64,000 nt of DNA. It comes from Allacma fusca. Taxonomy: Eukaryota > Arthropoda > Collembola > Symphypleona > Sminthuridae. Under the pieces are notes generated by a model. That model searched no databases. It saw nothing but the letters and a program-made list of their open reading frames with translations, and had not been told where the DNA came from. Every line of letters begins with the position of its first letter. Position 1 is the first letter of the stretch. Made by a program: the position numbers and the translations under genes. The stretch is taken from assembly GCA_947179485.1 (NCBI GenBank), contig OX359250.1, forward strand, positions 31,692,654 through 31,756,653. Direction: 5' to 3'. Shown piece after piece: positions 1 through 64,000 of the stretch.

Positions 1-3000
1 TGCATTTTAGTTTTAAGTAAAGTTTACATTTTTTTTTGGTATAACTCGAGTCATTAGCATTTCATATCATTATAGCAATTCAATGTTTTTTAAAAAAAAA
101 ACTGTACTTTCGGGCATTATTCCTCCACGTTTAGTCTACAATGTGTATTATATGCATGTGCTTTTTTTATACGTTCCAAATGTTTTTAACGGTATATTTT
201 TAAACCCTCACACGGTCCTGTGAAGAGAATTTTATTGTAGGCTTTAACAACGTTTTTTTTTGTATAATACATTTATATCCCGGGATATTATTTTTTTACA
301 CTTTCCGAATTTCATACAATGGTTCAAAAAAATGGGCTGTATCGGGCTTCACATATAATCCCTCAACACTCAAAATAGCAAAAGAGTAGAACTCAAGGAG
401 TCAGGTAACAACTCTCATTAATAATTATTAACTCGTGTGCTTATACATACGTAATAATTATTACACATTGTCTGGAAACAAAAAAAATTAGCCTAGGAAC
501 GAAAGCCAGAAATTTTCGTAACAATATATTTTAGAACACTCTAAGTAAGTTTCACAACAATGACTGAAAACAGTGTACAAAGTATTGCAGTAAATTCTTG
601 TAATTTGTGAATATTCATATAAATAACCATCGAACATATTTTTTTATCATTTTTTTAAAATATGCTTTAAAGTTATTTCAAAAATATGTGAAATTACTTC
701 AAATGTGTATTATTATAAAGGGGGAAAAAATAGTCAACCTTTTTCCAAAAAAACACGATTTTAAAGAACGTTCTAAAATTACGGAAAGCCAACCAAGTGC
801 TTGCTATAAGGTCAACAGTTCCCGATACAGTCACTGGCCATATATAATATTACACATTTCTAAAATTTTTCCAAACTGGGCCTAATCGAAAACGTCTCTA
901 AATTTAGGGAATCCTTCTGTATTTTGCCCTTGACTACAGTTTTAATTCTAAATTTTTTTTTTGAGGATGGAGCTCCGGAGCTGCCTACAGTACTAAATAT
1001 GGTCATAAGCTAAGAATTGTTTTTGTCACTAGGAGTACAATAATGTTAAAATGCTTGACGTAAAAGCGGTCTCTTGTAAAGTTTTGTTTTTTGCAAATAC
1101 TTAGTAAAATTTTAAAAGTGAATGTACGTTCATTTACAGATACAGTAGCTTATATTTTTTGGATTGCATTGAAATGGTTTTTTCTCATTTACTTTTTATT
1201 ATGCTAAAAGTTTTTTGCATGCAGCGGGTTTTTTTTATCTTTTTTTTTCTTATCAAGTTGTATGTGCAGTTTTGTGTTCCCATTCCCATATATCATCATA
1301 TCTAAAAATCCATTTTTTTCATTACGTTTGGAAATTTTGTAAATTCAAATTAACGTATGTATATATATTTATATATGCTTATATGTCCTATAGAACTCGA
1401 AGCATGCACATAGTATCATACTCGTATATTTAATATTTAACATGATTTTTTCTCATAATTTTTTGGATCTCTCATGCGGCAGTCAGGCTCATTGAAATTT
1501 TTCCTTTTTTTTAAAGTTAACACACACTAGTATGTATCTCACCCATATATTTTTTTATTTTTGGTATTACCATATACGCATACAGTAATAACAAATGAGA
1601 TAACAACTTTCTTGAAAACTTTTGCTCTCGGATCACTCGCGACGTACTCTTTTTTGCCTTTTAGAAAATTTGACTAGACTCAAACAACTAATAAATTACA
1701 TAGGGGCTGAAAACCCATGAGGCACAAAAGTTTTTTTTACTTATAAAGTGAGTTTCTTTGGTTATTTTCATTTTATTACAATGGTTTTTGGTTTTGGTTT
1801 TTTGGAAATTTGTTTTTTTTTGTTGTGAGTGTTCTTTGAGGATTTTGTATCATTTACATATTGTATGCTAGCACGTGTTCTATATTTTTTAAGTACATGT
1901 TTTTTTACCTCTTGCCTCACTACAAATTCTATATACCCTCTAAGTAATGAATGTAATATGCATATAAGAGCTATATAGGTTTGACTTTTAAATGTATAGT
2001 AATGCGTGTGTACACTTGAATAATTTGCTCATGAACAGGAAGATTTACGTATTTTTTAAAATGCATTCTCAAAGGAATCCTTTCTCGCCATTGTACTGCA
2101 GAACGTAAGCAAGTTGTTTAGTGGGTGGGTTGTGAAGGGGGGGGGGAGATAACAAGGCGCTATTAGTTTTTTAAGTAGAACGTATATAATCCATTTTCTA
2201 TTCTTAGTAGACTGTCACGTTCCCCTCAATTTTTTTTTCATTTAGGATGCTCTCATATTAAGCTATTTAGCTGGTAAGCTCCTGCATATTTATTATTCGT
2301 AGGGCTTGGGGGCAAAAGGCTAATTAATCTTAATATGTAATTCCACCAAATACTACCTTCTCGAAACACATTTCAGAAAACCAGAGTCCCTATAAGTAGT
2401 AATCAATGCGGAATACATAGGATATTCACAGCTAGTATATAGTGGCAAGTCCTAATTATATATCAACAATTTAAATTACATTAACAGGGAAGGGGAGGTA
2501 ACAGACAGCTTGGAGGCATTGCAGTAATAATTATTACAAGTAACATTTTTAATTTCACAAAAAAATAAATTGAAGAGCAAAAAGCAGCACTTTCTATTCC
2601 ATATTTTTAACTGGAGCTTAAAAATGACACACGAGTATACTCCGAACAATAATAAATTACAGTATCGTAATTAGGTGTTAATTAAATTTAGGCTTTAATT
2701 AAATATAGATTTTAATTAATTAAATATAGATTTTAAAATCAGTAGTTCCTTTCATTTCGGGCTTCCTGAGGATCTGACTACCAGAAGAGTGTCACGGGTC
2801 AGTAGCCATGCTTTTTTGTGACATATGAGAAACAATTTATACTTGAAGATGTGAAGATCATTCCAGAGAAGTATTTGACAGTTTGAGAGAGACAAGTGTT
2901 CGAAAACCAAGTGATCCTTCATTTTCGCAGAATTATTATTTTTTGCAGGAGTGAAAAGTCAAGACTATAGTAATAATTTGAGACTGACTGCTATAGACGC

Positions 3001-6000
3001 ATTAAATAGATCTAAAATTGCTTTTCCAAAGGCTCTAACCATCCTATGAATGACTGCCGTGGTCGTCTAGCTCCCCAGCATCCGGTTTAATAATTCACTC
3101 AACCTTTTTTTGTGTTTGAAGGATATTGTTTAAAAAGTATGTACAAGACTAATCACTTGAACAGTATCATGGTAACGTTAAATGTATAGAAGAATATATC
3201 CAACTGATTTCAACATCATTTTTACTCATTATTTCTAAAATATTCTGACAAGGTTTTTTTCTCAACATTTGACTTTCTCAAAATCAAGGGGCATTGTTAA
3301 GCGGCGTTACAGTTTCAACACAGAAAGCAGTGTTCCAGGAATTTAAAAAAGGTCTAGTCGCTGGAAAAATTCTGTGACAATCCATAACTCAACCCATAAT
3401 TTATTGTAGGGAGGAGGTAAACCTATAGTTTACTATACACAATCCAATGTACATAGATTTGTTTTAAAAAACTGTCAATCAGCTGGAACAAGCACCTGCG
3501 CTATGTAATGTAAATAATAAGCAATATGGTTGTTGTTGGCGTACAACCCCACTTTTAACTAGGATTGTATTTTGGGCGGTTTATATTATTCTGTAAGATA
3601 ATTCTTATATGGATTTTATTATTTTTTTTTTGTGCAAGGTAAAATATTCGTATTAGAAATGCGATCATCCAGAGAGTCAACATCAAAAATATAGCTTATA
3701 ATGGTATAGCATTTAGGAAATAATTGCTTTTGTCAACTGTCCCATACAGTACAAGAATATGGATTTAGTCACATGTTGAGAAAAACCTTGTGAGTCTGTG
3801 GAAGGATCGGATATAAAATTGCCATTTTGATTAGTAAGTTCAACATGTTACCTTCTTTCTTGCAGCAAAAACAAAATGAGATGGACAAGACTCAAAAATC
3901 AAAGACAGATTTGTTATTAGTAGATTCAGGAGGGATGGGAAGGAAATGTCTGCTTTTAAATATTTATAGCTTACTTGACTTGTTTTTCTTCTAAATCTGC
4001 TAAAACGCCCTTTTTTTCTATTTTTGCCCTAAAATTCCTCCAAAGCTGACTATTTTTTTTTTGAAGTACAATGCTACAGTGATCGAGGAGCGGAATATAA
4101 CAACATGTACAGGTTGAACTGATTCCTACTATGGGAGTGGAAATATCCACCAGTGCAGGAAAAATGTACAGAATTGTATGATCTCTCCCGTACCAACGGT
4201 TGAGACTTTTCCTCCGTCACTAGTTCTCAACGATATTTCCCCGTAAAAATTCGAATAATACTTGGTCAATCAAATCTTGAAAATCTAATACTCATGTTTC
4301 ATTTGTTTTTTTTTTACATGTGAACATCCTGACTTATTAGGAGTAATAATTAGTGTGAGACTTAATTGTTTATATAATGCACCTTAAAAAATCAACTCTA
4401 AATTACGTGTATCTCTGACATTGGTCCGCAAATGAAAATGCAAAATCCTAATGTTTTTTTTCTGTATCGTAAATTTCAGTATTGCATAACGTTCTCCGTA
4501 AATTTACCTACACACTACAAGACTACTGTACATATGAGAGGGAGAGGAGCAAGAACTGTAGTATTTAGGGGGGAGATGAGGGGGGGGGGAAAGGTATGTC
4601 ACAGGAGTATAGAACCTTGTAGCAGTAGTAATTATATAGTGTGGGTAGAAAAATGAGGCATGGGTTTGTTATTTTTTTTTGTCGTAGTTATAGAATAATG
4701 TCTAAATCACATAACTTTGTGGAGAGAAGTAAGAATCAAAAAGGTGACTTTTTTCCCGTAGAATAAAGAGCTGGAGAGTTTCTCATAAATTATCATACTT
4801 GGAAGTGGTATACGAAAATAATTTCAAGCTGACAAGTTAAAAAGTCAGTGATTTTGTAAACTATTCAGGGTACAAAGATATAATTATAATACAACAACTG
4901 GCCCATGAATTATTTAAAGCTAACATTATTTAATTATATACAAAGTATGAAAAATTACGAAAGTTTCATTAGGTCAATGTATTTGGTAGTACTAGAATTT
5001 CCCCTCCATCACTGCCAATTAATTCTTTTCTCAAGATATAAGGTTTAAGGTATTGAAGTTTTCAAAAGCCATTTAACTTCTAAGGTTTTCCTCTATTTTG
5101 TTTTTATCTTTTACCCTTCTTGTAAATCCTATACATGTAGTAAGAACACTAGACTCTACTAAAACTTAAACGTAAGGCCAACACAAGTATTTTGCCGGAG
5201 TTTTTATATATATTTTTTTTGCTTTGTATATATTACTATAATTACTTGGGGTGACCTATATATTTCTGGTGGGACGACTCCTGCTGGAACCAAAGCAAAC
5301 GTAGTCGCCAGAAATAGCTAGATTTATAGAAGATTGATTGAAATGTGGTAATTTCATTTATACAAGTCTTGGAATTGTGTAGCAGTATATGAGCTAATTA
5401 TAGACGTACAGCTTTTTTTTTTCTTGGTAGTAGCTAGTATATTTAAATTGTGTTGAGGCTAAATTGTAAGAGCTTATAAAATCCTACGTATCCAGAAGCT
5501 GTCCTGTTGATCGCTGCATCTATTATTTCTTCATCTTTTTTTTACTGTTGTCCTATAATAATAGACTATATTTATATATGTGTGTGTCGTGTGTGTATTA
5601 TATACATATATGTATATATATTTACATACATACATATATATATATATATGTGTGTCTCTATACACGTGTCTCCAGGGTTCCTTTTCCTTGGTAATTGTAG
5701 TTTTGTGACAGCAAGGTCATATTTTTGTATGGTCTTTTTTGCTTACGATTCTGGATCACTATTTATCATGTTCACTTTCTTACATTTCATAAGTACATTG
5801 AGGTTTCCTTTATACTACTATATATATACACAATATTCATGAGCTTTGGTTTTTGTGTATCAACGTCATAGTATTGCGAGCAAATCGATTTTTTTAGTCA
5901 CTTAGGCTACAAAGGGTTTACTATAGAATACCTTTTATGCGCAATTCGTAATCTTATTAAAAATTACATAACAAGGCATTATTTTATCTGTGGCAAATTG

Positions 6001-6039
6001 ATCACGTAATCATGGCTGTGAATGTGTGCAAAAGTAATC

Positions 6040-6072
6040 GGGGGAAGGGGGGGAGGGGACACGGGGGCGGGG
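6040..6072 (+). repeat. G-quadruplex-type G-run cluster
   Basis: Five runs of 4-7 G separated by 1-4 bases. This satisfies the usual G3+N1-7 quadruplex pattern on the + strand. Folding is inferred, not shown. Confidence 0.7.
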
Positions 6073-6309
6073 AAACAAGGAGACACCATATATAGTTGTG
6101 GAGAGATTTGTGTGTATACGTACATAATCTACATAAGCTACATGTATATATATATGATTATCTATATAAATTAGAGCGGAACGGGCTCAAATCCTCTTTT
6201 GAGATGCAAATGGTGATCCTATACGACTCAGAGCGAGGTAATCATAATATATTGGAAATTATGAAAATCATAGACCCTCTCACATACCTATACATGGATA
6301 ACTTTTTTT

Positions 6310-6336
6310 GGGGGGGGGGGGGCGGGGAGGGAGGGG
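6310..6336 (+). repeat. 13-G run with further G-runs (quadruplex-type)
   Basis: Thirteen consecutive G follow seven T, then GGGG, GGG and GGGG at one-base spacing, all on the + strand. Confidence 0.7.
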
Positions 6337-7744
6337 TGAGTGAAGCTATCTACACAAGAGCAACCAAATAGTTAGAATATTTTTTTTTGTCCCGTCAATG
6401 ACCCGGAGGAGTCAGAGAGAGTGACACAGCTTTGCAATTGAGTCGACCTCCCTCAATTTAAGGATTTAAGGTTTACAAATGGATGATGAGACTATACCGT
6501 ACACGAAGACATGGCGTCACTACAGTGATTAAGAATATTTTCAGTTAACTGACTTCTCCACAATTGGGCTGACTACTGATTCACTGACTACTGTTACAAT
6601 TACAATGTGTGTACAAAGAAGGACTACAGAGTACAGAGTGAAAAATCTTCTTTTTTTTTTGGCTCAACTGTCTGACTATATAGACGTAGGACGAAGATAT
6701 CCTACTGGGAAGAAAATCTTTTTTTTTGTATCGGGGAAATGAGTAAGTTAAATACTAATAGAAATGTAAATACAAGTTGAATTTTTTGGAGAAACGGGAA
6801 GTTATGTGATTGTGACGATTTTCAAGCGTCTTTTCAAATGCGGAGCGAGTCTCCATGGTCGATTAGTAGAATTTAGTTAGCTGGCTGTAGCAAAGTACTA
6901 CTACTAGTATATTATAGTATTCTTTAATAGCAATATCATTACTGTGGAGCAGTTACATATGCACAAGACTGTGCTTTTCCTTTTTTTTTTGATCATATAT
7001 AAAGCCTCCGTACAGTGGTTGGTGTGTGTTCTCTTCCGTAGGACGTACTTGCTTCTTTTTTTTTCTTCTTATGCGGAGTATAATTGAGAACATGTTTTTT
7101 ACAAGGTCTTGGTCTCCTCATTGGTGAATGTTGATTGCTGCTATCACTGCCATTCGTATCTTTCAATGTCGTCATATTTGAAGATTTCAAGCCAAAATCA
7201 TCCGAGACTTTTTCTTGCTTCCTTCCATCATCTGCACATAACTTCCATTCATTTTTTTTTTGGCTTCCAGCGCACTTTCCATCTTCAACTATTATTTTCA
7301 CATACTATTCAGCATTCACAACTATAACCTACGAGATTTATACGTCTGCACTGAGATATTCCTTCACTCACTCGACTCCGGCTCTGCATCTCGCAGCAAT
7401 ATAAGCTTTGTTTCTCCGTCCGCCACGCAGTGTCAATCGAGATTTCATATATAATTGTATCGATTGGAGAGAAAAATAAAATAAAATAAGAACCAAATCT
7501 GTGTCAACGGATCAGCATTAGTTTCATCGTCCTAATAATAAATTATAGTATTTTGTGTGCGTTGGTGAAGTCGCCATGTGTGATGATCGGGAGTTTTTTT
7601 TTGCGGGGAGTCCCCCACTTTATCAAATTTGACATTTTTTTCCGTTTTAGGTAGAAATTACACAGTAAGGTATCACACTCTCACTTGAAACAACCAAGTG
7701 TCACTGATTTCGTCGCTCCATTCTTGTCTTTGGTTCAATTAAGA

Positions 7745-8046
7745 CTAAATGACGTTCAATTGTTGGGCACGACGAGATGAGGGGTGATGCTGAGAAGGAT
7801 GATGGTGAGTTTGATGGTACGAGGAGGAATGAGATGCCATATCAAGTTGATGATGCGGGTCATGGCCAGGGTGATCACTTCGAGGATGTTCCCGCCACAT
7901 GGTCAACTGGTCAAATGGTCCTTCGTCATACTCTTCCAGCTCCTCCAATTCTCGGTGTCGTATGTCATAATCTCGCTCATCTCTCATCATCCTTGTTCGC
8001 CCTGGTAGTGGATGACCAGGATGCTGATGTGGATGAGGGTACACAT
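7745..8046 (-). CDS. Candidate alternative C-terminal exon of Ca-beta
   Basis: An open frame downstream of the terminal GK exon encodes a charged, His-rich tail: PGRTRMMRDERDYDIRHREL, ELEEYDEGPFDQLTMWREH, then His/Ser/Pro repeats, ending QQLNVI and TAG at 7747-7745. The Arg/Asp/Tyr-rich, low-complexity style resembles C-terminal tails of other beta subunits. Two acceptors fit: CTGTAG (exon from 8046, phase 1) or CACATCAG (exon from 8023, phase 0). Matching donors in exon F are only weak (CACT|GTAAAA for phase 1, GGA|GTTAGT for phase 0). It could instead be chance open sequence in the 3' UTR. Confidence 0.45.
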
Positions 8047-8210
8047 CTACAGTCACATCATCAGTTTTTATCAATACCTTCAATTCCATCATTTTGATAA
8101 AGTATTAGAAAGATTGTGTCATGGGCAGCACTCATTTGTGGGTACACGGAGTTAGGAACCTCAGCAATAGGGAAGGCCTACAGCACCATATTCGTACAGT
8201 TAAAAGGATG

Positions 8211-8756
8211 CTAAGAATTTACATTATTTTGTACGTTCAAAGGATGCATTTTACAGTGAGATTCTCCTGTTAAAATGCTTCTTGGACTAACTCCGAATGA
8301 GGGAGGGACTGCTGTTCCTAATGTTCTAGGGGAACTGTCATATTGGGGAAGTGGTGTTTGTGTTGTAAAATAAATGGGAGGATTACTTGGAGGCGTTGAA
8401 TTTGTTCTGGCAAGAAGGGCAGGGTCATTTTTAAGAGTATGATGACCCGATGGTGGAGGCATTGGTGAGGGCGATGGGATGGACCGACTAACGGAACCAG
8501 TTGGTCCAGCCATCATAGGCGCTGGGGTGGGGGTTTGAGGAACAGAAGTCGTCGCTGGAGTTGGGGGATGCGTTGCTTTCCAGTAGGCTTCAAGGTATTC
8601 CGCTAAGTGCTCACAGGCATCTTCTAGCTGATTCTCATCCAAAATCACATCAAACATTTCGGGCGGACATTGAGCCAACTTTTCAGCAGCTACCATTTGA
8701 ACGTTGAGGCTTCGAGCTTGAGATTTTCCTCTGGACTTAATAAGCCTTTGCAGGAC
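8211..8756 (-). CDS. Ca-beta: Ca-beta exon F (GK end and C-terminal tail)
   Basis: Starts [20 protein letters not shown] after an ACATAG acceptor and continues with [20 protein letters not shown] and [17 protein letters not shown], the canonical end of the GK domain. A Pro/Thr/Ser-rich tail of about 120 residues follows, to a TAG stop at 8213-8211. The tail has no recognised motif. The exon may also be spliced internally to the downstream candidate exon at 7745-8046, in which case its last few codons would be intronic in that isoform. Confidence 0.9.
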
Positions 8757-11700
8757 CTATGTACACAGGAAAGGAGTTTTTGTAAAATTAGAAGACCATA
8801 CTTAAGCCAGGAGTGAGAGAAATTCCCAGGTTTTTAGATTTGACTGCATGAAGAATACTCTCGTAATGAGAGGGAGAGAGAGAGACATCATGAATTATAA
8901 GACGTGGATTATTTGAAAAGTTTCTTCAAGTTGACAAGAATAAAACTTAAGTATATTTCTCATACCACAGAACTAACAACTTGCTGGAGATTATAAAATG
9001 TCTGGAAGACAGGAATAATAAAAAAAAAGGAGAGGGAAGTATACGGAGGAAAAGAAGTAAGGGCAAAAAGAAAATACAGAATTTGGCTAGAACTTCCACA
9101 ATACCTTCGGAGATGATATTTTCAAGTAGACGATGATGGGAGCTAAAGAGGTTTTTGCAAGTTGTGAAGGATGGTTGATTGTGTCGCAGTCGAGGACTAC
9201 CAACTGCAACGTTCTTGCCAACTCAAATATTCTTTCGATTTCAGCTTGCACTTCTGCCAGGCAAGAAGAGCGCGAGTTGGACCTCTCCATGATCGCTCGC
9301 TTGGACGGGTTGTTTAACAAGGATCTTTTGGCCAAAGAAATGTCCGCCGTCACCCTTGTGATTATAATCCTGTGTGTACAATATTCCAATGAACAACCTC
9401 TCTCGTACATTTCCAACATGCCCAGAAGCACTACGCCTGCACCTTTATCCTCCAAAACATTGTAATCATGACGAATTAAAGTAAACAATTCCAAAAACAC
9501 TCTGTTTGACAACATAAATTTGGACTGAGGCAACTCCTCTCGTCTCGCCACACATACTTGAGGGAAAAAAAGAAACCTCCGGGGACACTTACCTTCCTTC
9601 AAACTTGTGTTTAAGGAAGTCAAAAATGGCTTTTTGCATCATGTCGGTGACCTCGTAGCCCTTGAGGGAGGGACCAACAAGGACCACAGGTCTCATCGAA
9701 GGCACCACGTCGTAAGGAGGAATGTTTTCCTGCTTCTTGAAGAAGGGCTTTCGTTTTTCTTTAGCAGGTGGAGTTGTGATTGGTGTCTTCCCGAGTTTAG
9801 CATTCGCCAATGAGTCTGAATCTTCTCCTCCAGTCGTCCCATCCACGCCGTAATGATCTGCTTTTTTCCGTCACACACAAAATATAGTGTTATTGATCAA
9901 ACCCCGAAACCATTTTGCTATCTTCATTCAACATGTACGGGGAGAATTTTTTAAGCACACACAAAAAAAACCCTTCTGTCTATGGATATTTCCTGCATTA
10001 TTTCCTCTCGTCCCGAAATTCCTACTTAATAAACCAACGCCTCCAGTTTTACATGAAACTCCAACTTAGTTTTATACCTTCAAGTCTCCCCTACACGATA
10101 AATGTCACTAAATGTTGGAATGCTTTTGCATTAAAAATGTATTCAGTATTAAATGTTGAAATCTGTCCATGTTAAACGTCAATATGTATGTAGGTTAAGC
10201 CTTTCCTATGAGTCCAGTGTGGAAAAAAACAGTAGATATTGTATTGAAACTACAGGGACTCGTAACGTCTCTTTTGGTATGGCTGAGCTTCGATCTTTGA
10301 TCCAATTAGAATTTCATGCGATCAAATTAGAAAACACGTTAACTTTTATCTACCCGACCTTATTTCCTTTCAAATAGTTTAAATCATGTCATTGGCCCAC
10401 ATTCTGTATTTTTCACAAGATGTTTCCAAGAGACACACAACTTCCCAATATGTTCAATGCCTAAATACTCCCTCCTAGACCCTCCCCCTCCTGCAACACC
10501 ACTCTGAAATACAAAGCTCATTAGCTCCTCCGCTTTATAGTTGCTCCCCATTTGCATTCCATTACATTTGTCGCAGAAGGTGTGTGCCTGTCATTCCGAC
10601 CCACACTGACATTAGACTGACTGAGAGAGCTCAAAGGGAAAAAAACACAGGGATAATTTGTGAGTAATGGGGAAGGAGAAGTACTGGAAAAGTGAAAATC
10701 CAGTAGTTACCCAAATTGCTCGATGATGACGTTTTGGAAGAATAAAGTTTAGAGTTTCGAGCTTGTGAATGGAGTAGCCGGAGGTTCTCAAGTTTAACTG
10801 GGGAAGGAATAAACCCAACGTCACAACCTTCCTTCACGAGACGTCCGATCCACCAGTTGTTGTCGTACTTTTCCTACAGTCAAACCAAAAAAAAAATAGA
10901 ATAAGACCCGGACACTCCCGCTCACTTTCCTGAGATGGAAATCCCACAATATGATAAAAATCCCCCGTATTTGAATTAACAGGAGAAAATTGTGATAGCA
11001 TTTGTCACTTACTTTTATATGGAGAAAGTCTCGCATTCCAAAGGAAATCGCACTTCCATGGACTGGCGAGTCGTCGTCCAATGACCCATCGTAGCTTACG
11101 TTCGTTCGGACCGCAAATGCCACAGGCTTTGTCTATTAAATTGTTTACATCACACCATAAATTAGTCAGCACTTCAAATATTTCCCCAAAAAAGCAATAA
11201 CCACTTGTTCTTCCCCTATTAGAACGCTACTAACCCTTGGTCTTTGAATAAGGAACGGGATTTCAGTGGAGAATGTGTACACAAGCAATGTAGTTCAAAC
11301 AAGTCGTACTTATTTCACTTGAAACAGCTGCCACCAATGAATAAAGACTGGGGGAAAGGAGTAATAGCTGTTTGGATACGGGAAAAGGCATTACTCTCAC
11401 ATCATAGTAGACTTGACTTCATTGTAGTTCAAACTGAACTGCTAGAATTTTCCTTGTTATTTTTTGAGATAAGTAAAAGTTGTTCTCTGCAATGTATATG
11501 CATTCCAGGGAAGTCACATGCGGAGATGAGGAGTTGTTCATGATATTGAATCATCCAAGTATTTTTGTCATTTTCTCAATAGCACTTGATTAAATCATGG
11601 AAATGATGAGTAAGTACTCAAGGGTTAGTAATACTGTACCATATGCAGAGCATATTACATTATCCGGGGAATATCATTACAAAAACTACAGTTGCAGAGA

Positions 11701-13042
11701 GACAGGACTGTATCACAATCAAAAGTATATCTTCCCTAGCGCAGTGCTCTTGGGCCTGACTCTCTCTCTCTCTTACATGGAAATAAGTAATTTTTTTTAG
11801 ACAGTCTGGTTTTGACGATAGTTAGACATGTCTATATGTACTCCTATCATCCACAGAGGCAGAAAGAGGAATACGTAGACATACGACTCCAGTAAAATGA
11901 TATTTCAAGTAGCTGTTCATTGTAAGGGAGCGAAAACAATAACATGGAGATTTGTCACAAAAAAATATATATATTCTTATAAAGATCCTATGATATAGAG
12001 TCAGTTTTCTGCAATGCATTACAGCAACCCAGCTAGCTGTCGTGAATGTCCGCCGTATTCAATCCTTCATCTGTTTTTCAAGGGAAAAAAACTTGAGAAA
12101 TGCGGATGACTGCATAAGATTCAAGCACAGCCCCTTTACTTACATTCAGATCTCCAAAGTATTTTTCCCTTTGATCTGAATACGCTATATAGAGTTTGGG
12201 CGTACAGCCAAAACCAAAAAGCTCTGTCTCTGCTAACGTCTATCTTGTCGAGCAGTGTTTCCTTTAAGTTAATCACAACGTCAGTGTCTTCCCTTAGGTT
12301 GTGGTGCATACCTGTCTGCTCTCTTTGCATTGATCATGTCATTGCAGAAACCCTAATTACTTAAAATCCTACCTAATCTTACGTCCTCGAATGTACATTC
12401 CGAGGAGGGAGACCTGCAGAGAAATTCCCAATCAAATCGATTTGTTTTTACGGCCGTTTCCTCCCTTTGCAAACTGAGCAATGGATAGATAATCAAGACA
12501 CTTTTACGACCACACAACAAGTAAAACACTATAGATCTGTCTGTAGGGCCAGCCAACATTACTACATTACAGCAGATATCCAGGTAACACATGTTTCAAG
12601 TTATTCACAGATTCTTTACATTTACTCTCTCCTCCATAGAGTAGTGTCTCACAGAGGTACATATGGTAACTCTCTTGTACATGACGTCTCACTAATCGTA
12701 AAATAGTCGCTGAGCTTTTTTTTATTGTTACGAAACCCTTTTGTGAATTAGTGTCTCTCAAAGACTAACAGTGGCTCGGAGGGGAGTGTCGGAACGCGGA
12801 CTAGGATGGTGTCAGGGGATATCCCAAGGACGGAGTACTACTTAATTGGGATAAGGTTCTGGAGATATCAAGAGGTTAAAATTAAAAGGAGCTGAAATAA
12901 AAAGAATTAGAAATTCTAAAGTTACCCTTGCTTTTTCTAATTGAGTTAGCGCTTGACGTTCGGTTTCTCTTCTTAGAACTTCTCTTTCCTCATCCAGAGA
13001 CAGGTCAGATGACGGTTGCGAGTATGTCGAGTCTGCTGAGCC
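8211..13042 (-). CDS. Ca-beta: Voltage-gated calcium channel beta subunit (CACNB/Ca-beta), 5' end missing
   Basis: Cytoplasmic auxiliary subunit that binds the alpha1 I-II linker (AID) of high-voltage-activated calcium channels through its guanylate-kinase-like (GK) domain, promoting surface expression and tuning gating (established for the family). Six exons in transcript order: 13042-12926, 11132-11013, 10873-10711, 9857-9593, 9369-9105 and 8756-8211. Junction phases are 0,0,1,2,0 and every one closes in frame with GT/AG ends. Visible domains are the GSADS N-terminal segment, SH3 ([30 protein letters not shown]), a variable HOOK with a basic [12 protein letters not shown] stretch, the GK domain ([20 protein letters not shown] to [18 protein letters not shown]) and a Pro/Thr-rich tail. 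The kinase P-loop is degenerate (GPSLKG), as expected for this non-catalytic family. The first exon listed starts at an acceptor, so upstream exons exist but were not found. Confidence 0.94.
8757..9104 (-). other. Ca-beta intron E-F
   Basis: A 348-bp GT-AG intron. It holds a short interrupted GA tract near 8869-8885 and A-runs. Nothing else is seen in it. Confidence 0.85.
9105..9369 (-). CDS. Ca-beta: Ca-beta exon E (GK core, AID-binding groove)
   Basis: Eighty-eight codons: [60 protein letters not shown] and [20 protein letters not shown], ending SSPK. These form the helices and strands that make the AID-binding groove in solved family structures. The acceptor is ACACACAG and the donor GTATTG, phase 0. 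It is among the best conserved stretches in the window. Confidence 0.96.
9593..9857 (-). CDS. Ca-beta: Ca-beta exon D (HOOK and GK start)
   Basis: Begins by completing an Asp codon, then [20 protein letters not shown] (variable HOOK) and [20 protein letters not shown]. Next comes the GK beta1/P-loop region [20 protein letters not shown] and the helix [11 protein letters not shown]. The acceptor is AAAAAGCAG and the donor is a consensus GTAAGT, phase 2. The GPSLKG loop lacks the catalytic Lys of true guanylate kinases, as in all CACNB proteins. Confidence 0.95.
9858..10710 (-). other. Ca-beta intron C-D
   Basis: An 853-bp GT-AG intron interrupting the HOOK region, where alternative exons occur in other CACNB genes. 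No cassette exon could be supported here. Confidence 0.8.
10711..10873 (-). CDS. Ca-beta: Ca-beta exon C (second half of SH3, start of HOOK)
   Basis: Fifty-four codons plus one base. [16 protein letters not shown] and [16 protein letters not shown] are hallmark beta-subunit SH3 sequence; the Ser-rich tail ([14 protein letters not shown]) starts the HOOK linker. The acceptor is CTGTAG and the donor GTAACT. It ends in phase 1, completed by AT at 9857-9856. Confidence 0.94.
11013..11132 (-). CDS. Ca-beta: Ca-beta exon B (first half of SH3)
   Basis: Forty codons, [17 protein letters not shown] to RDFLHIK. The acceptor is ...TTTAATAG and the donor is a consensus GTAAGT. Both ends are phase 0. It carries the first strands of the SH3 domain. 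The [11 protein letters not shown] end joins smoothly to the [10 protein letters not shown] start of the next exon. Confidence 0.94.
11133..12925 (-). other. Ca-beta intron A-B
   Basis: A 1,793-bp GT-AG phase-0 intron with a short CT tract near 11760. A small open frame around 12372-12490 on the minus strand has splice-like ends but no family support, so it is not called. Confidence 0.8.
12926..13042 (-). CDS. Ca-beta: Ca-beta exon A (pre-SH3 segment)
   Basis: Thirty-nine codons beginning [18 protein letters not shown] and ending in a charged helix ([12 protein letters not shown]). The acceptor is ...ATTACCAG and the donor GTAACT, phase 0 on both sides. In CACNB proteins this conserved segment directly precedes the SH3 domain. 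It is not the first exon, because it opens at a splice acceptor without a start codon. Confidence 0.92.
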
Positions 13043-13145
13043 CTGGTAATCAAAAAGTATTCCAACAGATAAAACATTTGTTCCAAATTCTCCAAAGAGA
13101 TGACAAGGCCATGCATAATCTAAGCACCATTAAAAAATTGTTTGA

Positions 13146-13235
13146 ACCATGTGGATGTGTTTGATCCTGTACAAAAATATACCATGTGGATGTGTTTGAT
13201 CATTCAAATATACCATGTGTACATGTTTATAGGAT
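13146..13235 (+). repeat. Three diverging tandem units
   Basis: Units beginning ACCATGTGGATGTGTTTGAT start at 13146 and 13181, with a weaker copy (ACCATGTGTACATGTTTAT) at 13212. The period is about 31-35 bp. Confidence 0.6.
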
Positions 13236-14233
13236 TCATGGAAAATACACTATTACAAGTGATTAAAATGGCCTCGCTCATAAAATCAATAGCATGCTTC
13301 CGTAGTGCTGGAATTGTTATATAGTTGTATATTATGTACCTACACATCCCCAAGTAGAGGTACAAAGAAGCTCCTCGTCTTTTTGTAATGTACTCATACA
13401 CACAAAAAATTATGTTTATCCTCCACCATCTCCAGTGTACCTTGTTCAATGGGGAGTAGTTGTTGGTGTGAGTAATGTTTTAGTTATAAACTGAATGGGG
13501 ATGCCCGTTAAACTCTAGTCAATGGTCAGTAACCATAAGAGGAGGGTTGACCTCGATGAAGTACAAGTATTGGGAACGATACTTTAATTATCAAACCTGC
13601 GTTCAAGCAAGCGTGGTTCATTAAAATAGAGCAAAGGCCGCAGCAAGACATTTCCAAGCAGAACCATATATTGTGAAATTATTGGCTTTTGCTTCGTAGG
13701 TTCTAATGAGCTCTTCCCAGAGGATGAAGTTCCTACCCCAAATTTAGGAAAAACCTTGGGTCCTCCTATGGTTGGGTATAGGATCGGCCTGACTTGGAAA
13801 TTTTAAGATTCTTTTCAGAAACTGAAAGTTGCCTTGAGAACCCCACAATCTACTCTCGATTTTCAAAGTGACTTTCCTTGCTAATAAATGTGTAAGGAAA
13901 GAGGGTAAGACTGCAATTTCCGCTGCCCCATCATTAATCAATATTAAATTTCACATGGAGAATATCATTGGGTTATTGGCTGGTTGCCGAAATATTTCCC
14001 TCTCATCTGACGACTACCCAAAAGTAGTAGTGGGAGCTTGTGGGGAGACACACCTTAGTGTGGCTACAGTTTTACGGAAGCCTTTTCAGTCATCAGAGGA
14101 TTTGACATGATTTTGACGGAGGAACAAAAACTAGGATAGATATGAGTAACCAATTCTAGATCAGGCCAGTGTCGACTCTGTCCCTGTGTAATAGTTTACG
14201 ATGAGGGAGGCTAAAATGTTACATGGTTAAAAT

Positions 14234-14252
14234 CTATATATATATATATATT
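14234..14252. repeat. (TA)n microsatellite
   Basis: Uninterrupted TA dinucleotides. Confidence 0.85.
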
Positions 14253-17200
14253 CACCCACACGGACATATGTGCATGGAGATACATACCGAGAATTATGAA
14301 TTATTTTAGAGGTAAGTTGGTTAGTGAGGAGAAAATACTGTCATTTACATGTTCCGTACATACTGGTACTCGAGAGCATCAAATATCTACTGTATTAAAC
14401 TGAAATTTGATTAGCAATTAATTAAGTTTACAAACACTATGTACGTCGTAGGAGGGTTTGTGTGTACACACCACAACAACAACAGTGTCTTCAAAATTCA
14501 AAAGCTACTTGGGTTGGTAGGGACGTCTACCAAAGACCAGAACTACATATTGGGAGAAAGAACCGTGCTCAATTTTCATTGGACATTAAAAACAAGCGTT
14601 GGAACCGCAACATCCATCAATCAATACTTATACACCAAAAGCTTCCCATGCTAACTCTCATTCACCATCTATAACCACAAACTTAAAGCCAGGTTCTCCT
14701 TAGGGAACTATCTCTACCCTACATTTACGAAAGGTACTCCTTAGTAAATCCCTCCCTCACTACTGTAGTACTCCCGCAAGATATACATTTACTTGCAATT
14801 ATTTTCCAAAAGGACTGCCAGTCCCCAAAAATGTTCCATTATACATACCCATACAGTTTTTTACAAGTAGATTTCGGAAATCCAATTACTATTAAAGTTC
14901 CTCTCAGAATTTAAAGAGTTCATATCCCAGTCCGAAGCTCCTTCTTAACTCATATGAAAATATCCCAGCATGTTCCTTCCCAAATACTCCCAAACAAATA
15001 CAAGACTATAAAGAAAAGTAACTATATTATTAAAATTTAATATCCATAACTATTAGAACATTATTTAAGGGAAGGACCCATCAAAATCAATCTTAGAGAA
15101 GCTCAACCGAAACAAAAATCTAGTTACCCTCTAATTTACAAATCAATCGCGGAGCACTAATTGTAAGCAACTCATGTAATAAATTGTTTCGAGAGGGAAT
15201 TAGAACTGGGGGAGCTGGAAGCTCAACAGTAATGATAGTAATGACATTAGTTATCAACTGAATATCAAATGATTATACAAATATGGTAATTACGAAAGGA
15301 TGGGTCGCTACACATTTTTGGATGGACTGGAAATTTCCCTGAAGCTACATAGAGGGGGAATAATACCTGACAATGAGTGAGGAGCTTATTATAACCTTGG
15401 CCATCCATATCCCATCTTTTTATTAGTTACTCCACTCGCACAAAAATGGCATGCATAAATATTTGCATCAGCAACCAGCCACTCTCTGAGCCCTCTCTCA
15501 TGGTCCACTCACCATCATCTGACATGAACTTACTACCTACAATACACATATCTACATATAGGGAATGAGAAGGGAAAAGCTCCTCTCCATTATTTACATG
15601 TCTTCAATACACAGTGTGTCCATACATATATGAGAATGCATTTGTACGGGAAACCACTCATGGTCTAATTGAATCATCATTTGAAATTAAGTGAAATTTC
15701 ACTTCCATTATGTACATGTTCTACTGGGGCTAAAGACAGCCACAGACAGAAAGTAACCCCATGCCCTTTTGGAAACAGGTTGAAATTTCGTGCGTTAAAA
15801 AACATTCCTCAACATAATGGGCGGAGCTGTTGAAATAGTACTTGAATTTAGTATCAAATAAGAAAATGACAGCTAGGATTAGAATTGAAGTTAAATGATT
15901 TCGTATTGAAACAAACTGGAGGCTGCGAGGGTGGCAGGAGGAAGTTAAAATCGAAAAAGGGGAGCTAAACACTCATAGTTTAGTAAGGGAGGTTAACATA
16001 GGATGTGACATAAATAGAGACAAGGGTCAAATATGGTTAGATGGGATCTTCAGGGGAGAAGATTCATTAGGATTAGAATGTGTAAGAACTTCTTGATTAG
16101 CGGAGCCCGCGATTCACTACACACATTCTAAAGAGATAGAGAAAATTGTGGGCATTGAGCGTCAATAGAGAAAAAGTAGAGATATTCATGCAGGCATGTG
16201 TACAGTTAAGGGCTCATAGTGATAGGTGAGTGTGCATGGAGCAATTGGAACTTTAAATAGAATATGTAAAATCCTCCCTAGCTGGACTTGACCCAGGTGG
16301 AATGAAAGCCATGGTATGTTCAGAGGAAAGGTTGGAAGTGTAGTGAGCAAATGGGGTGAAGCTGTGTGAGTAGGTATGTACAGATATTTTTTTAAAAAAA
16401 GGGGGGTAGTTATAAAATTTTGAATAATTAATAAAATTGATGGTCACGTACATTATACATACTATGCACGAGACAAAGAATCACTCACACCCTGAAGTAT
16501 AAATCACGACAACAACAGACTGAGTAAAGATTATATTTAGATATGTGGATATACATATAACCAAATGTAGAAAGGACACTCTTGCTTCGATTGGAATTCA
16601 GTTGTGTGTAATTATATAGAGAAAGTGTAAATTTAGAATTTTGGAAAAAGGAAACTTAAAATAATGGAACAACACTAGAAAAAACAACAATTGTTTTTGG
16701 ACACTGTCACTTTAACATAGCATGTTATGGACACTTGCCGTGTCGCACTCAACTGCCACGCAAAACACAATTATTATTATTACTTGGCTCAGTCTTGGTC
16801 TCATTAGGTTCACCTATCATAACATTTTTTGGCACCACCAGTGCCATGTCATGTTTTCTTCTCAAATCGACACAAGTTAACGTTGCTCCGTCCAACAACA
16901 AATAATGGCAAACTTTTCATATGAGATTTTGCCAGCGTGACGATGACGAATCGAGTCGTCTTCTTTTTTTTTTAAATCTTCAAAAAACTTTGGACTTTTT
17001 CACGATGCGCCTCTCCATCCGCATCGTGCTCACAGTATTATTTTTCTTGCATTTCTCCGTAATATGATTAGTACTAATAGGAGTACAGACATACATGTAC
17101 ACTGGTATCAATTCTTTTCAAATGAAGCACACCCTTCCCCATCAAGTTCATCATCATAGTGTGGTTGAGTAGCCACATCCACTGCCCAGTTATTTTTTCC

Positions 17201-18550
17201 AAGGAGCTCTCCCTTCTTTGCATTTATCTCTTTTTATTTTTTATCTTTCTTAAAATCCCAACGAAGACTCCTGGAGCTCCATTTATTAAAGGGTTCCTCA
17301 CAAGTACCACCTCGTTAATCAAAACCTATGAGCTTACTTCATTTTCCATCTAAGGTTTTTTCTTCCATCCTTGGAATTAATCTGGGAACTATTGTCAAAT
17401 TCAAAAAAAAAGATCGCTCGGTGATTAAACACTCTCGATGAGTCTGACCCAGGACCCAATATAATTAACTGGAATTTCCTGGCTTTACATTTTGAACCAC
17501 TATGGGAATGACTCAAGTCCAGGAGCACGTTCTGGGGAACGAAGGAGTCGAGTCACTGTTTTATTCTAAATTTGAAATGATTATGTAAGGGTTCATCGTG
17601 CATGTCTTGAGAGAGTTTTAAAAAAAAACTTTTTCGAGTTCGTGACCAATGGTGTTGTTTTCTTTATGGGATAAATGTCAGGCAAAAGTTGTTTGCTTTC
17701 GTCACCTCAAGTATCTCACTCCTATTTCTCGTGTCATATTTCCCGAAGAATTTGAATGTTTAGTTTCGAGTAACACAATCACACATGGACAATAAGGTCA
17801 ACTTGGAAAGAAATGGGCTGAGGAGGAAAAACCTATGAGAAAGAGCATCGAAGGAGAACAACAAGAGGAGAACACTATTTGTTAGTTCCTTGGGAAAAAC
17901 ATTGACCAGTCCAAGGGAGAGAAAACATTTCCAAGACAATAGTAATTATTGTAGCACAGAGAAAGTAAACCGAAAGGAGAAAAACTTTCACTAGGATGCT
18001 CCTTTACAAAGGAGTCTACCCTTCCTCTCTCTCTCTCTCAGCTCGGCTGCGGTCACCAGCCCTTCGACAAAGAGCGAGACAACAATGGGTTTATCCCGTG
18101 TCAGTTGAGCTCTGGGAAAGTGGAAACGTACCTCCAGAAAAACATGTATACGCTGGATAAAAGACGAAAAATGGATTTCCTGGCGTAGTTGGTCTGACTT
18201 CGTCGAGGGAGTGTGAGTACAGTGGAGACCCTGTAATACTAGCTGACTAGCTCCGTTGCCGGTTGTATCGATTGCCCCGACGCGCAAGTTCCCTATAAGG
18301 TGAAATGCCCGTTTCGTCTAGAATTAGCTATGTATGTGAGTCTGCCTATTTTGACGACTTTACGTTTTCGCCCACCGAATACTCTCTCGCTTTCTCTTCT
18401 CTGGAAGAATTCTCAACTATGGGTACTGGAGCTCCTAGTGGTAGTACGACCACTGCTGCTGGAAAACATAATAATATCTGGAAAAAATTTATAGAGAAAT
18501 GCTACGTATGTAAGGGACTTTTACCCTATCCTTTCTATTTCTTCTCGTCT

Positions 18551-18554
<4 letters not shown>

Positions 18555-18623
<69 letters not shown>

Positions 18624-18639
18624 TCTCTCTCTCTCTCAC
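18555..18639 (+). repeat. Long (CT)n microsatellite
   Basis: About 31 uninterrupted CT units, then two single A interruptions. It is the longest CT tract in the window. Ser-Leu and Arg-Glu repeat open frames across it are artefacts of the repeat. Confidence 0.97.
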
Positions 18640-20301
18640 TTGCTTTCTCCCCCTTGCGTATATACACGAGTCCTCCTACCCAAAGCTTTTTCTTCGAAGC
18701 CATTATGTTACACAATAAGTTTCTGTGCTGAAAATCGACGGCGATTGAGTAAATATGCACCCTACTCATACAAAAGCATTACCAGAGTACATAGATGTAC
18801 TGTACAGATAGAGAATCTCCTTTTGGTTTCCTACCCCAGAAACCTTGTACGCAACCCGTTTCTCCAAGGTACACACACACACACACTCTCTCCCTCTAAC
18901 TTACACACATGAGCACGATACCGATACCTTTATTGTCAAAATCCCTGATTTTTCCTTCCCTCTCCACCAAATTCACTCTCCTTCTCAATTACAATCCAAT
19001 CCGCTTATATAAAGTTCTATCTCAAGTTAGAAACACGACCGAGCACCCAAAAAACCACCTACAAGACCACGACGCTGTACTTACTTCAGATCTTGAAAAC
19101 ACCACGATGGTTTCAGATATTTCCTCATAATTAAACCAGGAGAGAAGAAAACAATGCATGCTACTATATAAAAGGTATCAATCCATATTAATCAATCCAT
19201 CAATTTGGGTCAAATGGGTCTCTTGAGTTGGTTTGTGTAGGAGCAACTTCCCCGTTACATCAGAGACCTCCATGTGTATGTACATGCACGTGAGGAGGGC
19301 AAACATTGCTAGAACGTGCAAGCTTGCATTTCAGTCCTCCCGATTGCATGACACCGCTTTAAAACCTCACAGAGGCAACTGTAATAATTTCTGTCATTTA
19401 CTCTACCTACCCATTACATCAACCACCACCCTTTTGCTAACTTAATGGAGGGAGCGTGCTGATTTTGAAAATTCTCCAAAAATGTAACTTCGCATTGTAA
19501 ATTCCAGTCGGTCCGATTCCATCTCTTATGTTTCCAAAAAATTTTAACAAAAGGATCCTGGGAAAACTCTGTCGGCAAAGGCCCGACAGTATTTATGACA
19601 GTAGATGTGCTATTTATTAGGAGCGTGTGTGCAACAACGTGCTTCATTTTTGGAAAAAATTCAATTTGTTTGGAAAAAAAAACCTCGGAGAATTATTATG
19701 TACGAGCCGTTTTTTTCCCCCGGTCAGGCCCAAGCAAAAACTTACGCTTCTAAAAAGAAAGGTGCAGATATGTAAGTAAGATGTCAAAAGACAATTTACT
19801 TCATGTGGTTTGAAAAATGTGCACGGAAGAAAACATTAGGTACCTTTGAAAACTGCGGCGGTAAGTCCCGAGACTCTCAGTAATGTAATGTCACGTTCAA
19901 GAGTGATTACAAGAGCCGAAAATCAATTTAGAGGACGACGTAAGAAGGAGGAAACGGCCGGAGATGGGAATGTAATTAAAACGAAATAGTTGGTTAATAG
20001 CTTTGCCAAAATTGTTGATTCCGAAAAGGACGTGGTGGTAAGTAGAGATGAGATTTGTGGTGGGAAAAAAAGCCGGAGGACAGAGAAAAAAACACTTATG
20101 GGACAGACGTGTGGTGGGTCAAACTACGACTTGTGCCGAGAAGTGGTGTACAGTGGTGGTTGTACAAAAGTATCCTAAGAGATTTTCATGGATTAAAGGT
20201 GACGGAAATCGAAAGAAAACATGCAAAATTGTGGAAAAACTTTTTGCGCATGAGAGTCTGACCACATACAATTGGTATAAAGGGCGACAAAAAATATCGT
20301 G

Positions 20302-20329
<28 letters not shown>
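20302..20329 (+). repeat. (GA)n microsatellite
   Basis: Fourteen uninterrupted GA units. Confidence 0.95.
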
Positions 20330-20333
<4 letters not shown>

Positions 20334-20999
20334 ATAAACTACATTATGTAACATGTGTGTGTTCATGTCCCGCTTTCTCGTCAGATTTCTCAAGCACCCC
20401 AAATTTTATGTCCACACACAGGGAACAGAGCAGAGGGAAAAAAATCAAGTATCAAACTGCATTTACATACCTCCCTATTACAATATTAAGTTACTTCTCA
20501 ACGACAACCTGAGTATTTTTTTTACTATGTACTTTTACCTTGTTCGGCAACAGCAGTATGAAAATTCACGCGATTCCTTTGTACTTCTGTAAGTATACAC
20601 ACCAGAGATATGCTCCTACCCCAGGCTGGGCTAAACATGCCAATCGCTTTTACTCGACTTGGTCCCCCTCCCTTACTACAATGTCTTGGGTACATGTGAA
20701 AGTACAGGTCCGTTAAGAAATGCACATTCCTCTTTTATGTACCAAGACTCTCTACACACAAAACTCAAGTGTTACAGAGACATTTCCATATATCCTTCCC
20801 AATGACGCTATAGCAGGGAGCGTACATACATGTACCTACGTCCTGTTCCTCCGAACCGCTTCAAATGGCTTTCATGGAGTCAATTTGAGGTAACCAAAAA
20901 GGGACAAAATTGCAATCCATACTATGCCTCCGACTTGGCATACTTATACATTGTACTTCCCACACTGGGAATGCCCACGTCCTCCCATATGTGTAGCCC

Positions 21000-21033
21000 A
21001 TGTGTGTGTGTGTGTATGTGTGTATGTGTGTGT
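21000..21033 (+). repeat. (TG)n with TATG interruptions
   Basis: TG dinucleotides interrupted twice by A. Confidence 0.9.
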
Positions 21034-21456
21034 CCCAAATATACAGTGACTGACTTTCTGTCTCCACGTAGATTGAAATGTACAAAATTAATTGAACTTT
21101 CGACCTTTTATGCATACACTCATTACGACTATAGGTTGTACCAGCCCGGGAGTACAACTCCTCGAGTTTAAACCTTTTTTTATGCGTTTACACGCTCCCT
21201 CCCTACAGAACCGACTACATCCACTTCCTACTCTGGAAAACAATCCTTTACGCACGGATCCATTACAAAACACATAAGGTTTCCATTACAATCAATACCC
21301 GTGTGGAAACTTGTGAATAAATCTTACTGCGGGCCTTACTCCATATAAATTGCAATGTTTAAATAAATTGCCATGTAGGAATCAACTTATTGAAATAAGT
21401 AATAACAAAGTAAATAATAGAGCTTGTATTATGTTCAGGGAAGTTTTTGGTCAGGG

Positions 21457-21482
21457 AAAGAGAGAGAGAGAGAGAGAGAGAG
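21457..21482 (+). repeat. (GA)n microsatellite
   Basis: Uninterrupted AG/GA dinucleotides. Confidence 0.93.
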
Positions 21483-22666
21483 CCAGGGTACAATTTCATC
21501 AACTTGTTTCCATGTAGGATCATATGTGTGTTGTTTATGTTCTGGGAAAACTTTTCCATGGACAATAGCTGTAGAAATTAAAAAGCCCGAAATAGGTTGT
21601 AGCATTCATGGGAAATGTTAGGATTTCCCCTTGAAAACCAAGTTTGTTCACATTAATTGAACAATAGCCTTGGTCTCTGGAATAATAGAAGGAGCAATAA
21701 GTTAGTGTAATTTTTTCCTTTGTGAAACTGATGATAGTGCATGTATCATTGACGCTATTTCCTTTTGTTCCTCGTCAACTTCCCAGCGCATACACTAAAG
21801 ACTTGCTTGCATGCCTTCCCATACTCCGGCCTACGAGCTGGGGCTTCGGCAGGGAAGTAAAATTTGGAGAAAGGAAGCAAAACACGAGAAACACGCTCCT
21901 CTCACCTATGACGGGGAGACCTGTTTCATGTGTGGGTTCTAATTGGGTGGAAGCGCTCCAAATGAATATAGAATTCATCAAGTGGGGCAATAATTTAATA
22001 ATAAAGGCTAGTTAATTGTCCCGGCTGGTACAGAGATATTTAAAAAGTTAAAAGCCCAAGTTTTTCTCCCAAGATCATCCCACTTTATGACTTTCACTGA
22101 TGAAGTGTTGAGAGTGGAGCTGTAAACTGTGCGGCCATTTAATCTGACGTGGTGGAGCTGATTTGCACATTGATCCCTCAACCAAGGGAGGAACTCTCTG
22201 AGAGTCGGAGACGATACCCAGTGGGTGTGAGTTGGGGTTATGATATGCACTCCAGAGCCGGAGAGAGGAGAAAGAGAGGGAAAAGTGAAGGGAAGGAAAA
22301 ATGAAAGTTTTGAGACTAATCAAATGTGATACAGGTGTGCGTGCATGTAAAGCTAATGTGATAAAATCTAAAGCGTTCTCAGAATTCATTATAAATCTTG
22401 GTAATACCGGTAAAGGAGGGAAGACCGACAAAATTTAATGAGCCACAGCCAACACATACAAAGACATGCTTTCACGATTATCTCTACAAGGGACTTCAAA
22501 GGGGAGAAAGTTTAGTCATCTTTGTGAGAGATGTTGATAAAAAATCTTTTCAATAGCAAATGATGTGTAATAGAAATGGAAATGGAAATGAGGGTATTCC
22601 CATTCTCCAAGACGTCGGTCACGAGAGTCAAAGTAATGACTAAGAGATGTTAGATGGGTTGAGAGA

Positions 22667-22676
<10 letters not shown>

Positions 22677-22710
<34 letters not shown>
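22677..22710 (+). repeat. (GA)n microsatellite
   Basis: About 17 uninterrupted AG units. Confidence 0.95.
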
Positions 22711-22714
<4 letters not shown>

Positions 22715-22901
22715 GGAGAATGCCTAAACGAGATAAACCTTTTTTGCACTCTATTTTTTTTCTCTACAAAATTTTCTCTTTCCATTTCGTTTCTTCTATG
22801 GATATGTACATATGTATACTCACACACAGCAGTAACATACACCCAGATCTGCTCCGTGGGCTCTGACTCAGTCAGGCATACATATACAAATGGGATAGTT
22901 A

Positions 22902-22929
22902 TGTGTGTGTGTGTGTATGTGTGTGTGTA
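22902..22929 (+). repeat. (TG)n microsatellite
   Basis: TG dinucleotides with one A interruption. Confidence 0.9.
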
Positions 22930-23324
22930 CTTTAGAGCTCAGAAAGTCACGACACTCTCTAATGTGTGGACTAACAGAAAATACGAGTATTTAAGACGAG
23001 GAAGAGTGCGCAAAATCAAATATTTTCTGTATGCCAGTATTTTCTGTCTTGACGTGTGCTACTATAGACCCGACTGGTACAATTTTTCTCTATGTGTACA
23101 TTAGTATACACACGGAGTCTTCAAAACTAAATTCCTCCATACTTCTCTACAGCTACAATTCCGTACGGCCCCACTGGATGAGTACATACCTATAGCGGAT
23201 GCGTATGTACCTCCTTGCTATCAATGCTAAGTACGAGTATAGTCTCCGTATTTATTACAAGTAGATATGTGTGGACATGTACAGTATTCCTGCGTAAGGT
23301 TAGTGTATATAAGAGGGAGACGGC

Positions 23325-23348
23325 GAGAGAGAGAGAGAGAGAGAGAGA
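23325..23348 (+). repeat. (GA)n microsatellite
   Basis: Twelve uninterrupted GA units. Confidence 0.93.
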
Positions 23349-25599
23349 TTCGGAGTATAGATGCTGAAGAGCGTCCGCAAGAGAAATTCAGCTTCGTAAT
23401 GGTTCGTTCCTTGTCGGAGCTGCATTCTTCATTCATTCATAATCCAAGTGTTCCTTTATCTAGGCCATGGAGTGCCACGAAAACGCGACTCATAGCAATT
23501 GCCAAGAAATCCCAGATTTCACCGCTCTCTGCCGCGATATAAAAATATTTCCGGATAAACTTTTCCCCAAATACCTCGCAAACACGTAGATACTCCATTT
23601 GTGACAATCTATGACAGTGAGGCTTACTAATGCCAAACCACGTAACATGCTTTTAGCATAGCAAGGGACGGCGATAACGTGGAATTTTCATTTTGCGTAT
23701 ACTGATAAAACCTTGATATCGTTGGGGGCTTGAGGAACCCATGCATGCTTGCAGTGTACTGCACCACATAGCTGTAATGCACTGTAGCACACATCTCCTC
23801 TCCCACTGCACGGTAGAGCAGCATACTCACAAGAGCCAGGATCTCTGGCATATATCTCTCTTTCACTCTGTCCTGTCTGTGAGGGGCTCTCGGTGTATAG
23901 CAGGTATCCTCAAAGGCGATATCACATTTCTTTATTGTGTGTAGCACACGGCCGTCAGAATTCCTGTACATACATATGGGCCGCCGTACCTATAGATACA
24001 TTTATGACTGCAATCGAATCACGGCTAAATAGAATCAAATACATTTAAAGCCCATGTTACTTTCACCCCTTCCTCGGGTTCACATCGAATTTCGCTATGA
24101 TTCCCCATTAGAACAGATAACTTGGAGATTATCTTCAACATAGTCATTTCAAGCATTAACATACAACCTTGAGGGATATATCTCCGACACAGAGCTTCCT
24201 CCACACTCGTCTCTGTCTCGCTGTGACTCTATAACCCAATAGGAAGTTAAGGTTACTTAAACTCTAATATACTACAAAGCCACTCACTTGATTATCTATC
24301 TCTAGCCAGGCTGGGCCTCTACATGTGTACCCCGTCTCTGTACAAGCCCTTTTTAGTATGGATTACACTAGTGAAAATCTTCAGGATAGATGTAAATCTT
24401 CTCTCGGGATAGGCATAATAAGATGCTAATCTCGTAACACTTGATCTGTAACAATGAAGGAACTATACCCAGCTCTGGGGTGGACGGGTATTAAGCAGTA
24501 ATCATAATATAACATAAATAGCTCCCCGTTTTTTATATCACTAATAAACTCTACTGTTTTTATCCACGAGCAAATCTTGATTGCTTTATCCTTGTTTCTT
24601 CGGAATGCATGCAACCCCTCTGACCAGGTACGTATACACGAGTATATAGTGTAGATACATGTAGTGGCTCATTCTTTCCCTAACATGTTCCTCCATGAAT
24701 GTGTCCTACATGCCAGGAATTACACCCAGACAGGTATATATCCTCCACTGGGATATTTGTAAATAGTACAGGCATACTCGGGCGTGGGTATGCACAATAG
24801 CCTATTTTTTACAATTATTATTATCATACAAACGGAGGGAAATATTGCTGCATACTTATAAAATTTTATTAGTCCGTGGGTACTATGTCTACATAAATGG
24901 CAATAAATATTCTATGTGAAAAACGGAAGGATATTTAATGTAATTTCCATATGCGTAGCTACTTTACGCTCTCCGTGGGCTGAGCGGAACGTAGTTGTTA
25001 CAAGGGACTTCCTACCCGTGGAAATTCTACTTTCTAAGCTACAGGCCCATCCAGCCCCTGTCCATATACCTTGTAAATCCATGGGTGTATATATACAGAG
25101 TTGGCAGTTAAAACTTATGAACTTATGAGGCTTCTTGAGAAAGTCCATGGGAGTCGTGCGTGGGTACTCCGGCTATAGCTCCCGTTTGATATGATAATTT
25201 CCAATTAACTGGTTTAGATTTGCTACACTATAAAAATGTTCATTTACTCTTCATTTCCTTCCCCGGTACCTTCACTCCAGCGATTTCACGATTGGTTCGG
25301 CGTCCACACTCAGTGAATGGCATTCTCTCAAGCTTTACATCATATGCATAGAGTACTCCGGGACTAGGACTAGAGGCTAGGACTACCTCCTGTGAGAAAG
25401 TTCCACATGTGTATGATGTTAGTATTTCTTGAGGCAGTTGCCGTAACTTTGGTACAGAGAACGCGGTAAGTTTTATAAATTTACGAATAGCTGTAAAACC
25501 CCCATGAAGTTAATAGAATAATTGATGAAATTTCGTCATTTCTTTTCCATTGGAAAACTAACTGCGGATTGGGACAGTTGTATCCATTGCCCGCTACTC

Positions 25600-25601
<2 letters not shown>

Positions 25602-25670
<69 letters not shown>
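25602..25670 (+). repeat. Long (CA)n microsatellite
   Basis: About 34 uninterrupted CA units, the longest perfect repeat in the window. It is likely polymorphic and, being alternating purine-pyrimidine, could adopt Z-DNA. Confidence 0.97.
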
Positions 25671-25672
<2 letters not shown>

Positions 25673-27679
25673 TCCTTACACGTTCCATTTGTTCATGCTT
25701 ACTCCGTATGTTGCGGTATCGTTTCAAGGCCCTATATATTGACTACGTACAAGTATCTATCTGTATATACCCCATGTGTTCTCGGCTCCGAACTTCATAT
25801 TCCTGGGCCGAAGCCCTCTGTACAGCTTTGGAAACCCTTGTAGAAGGTCTGGATGGTATCTACCCGAAGCGGGTACTGCCTCTATAGGAGACCGGACTGT
25901 ACATACTCGGGAATTATAACCATCGGTAGGAAGACTGCCGGTGATGGCAGTACCTAAATTTACTAGAGCTCCGGAGGACTTGGCCTGTGTGCATTGTGAA
26001 GGTCTGACAGTGTAAATCTATCCACAGACATCTTTTCCAATGAAATGGTTTCTTGGAAAAAATGTATTGGTTTTTGGGTAGTCTTTACCCCATATACTGA
26101 CATATGGATGGGGACGTTACTTCTATTACCAATTGTCTAATGCATGCGCCACACGGTTTCACTGTAAGGTTTTTTAGACCTTCCCTTTAGCTTTTCCAAG
26201 CTTTTTTGCTGTAGTGTAGTGTACTGCTCCCAACTAGGACTACTACTGTCCTCATTGAAGTACATCTACGTGGATTGTAGCGAGGCTTCGGAGACAAGGA
26301 GGGAGTTATATGTATACATACAGAGAAGGATTTCTTTCTTACAGCAAGTACAAAGTACAAAACTTGAAAGACTTGTTACACTTGAAATTACTTGACGGTA
26401 CATATTGTATGCTCTTTTAGGAATTTCTATTTTGTTGACGAATGAACCTCAAACGATTTATACGTACAATTTGAGACAACCCAAGTAATACAATACGCTA
26501 TGAGACACAAGGACTCGATTGTCGGAGCGGATGGCACACTCTACCGTTGGAACCCATACCATTCCAATTTCCCAAAGAGTAGCTCCCCTGACGTACCGTC
26601 ATACATATATGAGTAGTGTACTTTAGCAAGGAATCAAATTCAAATCAGATTTTCGATACAGATCCTCCTCCCTCTTTTTTAATGTTAAAAACATGTCTTA
26701 CTTTCTTGTGGCTTAAGGTGTCTATAATAAATTTGATGTAGGAAATATATTCTAAAGAGGGAATAACTGTACCATGTAGTACTTAAGCGTAGCCATACAC
26801 AAAATCTGTACATAAATATGTAATATACAGTACACACACACACACAGAATCACCATAGTATAGACAGAACCGCCGAACATATTACGTTCGATGTAAAATG
26901 GAAATGCCCATGCGAACAAAAGGAACGTATAGTTTGGGGAAATAAATAGTCGGAGGGAAAAAATGGGATTTCGCATAGTCTCAAATATACTTATGGGGAA
27001 AACGGGAAGAGACTCTCCTATCACATTTTTATTATTCAAGGGAAAAGATGAATTGATTCCAGAGGGTAAAAAAAATCCTGGAAAGTAAGTAATGAAAGTA
27101 AGATGGGAAAATTAATGTGTTTATAAAAACTGGAATATTTTCAATAACGGGAGACCCATGGAGGGTACATGCCAGTGCCCTGCTCATATCTTCCCTCATG
27201 TGCTTCCCTATCCAGTAATAGATGGGTGACCGTGAAGTTCGGGAATAAAACAAGCCTAGTACTTGTAAGTCGGACATTTACATTGACGGTCGTATGGATT
27301 TTGTCTGAAACCATAAGAGTAAATAGACCCACCATGTGAAGCAGTTCCCATAAAATCTCAAGGAATGAAGGAGAATGTAACTATAAAAGGAGGATATGTG
27401 TGTACGTGTACCGGTGAACCCACACAACCGTATAGTGCCAAAGTGTATTACAAACTATAGTCTACCCCCAGAGATCCCAACCGACGATATATCTAGAATA
27501 ACGTATTTATTTTGTTATTAAGGGGAATTGTGATCCCACCAACTTGTGAATCCTCCTCATAGCTTTTTCATCTCACCACGCTCCTTCTACATGTGTAAAA
27601 GGAAATTTAATAGAGTTTCACGTACCTGGCGACTGATTTTTTTTATCAATAATCTATGCATGATCCTCTTTCCTCCTAT

Positions 27680-27704
27680 GTCTCTCTCTCTCTCTCTCTC
27701 TCTC
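27680..27704 (+). repeat. (CT)n microsatellite
   Basis: About 12 CT units, running into a C-interrupted tail. Confidence 0.9.
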
Positions 27705-29865
27705 CCTCTCACTCTCTAAGTTGTAATAGAGGACCGGAGTCCTGATAGAAAAAACATGTCTTTCCGCCCCGCTCTAAGGCTGAACAAAGTAGTCCGGAAA
27801 AATTGCCGTTGTTCTCCTAAGTCTTGTTTATAAAATCCGCATGCATCGTTCAAGGGAATTAGGTTAGGCCGGGAGCGGACAAAGATTGATTACCTTCCGA
27901 TGGTTGTGAATTCCTAGAGGCTTATGAGGATCTCTACGGCTCGGAATAGGTCTCCGAATGCTCGCCATGGTTGATCTTGTGGTCACTGCACTGTGGGTGT
28001 ACTCGACGACGAATGTTATATGTACAGCTCATGCACTAAGGCACCCTGGTTCAAAGACCTTGTGTATTATTATCTCAAATAAACATCCAAGTGATGTGTA
28101 CTCAGTGGAATAGGAATATCCGGGAGCACTTAGGTAATATGAACTTTACTATTTTGAGTAGAAAAACAACAACTTCCCGTGTATCCGGCACGATTGAAGT
28201 AACAAAGTAAGGGGTTTCAAAATCACTGCTGAATTATTTCAATTCAAGGGAATGCCTGATTCTACAATATAAAGGGTCAACTTCCAACATTTGAGCTAAC
28301 CACTCTAAATAAGAGTGTTAGGGAATGATCAAGGACTGCCTAACAACTGCCTCGTCTGAAGTTTTGTAGGGAGCCATAACTAAGCACTACCTGCACCTTA
28401 CAGTGGGAAAAGTTAACTGAGGGTTGTACACTTGATTGTTTTTTGGAACTGGTGAGAGACGTGTGGCAACAACTAAATATCCATCTAGAAATAATTTTCA
28501 CATTGGTGCAAATAATGCAACAGGGATACAATGAAGCACGCTTCCTGTCCAAACCACAAATACGTGTCTTTTGTAAAGTTCTCTCTTTCCTGGCAAGTGG
28601 AACTGATTTCTTCATCATCAAGCTAAAAATACGTAAGTCGGTAAAATCCTACAGCTGCAGCCCCCGAGTCAAGCAACAGCTTTACACTACAAGTACACAC
28701 ACACACACATCTATATAATCTCTTCGGAGGCCACCTTCCCCAGCTCATCGTCGTCGTCTTCTTCATCTTCATCACAGACTCTTGACTATAAGGTACTCAT
28801 ATATCCTTCTGTACTTAGCTCAACGTACTTGAGATTTTAGAATCAAGTTCTCTCATGCAGATTCGAATTCGAGACGGAGCACATTTCAACTTTTGCGTAT
28901 TACTCAACATCAGTCACCATTGAACCAACCACGTTAACTTATTCACAGCTACTATCCTTACTTTCTGATCCTGTCTTTCCCTTTTCTAAATCAATGGCTC
29001 TTTAACCGCACTCCGTCTCTCACGCACTAGGTCTATGCGTAAAACATCATCCTCTAGATAAGTCAAATTACACTGCATTAAACCAAGGCTATTAGACTCC
29101 GGCTAATGGGTGAGCAAGTCCGGGAGAGGATTTTGATCACCGTGCAAAGGTGCAAGTCAATGGGAAGTTTAAAATTAAAATCCTTGTTGTAGATTCCAAG
29201 TTTTGAGTACCAGCACTTGAGTTGATACAAATATCTACTGCAGAGAGGATTCAATGATGTCTCTGTACGTAGAAAGCTCACCATAGAGAGAATTTCCCGA
29301 GGTTGTATGTACAACAAATTCTATTTGAAATAACTTGAGGAGTCTATTTACATGAAGTAGTTTACATCATTGAACCTTCAATCGACGGAGATTTCTGAAA
29401 TTCTCAACTCTCTTGACTCAAATAGCAGAGCTTGAGTAGCACTGTGTAACTGTAGCAAAAAGACGTTACTTGCTCATCAAGTTACTCCGACTGTCGTTAA
29501 AGGCAAACTAGGAGTGTCAGGTTTGAAAGATTGAATATACTGGGAGAGCTTGGCATTACCATAAACACAAATGGGAAGGAGTGGAGATTCAGTTGGGAGA
29601 AAATACAATCATAATTGTACTCTCTGGCTCGTGTAAAAGATGCTTCTGTTGCTCCAAGAAACTCTCATTGTGGAGGGACTCCGTTTTGCGCCAGTGTCTA
29701 ATCAGCATTGAAAGTAGTGTGAGCGTGCAATATACTCTTATAATTATTAAGATTACTTTCACACTCGACATATCGCTTCGGTCTTCCTACTATCAATACT
29801 ACTACACACAGGGGATGTACATATATACGTACATACGTCATATATGGCAACTCTTCCCTGCCCAT

Positions 29866-29891
29866 GTCTCTCTCTTTCTCTCTCTCTCTCT
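29866..29891 (+). repeat. (CT)n microsatellite
   Basis: CT dinucleotides with one TT interruption. Confidence 0.88.
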
Positions 29892-30593
29892 GGGTGTCTT
29901 TTCTTTCCGAGAATTTATACAACCTGCAATGATCACTTCCATAACTATAAACAAATGTTACTTTCTCCTTTGGAAACTATCTACCAGGCCCCGGATACCA
30001 TACCATTTGTAAGAATAGTCTGACTTGTGTCAAGGAACCAACACACCAACTTGGATCTATTCTTGGAAATTGACAAAACTATGATAATTATATAGATGCT
30101 ATCGTAAAAGCAATGAATTCCAAATAAGCCGATCGTATCTCCATCCTATCGAATTCAGCTAACTATTTCTAGCGCGAACAGAGTCCTCGAGCTAAACATT
30201 TCCCCTGTAATGCTCCCTCTATACAGTAGAAAGTTCCCTCAGTTTAAATTCGAAAGTATTCTTTCTCTCTACTATTTTCTAAATAATATTCCTTTACTCT
30301 TTTTTACCCCTCGGATAAATAGAGTAAACACATTTCCAAAAACTGATATCTACCATGTAACTTTAGTAGAGAAACCCATTTTGATTCCAGTGATCAACTC
30401 TGTTATTGGCCATTACGCTAGAAAATACATACATGCCGAGTTACTGTCTTTAATTTCCTGTACAGTGGCAGTTTGTTAAATGTAAATACATTTTTTGCAG
30501 AATATTTGAGGAGCTGAGCTTGGATGTGGTAGGATGGAGTATCTTGATGTTCCTTCGTAGATGACAGCCTTACATACCTGCAACTGTCACTAC

Positions 30594-30618
30594 TATGTAT
30601 GTATGTATGTATGTATGT
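30594..30618 (+). repeat. (TATG)n tetranucleotide repeat
   Basis: About six uninterrupted TATG units. Confidence 0.9.
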
Positions 30619-31636
30619 GAGAGGGTTGAGTTTAATAAGAAGATGGCGTTGAGTAGGAAAAAGACGGGAATAAAAAAGGGAAATAAAAAGTGGTTGCATG
30701 TGAGGAGAGTGGAGCATACCGAGGTTAATAGTGTGAGGAAAAATGCAACAGACACATCATCCAGGAGGGCTGAGGAATTTGTAATTCAAATTTTTAAAGA
30801 TTTTAATGCAACCCTGGGATCAGGATTAAATATACCCATGGTTTGAGCCTTAACCAGTTGTAGTATGAGAGAGGTGATTTGATCGTAGCTAAAAATTGAC
30901 TAATTTTGGTGTATTTATGACTCAGGAGGTTCAGTTTTATTTCAAGAGGCACTTCCTTTCCTGCCTAAAATTAGCTGGAAATTGAACACTAGAGAGGAGA
31001 ATGCATGCATAATGTATAGAGTTTTGAGACGAAACAAGAGTAAGCCTCAACTTGGAGACTACCACTTGTAAGTTCAGTATGTATCCATGGGACGACGGGT
31101 ATAATTCCACTGTGAGGTAAACAAAAGAGAGAAAGTTGAGAAAGCCAATTGAGTAATAGTTAACTGGAAAAGTATAAAAGCTTGTGCAGGCGGAACAACA
31201 TACGTTTTTCCCAAGCTTGTTGCATGTTCCAGTACCTGACTTGTCTCTCTCTCACTCTCTTTTCTCACAAGTTGAATTGAGTGTTGTTGGCGTCAGCTCA
31301 TATATACCAGAGAGCTACGGAATAATAACGGTGTCACAACTTGCTAGATTTGTAACCAAAACTGTTGGTAACAAATTAAAGGTGTTACTTTCCTCTCTTG
31401 TTTACTACTCGTACTACACTGGAAATAATTAATTTATATTGAAGAGTTGACACGCAAATTCTAATGGCATTTTAATCCAACCATCTATATTTATGTTTTC
31501 ATTACCAATTCGATCGATACTACCATTCGGATTCATTTCCACTATTATCACCGTCTGACGGGGAACTCGTCCAAAAATACCCTACCATGGACTCACATGT
31601 ATGTATCTACAGCATTAACGATTTTTATGGCCACTC

Positions 31637-31668
31637 GCACACACACACACACACATACACATACATAC
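31637..31668 (+). repeat. (CA)n with TACA interruptions
   Basis: CA dinucleotides degrading into TACA/CATA units. Confidence 0.88.
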
Positions 31669-34185
31669 AAGAACTTCCCCAAACTTTTTAAAACTTACTC
31701 ACATACATGTCTGCCCCTATCATAAGGACATTTTCCTGGATGCTCCTTCAGGTAACTTTTAGTTCCGGCCCTCAAGAGTAGTTTTTTTTTCGACCACAAC
31801 AAATAAATTCCTTGGACAAGTCTAGTGTTGTATTTCTTGTCTATTTCTGTGTCTATGTCTATGTCTCTACAATCTAATGTATTACCTGGAAACAAAACTT
31901 CCAACCCTTTTAATTCAGAAGAGACGTTTACCCCAATCCCGCATTCATAATGTCTTTTGAAAATCAACGACTCGTTGATTGTATTATTTTTTGAAACCAT
32001 AAATTGAAAAACAAACTATTAGTTTGACATTTCACGGAGAGGTTAGTCGGACTAAATCAATGGAAAATGTGTCAACTCCAAATAACCTGGTCCGTCCGCA
32101 CGTTTGTAAAATTCCCATAAAAACGAACGTGAGGGATGTACTTCATCCTGGGTTTATCATGTAGGGGAGTCAAACTTATAGATATACATAGAGATGCTGA
32201 GTGTGAGTTGGAAAACGGAGCTGGACAGGAAATGGAAAAATGAGCATCTCCACCATGTGAAACAAAAATTGATCAAAATTAATGTCCCATTCCGGTGCTA
32301 CCATGCGTGCTCAATGTCCGTTTGAGAGTGAGTTTGGTGCTCCTCATCAAGAGAGGGGTAAATACTAATGTTGATGGTTCAAATGTGAATCCAAAAACTG
32401 CTCCCCCCTTGAAATGCATTATGAATTGTAATATTTTGTGTGAGTGATGAGCTTACTATATTGGTCGGTGTGTTGTGAATGCATGGCATAGACAAGGGAA
32501 CTTTTACATATTATTTTATTTTATTTTATAATAATCCATGGACTAACCTGTGAACTGGAAAGGACTGGCTCTTCAGCTTCCAGGGTGTTCCGTTGGGTAC
32601 GCCGGGACATGTCTTCATTGTGCACGACGATCATAAGGGGTTCACATCAACATAATTATGCAAATTCCCACCTCTCAATCGGAGCACCGTCATCACTTGG
32701 TTATCATCGTGCTCGGATCCGCGTCATATAGATTTCCTTAGACTATATGGAGCATACCAAATTAAATTAAAGTATATTTGACAACATGTAAACGCCCAGT
32801 TTGTATCCGATTTCCTAATTTCTGGAAGATTTAGAAGCACATCGCAAATGAAGGTATTAGTAATTCCGATCGTTGTATGTCAAATGGAGGGGGTTACGTC
32901 AAGCTGTACAGTATATATATATATACAAATGTCTCTATACTTGAGTACAGACTCAGAGATCGGTATCAAGGAGTGTTATCAATTTACACCCAGCTTCACA
33001 TGACCAGGTTGACTCCAGGCTAAAGTTACATTCCACAGTCAATACTTCATGGTGTGCACGATCATTTCCATGAGAACAGGGTTAAGAACGGTGGAATTCT
33101 TCCAATGGTAATGTTTATATATATCAAGGGAACTTTTTACGGTTTGATGGGAAGATGTGTACTGTATGTGCCAGTACACGGGGAATTCCCGAGCTTGATG
33201 AGGCTTTGAGTGAGTCAGGTGAAACAAACTGTTGTATAGGATGTAGAATATAAAGACTATTGCCAAAGAGGTGGAATAACCACCTCGCGGCAAATGTGAT
33301 TTCACTACAGGTGTTACCACCACGATGACGGTTTCTCCCCGAGAGAAAAAAAAAATTATAACAGATTCGGTAATTCAAAATTCCTGGAATCAAAATGAGC
33401 TCAGAAATGGTCAAAAGTTGTCACAGTTTTCATACTTCTTTTTTTTTTGATATCAGAGTTTTGGTAATTAAATTCTTGACATTCGATGAATAGAATGATA
33501 TGAATTTTTCCTCAACCTCTTGCTTCCTCTATTTGCCAGGCTGGTGGAAGTATTTGTTGAGGTATTTGAAGGTGCTTCAAGTTGAGAGTAATAAATAGTT
33601 TGAATATTTTTTTTTTAAAAGCACACAAATTCGTTCGTATCAGGCTGATACGGCTTTCCCTGAGAAAGGATATAACACTAGAGAAGGGACTTGGTTTTGT
33701 TTTGTTTTTTTTCTCCAGACGAGAGGGAATTAAAGAACGATACTTTTAGGATGCAAGTATTAGCATGTTTTGAGCTTATTCATTCCTTCCTGCCTCCATG
33801 ACCTGGAAGTATTGCCGTGAGCTGTGGAGCAATGGTAAGGAATTTCCAGACGACGGGTTGACAGTAATGAATGGGCAAATTTTTACAATGGCCATGACTC
33901 GGAAGAAATGGTCGTGTGAAATAAAAAGTAAAGTATTGGGGGGGAGTTGTCGTGTGGCCGTATTAAATGTGTAAACACTTGTTACGCACTGTTGAGTATG
34001 AGGAAGAAAAAGGTTGAGTCAACTTGGGTTTTTAATGTGTTGAATTCGTGACTTCATTAGAACTGATTATGGGAAAGTAACACTTGGGACATTGAATTGG
34101 CATTAAGTCCTGAACTAATTTTACAATGATGTCCGGTTTCTTACGACCTGTGCCCATCATGGGTGGAAATGAGTTGTCCCTTTTC

Positions 34186-34222
34186 CTCTCTCTCTCTCTC
34201 TCTCTCTGTCTGTCTGTCTGTG
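34186..34222 (+). repeat. (CT)n then (GTCT)n microsatellite
   Basis: A CT tract followed directly by four GTCT units. Confidence 0.92.
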
Positions 34223-34300
34223 TATAGATTCCCTGTTTTGAAACTAGGAGTTTTGTCCCACTCTCCTTCTCCTAGTATTATGACATACTCTCGGGTAACA

Positions 34301-34329
34301 ACTCTCTCTCTCTCTCTCTCTCTCTCTCC
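34301..34329 (+). repeat. (CT)n microsatellite
   Basis: About 14 CT units. Confidence 0.93.
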
Positions 34330-35207
34330 CTTTTCCTCTCTCACACACAAACAACGGAGGAAGAGAAACCAAGCCCGATAAAACGGGAACGTCTCGAGTA
34401 TAGTGAAGAAAGAGAGCAGAGCACAATCAACAGTTTGCGGAATTTATCGTTTTATTACAGAGTAGGTTGGTTTACGGTGAGGGGATGTGCTGCTGCTTGT
34501 AACTCGTGTAACTTCATGCTTCCAGTATGTAAAGGAACGATGACTATAATGAGATGGATGGGATAGAGGAGTTTACCAAGGCAAAGGAGAGCCTAGTCCC
34601 ATGGAATATAACATTTTTTTCCCTTTTCGGTTCGTTCAGGCGCACAGGTTGCTATCCGTTGCAGACCGACTTGTTTTATCGACCCAGGTCGGAGATCTGC
34701 AGAACCGCAGCGCCTTCATCCATACCTATACCCATAGGTCATGACTACATTCGCTCCATATACTTTCGCTACGCTGACGAGTTTCGCACAAGAGATAACC
34801 AAGGGCTGGGCCTCTCTACCATTTGCACATTGCAAAATCTCCCGTTCCATGAGTTTTCTCTACTCTGGGAGTCATGTCTCCTTTCCCGACAGACTCTACT
34901 CACATGCATATGTATGTATGTATGTATGGGGGGCTTGAGATATACTCCGGCCCTCGTACTTATCCTTTTTTGCTCACCATCGTTGACGCTTACTCGTTCC
35001 TGTTTTCCGTGTGTAAACTTCTTAGTCAGATGTGATAAAGATGGGATATCCTATAGATTCATGAGGAGTAAATTCCAAATAGTACCAGTTGTACTCACTC
35101 GGTTTGCTCTCGAAGGCCTCTGTCGGCCGGACTCGGGAGTATCATCTGAGTCAATTCTACGTCAGTACATAACATATGTATACACCGCATGCTTTCTCGT
35201 CCCTCTC

Positions 35208-35208
<1 letters not shown>

Positions 35209-35249
<41 letters not shown>
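35209..35249 (+). repeat. Compound (CT)n(CA)n microsatellite
   Basis: About 15 CT units run directly into five or so CA units. Confidence 0.93.
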
Positions 35250-37500
35250 AGTTGAACTCAAGAGCAGCGTTTCGAACGCTACTTTCGAGTACAGCTGGAG
35301 TGCTGGAGTGAGAGGGAGACAATGCAGAGTCTGATTTGGACGACACGTGTTGTATATATTAAGCAGCCGCTGAATGGTTATACCTTGGCACAGCCCAAGA
35401 ACAACAGAGAGAGCAATGCGCTTTTGGACACCCTCTAAATAATCACGCAAGAACTTTCTCTTATTTCATCTTAGAAGATCTTTCCCGTATAAGTTTTTAG
35501 CGCTTGCCACAGTAATGTGTGTGGTGTCTTTCCCTTACACCAACCAACTACCGACGGAGTTCCGTCAACAAAAATTATGCTCCTTCGTCAACCCAACCCT
35601 ATACTCATCCTATTGTCAGAGTCCTCATCTTGCAGGACACATGGCCTGTCCACAATTCTTGGATTAATTCATGGAAAGTTTTTTGGGAACGGTTCTCCTC
35701 ACAGGGCTCAAGATGCCTCAAACTTTCTAGCTGGCTGTCTCTGGCCTATCCCGGAGCATATGCCTCATGCCTCGATCCCCTCACAGTGGGCCTCATTGTG
35801 CAACTTGGCAATTCTCAATCTCCTTCTCGCTCCGTACATCTACAATTCATTATTTTATCTTTACACCAGATGTCAGAAGGTTGAATAATTCCGTCATTCA
35901 TTAGCAGGAAGGATTCTCTCCGGCTCTCTTCCTCTCCTCTCTCTCTCCCTTTCGTCTCTTTCTCCAATTATGACACGTGGGTTTACTCCATATTTGCCTA
36001 TGGCTGCTTTATTCTCGGCTGATGAAGCTTTACCAATAAATAAATAATTTCTCCGAATCTCTCTCTCCATTTACTCTCCTCTCCGGTCTCACCTTCAGGC
36101 TTTTCCTATTTTCCTAAATGAATGTAGGAAATATACTTTTCAGGTTGACTTTGACCCTCTATAAATAGATTTCATTTTATTTTCTCATAATAATTTGTGT
36201 TATTTTTGGGCGGTCATTTTCTTTCATGCTCCCAACTCTTTTGCATTTGAGACTCTCAAATGTAACCCGTTTATTTGTTCATCCACCACCACCTCAGGAC
36301 CGCTGGCTCGATTAGTTTTATTTACAGTTGGTTTCTGTTCCGAAAGACGTAAAAGTGTTAAATAAATCTGATATTGTTTTGCTCCTCAAATGTATTTTAT
36401 GGGCTTTTGAATGATAGTTTACTTTTCCGTGCCAAAAAAATTGTTGATGATCCTCTGAGCTAAAATAAGAATAAAATATGTATACATTTAAACTGTGGAT
36501 ATGTCAGAACATTGGGCTTGTATCGTAAACTAAAGTAATGCCTATATTTTATTTTAATACTCCAAATTTATTTCATTCGGTTTATTTATAGTTCCTTCGC
36601 TATTATTAGTACTGGAATTTTTTCAGCCGATTATTTAATAACTGATTGCTAGGCTACACTAGAAAATTTTGAAGTAGGTACTCAAAAAGAACTTGAGGAT
36701 TTATAGTTAAAACCTTCATCAGACGCATGATTTGAAAATAGATTATTAGAATTTCGAATGCTATCCGATTTTCTGGAATCCAGAATAATACTCATAACCC
36801 TGCAGTCACTTCAGATATTAGTTAATAATGGAACCTGCTACTCGTACTGCATTACTACTATACACCACAGCTATCCCTCCTACATCAAAATTGAATATTA
36901 AAGCTTCCTGCCAACTTAACAAGATGGATTACCTTCGGGAGGTTCCCAGAAAAAAAAATACTGTATTAAGATTTGAATTACCAAATTGAAGGAGGAAACT
37001 TTGATAAGGAGAATAAGGAACAGAAGAATCCAAGTTGAAAAAGTTTTACGAACGACGTGTACAAACAACATATGTATTTATAAGAAATAGGAGGCGTCGG
37101 AATGGAAGGGGACCATCCAAACACACCTACCATGGGATTTTTATTCTAAAAAGTGTATTTCCCTAGAAAGCTACTAGAAGAGCTAATATAATTTACCACG
37201 AAAATCATACAGTCCATATTTTGTAAGTTGAAAGGAAGCCAGTGAAGGCAAGACACTCTAAGCGAGTTACGCAATTTCTTAACCGAGAAATACAATTCCT
37301 TCTCCCGTCCCAAAATACAATGCATATTATTTTACAGGTTTCCTATTTGATAACATTTTATGCTACTAGGCTCTGAAAATTTGAATTTATTAAAAACAAT
37401 ATAAATTCTTAATTTTTAGAAAATTTTAAAAATGAAATTCCCGTCGAAACGAAAAATTCTCCGGAGACTAAGTACAACATGCATATGTGAGCATATGTAT

Positions 37501-37504
37501 GTAT
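37501..37504 (+). repeat. Target-site duplication, left copy
   Basis: GTAT immediately before the 5' LTR. Its partner is 44932-44935. Four bases is a normal target-duplication size for Ty3/Gypsy integrases. Confidence 0.85.
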
Positions 37505-38005
37505 TGTAAAGGATTTTATCATTTACTAGTTGCTATGGTTATGGGCTTGGTATTGATGGCTGTTACTACTACCCAAGCGGAGTAGCTACACCAGAGCTAG
37601 TCATTTAATATGATTGGCTTAGTCTGGTGTGTATTTAGATTTAATTTATAATTTAAGGATTTGGATGTCGGGACGAAAGAAAACCGGCAGATTCTTTCTG
37701 ACCTCTGAGATTCTCAGACGTATGAGTGAATCGCGGCCTCTGAGATTCTCAGTAGTCGTTTTCCATTTAAAGGTTACTAACCGTTTCTGACTGTTTACAG
37801 GTCTAGTTTGCTTTAGCAGTGTGCTTTAGCTTATTCTTCTCAATTATTCAATTCAAGCTTTGTGGTGCACTTAGCCCTCTATTCTAATTGTTGTAATTAT
37901 AAGATTACTATTGAGTTTCATATTGTTCTTGTTTACGAGGAAATAAACCTTGTTCAACTGTATATTTATAGGGAATTGTATTGAGCCATAATAATATTCC
38001 TTATA
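37505..38005 (+). repeat. 5' LTR
   Basis: 501 bp, matching 44431-44931. It contains an AATAAA polyadenylation signal at 37942-37947 and two copies of a 13-base palindrome with a central T (37705-37717 and 37740-37752). It starts TG and ends TA rather than the more usual CA. The gag frame is open back into the LTR through a TTG codon at 37981, but the first ATG lies outside it. Confidence 0.97.
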
Positions 38006-38025
38006 AATTCTGCTCAACCGGGATC

Positions 38026-39774
38026 ATGCCGAAAAAGAATAGAAAGAGCGTAGCTACTATGTCATCCTTCGTGGATGAAGCTCAAGGTAATGATAGTAGC
38101 AAGGATCAAGGTTCAGGTCATCTGGATAGTTTATGTGAAAACTTATTAGGTAAGATGACTGAACTAATGAATAGTAAATTCGCAGATATAGAGAGGAAAT
38201 TGCAATTTACTGTAGGAGAAAATCAGGCATCAGTTACTATGGTTACAGGTCAGTCTAATGGAAATGTTGTACCAAACAGGAGGCATAGTGATACTGAAAT
38301 CGTCAATGGTGCAGATAACTTCTCTAATACTCCTATTGGTAGGTTTGCTAATTTTAATAGACCTGAAGTTGTAAATTTGGATAGTGAGTTTCGAGGAGAC
38401 AAAACTCAAATGCAAGGGCGTACTATACAAAGTGGTATTCCTCTGAGGCGAACAGGTACTTTTGATTGGAGTCGCGGTTATACCAATGATTCTTCTCAAC
38501 CTATCTTAGACCCATTGACAAACAATAATCAGGGCTATGTTCCATCGTTTGAGAATTCAGGAAAAAATGTAGGTAATTCACAAATCCATGCAGGACCAAC
38601 TCATAGATTCAACTCTCAAAGTTCTGATTCTTTTGGTAATAATCATTCATTTGATAACAATGCACGGGAGCCAATTGGTCAAATGAGTAATAGAGAATCT
38701 CGTCAGAGGCTCAGAGCTAAGGACGTATCTATTCCCAAGTACGCTGGGGCTCATGAAAAGAAGACTCCTTACGATTTTCTTTTGGAATTAGAGAAATACC
38801 AAGTTGCAGTTGGGTATAACGATGACGAACTGTTACAGTTAGTCATACCATATGCTCTGGTGGATGATGCCTACTTATGGTATAGGCGAGTTGCAAAAAT
38901 GTTCTCATTTGCAAACTTCCAAGATTTTAGGACTTATTTCCGTCAAGAGTTTCAAAGTGGTAATTATTGCAAGAGAATGTTGAGGGAGCTTGACAATAGA
39001 TACCAAGGAATTGAGGAGCCTTTGTCTAAATTCATTTGTATTATAGATGATTTTTACGAGAGAATTAATCCATCTATCCCAGAGTCTACTCGAATTGAAA
39101 AAATTATTGAGCTCATGCACCCACATTATCGGGCAAAAGTAACTTCATTCCGGCGAACGTTTACTAAGATCAGGGATTTAATGGAAGTTGCGTACGAAGC
39201 TCAAAATAGTGTCGCTTTGGACAGGGAATATCGACAACCGAATTGGAATGCTGGATTAGAGCCATCTTTGTCGTATAAGGAGAATAAAGGGTTTGATAGT
39301 TCTGGACATAAAAATATTCCAGAAATTCAGAAAGGTTCCTTTGACCAATTCGCTTCATTCCATTCATTTATTCACAAGTCTAATAGTAATGGGAAACAAA
39401 ATTCGCCAGATAGCGACAGTAATTGGAGAAAATCTAGTAACGGCAGTAAAAGTAGCTTTCCACGTAGCAACAGTCCTTACCCCCGAGATCGACACAGCAG
39501 CTCGGGGAAAGAGAACTCTCACAATGAGAACAATCAGCCTCAGTTTGATTCATCACGACAGCAACGAACATCATCTGGTGACCGAGAAAACAACGGGGAG
39601 GTAACAGGTCATGAACGTGGGCGAAGCTCTGAAAGGTGTAGTGCCGATAGGAGTAGGTTAGGAACTCCAAATAATAAAAACCAAACTGGGTTTAGTAGGG
39701 AAAATAGCCGTGAAAACTCGAGTGAAAGGAAAGTTCATTTTTCGGGAAACGGGCAAGTACTGAATCCTCAGTGA
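38026..39774 (+). CDS. gag: gag (capsid polyprotein) of the LTR retrotransposon
   Basis: A 582-residue protein from the first ATG (38026), only 20 bp after the 5' LTR. An upstream in-frame TTG at 37981 lies inside the LTR and is not preferred. Residues 1-225 are Asn/Ser-rich and disordered-looking. Residues about 226-400 hold a retrotransposon-gag capsid-type domain, with VSIPKYAGAHEKKTPYDFLL, DDAYLWYRRV and FRTYFRQEFQ as recognisable landmarks. Residues about 420-582 are Ser/Asn/Arg-rich and basic. No CCHC zinc knuckle is present, so RNA binding may rest on the basic tail (inference). It ends at TGA 39772-39774. A -1 shift near the end leads into pol. Confidence 0.9.
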   Translation: MPKKNRKSVATMSSFVDEAQGNDSSKDQGSGHLDSLCENLLGKMTELMNSKFADIERKLQFTVGENQASVTMVTGQSNGNVVPNRRHSDTEIVNGADNFSNTPIGRFANFNRPEVVNLDSEFRGDKTQMQGRTIQSGIPLRRTGTFDWSRGYTNDSSQPILDPLTNNNQGYVPSFENSGKNVGNSQIHAGPTHRFNSQSSDSFGNNHSFDNNAREPIGQMSNRESRQRLRAKDVSIPKYAGAHEKKTPYDFLLELEKYQVAVGYNDDELLQLVIPYALVDDAYLWYRRVAKMFSFANFQDFRTYFRQEFQSGNYCKRMLRELDNRYQGIEEPLSKFICIIDDFYERINPSIPESTRIEKIIELMHPHYRAKVTSFRRTFTKIRDLMEVAYEAQNSVALDREYRQPNWNAGLEPSLSYKENKGFDSSGHKNIPEIQKGSFDQFASFHSFIHKSNSNGKQNSPDSDSNWRKSSNGSKSSFPRSNSPYPRDRHSSSGKENSHNENNQPQFDSSRQQRTSSGDRENNGEVTGHERGRSSERCSADRSRLGTPNNKNQTGFSRENSRENSSERKVHFSGNGQVLNPQ

Positions 39775-39806
39775 GGGAGATTCAGTCAAATGTAACTTTA
39801 CCTCAC
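39744..39806 (+). promoter_or_regulatory. -1 programmed ribosomal frameshift signal (gag to pol)
   Basis: The heptamer GGGAAAC at 39744-39750 lies in the exact X XXY YYZ register of gag (TCG GGA AAC). An 8-nt spacer is followed by stem 1, ACTGAATC (39759-39766) pairing with GATTCAGT (39779-39786). Stem 2 is GTGAGG (39771-39776) within the loop pairing with CCTCAC (39801-39806). Together they form an H-type pseudoknot with loops of 4, 2 and 14 nt. The -1 frame is open from the slip site into protease. gag stops 21 nt after the heptamer. This would set a low Gag-Pol to Gag ratio. The pairing is perfect by sequence; frameshifting itself is inferred. Confidence 0.88.
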
Positions 39807-40904
39807 AATAAGAGTATCGATATTGAGTTCCCTCCAGTGTGTATGGAAGTAGAGTTATTGGGAGAAATTTCACCCGCTCTGCTAGATCCTGGATCAGGAA
39901 TTTCTGTTTTAGGACCTATGTATATTAAACTTATCCAAGAAAAATCTATTCCTATTGTCCAAGAGGTTGTCCCAGTTAGAACTGCTAGTGGTATAGGGAA
40001 TACAGTAGGATTTGTTGAGCTTAGCATGAAGTGCCCTATAGGTGAAGTCCCAGTGAAATATGCATTAATGCCTACCTACGGCAAGAATGTACTTCTAGGT
40101 AGGAATTTCTTAGGTACGCACGGTATAATTGTAAATGTTGGTGAAAGTTCTTGGCAAGTGTGTTCTAATAATGAAACAGTTAAGGATATCGATTGTCACC
40201 ATATTGTATCACTTGATTCAGAAGAGGGTAGATTCCATGATATGTTAGATTCTTTTAAAGACGACAATCATACCATCTTAAAAACAGGACATGAGAATTT
40301 AGTTGAAACAGGTTCAGTAGAGGGCGATAGGAATATAGAATTTAGATCTGCTGCCATTAATTCAGAGAATATTAAATTAATTGATGAACATATTGATAGC
40401 AATGAAGATCTGTCCGAGGATGATAAAGAGAAATTCAAACATTTGTTTTATAAATTCTCTAAAATGTTTTCTAAAAAACCTGGGAGGTGTAATTTAGTTA
40501 AACATAAAATAGAAACAGGTGATGCGAAACCTGTCTTTTCTAAAGCCCGTCCAATGTCACCAGCTAAAAGAGCTATCTTCCAAAATGCTGTTGACGAACT
40601 TTTAGAAATGGATTTGATCGAACGTTGTGAAAGTGCTTGGTCCTCGGAACCTGTTATTGTCCCTAAAAAGAATGGTGATGGTTCCGTGGGTTATAGAGTA
40701 ACGTTTGATTATCGTAGACTCAATAAAGTTACAGTTCCTAATAAAAACTGTGCCCCCAGGTTGCAAGATATAATAGTGGCTCTTTCAAATGGCAGAATAT
40801 TTACAGTTTTGGACCAGCCTTCTAGTTATTTTCATATTGCGGTAGACGAAGATAGTAGGGATAAAACCGCGTTCAGGGGTCCTCGAGGATTTTTTTCGGT
40901 TTAA
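39771..40904 (+). CDS. pol: pol, first part: protease and start of reverse transcriptase
   Basis: In the -1 frame relative to gag, overlapping its end, and presumably translated only by frameshifting from 39744-39750; the GTG at 39771 is not a likely start. The retropepsin-like domain has its active-site motif as LLDPGSG (Asp at 39885), with Pro where Thr or Ser is usual, and the later motif LLGRNFLGTHG. Reverse transcriptase begins near KPGRCNLVKHKIETGDAKPV and continues through SSEPVIVPKKNGDGS, VTFDYRRLN and FTVLDQPSSYFHI, the last carrying the first catalytic Asp. The frame ends at TAA 40902-40904, only because a T-run at 40890-40896 has one base too many; the rest of the domain continues in the +1 frame. 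Confidence 0.9.
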   Translation: MREIQSNVTLPHNKSIDIEFPPVCMEVELLGEISPALLDPGSGISVLGPMYIKLIQEKSIPIVQEVVPVRTASGIGNTVGFVELSMKCPIGEVPVKYALMPTYGKNVLLGRNFLGTHGIIVNVGESSWQVCSNNETVKDIDCHHIVSLDSEEGRFHDMLDSFKDDNHTILKTGHENLVETGSVEGDRNIEFRSAAINSENIKLIDEHIDSNEDLSEDDKEKFKHLFYKFSKMFSKKPGRCNLVKHKIETGDAKPVFSKARPMSPAKRAIFQNAVDELLEMDLIERCESAWSSEPVIVPKKNGDGSVGYRVTFDYRRLNKVTVPNKNCAPRLQDIIVALSNGRIFTVLDQPSSYFHIAVDEDSRDKTAFRGPRGFFSV

Positions 40905-40953
40905 AGTTGTACCATTTGGTCTCATTAACTCCGGAGCATCATATCAAGAGGCT

Positions 40954-43098
40954 ATGGAAATGGCACTAGGAGATGCTTTATGGATTTATGTCATTGTCTA
41001 TGTAGATGACACTATTTGCTGGAGTGATACGATTGAAAATCATCTAATACATTTAGAAAGTATCCTGACTGCACTTTCTGTGAACGGGTTTCACATAAAC
41101 CCCAAAAAGATTCAGATAGCAAGAAAATCTGTAGTCTTCCTCGGATACGAAATAGGTGATGGAAAATATAAGCCTCTTGATGATAAAATACGTATCTTAA
41201 AGGAGTATCCAGTCCCAGGGAATGTGAAGGAAGTCCAAAAATTTTTAGGTTTTGTAGGCTTCTACCGTATGTTTTTCGACAAATTTGAGAACCTGGCTCG
41301 ACCATTGTATAGGTTGCTACAGAAAAATGTTAAATTTTTCTGGCGTGAGGATTGTCAAGTTGCATTTAATTCTCTGCGAAAGGGGCTTACTGACGCAACG
41401 TGCTTATATATGCCAAATCTCAACGAGCCTTTCTTAATTATGACTGATGCTAGTAACACTGGAGTTGCAGGTATCCTTATGCAGGAGAGAGACGGGTTAC
41501 GTTTTCCTATCTGGTTTATTAGTAGGGGTCTTACTCCAGCAGAACGAAATTACTCTACCACGGAAAAAGAGGCTCTTGCAATTATTTTCTCAATTAGAAA
41601 ATTTCGTGGCTTCATAGAGCTGGTTCACTTTACGGTAGAGACAGATCATCGTTCCCTTACTTATTTAAAAACGATTAAGGATCCTACCGGCAGAATTGCA
41701 CGTTGGATGATAGAGCTACAGGGATACTCATTTGATGTAAAATATAGGCGTGGGATCCATAACGAAGCTGCTGATTGTTTATCCCGAATGCATGAAGTGT
41801 TTTCAGTAGACCCTGAAGGAATCTTAAGTCGTGATACATTCATTGAGAAGCAAACTCAGGATAAATTATTGTCACAAGTAATTATGTATTTACGTGATCC
41901 CGTGGAACAGGCTGAGGCTCTTACCGTCAAACTTGCTCGGGATGCTACAGTTTCCAACGATGGGTGTTTGTACAAATACGTTGGCTCACTTGTTAAACCA
42001 TGGGAGAATGAAGCAAAGTTTTGGAAAATGTGGGTTCCAGCAGCATTAGTAAGTGCAATACTCACCTATTACCATTCTAATGACTTATCTGGGCATATGG
42101 GTGTGCGTAAAAGTTATCTTAGGATAGAAGAAAGATTCTATTGGAAGGGCATGCGAAGAGATGTGGTCATATTCGTAAAACGCTGTGAGATCTGCCAGAA
42201 AACCAAAGCTGCACGATCCACTAAGATTGGAATTGGAACTTCCCCAAATATAGGATTTCCGTGGCAAAATGTCTGCTGCGATCTTCTAGGACCATACGTT
42301 AAAGGAAGGAAAGGTTTTAAGTATCTTTTAGTAGTTACATGCTATACTACAAAGTATGTTGAGATTTTTGGGCTTCGAGCTGCTACTGCCACAAATATTA
42401 TTAAGAAGCTATGGCTTGTATTTACTAAATGGGGGTTTCCAAGAACCTTAACAACTGACAATGGTTCTCAGTTCAGTTGCAAAAAGTTCATCTCATGGTG
42501 TGAGTCAATTGGGGTAAAAGCTTGGAAAATTCCAAATTACCACCCCCAAAGTAACCCTTGCGAACGTACAAACAGAACTGTGAAAGACAGAATTGTTACT
42601 CAGATCGACTCTTGCTCTGACTGGGCCAGTAAGTTAGACGAAGTAGCATTTGCAATTAATACTTCTGTCAATGATACTACGGGGTTCTCCCCCGTTTACT
42701 TAAATTTTGGACGTGAGTTATGTACACCGCTGGATAATGCATTGCAACTTCATAGTTCGGGAGTTGATTCTGACGATTTTTCTAATCGACTACAATTAAT
42801 TCAAAATTTTGGAAAGAACAATGCATTGACAAGTCAGTTTAAGTATATGCTCGGGTACAACAAGGATAAGGTTGCATCCAAGTTCAAAGAAGGAGATCTA
42901 GTCTACTCTGTTGCACTAAATATATCTAGCGCAGAGAAGGGTATAACTAGGTCCTTGTGTAAAAAGTATAATGGCCCTTTTGTCATAAAAAAGTTAGTAA
43001 CTCAGAATATATGTGATCTAAAATGTCCAATTACATCCAAAACACTTGGTAGGGTTCATGTGTCGCGTCTCAAACCGGCACATGTAAACAAAACTTAA
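40954..43098 (+). CDS. pol: pol, second part: RT palm, RNase H and integrase
   Basis: A 714-codon frame. Homology is already continuous from 40897, so the ATG at 40954 is internal and not a true start. The RT catalytic box is YVDD (40999-41010). RNase H is marked by FLIMTDASNTG, STTEKEALAI and NEAADCLSRM. Integrase has an HHCC zinc finger (HSNDLSGHMG ... CEICQ). Its catalytic core has Asp at 42280, Asp at 42457 (TTDNGSQF) and Glu at 42562 (PCERTNR), giving D-58-D-34-E. A C-terminal GPY/F-like module follows (KYNGPFVIKKL). No chromodomain is visible. It ends at TAA 43098. Confidence 0.93.
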   Translation: MEMALGDALWIYVIVYVDDTICWSDTIENHLIHLESILTALSVNGFHINPKKIQIARKSVVFLGYEIGDGKYKPLDDKIRILKEYPVPGNVKEVQKFLGFVGFYRMFFDKFENLARPLYRLLQKNVKFFWREDCQVAFNSLRKGLTDATCLYMPNLNEPFLIMTDASNTGVAGILMQERDGLRFPIWFISRGLTPAERNYSTTEKEALAIIFSIRKFRGFIELVHFTVETDHRSLTYLKTIKDPTGRIARWMIELQGYSFDVKYRRGIHNEAADCLSRMHEVFSVDPEGILSRDTFIEKQTQDKLLSQVIMYLRDPVEQAEALTVKLARDATVSNDGCLYKYVGSLVKPWENEAKFWKMWVPAALVSAILTYYHSNDLSGHMGVRKSYLRIEERFYWKGMRRDVVIFVKRCEICQKTKAARSTKIGIGTSPNIGFPWQNVCCDLLGPYVKGRKGFKYLLVVTCYTTKYVEIFGLRAATATNIIKKLWLVFTKWGFPRTLTTDNGSQFSCKKFISWCESIGVKAWKIPNYHPQSNPCERTNRTVKDRIVTQIDSCSDWASKLDEVAFAINTSVNDTTGFSPVYLNFGRELCTPLDNALQLHSSGVDSDDFSNRLQLIQNFGKNNALTSQFKYMLGYNKDKVASKFKEGDLVYSVALNISSAEKGITRSLCKKYNGPFVIKKLVTQNICDLKCPITSKTLGRVHVSRLKPAHVNKT

Positions 43099-43848
43099 CC
43101 AGCGTAGATGTGGTATGAATGGCTGCTATCGTTGTAGTAGGCGGCGCAAGGAACAAAATGTAAGAGTGATTGGACCATGAGAGATTAAATGTGTATGAAA
43201 GTGTTGCATAATTGTGTTGTGTATATGGAAGCCGAAACACGATAGCACAGTTTTCTACGGTTGTAAGTATAAGAGCCTGAAAGTCTTATAACTGTAGTCC
43301 GGTGTGAATGATAATTGGAACTAGTGCAATTTTTAGAATGTCATTCGGTGTTTTAGATTCCTTATAGTATCTATGTTTATTTCTGACCGTCATAACTTCA
43401 AATCACAATTGACCTAGTGATATCCATTTTATTTTTGGGGAGAGTGACACAATTACAATTGTTGATCTTTGTTGACTCTAATGCTTTGATCAATGACTAT
43501 GTCAAAAGCAAACGTTTGAACCATTGAGTAAAATCTACCAATTAGGATCCTCTAATCTGTGAGGTTGCGAGTGCAACACTAGATATAAACTCAGGAATGA
43601 ACTATGGCGAACATCTGAAATGAGTGTTCTCAACTGTCACATTCTCTTTCAAAATTTTATACAAATACTTTCTTACGTATTGACCAGTTGGAGTTGGAAA
43701 ACTGAGTATGAGTTTACTGCACAATTGTGTTTAGCATTTCGATAGTTTTTTTACTTCCCCTGAGATGAAGTTAACAACTGTAATAAAGAGTGACCAGGGT
43801 AAGTACCCATAGTATGAAATTGAATTTAAGAATATATTTCATTCCTTG
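43099..43848 (+). other. Non-coding spacer of the retrotransposon between pol and ORF3
   Basis: About 750 bp inside the element with stops in all forward frames. No known motif was identified. Confidence 0.6.
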
Positions 43849-44319
43849 ATGGCAGTGGCAGCAATAAATATATTCAATGTTTGGTGCAAGTATAATTGTA
43901 CTTTTGTAATCTTCCTAGCAAAATCAGAGATCAACTTAGATCGTATCAGGATTCTCCAAGTTCTTCGGCGGGCTCAGAATAGTACAGGGGGGCCTAGAAT
44001 TTCCTCGAAAAAACTGCGTGAAAAAGCCCGATCAGCGGCTTTCTACGCTTATATGCATCGACTGGCCAGGCCATCGGTATCACATCGAGTCTCAGTGTCG
44101 AATACATCAAAACCAAAGGGTCTGTCGGAATTTATAGTCGCTGATCAAAAATCTCGGGAAAGTGTCCATACTGACACAGGGATCATTGCATCTACCACTG
44201 TCCCTGAAGACATAAAAACAGTCTCGTCTCAAGTAACCGTTGGGGCAGTAAAAAAAGGATACGATGTATGCTCGTTGATTCCTACTGTCGAAGCTCAAAA
44301 CACCCAGTCGGGACCATAG
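43849..44319 (+). CDS. Third ORF of the retrotransposon, function unknown
   Basis: A 156-codon frame from ATG 43849 to TAG 44317-44319, between pol and the 3' LTR, where some Ty3/Gypsy elements keep env or an accessory gene. The first 26 residues are fairly hydrophobic (MAVAAINIFNVW, TFVIFLA). Residues 40-80 are strongly basic (RISSKKLREKARSAAFYAY). The rest is Ser/Thr/Val-rich. It is too short for an envelope and shows no furin-type site or fusion segment. No homology was recognised. It may be an accessory protein or non-coding 3' sequence that happens to be open. Confidence 0.4.
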   Translation: MAVAAINIFNVWCKYNCTFVIFLAKSEINLDRIRILQVLRRAQNSTGGPRISSKKLREKARSAAFYAYMHRLARPSVSHRVSVSNTSKPKGLSEFIVADQKSRESVHTDTGIIASTTVPEDIKTVSSQVTVGAVKKGYDVCSLIPTVEAQNTQSGP

Positions 44320-44418
44320 ACGATCATCTGTTTAGTAGCTTAGGAGCCCTAGTTTTATGTTATTCCAGTTTTCGTGCTGCTATTGCTAACTAGACTTATA
44401 ATGACTTCGTCTCTTTTT

Positions 44419-44427
44419 AGGGGAGAA
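44419..44427 (+). promoter_or_regulatory. Polypurine tract
   Basis: AGGGGAGAA, ending three bases before the 3' LTR. This is the expected place for the plus-strand primer of reverse transcription. Confidence 0.8.
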
Positions 44428-44430
44428 TTA

Positions 44431-44931
44431 TGTAAAGGATTTTATCATTTACTAGTTGCTATGGTTATGGGCTTGGTATTGATGGCTGTTACTACTACCC
44501 AAGCGGAGTAGCTACACCAGAGCTAGTCATTTAATATGATTGGCTTAGTCTGGTGTGTATTTAGATTTAATTTATAATTTAAGGATTTGGATGTCGGGAC
44601 GAAAGAAAACCGGCAGATTCTTTCTGACCTCTGAGATTCTCAGACGTATGAGTGAATCGCGGCCTCTGAGATTCTCAGTAGTCGTTTTCCATTTAAAGGT
44701 TACTAACCGTTTCTGACTGTTTACAGGTCTAGTTTGCTTTAGCAGTGTGCTTTAGCTTATTCTTCTCAATTATTCAATTCAAGCTTTGTGGTGCACTTAG
44801 CCCTCTATTCTAATTGTTGTAATTATAAGATTACTATTGAGTTTCATATTGTTCTTGTTTACGAGGAAATAAACCTTGTTCAACTGTATATTTATAGGGA
44901 ATTGTATTGAGCCATAATAATATTCCTTATA
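44431..44931 (+). repeat. 3' LTR
   Basis: 501 bp, matching the 5' LTR offset by 6,926 bp, with no difference found by eye. The polyadenylation signal AATAAA is at 44868-44873. Confidence 0.97.
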
Positions 44932-44935
44932 GTAT
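44932..44935 (+). repeat. Target-site duplication, right copy
   Basis: GTAT immediately after the 3' LTR, matching the left copy at 37501-37504. Confidence 0.85.
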
Positions 44936-47900
44936 ATGTGTGTACAATTATATGGACCAGTCCACGCAGTTACACTGATATCCTTTTTAGAGTATACTGT
45001 TATGGGGATTTTTTTCCCCTCTTAGAGATATCTTGGGCTTTGAATCGTGTCCAGGATGTTTTATAGCTGGGGAACCAGCAATTGCTTCTATAGGTTTTTG
45101 TAAATTTTCGGAACATGAATATCTTTCACAGACGTAAGTGTATATCCATGTAGCGTAGCCTTTGATGAGAACGCCGTAAATTATGGTTGTTCTTTTTTTG
45201 ATGGCTGGTTCCGAATTTGTATAATCAATTGGAAAATCAGCTATAATTCTGAAAAATAATCTCATAAAGGAAGCTCACCCTGAATATTAATGTAAATATT
45301 GTACTACTTTTCCCTGTATGCATAATTAAATGCAATTTTCAAGGAGTGGTAATAAATTACAGGATCGATCATAAATGATTACTTAATTGTACACTGAGAG
45401 CCGGACAGACACTCCTAACTATCTTAACTACCATAATTGCACGTAATGGCTTAAATTAATGTGCATTAAGTTAATGAAATATACGTGTGAACTTCCATAT
45501 TGAGCCCCTACTCATCTAAACTATGTAACTGGGGTTGCTATACAAGATCCATGACGGATGTAATTGTCACTTCGACAATACCTCCACTTACTGTGTGTAT
45601 AGTTATTGGACGCATACGGGAGTACATAAAAATTCCCGGGTATGTATGTACATATGTACAATTTCTGTACATGTGTGTATACATGTGTGTACAGATCCAA
45701 TAATGTAACAACATAACCCAGGACCGGTGCTCTTCTAACGTTTCGAGTTTAACATACAAGAGACCGTCAAGCCAATGTAGGGCAATACGACGGAAATTCC
45801 CTTATGTATAGCGTATCAGCATCATCAAAAAATACCCGTGCATCGGCCTGGCTTGATACTTAACTTGATATTCGACTACACATGTGGAGGCCTGGGAGAA
45901 GGCTGGAGTAGACTGGGTGCAGTTCCAGATGTACATACAAAAGCGAGCAGGATGCAATTTTCTCACTATTAAGAAAAGAATGCAGCGGATAATGCACAGA
46001 CTCTTATTTTGCAATTCGTACATACACACATGTGGAGGGGAAATCCACCCAGGCGGATACATTCTCCGGATCGAATTTTTACCATGATCAAGGCCAGGGC
46101 TACTGGTTGGATCAACAGAGCTCTTTACTACCCTTGAGCATGCGAAATTATGAACTGGGCAAAAAGGAAAATGTGGTAATAATTCTAATTCATTAACCTA
46201 TTCCAAAGGGAAATTATCCTTGATTGTTACAGAATCATTGGAATCACAACTCAAAGGTTTGCATAAATCACCCATCTTTATGGAAATGGAGCAGATTTAC
46301 TTTCGCAGTAACAGGATACTCAGATTTCCCTCCAGCTATAAATTTACATTTGGGTTCAAGACACATATCTAGACATCCACTATTTGAAGATATAGTTACA
46401 GTGGTATGGGGAAGCTTGAATTTAAACAAAGTATGGTGAGGGAGATGAAGTACCAGTACATATGTGGAGAAAGGAGGAAGAAATGAAAGCTAGTTTTTAC
46501 AGTGCAATGTCCTGCAGAAGTTCTTAAAGTCGGCTTGATTATTTCTGAAAGACGATTGGAGAGTGGAGCTGGTGGTTATTGAATTCTAATTCTGGCTTAA
46601 TGCCTTTGTAGTTCTGGTTACTAAAAGGGATGGAAGGAGTTTCGTATCAAAAAGGATCTCAAGTAAGGGTTGAGAACTGACTCAATTTTATTTTCACTTT
46701 TCTTTGTGGATTCCTCGGTATGTCTGGAAGATGTTTGCTTCTCACCACACATCCTTACAGGAGTCATGATGTGGAAAGTTTTCTTGAACCGCTCTTTGAG
46801 GCCAAAGATTGCATTATGCCCGTAGTTTGGTCGGGACTTCCCATAAGTCACTTGCCTCAACTCTGCAGTGTGGAGATAAGCACACATAACATACACTTTA
46901 CATTAGGTATGTATGTATGGCCTTTTATAAGAGTGAAGTAATAGTACGGAGACTCGCACCGGACTAGGAGGACTAAACCTCTCAAGTCAGACTATCAAGT
47001 GCGTGTCGGGTTACAGCTTGTCATCTCCTGTGGCACTGGTAATACCAATGACGGGTCTTGAAGTATGCATTGAAGTGACTAGGGGTACTGTATATATAGA
47101 AATCATTTTGTAAGCTGGGTCCGTATAAAAAAGGGATTTGAGGCGATCTTAGCCTAATCTGAATGGATATGGTCTCTTAATAATTTGAAACAATGTCATA
47201 AATGTTATGGGAGAGGAAAAGGTTATGTAGTACAATGGGGTTGAGTATGAATTATTCCAGTCCTTCCAGGAAAAAAAAAAGCCCTGGGTGCTTGGGTGTA
47301 CATATGGGGAGAGACTATGTGTGGAAAAGAATCTTTTGAAAAAGGGTTGACTGTGAAGCGTTAAAGCAGATGTGACATGGGAGCAGAATAAGGAAAGTTG
47401 GGTATGTTGAGTATTTGATCCCAATCCATCAATCGGCTTGATTTCTGTGTACGAGTAGACATACATACACATGGGGTCGTAGGAGAGAACTTTTACGTGC
47501 TACCTTCACTTACTGAAAGTAATGATATGATGAGAAGTAGAGGATGTCATTGAAGAGCGCTCAGGATTGCAGAGATCGGATTGTAAAAGATTTTAAGTCT
47601 CGGATAGTTTGTATTCATCCGAGGTTCCACTGATAACTTATGGGACATTCGTGCTCCACTGACAATGAGACATGTACATATGGGGATGCTTCCAGGGCGG
47701 CTAAGATAGTTGTAATCTCTTTCCTGTGAGAGTAGCAAAAGAGGTACCTTATTTGTGGCTTACTGGCCTAAGGTAAAGTATACCTAAGGAATCGGCGAGG
47801 GAGACGAGGGAACAGATAAAGGCAAAGACAGGAGGAAAAAGATTGAGAGGAAGATTAGTAGCAATACGGGACCAGAAAGACCCCACGAGTTTATATTTAT

Positions 47901-49115
47901 GTGAGAGAGTCGGAGTCTTTTTCTAGGGCTCGCTCCCGTCACAATCCAACAGAATAGGAGGGAGTCACACGAGACTGAAGGTAGCCCAGTTCAGAGGGAT
48001 CCTTCGGCTTCCTAGATGTTGATATGAAAGTGTTATGAAATGACATATATCGTAATGTCAATTGAGTTGTGATGTGATCAATGAGAGACTATTTGAGGAT
48101 AGCGTAAATTGGTGAATCGATACAAAGGCAAGAAGGAAAGGGAAGCAAGAGAGAGATAGGTGATAGGGAAGGGACTGACGCCTGACTGCTAAGTTCATAT
48201 GCGTACTTGGGCAAAATGCTATTTGGGCATACTCGGTGATCGTGACTATCGTGAGTACGGTGGGTTACATCTCATTGCGAGGTGCATAAATGAACTGAAA
48301 GTATTATTGATTATTTGGGGGAGGTAAGAGTAGGTGATTAATGAGCTGGGAGGTTGGTGGGAGGCTCGGGCGAGAAATTACCCGGGTATTCCCGGACAAA
48401 AACACGCATTTCGGATAATGCACAGTTACGGGTAATGTTTATCACCAAGTCCCTTCTCCCTGTTTTCTCTCTCTCTGTCTGTGTTCTCTCCGTCTCTCGT
48501 CTCTCCGGCTCTGGGCCGACCCCTGAAGTAATTTCTGATATCCCCTGCTTTACTTTGACTTCAATTTCACTCCATGGCGTCACACTCATAAAACATAAAG
48601 ACCTTTTAATTTATTACATTTCGTTCTATCATTGTGCTATCATCCCATTCCTCCATGAGAATTTTTTCTCTGCCATGTGCTTCTACTACACCTCTCTTCC
48701 TTTTCATTTGTGACAAGTGGCAATCATTCGCATCACTTTCCCGACTAATGCGATAGAAAGAAGGCAATCCAAACAACTCAGGTGCATTTCCGACAGGTAA
48801 CACATCTTCGAGCTCGTGTAGTCTCCCTCCTCTCACATAATCTCCTTCGAAGCCCTCAAACATTCACCCAGCACTCAACTTCCCATACTCTCCAAGGTAA
48901 CTCAACAAATCTACAACTCATACTAGAAGACACGTTTTCACACACACACACACACACATACACACACATTCACTCACTCACACACACACACACATCCCAC
49001 ACAATAGGAGAAAGTCAAGAAAAGAAGCAACAGCAGCCCAAACACAGGAAGACGTTGGGAAAGCAAGAAAAGTGCACGACATATAGGAACAAGGAAGTGC
49101 GGGATCTCCAGAGGA
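44936..49115. other. Intergenic region upstream of the BTB zinc-finger gene
   Basis: No gene is supported. A CA/CACT-rich tract lies at 48939-48993, shortly upstream of the abrupt start codon. The last few hundred bases are likely 5' UTR and promoter. A possible 5' UTR intron (donor GTAACTC near 48896, acceptor CTCCAG near 49109) is compatible with the sequence but unproven. Confidence 0.5.
48939..48993 (+). repeat. (CA)n / (CACT)n microsatellite
   Basis: CA units with TA and CACT interruptions, about 125 bp upstream of the abrupt start codon and possibly inside its 5' UTR. Confidence 0.9.
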
Positions 49116-49301
49116 ATGGGTGACGATCAGAGGTACAGTTTACGATGGAATGACTTTTATGCTAACATCATTTCTGCCTTCAAGACTTTGAAAGAGAGTG
49201 AAGATTTTGTCGATGTCACCATCGCCTGTGATGGGAAGTCCCTCAAAGCTCACCAAGTCATTCTTTCAGCAGCCAGCCCCTTCTTTCGAAAATTACTCAA
49301 G
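49116..49301 (+). CDS. ab: ab exon 1 (BTB, first half)
   Basis: Sixty-two codons from ATG 49116. It contains RYSLRWNDF, VDVTIACDGKSLKAHQVIL and SAASPFFRKLLK. The donor is a consensus GTGAGT, phase 0. Confidence 0.93.
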
Positions 49302-52045
49302 GTGAGTCCTCATTCCAGTATTTTTTTTTTATAAATTATATCTAATCCCGGAGAAAGCCAACAACTTTTCCTTCTGACGGTTGAGTCTCTCCGGCTTATA
49401 CAGGCTATCTGAGGGTTTTTATACATCTTCCATTTATTATATCATCCCCGACAAGAGCAAATGTGACCATTACCATTCAGCTCAACTCACTTGGCTTATG
49501 AATTGTTTATAGGATAACCCGTGCCAGCACCCAATTGTGATTCTGAAAGATGTTCGTTACCAGGATATGGAGTCACTTCTTAATTTCATGTACCATGGAG
49601 AAGTTCAAATTTGTCAGGATGACCTCACAGAGTTTCTCAGAACTGCACAAACACTCCAAGTGAAAGGTCTCACGGATGTCCCACATATATCACCTCCAAG
49701 ATCACCAAGATCCCCTGCTCATTCCGCCACTCCACCACCATTGCACATTCCTGAGGTCAGACTTGAGAATTTATCGGATGACCCGAGCTGTGACTCCACC
49801 TCCAAGCGCTTGACAGCCGAGGACGCTGGAGGGGAGCGCTGTCAAGAAAATCACAATCATTACAATAATCATTCACAAGAGACTCATTCTGACACACCGG
49901 AAGCGGGCAACGAAGAGAAGGAAACGACAGATCATGATAGAGTCGATAACCATAACACAGATGGGAATGAAACTGAAAAGCGATCCTCAAATCACACCAG
50001 CATTCTCATCCAAGCCCTGGAACAAGGTCGTCAAAATTTCGATCGAGATCGAACAGATAATAATGCTAGCAAGCACGTTCCCAATCATCCCAATGGTTAG
50101 CATTCTTTTAACTCTTTAACCATTTTTTTATTCCTGTTAGTTCCGACACGTGTCAGACCCACTCTTCGTACTGTGCTACGCTGTAACCTTTGGGAAAAAG
50201 TTCAGTTTCTTTACTTCAGCTTTTTTTTTTTTTTTAAATGATAATCAATGAAATTTTTCTTGAAGTCATGGTGAATTATTGTGATAGGATGAGGAGGAAT
50301 AAAAAAAAGCGGGATTTTGTTAAGACGGTCTTAAACCGAATCGGTCCCGCTAGGACATCGGTTCTTGGCATTATTTCAAAATTTTGCAATTTTATCAAGA
50401 CATTCGGGTAGTCAAAAGTATTTTAATATTTTGTAATAAAAAAATTAGTGAGTTTATAAAATTTTCTAAAGCTTATGTTTATGAAATAGTTAGTAATATC
50501 TATCTGCTCAGCCTCATCTATCTCACCGAATTTCTGTGAGATGGATGAGGTTACATGCACATGATAACTGTGTACGGTACGAGGTTTGGGTCGAAAATCC
50601 ATGTTACAAGGAGTAAAGGATGAAATGAGATATTTGAAAAAGTCATGAAATGTTTGGTGATTTGTGAACAGCCATGGTAATCGACGAGGACAGCTCACCG
50701 GATGAGGCCGAGATGAAGTACGACGATAAAGCGATGGATGGAATAGAATCTTGTGAAGAACTTTCAGCCCATGCTTTGACCGAGGCTATGAGATTTCCAG
50801 CTGCAGCAGCACTTCTTGGTTTCCAAGGTATGTATCGGTAATCTAGATACTTGACTCTTTTTAAAGGCGGAATGTTTATTATTAAAATCGATCCAGTAGT
50901 ACGTGTGATACTAGTATTGATTTTTTGGTAGATTCAATAAGGAGTGCTATTTTTAAACTGTGAAATACATATTTATGTTGAATACATATAAGCCTGAAAA
51001 ATTTTACAAGCCCAGTTCCTGGTCTGATATTTAAAGAGATATTTTATATAATATTTGAAGTTAATGGCAATAGATCATACTATACTATATAAGAGATGTT
51101 GGGATTTTGTGATTTGCATTTGATGATCTGTGATTTTATTGGGATTTCAGGTCTTCCAGGATTTCTTCCAGGGCCGTCAAGTATGCAGAATAATAGCTCA
51201 TCGTTGGATGGTGAGATTTTGATGAGTAATAAATTTTAGAGAAGACATAATTTAATGATTAGTAATTAATTTCTTGATTTTTTTGATTTTTTGATTTTTT
51301 AGTTTCTCGACGAAGTCTTGACATGCTTCGAGTGAGAGCTACGGACCCACGACCGTGCCCAAAATGTGGCAAAATATACAGATCAGCTCATACACTTCGT
51401 ACACATCTCGAGGATAAGCATACAATCTGTCCGGGGTATAGATGCGTGCTCTGCGGTACAGTCGCCAAATCAAGAAATTCACTTCATTCTCATATGAGTC
51501 GTCAGCACCGTGGCATTTCCACCAAAGATCTTCCAGTCTTGCCGATGCCTGCTCCTTTTGATCCTCAGCTAGCAGCTCGCCTTCTAGCAAAGGCCGGAAT
51601 AAAATTTCCATCGCCGGATATTGCTACAGGGTGAGTTATTTCTAAAGTCCTTGTGCTTCTAAATATATGTAATAATTGATTTGCTCTCATGTTCATGTTC
51701 TGATGTGATCAAACCCCATTCTCCCCTCTGATTAGTGCATCACCAACTTCAGTGAGACGCTCAGGCTTGGAAGTGACACCGATTTTACCGTCAGATAATA
51801 AACCTGGGAGTCCCAAATCTGGACGATCAGGATCTATCCCAGGGGCGCCAAAAATGGATACAGGAACGACCGGATCAGCAATTTTGGATACTTACCTTCA
51901 ATTCATTGCCGAAAACTCAATAGCTTTTGGGGGGCCGCTGCAATATTCACAACGTAATGCAAGTCACCATCGGAGTGCCGGTGGTGATAAAAGTCAAGGC
52001 CATTCTTCGGAAATTGGTGATGAATCCGGTGAGGAAGACCCGTAA
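49116..52045 (+). CDS. ab: BTB-C2H2 zinc-finger transcription factor, Abrupt-like
   Basis: Complete gene: exons 49116-49301, 49513-50095, 50672-50827, 51151-51210, 51303-51630 and 51736-52045. Phases are 0,1,1,1,2 and total 540 codons plus stop. Residues about 5-120 are a BTB domain of the BAB/TTK type (YSLRWNDFYANIISAFKTL; VDVTIACDGKSLKAHQVIL). A long acidic/His/Asn linker follows. Two C2H2 fingers come next (C347, C350, H363, H368; C376, C379, H392, H397), then a Ser/Gly tail. The fingers and the SRRSLDMLRVRATDPRPCP lead-in match the Drosophila Abrupt type, a nuclear factor in dendrite and epithelial patterning. It is shorter than fly Abrupt. Another BTB-ZF paralogue cannot be excluded. Confidence 0.82.
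49513..50095 (+). CDS. ab: ab exon 2 (BTB, second half, and acidic linker)
   Basis: Begins DNPCQHPIVILKDVRYQD after TTTATAG and continues MESLLNFMYHGEVQI to the end of the BTB fold. It then becomes a Pro/Ser and Asp/Glu/His/Asn-rich linker. The donor is AATG|GTTAGC, phase 1. Confidence 0.9.
50096..50671 (+). other. ab intron 2
   Basis: A 576-bp intron containing a 14-base T-run near 50220. Nothing else is seen in it. Confidence 0.8.
50672..50827 (+). CDS. ab: ab exon 3 (acidic linker)
   Basis: A short exon between TGAACAG and GTATGT, phase 1 on both sides. It encodes an acidic stretch (VIDEDSSPDEAEMKYDDKAM) and an Ala/Leu patch (RFPAAAALLGFQ). It is supported by open frame, splice signals and exact phase with both neighbours; the LLGFQ end leads into LPGFLPGP of the next exon. 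Confidence 0.85.
50828..51150 (+). other. ab intron 3
   Basis: A 323-bp AT-rich intron with GTATGT and TTTCAG ends. Nothing else is seen in it. Confidence 0.8.
51151..51210 (+). CDS. ab: ab exon 4 (60-bp microexon)
   Basis: Sixty bp between GGGATTTCAG and GTGAGA, phase 1 on both sides. It encodes LPGFLPGPSSMQNNSSSLD. Its length is a multiple of three, so it could be skipped without shifting the frame. Confidence 0.8.
51303..51630 (+). CDS. ab: ab exon 5 (two C2H2 zinc fingers)
   Basis: After a T-rich tract and TTTTTAG it encodes SRRSLDMLRVRATDPRP, both C-x2-C-x12-H-x4-H fingers (CPKCGKIYRSAHTLRTH; CVLCGTVAKSRNSLHSH) and ISTKDLPVLPMPAPFDPQ. The donor is GTGAGT, phase 2. Confidence 0.93.
51736..52045 (+). 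CDS. ab: ab exon 6 (C-terminal tail)
   Basis: Acceptor GATTAG. It encodes ASPTSVRRSGLEVTPILPS, a Gly/Ser-rich tail, LDTYLQFIAENSIAFGG, and an acidic end (GDESGEEDP) before TAA 52043-52045. Confidence 0.87.
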
Positions 52046-55000
52046 TAATTAAAGCGGGTCTTCCCAAATTTTATTCACCAAATTTTCTTTCACCAAGCAA
52101 CCTTTCAATTTTTTTTCTACTAAATATTAACTGCATTACATATTCAGAGTTGAATTCACCCGGATCACTTGAAACCCCGTGAATCAAATGCAATCATTTT
52201 TGTAGGTAAGAGGACAAAAAAAAAAGATAATCGGTTGGAAAAAAAGCTTCTCTTCTTCTCATAATATGTATTTGTGCGGAATCAATGAGCACTTTATGAA
52301 CTAGAGATTAATAGTTAGTGCCTAAATATGACTTATCAACTCCATCTTATTGAGAGGCATTTGGTAGCCTTCAAGTTAGGTATTGCTCGATTCAGGTAGA
52401 CAAACCCAATCCATTATTCTCGTATATCATGAAAAAAGGTGATTCAACGTGTAGAAAATTCAAAAACCAGGGTGGCTTAAACTTTAAGTCTGGTAATAGA
52501 TTTAAAAAAAAGTTCTGCAAATTCAAGAATAAAGAGTGAAACGCCAAAATCTCAACAGAGTTCAACCCTTGAATACAGTGATGCAATGAATGCAATATTA
52601 TTGTAATAGAAATATCAAACAAACATTTTTAACAATACATTTTCCTTTCAATTTCAACATTCTTTTCCTATCCTTTCAGTATTTTTTTATCTGAGAAATA
52701 CTTCTTGATTTAAAAGTTACTTATCGTCGGGAAAACTCTAAAAAGTACCTCTGGCTCCGTCGATCCCGTTTAAAAAGCATGATTTACGAAATGCAAGTGG
52801 TACTTTTCAGAATTTTGCTGACGTTATGCTCCAACAAATCCAGAGACTCTAAACTTTTAAGTCTCAGAAGTAGGAAACCGTCGGATAGAAATAGTATAGA
52901 TTTCGTATTCTACTATACGGAAAAAAGAAATACGGCAAGCAGGAAACTGCTGACAGTTAGCCTTTTGAGTTCGATATACCTCCAAAGTTTCAGAAGTTAT
53001 ATCATGAAGCGATCTCCGGAAACCGTCTTCTCATACAAACGTGACTGCAACTGTTTGAAAGTATGCAGTTATCAACTTAAACTGTGTTTGTATATATAAT
53101 TAGATATATATAAATATTATATATAGACATTTGCATCTATTATGTAGCACCTTGTAAGGATTATTCGCCTGCGATTGAAATAATTATATACCTCATGGTA
53201 ACTCAGGGTTTGTACGATCTATCGCAAGTCGTAAAATCGTGTATTACCAAAAAAAGCTTAGCTATTAGTATGTATAGTATTATATTATAGTGTGGATTTG
53301 TAGAGTACAATATTTAATTATTTCGTTCTCAGCCCCACGCCAATCTACCATGTCATTCCCCTCTCGTTTTGACCCCTCCGAAGCGCAATTATTATGCTAC
53401 ACGTTTAAATATGGAAATCAAGTACCTTCCCCATTATGGCTTTAAATTCCAAATGTTAATTACTATAATGACTTTACTACTCCCAGTGTTTCCAATTTTT
53501 TAAACGATATTATTCCAATAAGTCTCGAGAGGTTTCCTAATTTTAGTTTAATTAATTTACTCTTTTTATTCATGTTACTTATATACGTACAAGCTCTCAT
53601 TAACACTCGATTCATTACAAAAGATAATTATGAACACAACGAATCCCCTCAATAATTTAATTGCAAGATGTGTAGTCATAATGAGATTATTTACAGCAGT
53701 TGATCAAAACTGATTTCAGTATTAGATGCTATAAATGTACATCTAATAATAGTACCCTCGAGTGACCGTAGTGTATAATATACTGTTTAGATGCCATTAA
53801 TTTAAAACTTTCGAAACGCTTATGTAACTCCTGACTGACAAGGGAAATGCCACAGATGATTAGTTTGAAGAAAACAATGTTTTGTACGATTTCTAGTCTC
53901 AATAATTAATTATTTATTAATTTACAACAAGTGTTATTGCTATATAGGAATATTATTTATGTGTATATTATTGTTGCTAAATGCGTATTTATTTTTGTAT
54001 GATTTTCATTTTTTATGTTGTCATAATTACCAGGACGTATCCTTTTTGTATGTAGCTTTATTTGGTTCCCTGACACTCCTGCAAACATATATAGTCAATG
54101 ATTTTTATACACTTGAGATTTTATAGATGTACCTTTACAAAACCAACCTTTTCCTCAAAGGATTTTAATGGGAAGATATTATATACAGACATTTAAGGAG
54201 ATTTATTTTTGTTTATTTACTCAGAGTAAGTATTAATTAACTTTAAGTTATTCAATTGCTTAATTATATTCATTAGACACAGACACACAGCAGGCAGCTA
54301 AGCAAGTACTGTAACATTGTGCTCCGTTCAATAGACATTACATGAAGGATATTGATATGACATTTTTAGAGATTACGTTTGCTGTTTGCTTCTGAGAGTG
54401 GAGATTTTAGTTTGTAGAAAGCTTCAGAGTGTGTAAACCACAGAAGGAAAGAGAAAAAGGGAATAACAAAAAAAAAATCATATCTTTTTCATTTTTACCA
54501 GAGAGCAATAGTGTGCCCTTATAGAAACTAAGAAATTGATTCCAGGTGGAAACTTATTACAGGTATTTGGAGATGCAGGTATAATACTTAAATTAGCAGA
54601 GATAAGTACATGAAAAATGATAGATGCTAGCAAAAGTTATTCTGTAGTCATAGAACATACATATATTATGGTCATGTATATGTATTTGTGGTAAAATTCT
54701 AATTTCGCTAAAGACAACAACAATTTTAACTTATATTATTAATAATATTATAGTATATAAAAAACGCAGCGTGCAGAAAAAAAGGGCGCTGACATGAATT
54801 CAGGGATTGACGATGCATTATAACATTATATCAAAGCCACGTTAATACAGAGGTTCGTCTAAGTGTTAACTTGTCTAACTGTTATTTCCAACTAGAGGTA
54901 TTTATATGGGCTGGTTAATATTAACTAAAGTTAAAGTATCTATGTTAATGATGGTGGGATTGTGTATTTGACAAATAGAAAATATTTAATAATTCTAGGC

Positions 55001-58000
55001 ACATTTCAAACGGGAAACGTTGGAACATTAAGATGGTAATGTGGGAATGACCTCAACCTTTTCCCTGACAGTTTGTTTCTGTGAAGTCACTTGAAGATCT
55101 TCAACCAAAGGCTATTTTCACCTTGGCTCAAGCTCATGAGTATTTTACACGCATGAGCTAATTAACTTGTCCTGGGAAAAGTTGGAGAGTCATTCCACAC
55201 CAGTCGCTTAATTGATGACTCAGTTCAGTGAGATCATCTTAGTTGTCAGAGGGAGTACCTAAATTGAAAGAGGACAGATTTGCAAAAATGAGTGTACATT
55301 TGTGAAGGAATATGTACGCCAGATTATAATATATTTACTATACGGATATGTAAGTATAGCTACGAGTATAATGAACAATTATGGGTAGATTTGGCATGAC
55401 TGATATGAAACTGATGAAGAAACTAATGACAAAACATTGTAAGAAATACTCAGGTTCGATGGAAAACAATGGACTACCTCCGTAAATTCATGCGAGAAAT
55501 TTTTTAGAGAAATATTTCGAACTCCAATAATTTTTACCGAGATCTGTTACTCAACAAGCAAGCCAGGCATCTCATCCAGTTACATCAAAGATGTGACTGG
55601 GAAACTATGAAGCCAACTGGCTTTTTTTTCTAGGAGATCTGTTTATATATATACTGAGAAATTCAGGTAGGATTTTTTATTTATTTACAATTTATTTCTC
55701 GCGGATTTACCTATATAGACGCAGCTCTAAGTAAATAATTACTGTATATGTCAAACGGTATATATTAATCATGTTCAAGTGGAAAATTACATTACTTAAA
55801 ATTGATAACGCAGGAAATTTGAAAGTTATATACTTTTGCTATATGGTGTTATTAATCAAGGGATTGAAACAAAAATACGGGTGAATGCTAAAAAAATTAT
55901 AAACATCTACACGCTATACAAAGTTTAAAAAAATGAAGAATGTGAATCTAAACACAATCCGGAATAGCACAATAATTAACAATAATTATACCAACTTAAT
56001 TATTAAAGAAGGGAGGAACACACAACAAATATCTGTCATTCAAAATGAAAGCTGGAGTGTAAACTATTTTTGAACCATGAGAGAAGATTTCCAGAGTCTA
56101 ACTTGTTAGAAAATGTGAACGCGAATGCAAAATGCAATATCAAAAATACCTCAAAATTCAGGCTAGATTTTAGTATTGATTCTTAGGACTCCAAATAAGG
56201 ACTTTAATGTGTAAGAAATACAAGGTATACTTTAACGCAAATTAAATCAATGGTACATCCATATACACGTGTAGGTACGGTCAATAAAAATACATAATCA
56301 TCAATTTGTCAGGTTTGAAATTATAATGGAATGAAAAAAACGGCAAAAAAAAATATCGTCTGAAAATCAAAGAAGTTTTAAAATTAAGGAGATAATTTAT
56401 CATAAATACAAAAATAATTCAAGCAATTTTTTAGATAATTTTTAGTGTTGTGTGTATAAATGAGTACTTAACATTTATAAGTACTGTCTCGGTAGAGGAA
56501 AAAGGAGAAATTTAATACAAAGTGTGTCTTAGTCTTTAAAAAAATAAATGTAAAAAACACAAAGTGTTGTGTACATATACATATATACATAGTCCTCGTA
56601 ATTTTAGATCCAAGGTAAGCAGAAAGTCAATCATCAAAATGGTCACAATGGAATTCAAACATAATAATAACTAAATACAATAAAACAAAAGTGCAGTTTC
56701 ATAGAAACCTCTTAAGATTTCCATGCTGATGATGAGACCGGCATATATTTACTGTTCGTGTGCTTTCGATCACCTTTGGCAGAATTCTACCAAAATCACA
56801 ATTTTTATAGAATGTAACTTTATACAAGACTTATTTGCAGTCCATATCAAATTAGATCAGAGGAAATATATCAGTTTGTATTTGTACTATTACATCAGCA
56901 TTTTCTTCCTTAAATGTACCTTCCTCAAATTGTATCCCAATTTTGCAATATTAGGAAATTATGTTTTGTAAATTTTGCCATGTGAGGACCTATGTTGTCT
57001 GTAAGCACTTCCAAAATAAATACAGTAACCTTCAAGGGAAATCTTACGAAAATAATATGATTATATGCACACACACGGCGAGTAATGAGCAAGTGAATTG
57101 AGATATAATCAGGAACTTCTTTCAGTGTAGATTTCCAGGGAATTTTAGTCGTATTGTTGTATGTACAAATATTGAGTATGCATAGATTGATACTTTTAAA
57201 AGAAAAAGAGATCTTTCGAAAAACAGTTTTACTAGAGAACGAAAACGAATCCCAGTCCAGTAATAAGAGTAGATTAGTAATAATACTTCCGTGTAATAAT
57301 GGAGAATCAGTTGTGACACTATTTATATATTATACAGTGTAAAAATAAACATGGAGAATAATAGTCTATATATTATCAGATGGTCCTTTTTGGAAATTCC
57401 CCCTCCGATATTTTCTTTCCGGTGCAAAACCAAATAAAAAAAAATCAGGAATCAAACAGAATTATTATTGTTACTGTAATTTGCAGATTGGTGTAGAATT
57501 TAAAGTTACAAATAGTTTAAGGAAAGAGCCCTGCCTATACTTATAGAGGTGAACGGGGTCGGGGGGGTTCTTGACCCAAAAATATTACTCAATAAGATTC
57601 TTGTATGCCAACGTTGGGTCATCATGCTGGAGAATGCCATGTTGAGTTTTACTGTTTTAATATGACTAACATAAGTAATAAGAATTAAATGACTTTTAGA
57701 GAGATGAGATGTTAATCAACATTAAAGAGTATGTTACGCTATGGATAAAAATTAGAGTTAGATTTTTACGTGTGAACATGTTTAAGATCCAATACGAAGC
57801 AGTTAAGTACAAATATATCCAGATCGTTACCGTGTACAATATTTATAGCAAAAAGAAAAACAAAGATGACACTTAATTTCGATACTAAAATTCAGACAGT
57901 TTATAAAAATAAATACAAACAAAACCAAATTAACAGTATCATGAGTTTCGGAGAAAGATACAGATTTCAATACAATCACAGAAGAAATTTCACAGTTGAA

Positions 58001-61000
58001 ACCGTGACAGTCACATCAGAAGAGGTATTCACAAAATTTGTACCATGAGACAAGGTTTTTTAGGAACAACAATAAGTAGACAAAATTTATTCATGAAACC
58101 AATGACACAAGTAGACAAACACAATTTGCGGTTATAAACATTACATTCATAAATAAAATTCATACATATATATGTACTATATGTATATATCGCTGATTCG
58201 TGGTAAAATGTACTAGAAATAAATAATATTTATTAGTGCTGGTCAGTCGGAAATGACATAATAATAAATACCTTGTAATAATAAATCTAAAAATAAAATT
58301 AATAATAATGGTGACTGGTGATAGCATGATAATGAGTCTAGTGAGAACATACACACATGAAATAAATGTATCAAAATGAAATATTTTGTAGGTAAATTTA
58401 ACCCGAAATATACTTATACATGATGAGAAAAAAAATAGTTTGGCAGTAACCATTTAACAAATAATTACTGCAGGGAACTGTAGCAACTTGACATGCTTTC
58501 TGTATTCGAATATAAAATATGCTTAAAAAGCTGTTCACGAAGTTCAGTCATGAATATGATAAATTCATAATAATACACAAAGTGTGATTCAGAACAATAG
58601 TTTGTGTACAAGTCTTGATCTAGAAATGTAATAATAAAAAACGAAAAAAATTGTTTGGTAAAATATTGCCGACTTTTTTGCTCACAGTCATGCCATTACA
58701 ATATCAATGCATCATCAAATTATTCATTAATCATTATCCATCCGGCCGTGTCTATTTACAGTATTATCAGCAGCCTGTAAAAATCCTTTCTTGCTTACAT
58801 AGAAATGAGTAATACACAGATATCGGTTTCGTTCCGCCTTCTACTATACCGTCGAGCGTTTCGAAATGCAAACTTTGAGAGAATTGTCACAAGAAAAAAA
58901 AAACAAAATGAAGATAAACAAAATAATAAACATAATTTTTCTCACAGTAGACCGATACCGCAAAAAATATTTGCTGCGTAAGTAACGAGTACACTAAAAT
59001 TTAATTGGTCAATTGAGCTGATGATGCCTATTTGAAATTATGTACTGAAGGATTTCAAAAATATTTGAGGAACATTAAAATTCAAAGTAGAGAGAGAGTG
59101 CGTGAGTTGGAATTCCTCTTTACTGTAATACTTTCGTATAGATGTTAACAAAAGCCAAGAAAAGAGCTCAGTATTATCAAAATGCTATAGTTTCCGTAAT
59201 TGAGTGATTTGGCCTTCATTGAAAATACTCCGGAGTTCTTTGGGAAGATTCTAGAGATTCCTCCAATGCTGGATTTTAATGGGAGAATCCAGAAATGCTT
59301 CACATTTTAATGATAGCTATATCAAGGTTATCTCAGTTCCGACAAAGAATTCTCTCAGTTCAGATCTACTGTTTGTACTTAGGGGGGATCTGTCAGTTCA
59401 TCTTGAAAATAGGTTTACGTGAATGTACAAGCCTCATTGAAGGAAATTGCACATTCAGATGGGAAGCTGTTTCCTTGAGAGCCCACACAAAATATTTGCA
59501 TGCATTGAGTTCACACGTGCATGCAATACGCTATATTTTCCCTTTACTCCGTTAAAGATGCAGCGCGTACCAAAATAAACATTATCTTATTCCGATAGAT
59601 CGAATCTCGCAGCCATGTCTTTATAATTTATTCCAGTAAATGGGTCACTGAATAGGTTAAGAGAATTAAATGTGATATTTTCCCTCAAAGTAATGAACCT
59701 CCAAAAAATAAATTCTATGTGGAATATAATATAATGTCATTCTCAGAAGATAATTCTGGAATCCCATGCACAGCCACTTTTTCTGCAAGAGGTCACAAAA
59801 GTTCATATGTACTGGTCAAATTTGCATCAGTAGTATAAACAAGTATTAATTTAATACTGGTCTCTGCTCGATTCATAAAAAACTGTTATCTGTGGACATT
59901 AGTAATCATACTGGCTTTGCATAAACAAACTAACTATTATTAGACTAACTATAGGATTACGGGGCATGTGTGTATGTGTGTGTCTGCTCAAGTGGAGGCC
60001 GACAACTATATTTGGTAACATGAGTGACAGTTGTTCACATATGAGTTCCTTAAGATAAGAATAAGTCGACTGTACAAGAAGGAGTGAAAACATGAAGTGG
60101 AATGGATCCGGCAAGTTCATAAATATTAGGGTACATTATACAGAATTTTTCCACTCATCATTTGAAGGCTTTGAGAGTTAAAATCCTCACAGATCGCCTC
60201 ACATGCTTCAGCTTTTTGAATTCATAAACGTCAACTGGCTCGAAGGTAGAGGCTAAACCATCGTAAACTGTGAGAGTAAGCACTGGCTCATACAAACACA
60301 AAACCACTGAAAAATAGACACCCACTAAGGTCGGTAAATGTTTCAATGCTTCACATCGATTGTGAATAATTTTGCTGGTAAGGGTACTCTCCCCAGCCCG
60401 AAAGCTTTGAATGCATTGCTTTCTTTAAGGAGTGCACTGTAGAGACGGCAATTTCTCACCTCCAAAGACTTTACTTTTCTTGCCTCGACTTTATCCATAT
60501 ACACAGATGCTAGCTCAGTTTTTATTAATGAAATGAAATTAACATAATAGAATAAAAAAGTTCATACCGTCTTTCTTGTTCCCCATCGATTATTTCCTTG
60601 ATTAAATTATCCGTATTTCTTTTCTGCCCATACTCCCCGTTACGTGTGAGGAATCCCCAATTATTGTGAAAGTGAGAGGTTTTTCTTGTGATGTGACAAA
60701 TAGTAAATTGTAAGAATATTTTTCATATTTAGTCGAGTCGTGCCAGCCAACAGCAGCAGCGAGTGAAACTGTGCCGCAAAAAAAAATTTTTTCCCTACCA
60801 TTTTTTCCATGCTAGGGAAAATTATACTTTGGCCTTACCATAACAAGCCTATGAAATTACTCGAGTTGTGTTTACTGTGTGAGTGTGGATGTTATCATAT
60901 ATTTCCAACCAATGCCAAATTGGGCTGGAAGGGTGTCACTGAGTAGGTTAAAAAATAGTGCAATTATTATTAAAAAATCATATCAGAATACAAGGTGTGG

Positions 61001-61346
61001 GGAAAAGTCTCTCTGAAATTTTGCAAGCGTCATCCTTTTTGGCGTGCACGCTATTTTTGTATTCGCAATAATGCTTTGAAAGTGTGGAATCAAACATGGG
61101 AACATTTACAAGCTTTTAGAAAAAAAATTCATCTTGTGTATCCGCAATCTGTAATGACAAGTTTATTTTCGAATGGTAAGCTCGTTGAGTACAAATAAAG
61201 GTTTTTTGTTTTCTTTCAAGTGAATATACGTTTTGAGGACTGGGAAATAGTTTTTTTCTTAAATGTCAAGAGATTGAGGAGAGTTCAAAGGTGTCTGTTT
61301 GGGATTTTTTGGGTAGGATTGACTGTTATTCAGGAAATCTGTCTGA
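52046..61346. other. AT-rich intergenic region between ab and jub
   Basis: The first part is probably the ab 3' UTR; an AATAAA at 52528-52533 is one candidate polyadenylation signal. The remainder is AT-rich with few microsatellites, unlike 18-36 kb. No protein-family signature, tRNA or transposon end was recognised. A T-rich tract with CAG at 61331-61333 may be the acceptor of a jub 5' UTR intron. Confidence 0.55.
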
Positions 61347-62465
61347 ATGCAAAATTACACCGAGGTCAGCAAGTCTTTTATGGACGAAGATACATCGAGG
61401 ATTATCCAAGACCTCAGCCTTTTTGAAGTTCTGCCTGTCTCAAGTTCTGGAGAGCCTCAACACCCCAATTCCGTTACAAATACTTGTACTTGGTCATCAC
61501 CCCGAACTGGTCACTCACCTCTGAATCCGACGGCTCAGGGTCGCTCAATCATTCCTACAGTGACTGGAAGTCAAGTCAATGCTTCAATTCTGGCGGGTAG
61601 TATTAATACCGGAAAGACGAGCAATCACTCCAGTGGATTCAACTCCACTGGATCGGTTCTCAATAAATTAGAGAAACTCTCCATCAGTTCGAAACCAATG
61701 CAAGCAACAGAGTATGGTAGACCTAGAAATTACACAATTCCATCTCCTCCTCCACCACCACCCCCGCCTCTCTCCGATGACCCAATATATGAGAATTTGA
61801 ACACCGTCAGTAACAACCCACCTCAATACCCCCCACCGCCTCCACCACCGTACGAAGGATACCATAATAAAATTGTGGGAGGATATGGAATTACCCAGAG
61901 TCTCAATAGCAATTACCAATACGTGCCATCCGTCGCTAATTCGGTCGGCAGTAGCCGATCCTCACCATCACCCTACAGCGGAAGCATCGTTTTAAATAAA
62001 TCCTTGTACACTGCTTCAACAGTTGGGAATGGGTCCGAGGGACCCATATATGAGAATCTAGATACAATACAGTATGGAATCATTAATCCGAGTGCGGGAC
62101 ACTACGGTACTCCTTCCCTTTCACACATGCCAGGGGGAATTAGTTCAATATCCTCCAATGGGAATAGCAGAGTTTGTTCACAAGTTCCAGTAAAAAAACC
62201 AACGACCAGAGATGTTGCGTATAGTGAAGCTATCTCCAACAAAAGCCATCTCTATGCTGAAATTCCCTCATCGAATCAGTTCAAGCCGATTCAGACTCAG
62301 CATGCCAACAGTACACCGTCCCCATATGCCGTGGGGAATATCGGGGTGGCAGGGAAGTTTGCAGCATCGAGCAATATGACAGCAGGAGCATCCAAAAAAT
62401 CATCTGCTGGACTTTTCAAAAATCCGAGAAAATTGCTCCCTTCTATTACTTTGCACAAGCCCAAT
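61347..62465 (+). CDS. jub: jub exon 1 (pre-LIM region)
   Basis: 373 codons, Pro/Ser/Asn/Tyr-rich. It ends [10 protein letters not shown] at donor GTGAGA, phase 0. Apparent open sequence to 62540 is read-through into the intron. Proline runs (residues 134-141 and 162-168) suit SH3/WW/EVH1 partners (inference). Confidence 0.9.
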
Positions 62466-63650
62466 GTGAGAACTTCTTCCTCTCTATTTCCGATCCCAGG
62501 CTTTTTTTTTTACTATTTTCGAAATATATACAATCCATAATATTGAATCGAACCCCCTAATATTGTCAATTGTCCCTTTTGAAACCCTGAAATAATTTTT
62601 GTTTCAATTCCAGGGACCCACAGAAGCCGAGAAAAAACTTGAAGAACTAACCCGGCAAATTGAGGAAGAACTTGCTAAGCAGGAAGAGCAAGGAGCTTAT
62701 TTCGGTGAATTAATTTCTATTTTAGTTACCACACGCTAAAGTATAGTTAAGATTTTTTTTGTGCAATGTACCCAAGATTAAGCGAAGGTCAAAGAGAAAA
62801 ACATGGCAATAAACTTGTCCAATCTGAAATTTTACATAGTGGAAACACATTTGTACAAATGTGTTTTTGCTGTAGAATTTCGTCATCTACATTTCGGTAC
62901 ATAGGAGTATTTAGAATTGGTCACACTCTTTTATTCGGAATTATTCCTCTATGTGCTTTCCAGGTATATGCCATACATGCGGGGAGAAAGTAACTGGAGC
63001 TGGACAAGCCTGTCAAGCAATGGGTAATTTATACCATACAAATTGCTTTGTGTGCGTTTCGTGTGGTAGGGCTCTTCGAGGGAAAGCATTTTACAACGTT
63101 CACGGGAAAGTATACTGTGAAGAAGACTATTTGTACTGTGGTTTCCAACAAACTGCTGAACGTTGCTCATTGTGTGGACATCTCATTATGGAAACCGTAC
63201 GTGACCCTCACTCTGACTCTGTACTATATACTCAACTATATATAATTAATGCTCAACTCCCATATGCAAACATTGAATTAAATCTCAGATTCTGCAAGCA
63301 ATGGGAAAACCTTACCATCCTGGTTGCTTCCGCTGTTGCATCTGTAACGAGTGCCTGGATGGAGTGCCATTCACAGTAGACATGGACAACAAAATTTATT
63401 GTGTCAACGACTACCATGCAATCTTTGCACCCATTTGTGCAGCATGTGGCAAATCAATTACACCTATTGAGGTTTCAGCCCTTTCCACTCTCCAACTAAT
63501 GAGTTTTCATCTAATTACTGCCCCCATATGGATGAGTATCAAAAATAATATCAATAAATACGTATCTTACTTTTTTTCCAGGGCACTGAGGAAACAGTTC
63601 GGGTTGTGTCAATGGATAAAGATTTCCATGTGGATTGCTACTCCTGTGAA
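61347..63650 (+). CDS. jub: Ajuba/LIMD1/WTIP-family LIM protein, 3' end outside window
   Basis: Adaptor of the Ajuba family, which links adherens junctions to Hippo signalling (binding Warts/LATS) and also shuttles to the nucleus (established for the family). Exons: 61347-62465, 62614-62704, 62964-63196, 63289-63471, 63582-63650 and beyond; phases 0,1,0,0,0. The start ATG at 61347 is preceded directly by an in-frame TGA. Residues 1-403 form the disordered pre-LIM region with poly-Pro, a PPPY motif (166-169) and two PIYENL motifs (146-151, 233-238). LIM1 starts [16 protein letters not shown]2 [27 protein letters not shown]3 [13 protein letters not shown]. The [15 protein letters not shown] and [12 protein letters not shown] signatures mark Ajuba rather than zyxin/LPP. 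LIM3 is incomplete here. Confidence 0.92.
62614..62704 (+). CDS. jub: jub exon 2 (pre-LIM helix)
   Basis: Ninety-one bp after TTCAATTCCAG, encoding [20 protein letters not shown] and [10 protein letters not shown]. This is a charged, probably helical segment just before LIM1, also seen in Ajuba/zyxin relatives. The donor is GTGAAT, phase 1. Confidence 0.88.
62964..63196 (+). CDS. jub: jub exon 3 (LIM1 and start of LIM2)
   Basis: Acceptor GCTTTCCAG. It encodes [40 protein letters not shown] and [20 protein letters not shown], then [11 protein letters not shown]. The donor is GTACGT, phase 0. All LIM1 zinc ligands are present. Confidence 0.95.
63289..63471 (+). CDS. jub: jub exon 4 (LIM2 and start of LIM3)
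   Basis: Acceptor AAATCTCAG. Sixty-one codons: [56 protein letters not shown]. The donor is GAG|GTTTCA, phase 0. Confidence 0.94.
63582..63650 (+). CDS. jub: jub exon 5 (middle of LIM3)
   Basis: Acceptor TTTTTTTCCAG. Twenty-three codons, [20 protein letters not shown] then SCE. The donor is a consensus GTAAGC, phase 0. The remaining LIM3 ligands must lie past the window end. Confidence 0.92.
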
Positions 63651-64000
63651 GTAAGCTTTCGATCCTTATTATGGAATTTATCAATACGTGTCTCTGCGCT
63701 TATGTTGAAAATGTTAGCAACTTTTTCTGCATCCTGTGCATGTTTACTACTCCGCCTAAAACGATTTTATGACCCGACCCACTGTCGCTGTCACCTCCTT
63801 TCATAGTTTCTATTCTTCCGTTGAAATGGCAAGAGACGAAATATTGTTTTTGTGTAAGGGGTGCCAGGTGTTTAATTAAAATTTGTATTGGGATAGTGCT
63901 CCTTACATCCGGGTTTCAAGGAAATTACTTTGGCAGAAGGAATTTATATGAGATGCATATGACTCAATTAAATTTTTATCGGAGTTTTGATTTACAACAA
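63651..64000 (+). other. jub intron, truncated by the window end
   Basis: At least 350 bp of intron. No exon encoding the rest of LIM3 is present in it. Confidence 0.8.

Follow-up and report, generated by a model that had tools for sequence, protein, structure and literature searches.

How an element whose pol gene lies in a different reading frame from gag produces its Gag-Pol polyprotein is the question raised by a long terminal repeat (LTR) retrotransposon in the genome of the springtail Allacma fusca. The element spans positions 37505–44931 of the window, which is the whole 64,000-nucleotide stretch of DNA that was analysed, and all of the parts of the element described below are on the forward (+) strand. 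The 5′ LTR (37505–38005), a 501-bp sequence of the form TG...TA, is identical to the 3′ LTR (44431–44931), and the tetranucleotide GTAT just upstream (37501–37504) and just downstream (44932–44935) of the element constitutes a 4-bp target-site duplication. The gag gene extends from an ATG at 38026 to a TGA at 39772–39774 (38026–39774), and its match to Retrotrans_gag (PF03732) is weak, lying under the curated cut-off. The pol gene comprises two open stretches. The first (39726–40904), in the −1 frame relative to gag, contains the overlap with gag, the protease and the start of the reverse transcriptase (RT), and the second (40846–43098) contains the remainder of the RT, RNase H and integrase. 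The features by which Ty3/Gypsy elements are recognized (LTRs, a short target-site duplication and the order protease–RT–RNase H–integrase) are all present, and the best match by sequence to a solved structure is the Ty3 Gag-Pol chain 7q5b_A (E-value of 2.8e-73, Protein Data Bank (PDB)). Because of this domain order and this top match, the element is classified, by sequence, as a Ty3/Gypsy (Metaviridae) LTR retrotransposon.

In the window copy the pol frame is broken within the RT (40846–40904) despite the identical LTRs, and this break is possibly an assembly error. Pol is open (1,123 aa) in four close copies (L012–L015), which possess the same −1 arrangement and a gag frame that is open as far as the edge of the fetched stretch. 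Some other relatives of the element are decayed.

The gag and pol frames overlap by 49 nt, and the −1 frame is open from 39726 on through the protease. Two in-register X_XXY_YYZ heptamers occur in the 601-codon gag frame, of which only GGGAAAC at 39744–39750, read as G GGA AAC in gag, lies inside the overlap. The heptamer is followed by an 8-nt spacer (39751–39758) and by the two interleaved helices of an H-type pseudoknot. The 5′ arm of the first helix, S1, is ACTGAATC (39759–39766), and it pairs at eight of eight positions with the 3′ arm GATTCAGT (39779–39786). The 5′ arm of the second helix, S2, is GTGAGG (39771–39776), and it pairs at six of six positions with CCTCAC (39801–39806). Loop L1 is 4 nt long (39767–39770), L2, between the helices, is 2 nt long (39777–39778), and L3 is 14 nt long (39787–39800), with a length that is constant and a sequence that is variable in the 30 cassettes of the alignment A5 described below. 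The gag stop codon falls within the 5′ arm of S2. An earlier note on this DNA had described the heptamer in the exact gag register, the 8-nt spacer, a first stem of eight perfect pairs, a loop pairing over six bases with CCTCAC and a −1 frame open into the protease, and every one of these parts is confirmed at the positions given here.

Gag-Pol is very probably made by −1 frameshifting stimulated by this predicted pseudoknot. Ribosomes translating gag would reach G_GGA_AAC with the pseudoknot, which begins 8 nt further on, positioned at their mRNA entrance. On a fraction of these ribosomes both tRNAs would slip back by one base to GGG_AAA, and the slipped ribosomes would continue into the protease, RT, RNase H and integrase, yielding Gag-Pol; the remaining ribosomes would stop at the UGA within S2, yielding Gag. 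The slippage, its efficiency and the exact three-dimensional fold are inferred.

The cassette is rarely matched by chance. H-type pseudoknots with spacers of 4–9 nt were scored using nearest-neighbour stacks and Dirks–Pierce-style penalties. The score of the cassette, about −12.8 kcal/mol, was reached in 4 of 20,000 dinucleotide shuffles with this range of spacers, and in a separate run 1 of 1,000 shuffles was as good. Of the 1,164 slippery heptamers that the window contains on its two strands, this one has the best-scoring pseudoknot. Among 7,355 start positions along the element six score equally, all six corresponding to this same pseudoknot, and when the heptamer is not required, 1 of 1,500 random window positions is equal or better. 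The number of shuffles reaching the score (4 of 20,000) and the first rank among the 1,164 heptamers led us to reject a chance origin of the cassette. A search of Rfam gave a single hit, to a lncRNA, with an E-value of 1.6 and under the gathering score.

The earlier note had proposed pseudoknot-aware folding; energy alone does not separate the pseudoknot from a hairpin. An extended 11-bp hairpin over 39759–39806 has an energy of −11.7 kcal/mol, near the pseudoknot estimate, and the best nested fold of 39751–39812, in which the spacer is allowed to pair, reaches −15.4 kcal/mol. These values count in favour of an improbable reading, according to which −1 frameshifting does occur but is stimulated by a plain stem-loop, formed by S1 with a possible inward extension by CUC/GGG, and the arms of S2 are kept for another reason. 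As energy does not settle the matter, the fold was decided by comparing relatives rather than by folding.

Relatives were sought in the 392.7-Mb host genome, and all of the DNA relatives come from this one genome; none was found in IMG/VR, the GTDB genomes or phage records. A DNA query of the host genome identified ten places, the window included, and GGGAAAC is present in 10 of 10 rows (the window and nine loci). When the start of pol was used as a protein query, 103 rows matched, corresponding to 99 loci (L011–L109) once four second fragments of listed elements had been dropped; the 99 loci are not independent, many of them being near-identical copies. A motif search identified 41 distinct cassettes, and cassettes of the L079 type, missed by that search, were treated separately. 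Thirty of the 41 were aligned (A5), the dropped cassettes being L056 and L090 (indels), L058–L060 (longer L3) and L061, L062, L064, L068, L070 and L078 (shorter L3 and slid S2). A second alignment (A6) comprises 20 distinct cassettes in one register and equals A5 minus the ten CCACC-type cassettes that do not fit S1 in that register (L042, L045, L047, L052, L055, L069, L077, L084, L089 and L108). Representatives, about one per family, were picked by hand, 18 for the trees and 17 for the pseudoknot shuffle tests.

Protein searches returned Gag homologues from Allacma fusca and from metagenomes. An Allacma fusca protein, P0004, is 100% identical to locus L020 along two segments, of 137 and 112 aa, which makes that springtail very probably the host. 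The dipeptide Gly-Asn, which is the reading of GGA AAC, lies 8–11 residues before the end of Gag in seven of seven cases, six of them complete Gag C termini and the seventh the Gag portion of the gene model P0009, whose end was set by the analyst. Such a position has a chance of 0.03–0.23 in each case, and this protein-only argument is superseded by the DNA comparison.

The same cassette layout is present in most of the relatives found. A slippery heptamer (GGGAAAC, GGGAAAT or GGAAAAC) is accompanied by both exact arms of S2 in 63 of the 99 loci, counting the one-base slide of the L061 type, by both arms within one mismatch in 77 and within two mismatches in 83. GGGAAAC without these arms is found in 11 loci, all of them at most 30% identical, GGGAAAT without them in 2, and 3 loci contain none of these heptamers in the searched stretch. 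When 20,000 positions were drawn at random from this set of loci as a null, run for at most one mismatch, 57 of them had both arms of S2. In the shuffle tests, the pseudoknot of 13 of the 17 family representatives was matched by six or fewer of 2,000 shuffles, and that of the other four forms only if a bulge is allowed. The earlier note had held that its proposal would fall if related copies kept the heptamer and freely lost both stems, and the host genome displays the opposite in 83 of the 99 loci. Translation of pol by re-initiation or internal entry past the gag stop, with the heptamer incidental, is hardly credible for this element: a slippery heptamer lies near the junction in 94 of the 99 loci, whether the structure is present or not, and a covarying structure at a fixed spacing argues against an incidental heptamer.

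The arms of S1 covary. In A6, 92.1% of the cells of S1 and S2 pair, in comparison with 31–45% for slid structures, and four pairs of S1 have changed on both sides; the covariation score is 0.203, versus a shuffled mean of 0.119 (0 of 500 shuffles as high). In A5, 86.0% of the cells pair, with slid controls at 30–46%, five pairs of S1 have changed on both sides, and the score is 0.165 versus 0.108 (again 0 of 500). The count of pairs with two-sided change was reached by 10 of 500 shuffles for A6 and 8 of 500 for A5, and further pair types were at least as numerous in 270 and 482 of the 500 shuffles, respectively. The shuffles do not preserve relatedness, and related sequences may exceed them even if unstructured. 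In A6, 14 of the 20 cassettes lack pair 8 of S1, and the common form of S1 is therefore 7 bp. Rewritten versions of S1 include TCTGAACC/GGTTCAGA in L018 and, within the arms, CTGGGC/GCCCAG in L021. The L079 family possesses an S1 of different sequence, CCCGAGC/GCTCGGG, together with an S2 of 7 bp. In the five CCACC-type representatives computed (L042, L045, L047, L055 and L059), S1 needs one bulged A and the spacer is 6 nt, with scores of −14.0 to −17.6. On a FastTree phylogeny of 18 families, computed from protein sequence that excludes the cassette and poorly supported at several nodes, pairs 1, 6 and 7 of S1 change seven, five and four times, and a part of the changes abolishes the pair concerned.

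S2 behaves differently from S1, and the expectation of the earlier note, that covariation would demonstrate conservation of both stems, holds in part: S1 contains two-sided changes and S2 is held even at synonymous sites, but S2 has no two-sided change in a fixed register. Cells of S2 are paired in 95.8% (A6) and 95.6% (A5) of cases, the changes being from G-C to G-U with a few losses. Since neither the 20 cassettes of A6 nor the 30 of A5 contain a two-sided change of S2 in the fixed register, its pairing rests on conservation, on synonymous constraint and on a one-pair slide in the L061 type. The pol frame reads the arms as Val-Arg (GTG AGG) and Pro-His (CCT CAC). The fourfold codons GTG and CCT are kept in 18 of 18 and 16 of 16 families, with no third-base change on the 18-family tree; 14 other fourfold columns change four to nine times each on that tree. 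Fourteen of the 30 cassettes of A5 end gag one codon earlier, with TAG, and keep GTGA (14 of 14) and GTGAGG (13 of 14), so the gag UGA is not the whole reason for the constraint on the 5′ arm. Synonymous changes in the arms of the 30 cassettes comprise CAC to CAT in five, by which a G-U pair is kept, and the single changes GTA (L052) and AGA (L108), each of which breaks a pair. In the L061 type, which has AGA, the helix has shifted by one pair and consists of GGTGAG/CTCACC. Codon inspection indicates that five of the six pairs of S2 are not exchangeable by two-sided synonymous changes, and the lack of two-sided change is in part due to this coding constraint. The sixth pair could be exchanged, from A-U to C-G, in those cassettes that end gag earlier, but all 30 cassettes have A-U.

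It is conceivable, though rather unlikely, that S2 is frozen since its sequence, and not pairing alone, is used, for example in contacting the ribosome or some factor, or in splicing. A reading in which the 5′ arm is frozen mainly as a splice donor, with pol or part of pol coming from spliced RNA, is very improbable. GTGAGG does resemble a donor consensus, and the Allacma fusca gene model P0009 joins the Gag end SGNGQTLNR to integrase; that model, however, is probably automatic, and a splice donor leaves the heptamer, the covariation of S1 and the frozen 3′ arm unexplained. The plain stem-loop gains something from the absence of two-sided change in S2, but its inner pairs (CUC with GGG) form in 50% of cells, without two-sided change, as against 92.1% for S1 and S2 in the same 20 cassettes. 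Moreover, CCTCAC lies outside any hairpin and past the gag overlap, and its fourfold codon is nevertheless unchanged. An extended hairpin replacing S2 was rejected on account of this poor conservation and not of its energy, and the pseudoknot is preferred because the pairs of the hairpin extension form in half of the cells without two-sided change.

The most distant relatives carry a different downstream structure. Eleven loci (L094–L096, L098, L099 and L102–L107; 25–30% identity) have GGGAAAC at the junction without this S2. In the seven of these that were folded, a long stem-loop begins about 6–8 nt downstream, for example with ten perfect pairs in L102, and the pseudoknots found there score below the nested fold. 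These loci count in favour of a plain stem-loop in the window element as well, stem-loops being more stable than pseudoknots in the seven folded. Within the clade the slippery site varies among GGGAAAC, GGGAAAT and GGAAAAC. The last, one base off the X_XXY pattern, is present in most of the CCACC-type cassettes and in all of the L079-type cassettes seen; shift sites that begin with G_GA have been noted in insect-specific flaviviruses, among others (PMC5009743). A single genome may thereby record how the frameshift stimulator of one Ty3 clade evolves, with S2 remaining near letter-identical and S1 being rewritten by compensatory changes. The occurrence of pseudoknot and stem-loop stimulators in related elements of the same genome could show how one replaces the other.

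The kind of signal is known and this member of it is new: betaretroviruses, some lentiviruses and PEG10 provide classical examples of GGGAAAC followed by an H-type pseudoknot, and animal retroelements commonly have their pol in the −1 frame. A published table, whose column meanings we deduced, lists GGGAAAC sites in JSRV, MPMV, SRV-1, SRV-2, SMRV, HERV-K10, SA-OMVV, CAEV and FIV (PMC3835772). According to this table, the betaretroviral and lentiviral sites share the heptamer and have spacers of 4–7 nt (8 nt here), an S1 of 6–10 bp and an S2 of 6–7 bp (8 and 6 bp here) and a long loop of 9–15 nt (14 nt here); they differ in having an L1 of 1–2 nt, rather than 4 nt, and nothing between the helices, where the springtail element has 2 nt (PMC3835772). 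Frameshift spacers are typically 6–9 nt, as stated in the same source (PMC3835772). The carriers of these sites are retroviruses, whereas the carrier here is an arthropod LTR retrotransposon.

PEG10, a domesticated mammalian Ty3/Gypsy gene, is described as having GGGAAAC in a frame overlap, a downstream pseudoknot and a −1 product (PMC2800197). PEG10 is an immobile host gene with a reported spacer of 5 nt (PMC2800197); the present comparison with PEG10 and the sushi-ichi lineage covers the shared heptamer. Yeast Ty3 is likewise a Ty3/Gypsy element, related from RT to integrase (7q5b_A), but it shifts in the +1 direction, at GCG_AGU_U, and its 3′ stimulator is described as probably acting independently of base pairing in the mRNA (PMC5009743). 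That passage also cites a 2003 survey of 51 animal retroelements, of which 28, mainly from D. melanogaster, have pol in the −1 frame, many with classical heptamers (PMC5009743). These elements share the −1 arrangement, and pseudoknots and covariation do not feature in that passage (PMC5009743). Given the 28 of 51 reported there, the earlier note makes a weak case in suggesting that arthropod Ty3 elements seldom carry a signal of this type (PMC5009743).

In the open-licence literature searched, no paper joining Collembola, retrotransposon and frameshift was found. The cassette is a well-supported predicted −1 frameshift signal in a springtail, and none was found in print for springtails in the literature searched. 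The natural series is of notable quality: more than 40 distinct natural variants in one genome are suited to testing the dependence of frameshift efficiency on the length of the spacer, the stability of S1, the sizes of the loops and the exact heptamer.

Several further features of the element and of the window were recorded. The near-identical copy L005/L016 (G000:C10, near 20462000) lacks 2 nt upstream of the heptamer; its gag and pol therefore form one open frame of 1,708 aa, and frameshifting would no longer be needed. No TGG is present within 38006–38025, downstream of the 5′ LTR, and the distance from the LTR to the gag ATG is only 20 nt, so no primer-binding site of the ordinary kind, complementary to the 3′ end of a tRNA, is visible. 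The longest exact complement between 38004–38032 and the LTR is at most 6 nt, and no self-primer was seen. The CCHC pattern is absent from the 582-aa Gag, and it is found near the C terminus of the related Gags P0001–P0003; this zinc knuckle is common in Ty3/Gypsy Gags without being a defining feature.

The protease active-site motif, at 39885–39893, is Asp-Pro-Gly (LLDPGS), the usual active site being Asp-Thr/Ser-Gly. Pro occupies this column in 16 of 18 families, and the DTG motif is present in the L079 type, L102, L105 and P0007. A DPG retropepsin across a clade would be unusual. The 1.3 kb separating pol from the 3′ LTR contains an open frame of 168 aa without a Pfam match (43813–44319). 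Elsewhere in the window, likely host exons at 8211–9638 (−), 49513–50100 (+) and 62915–63379 (+) encode guanylate kinase, BTB and LIM domains.
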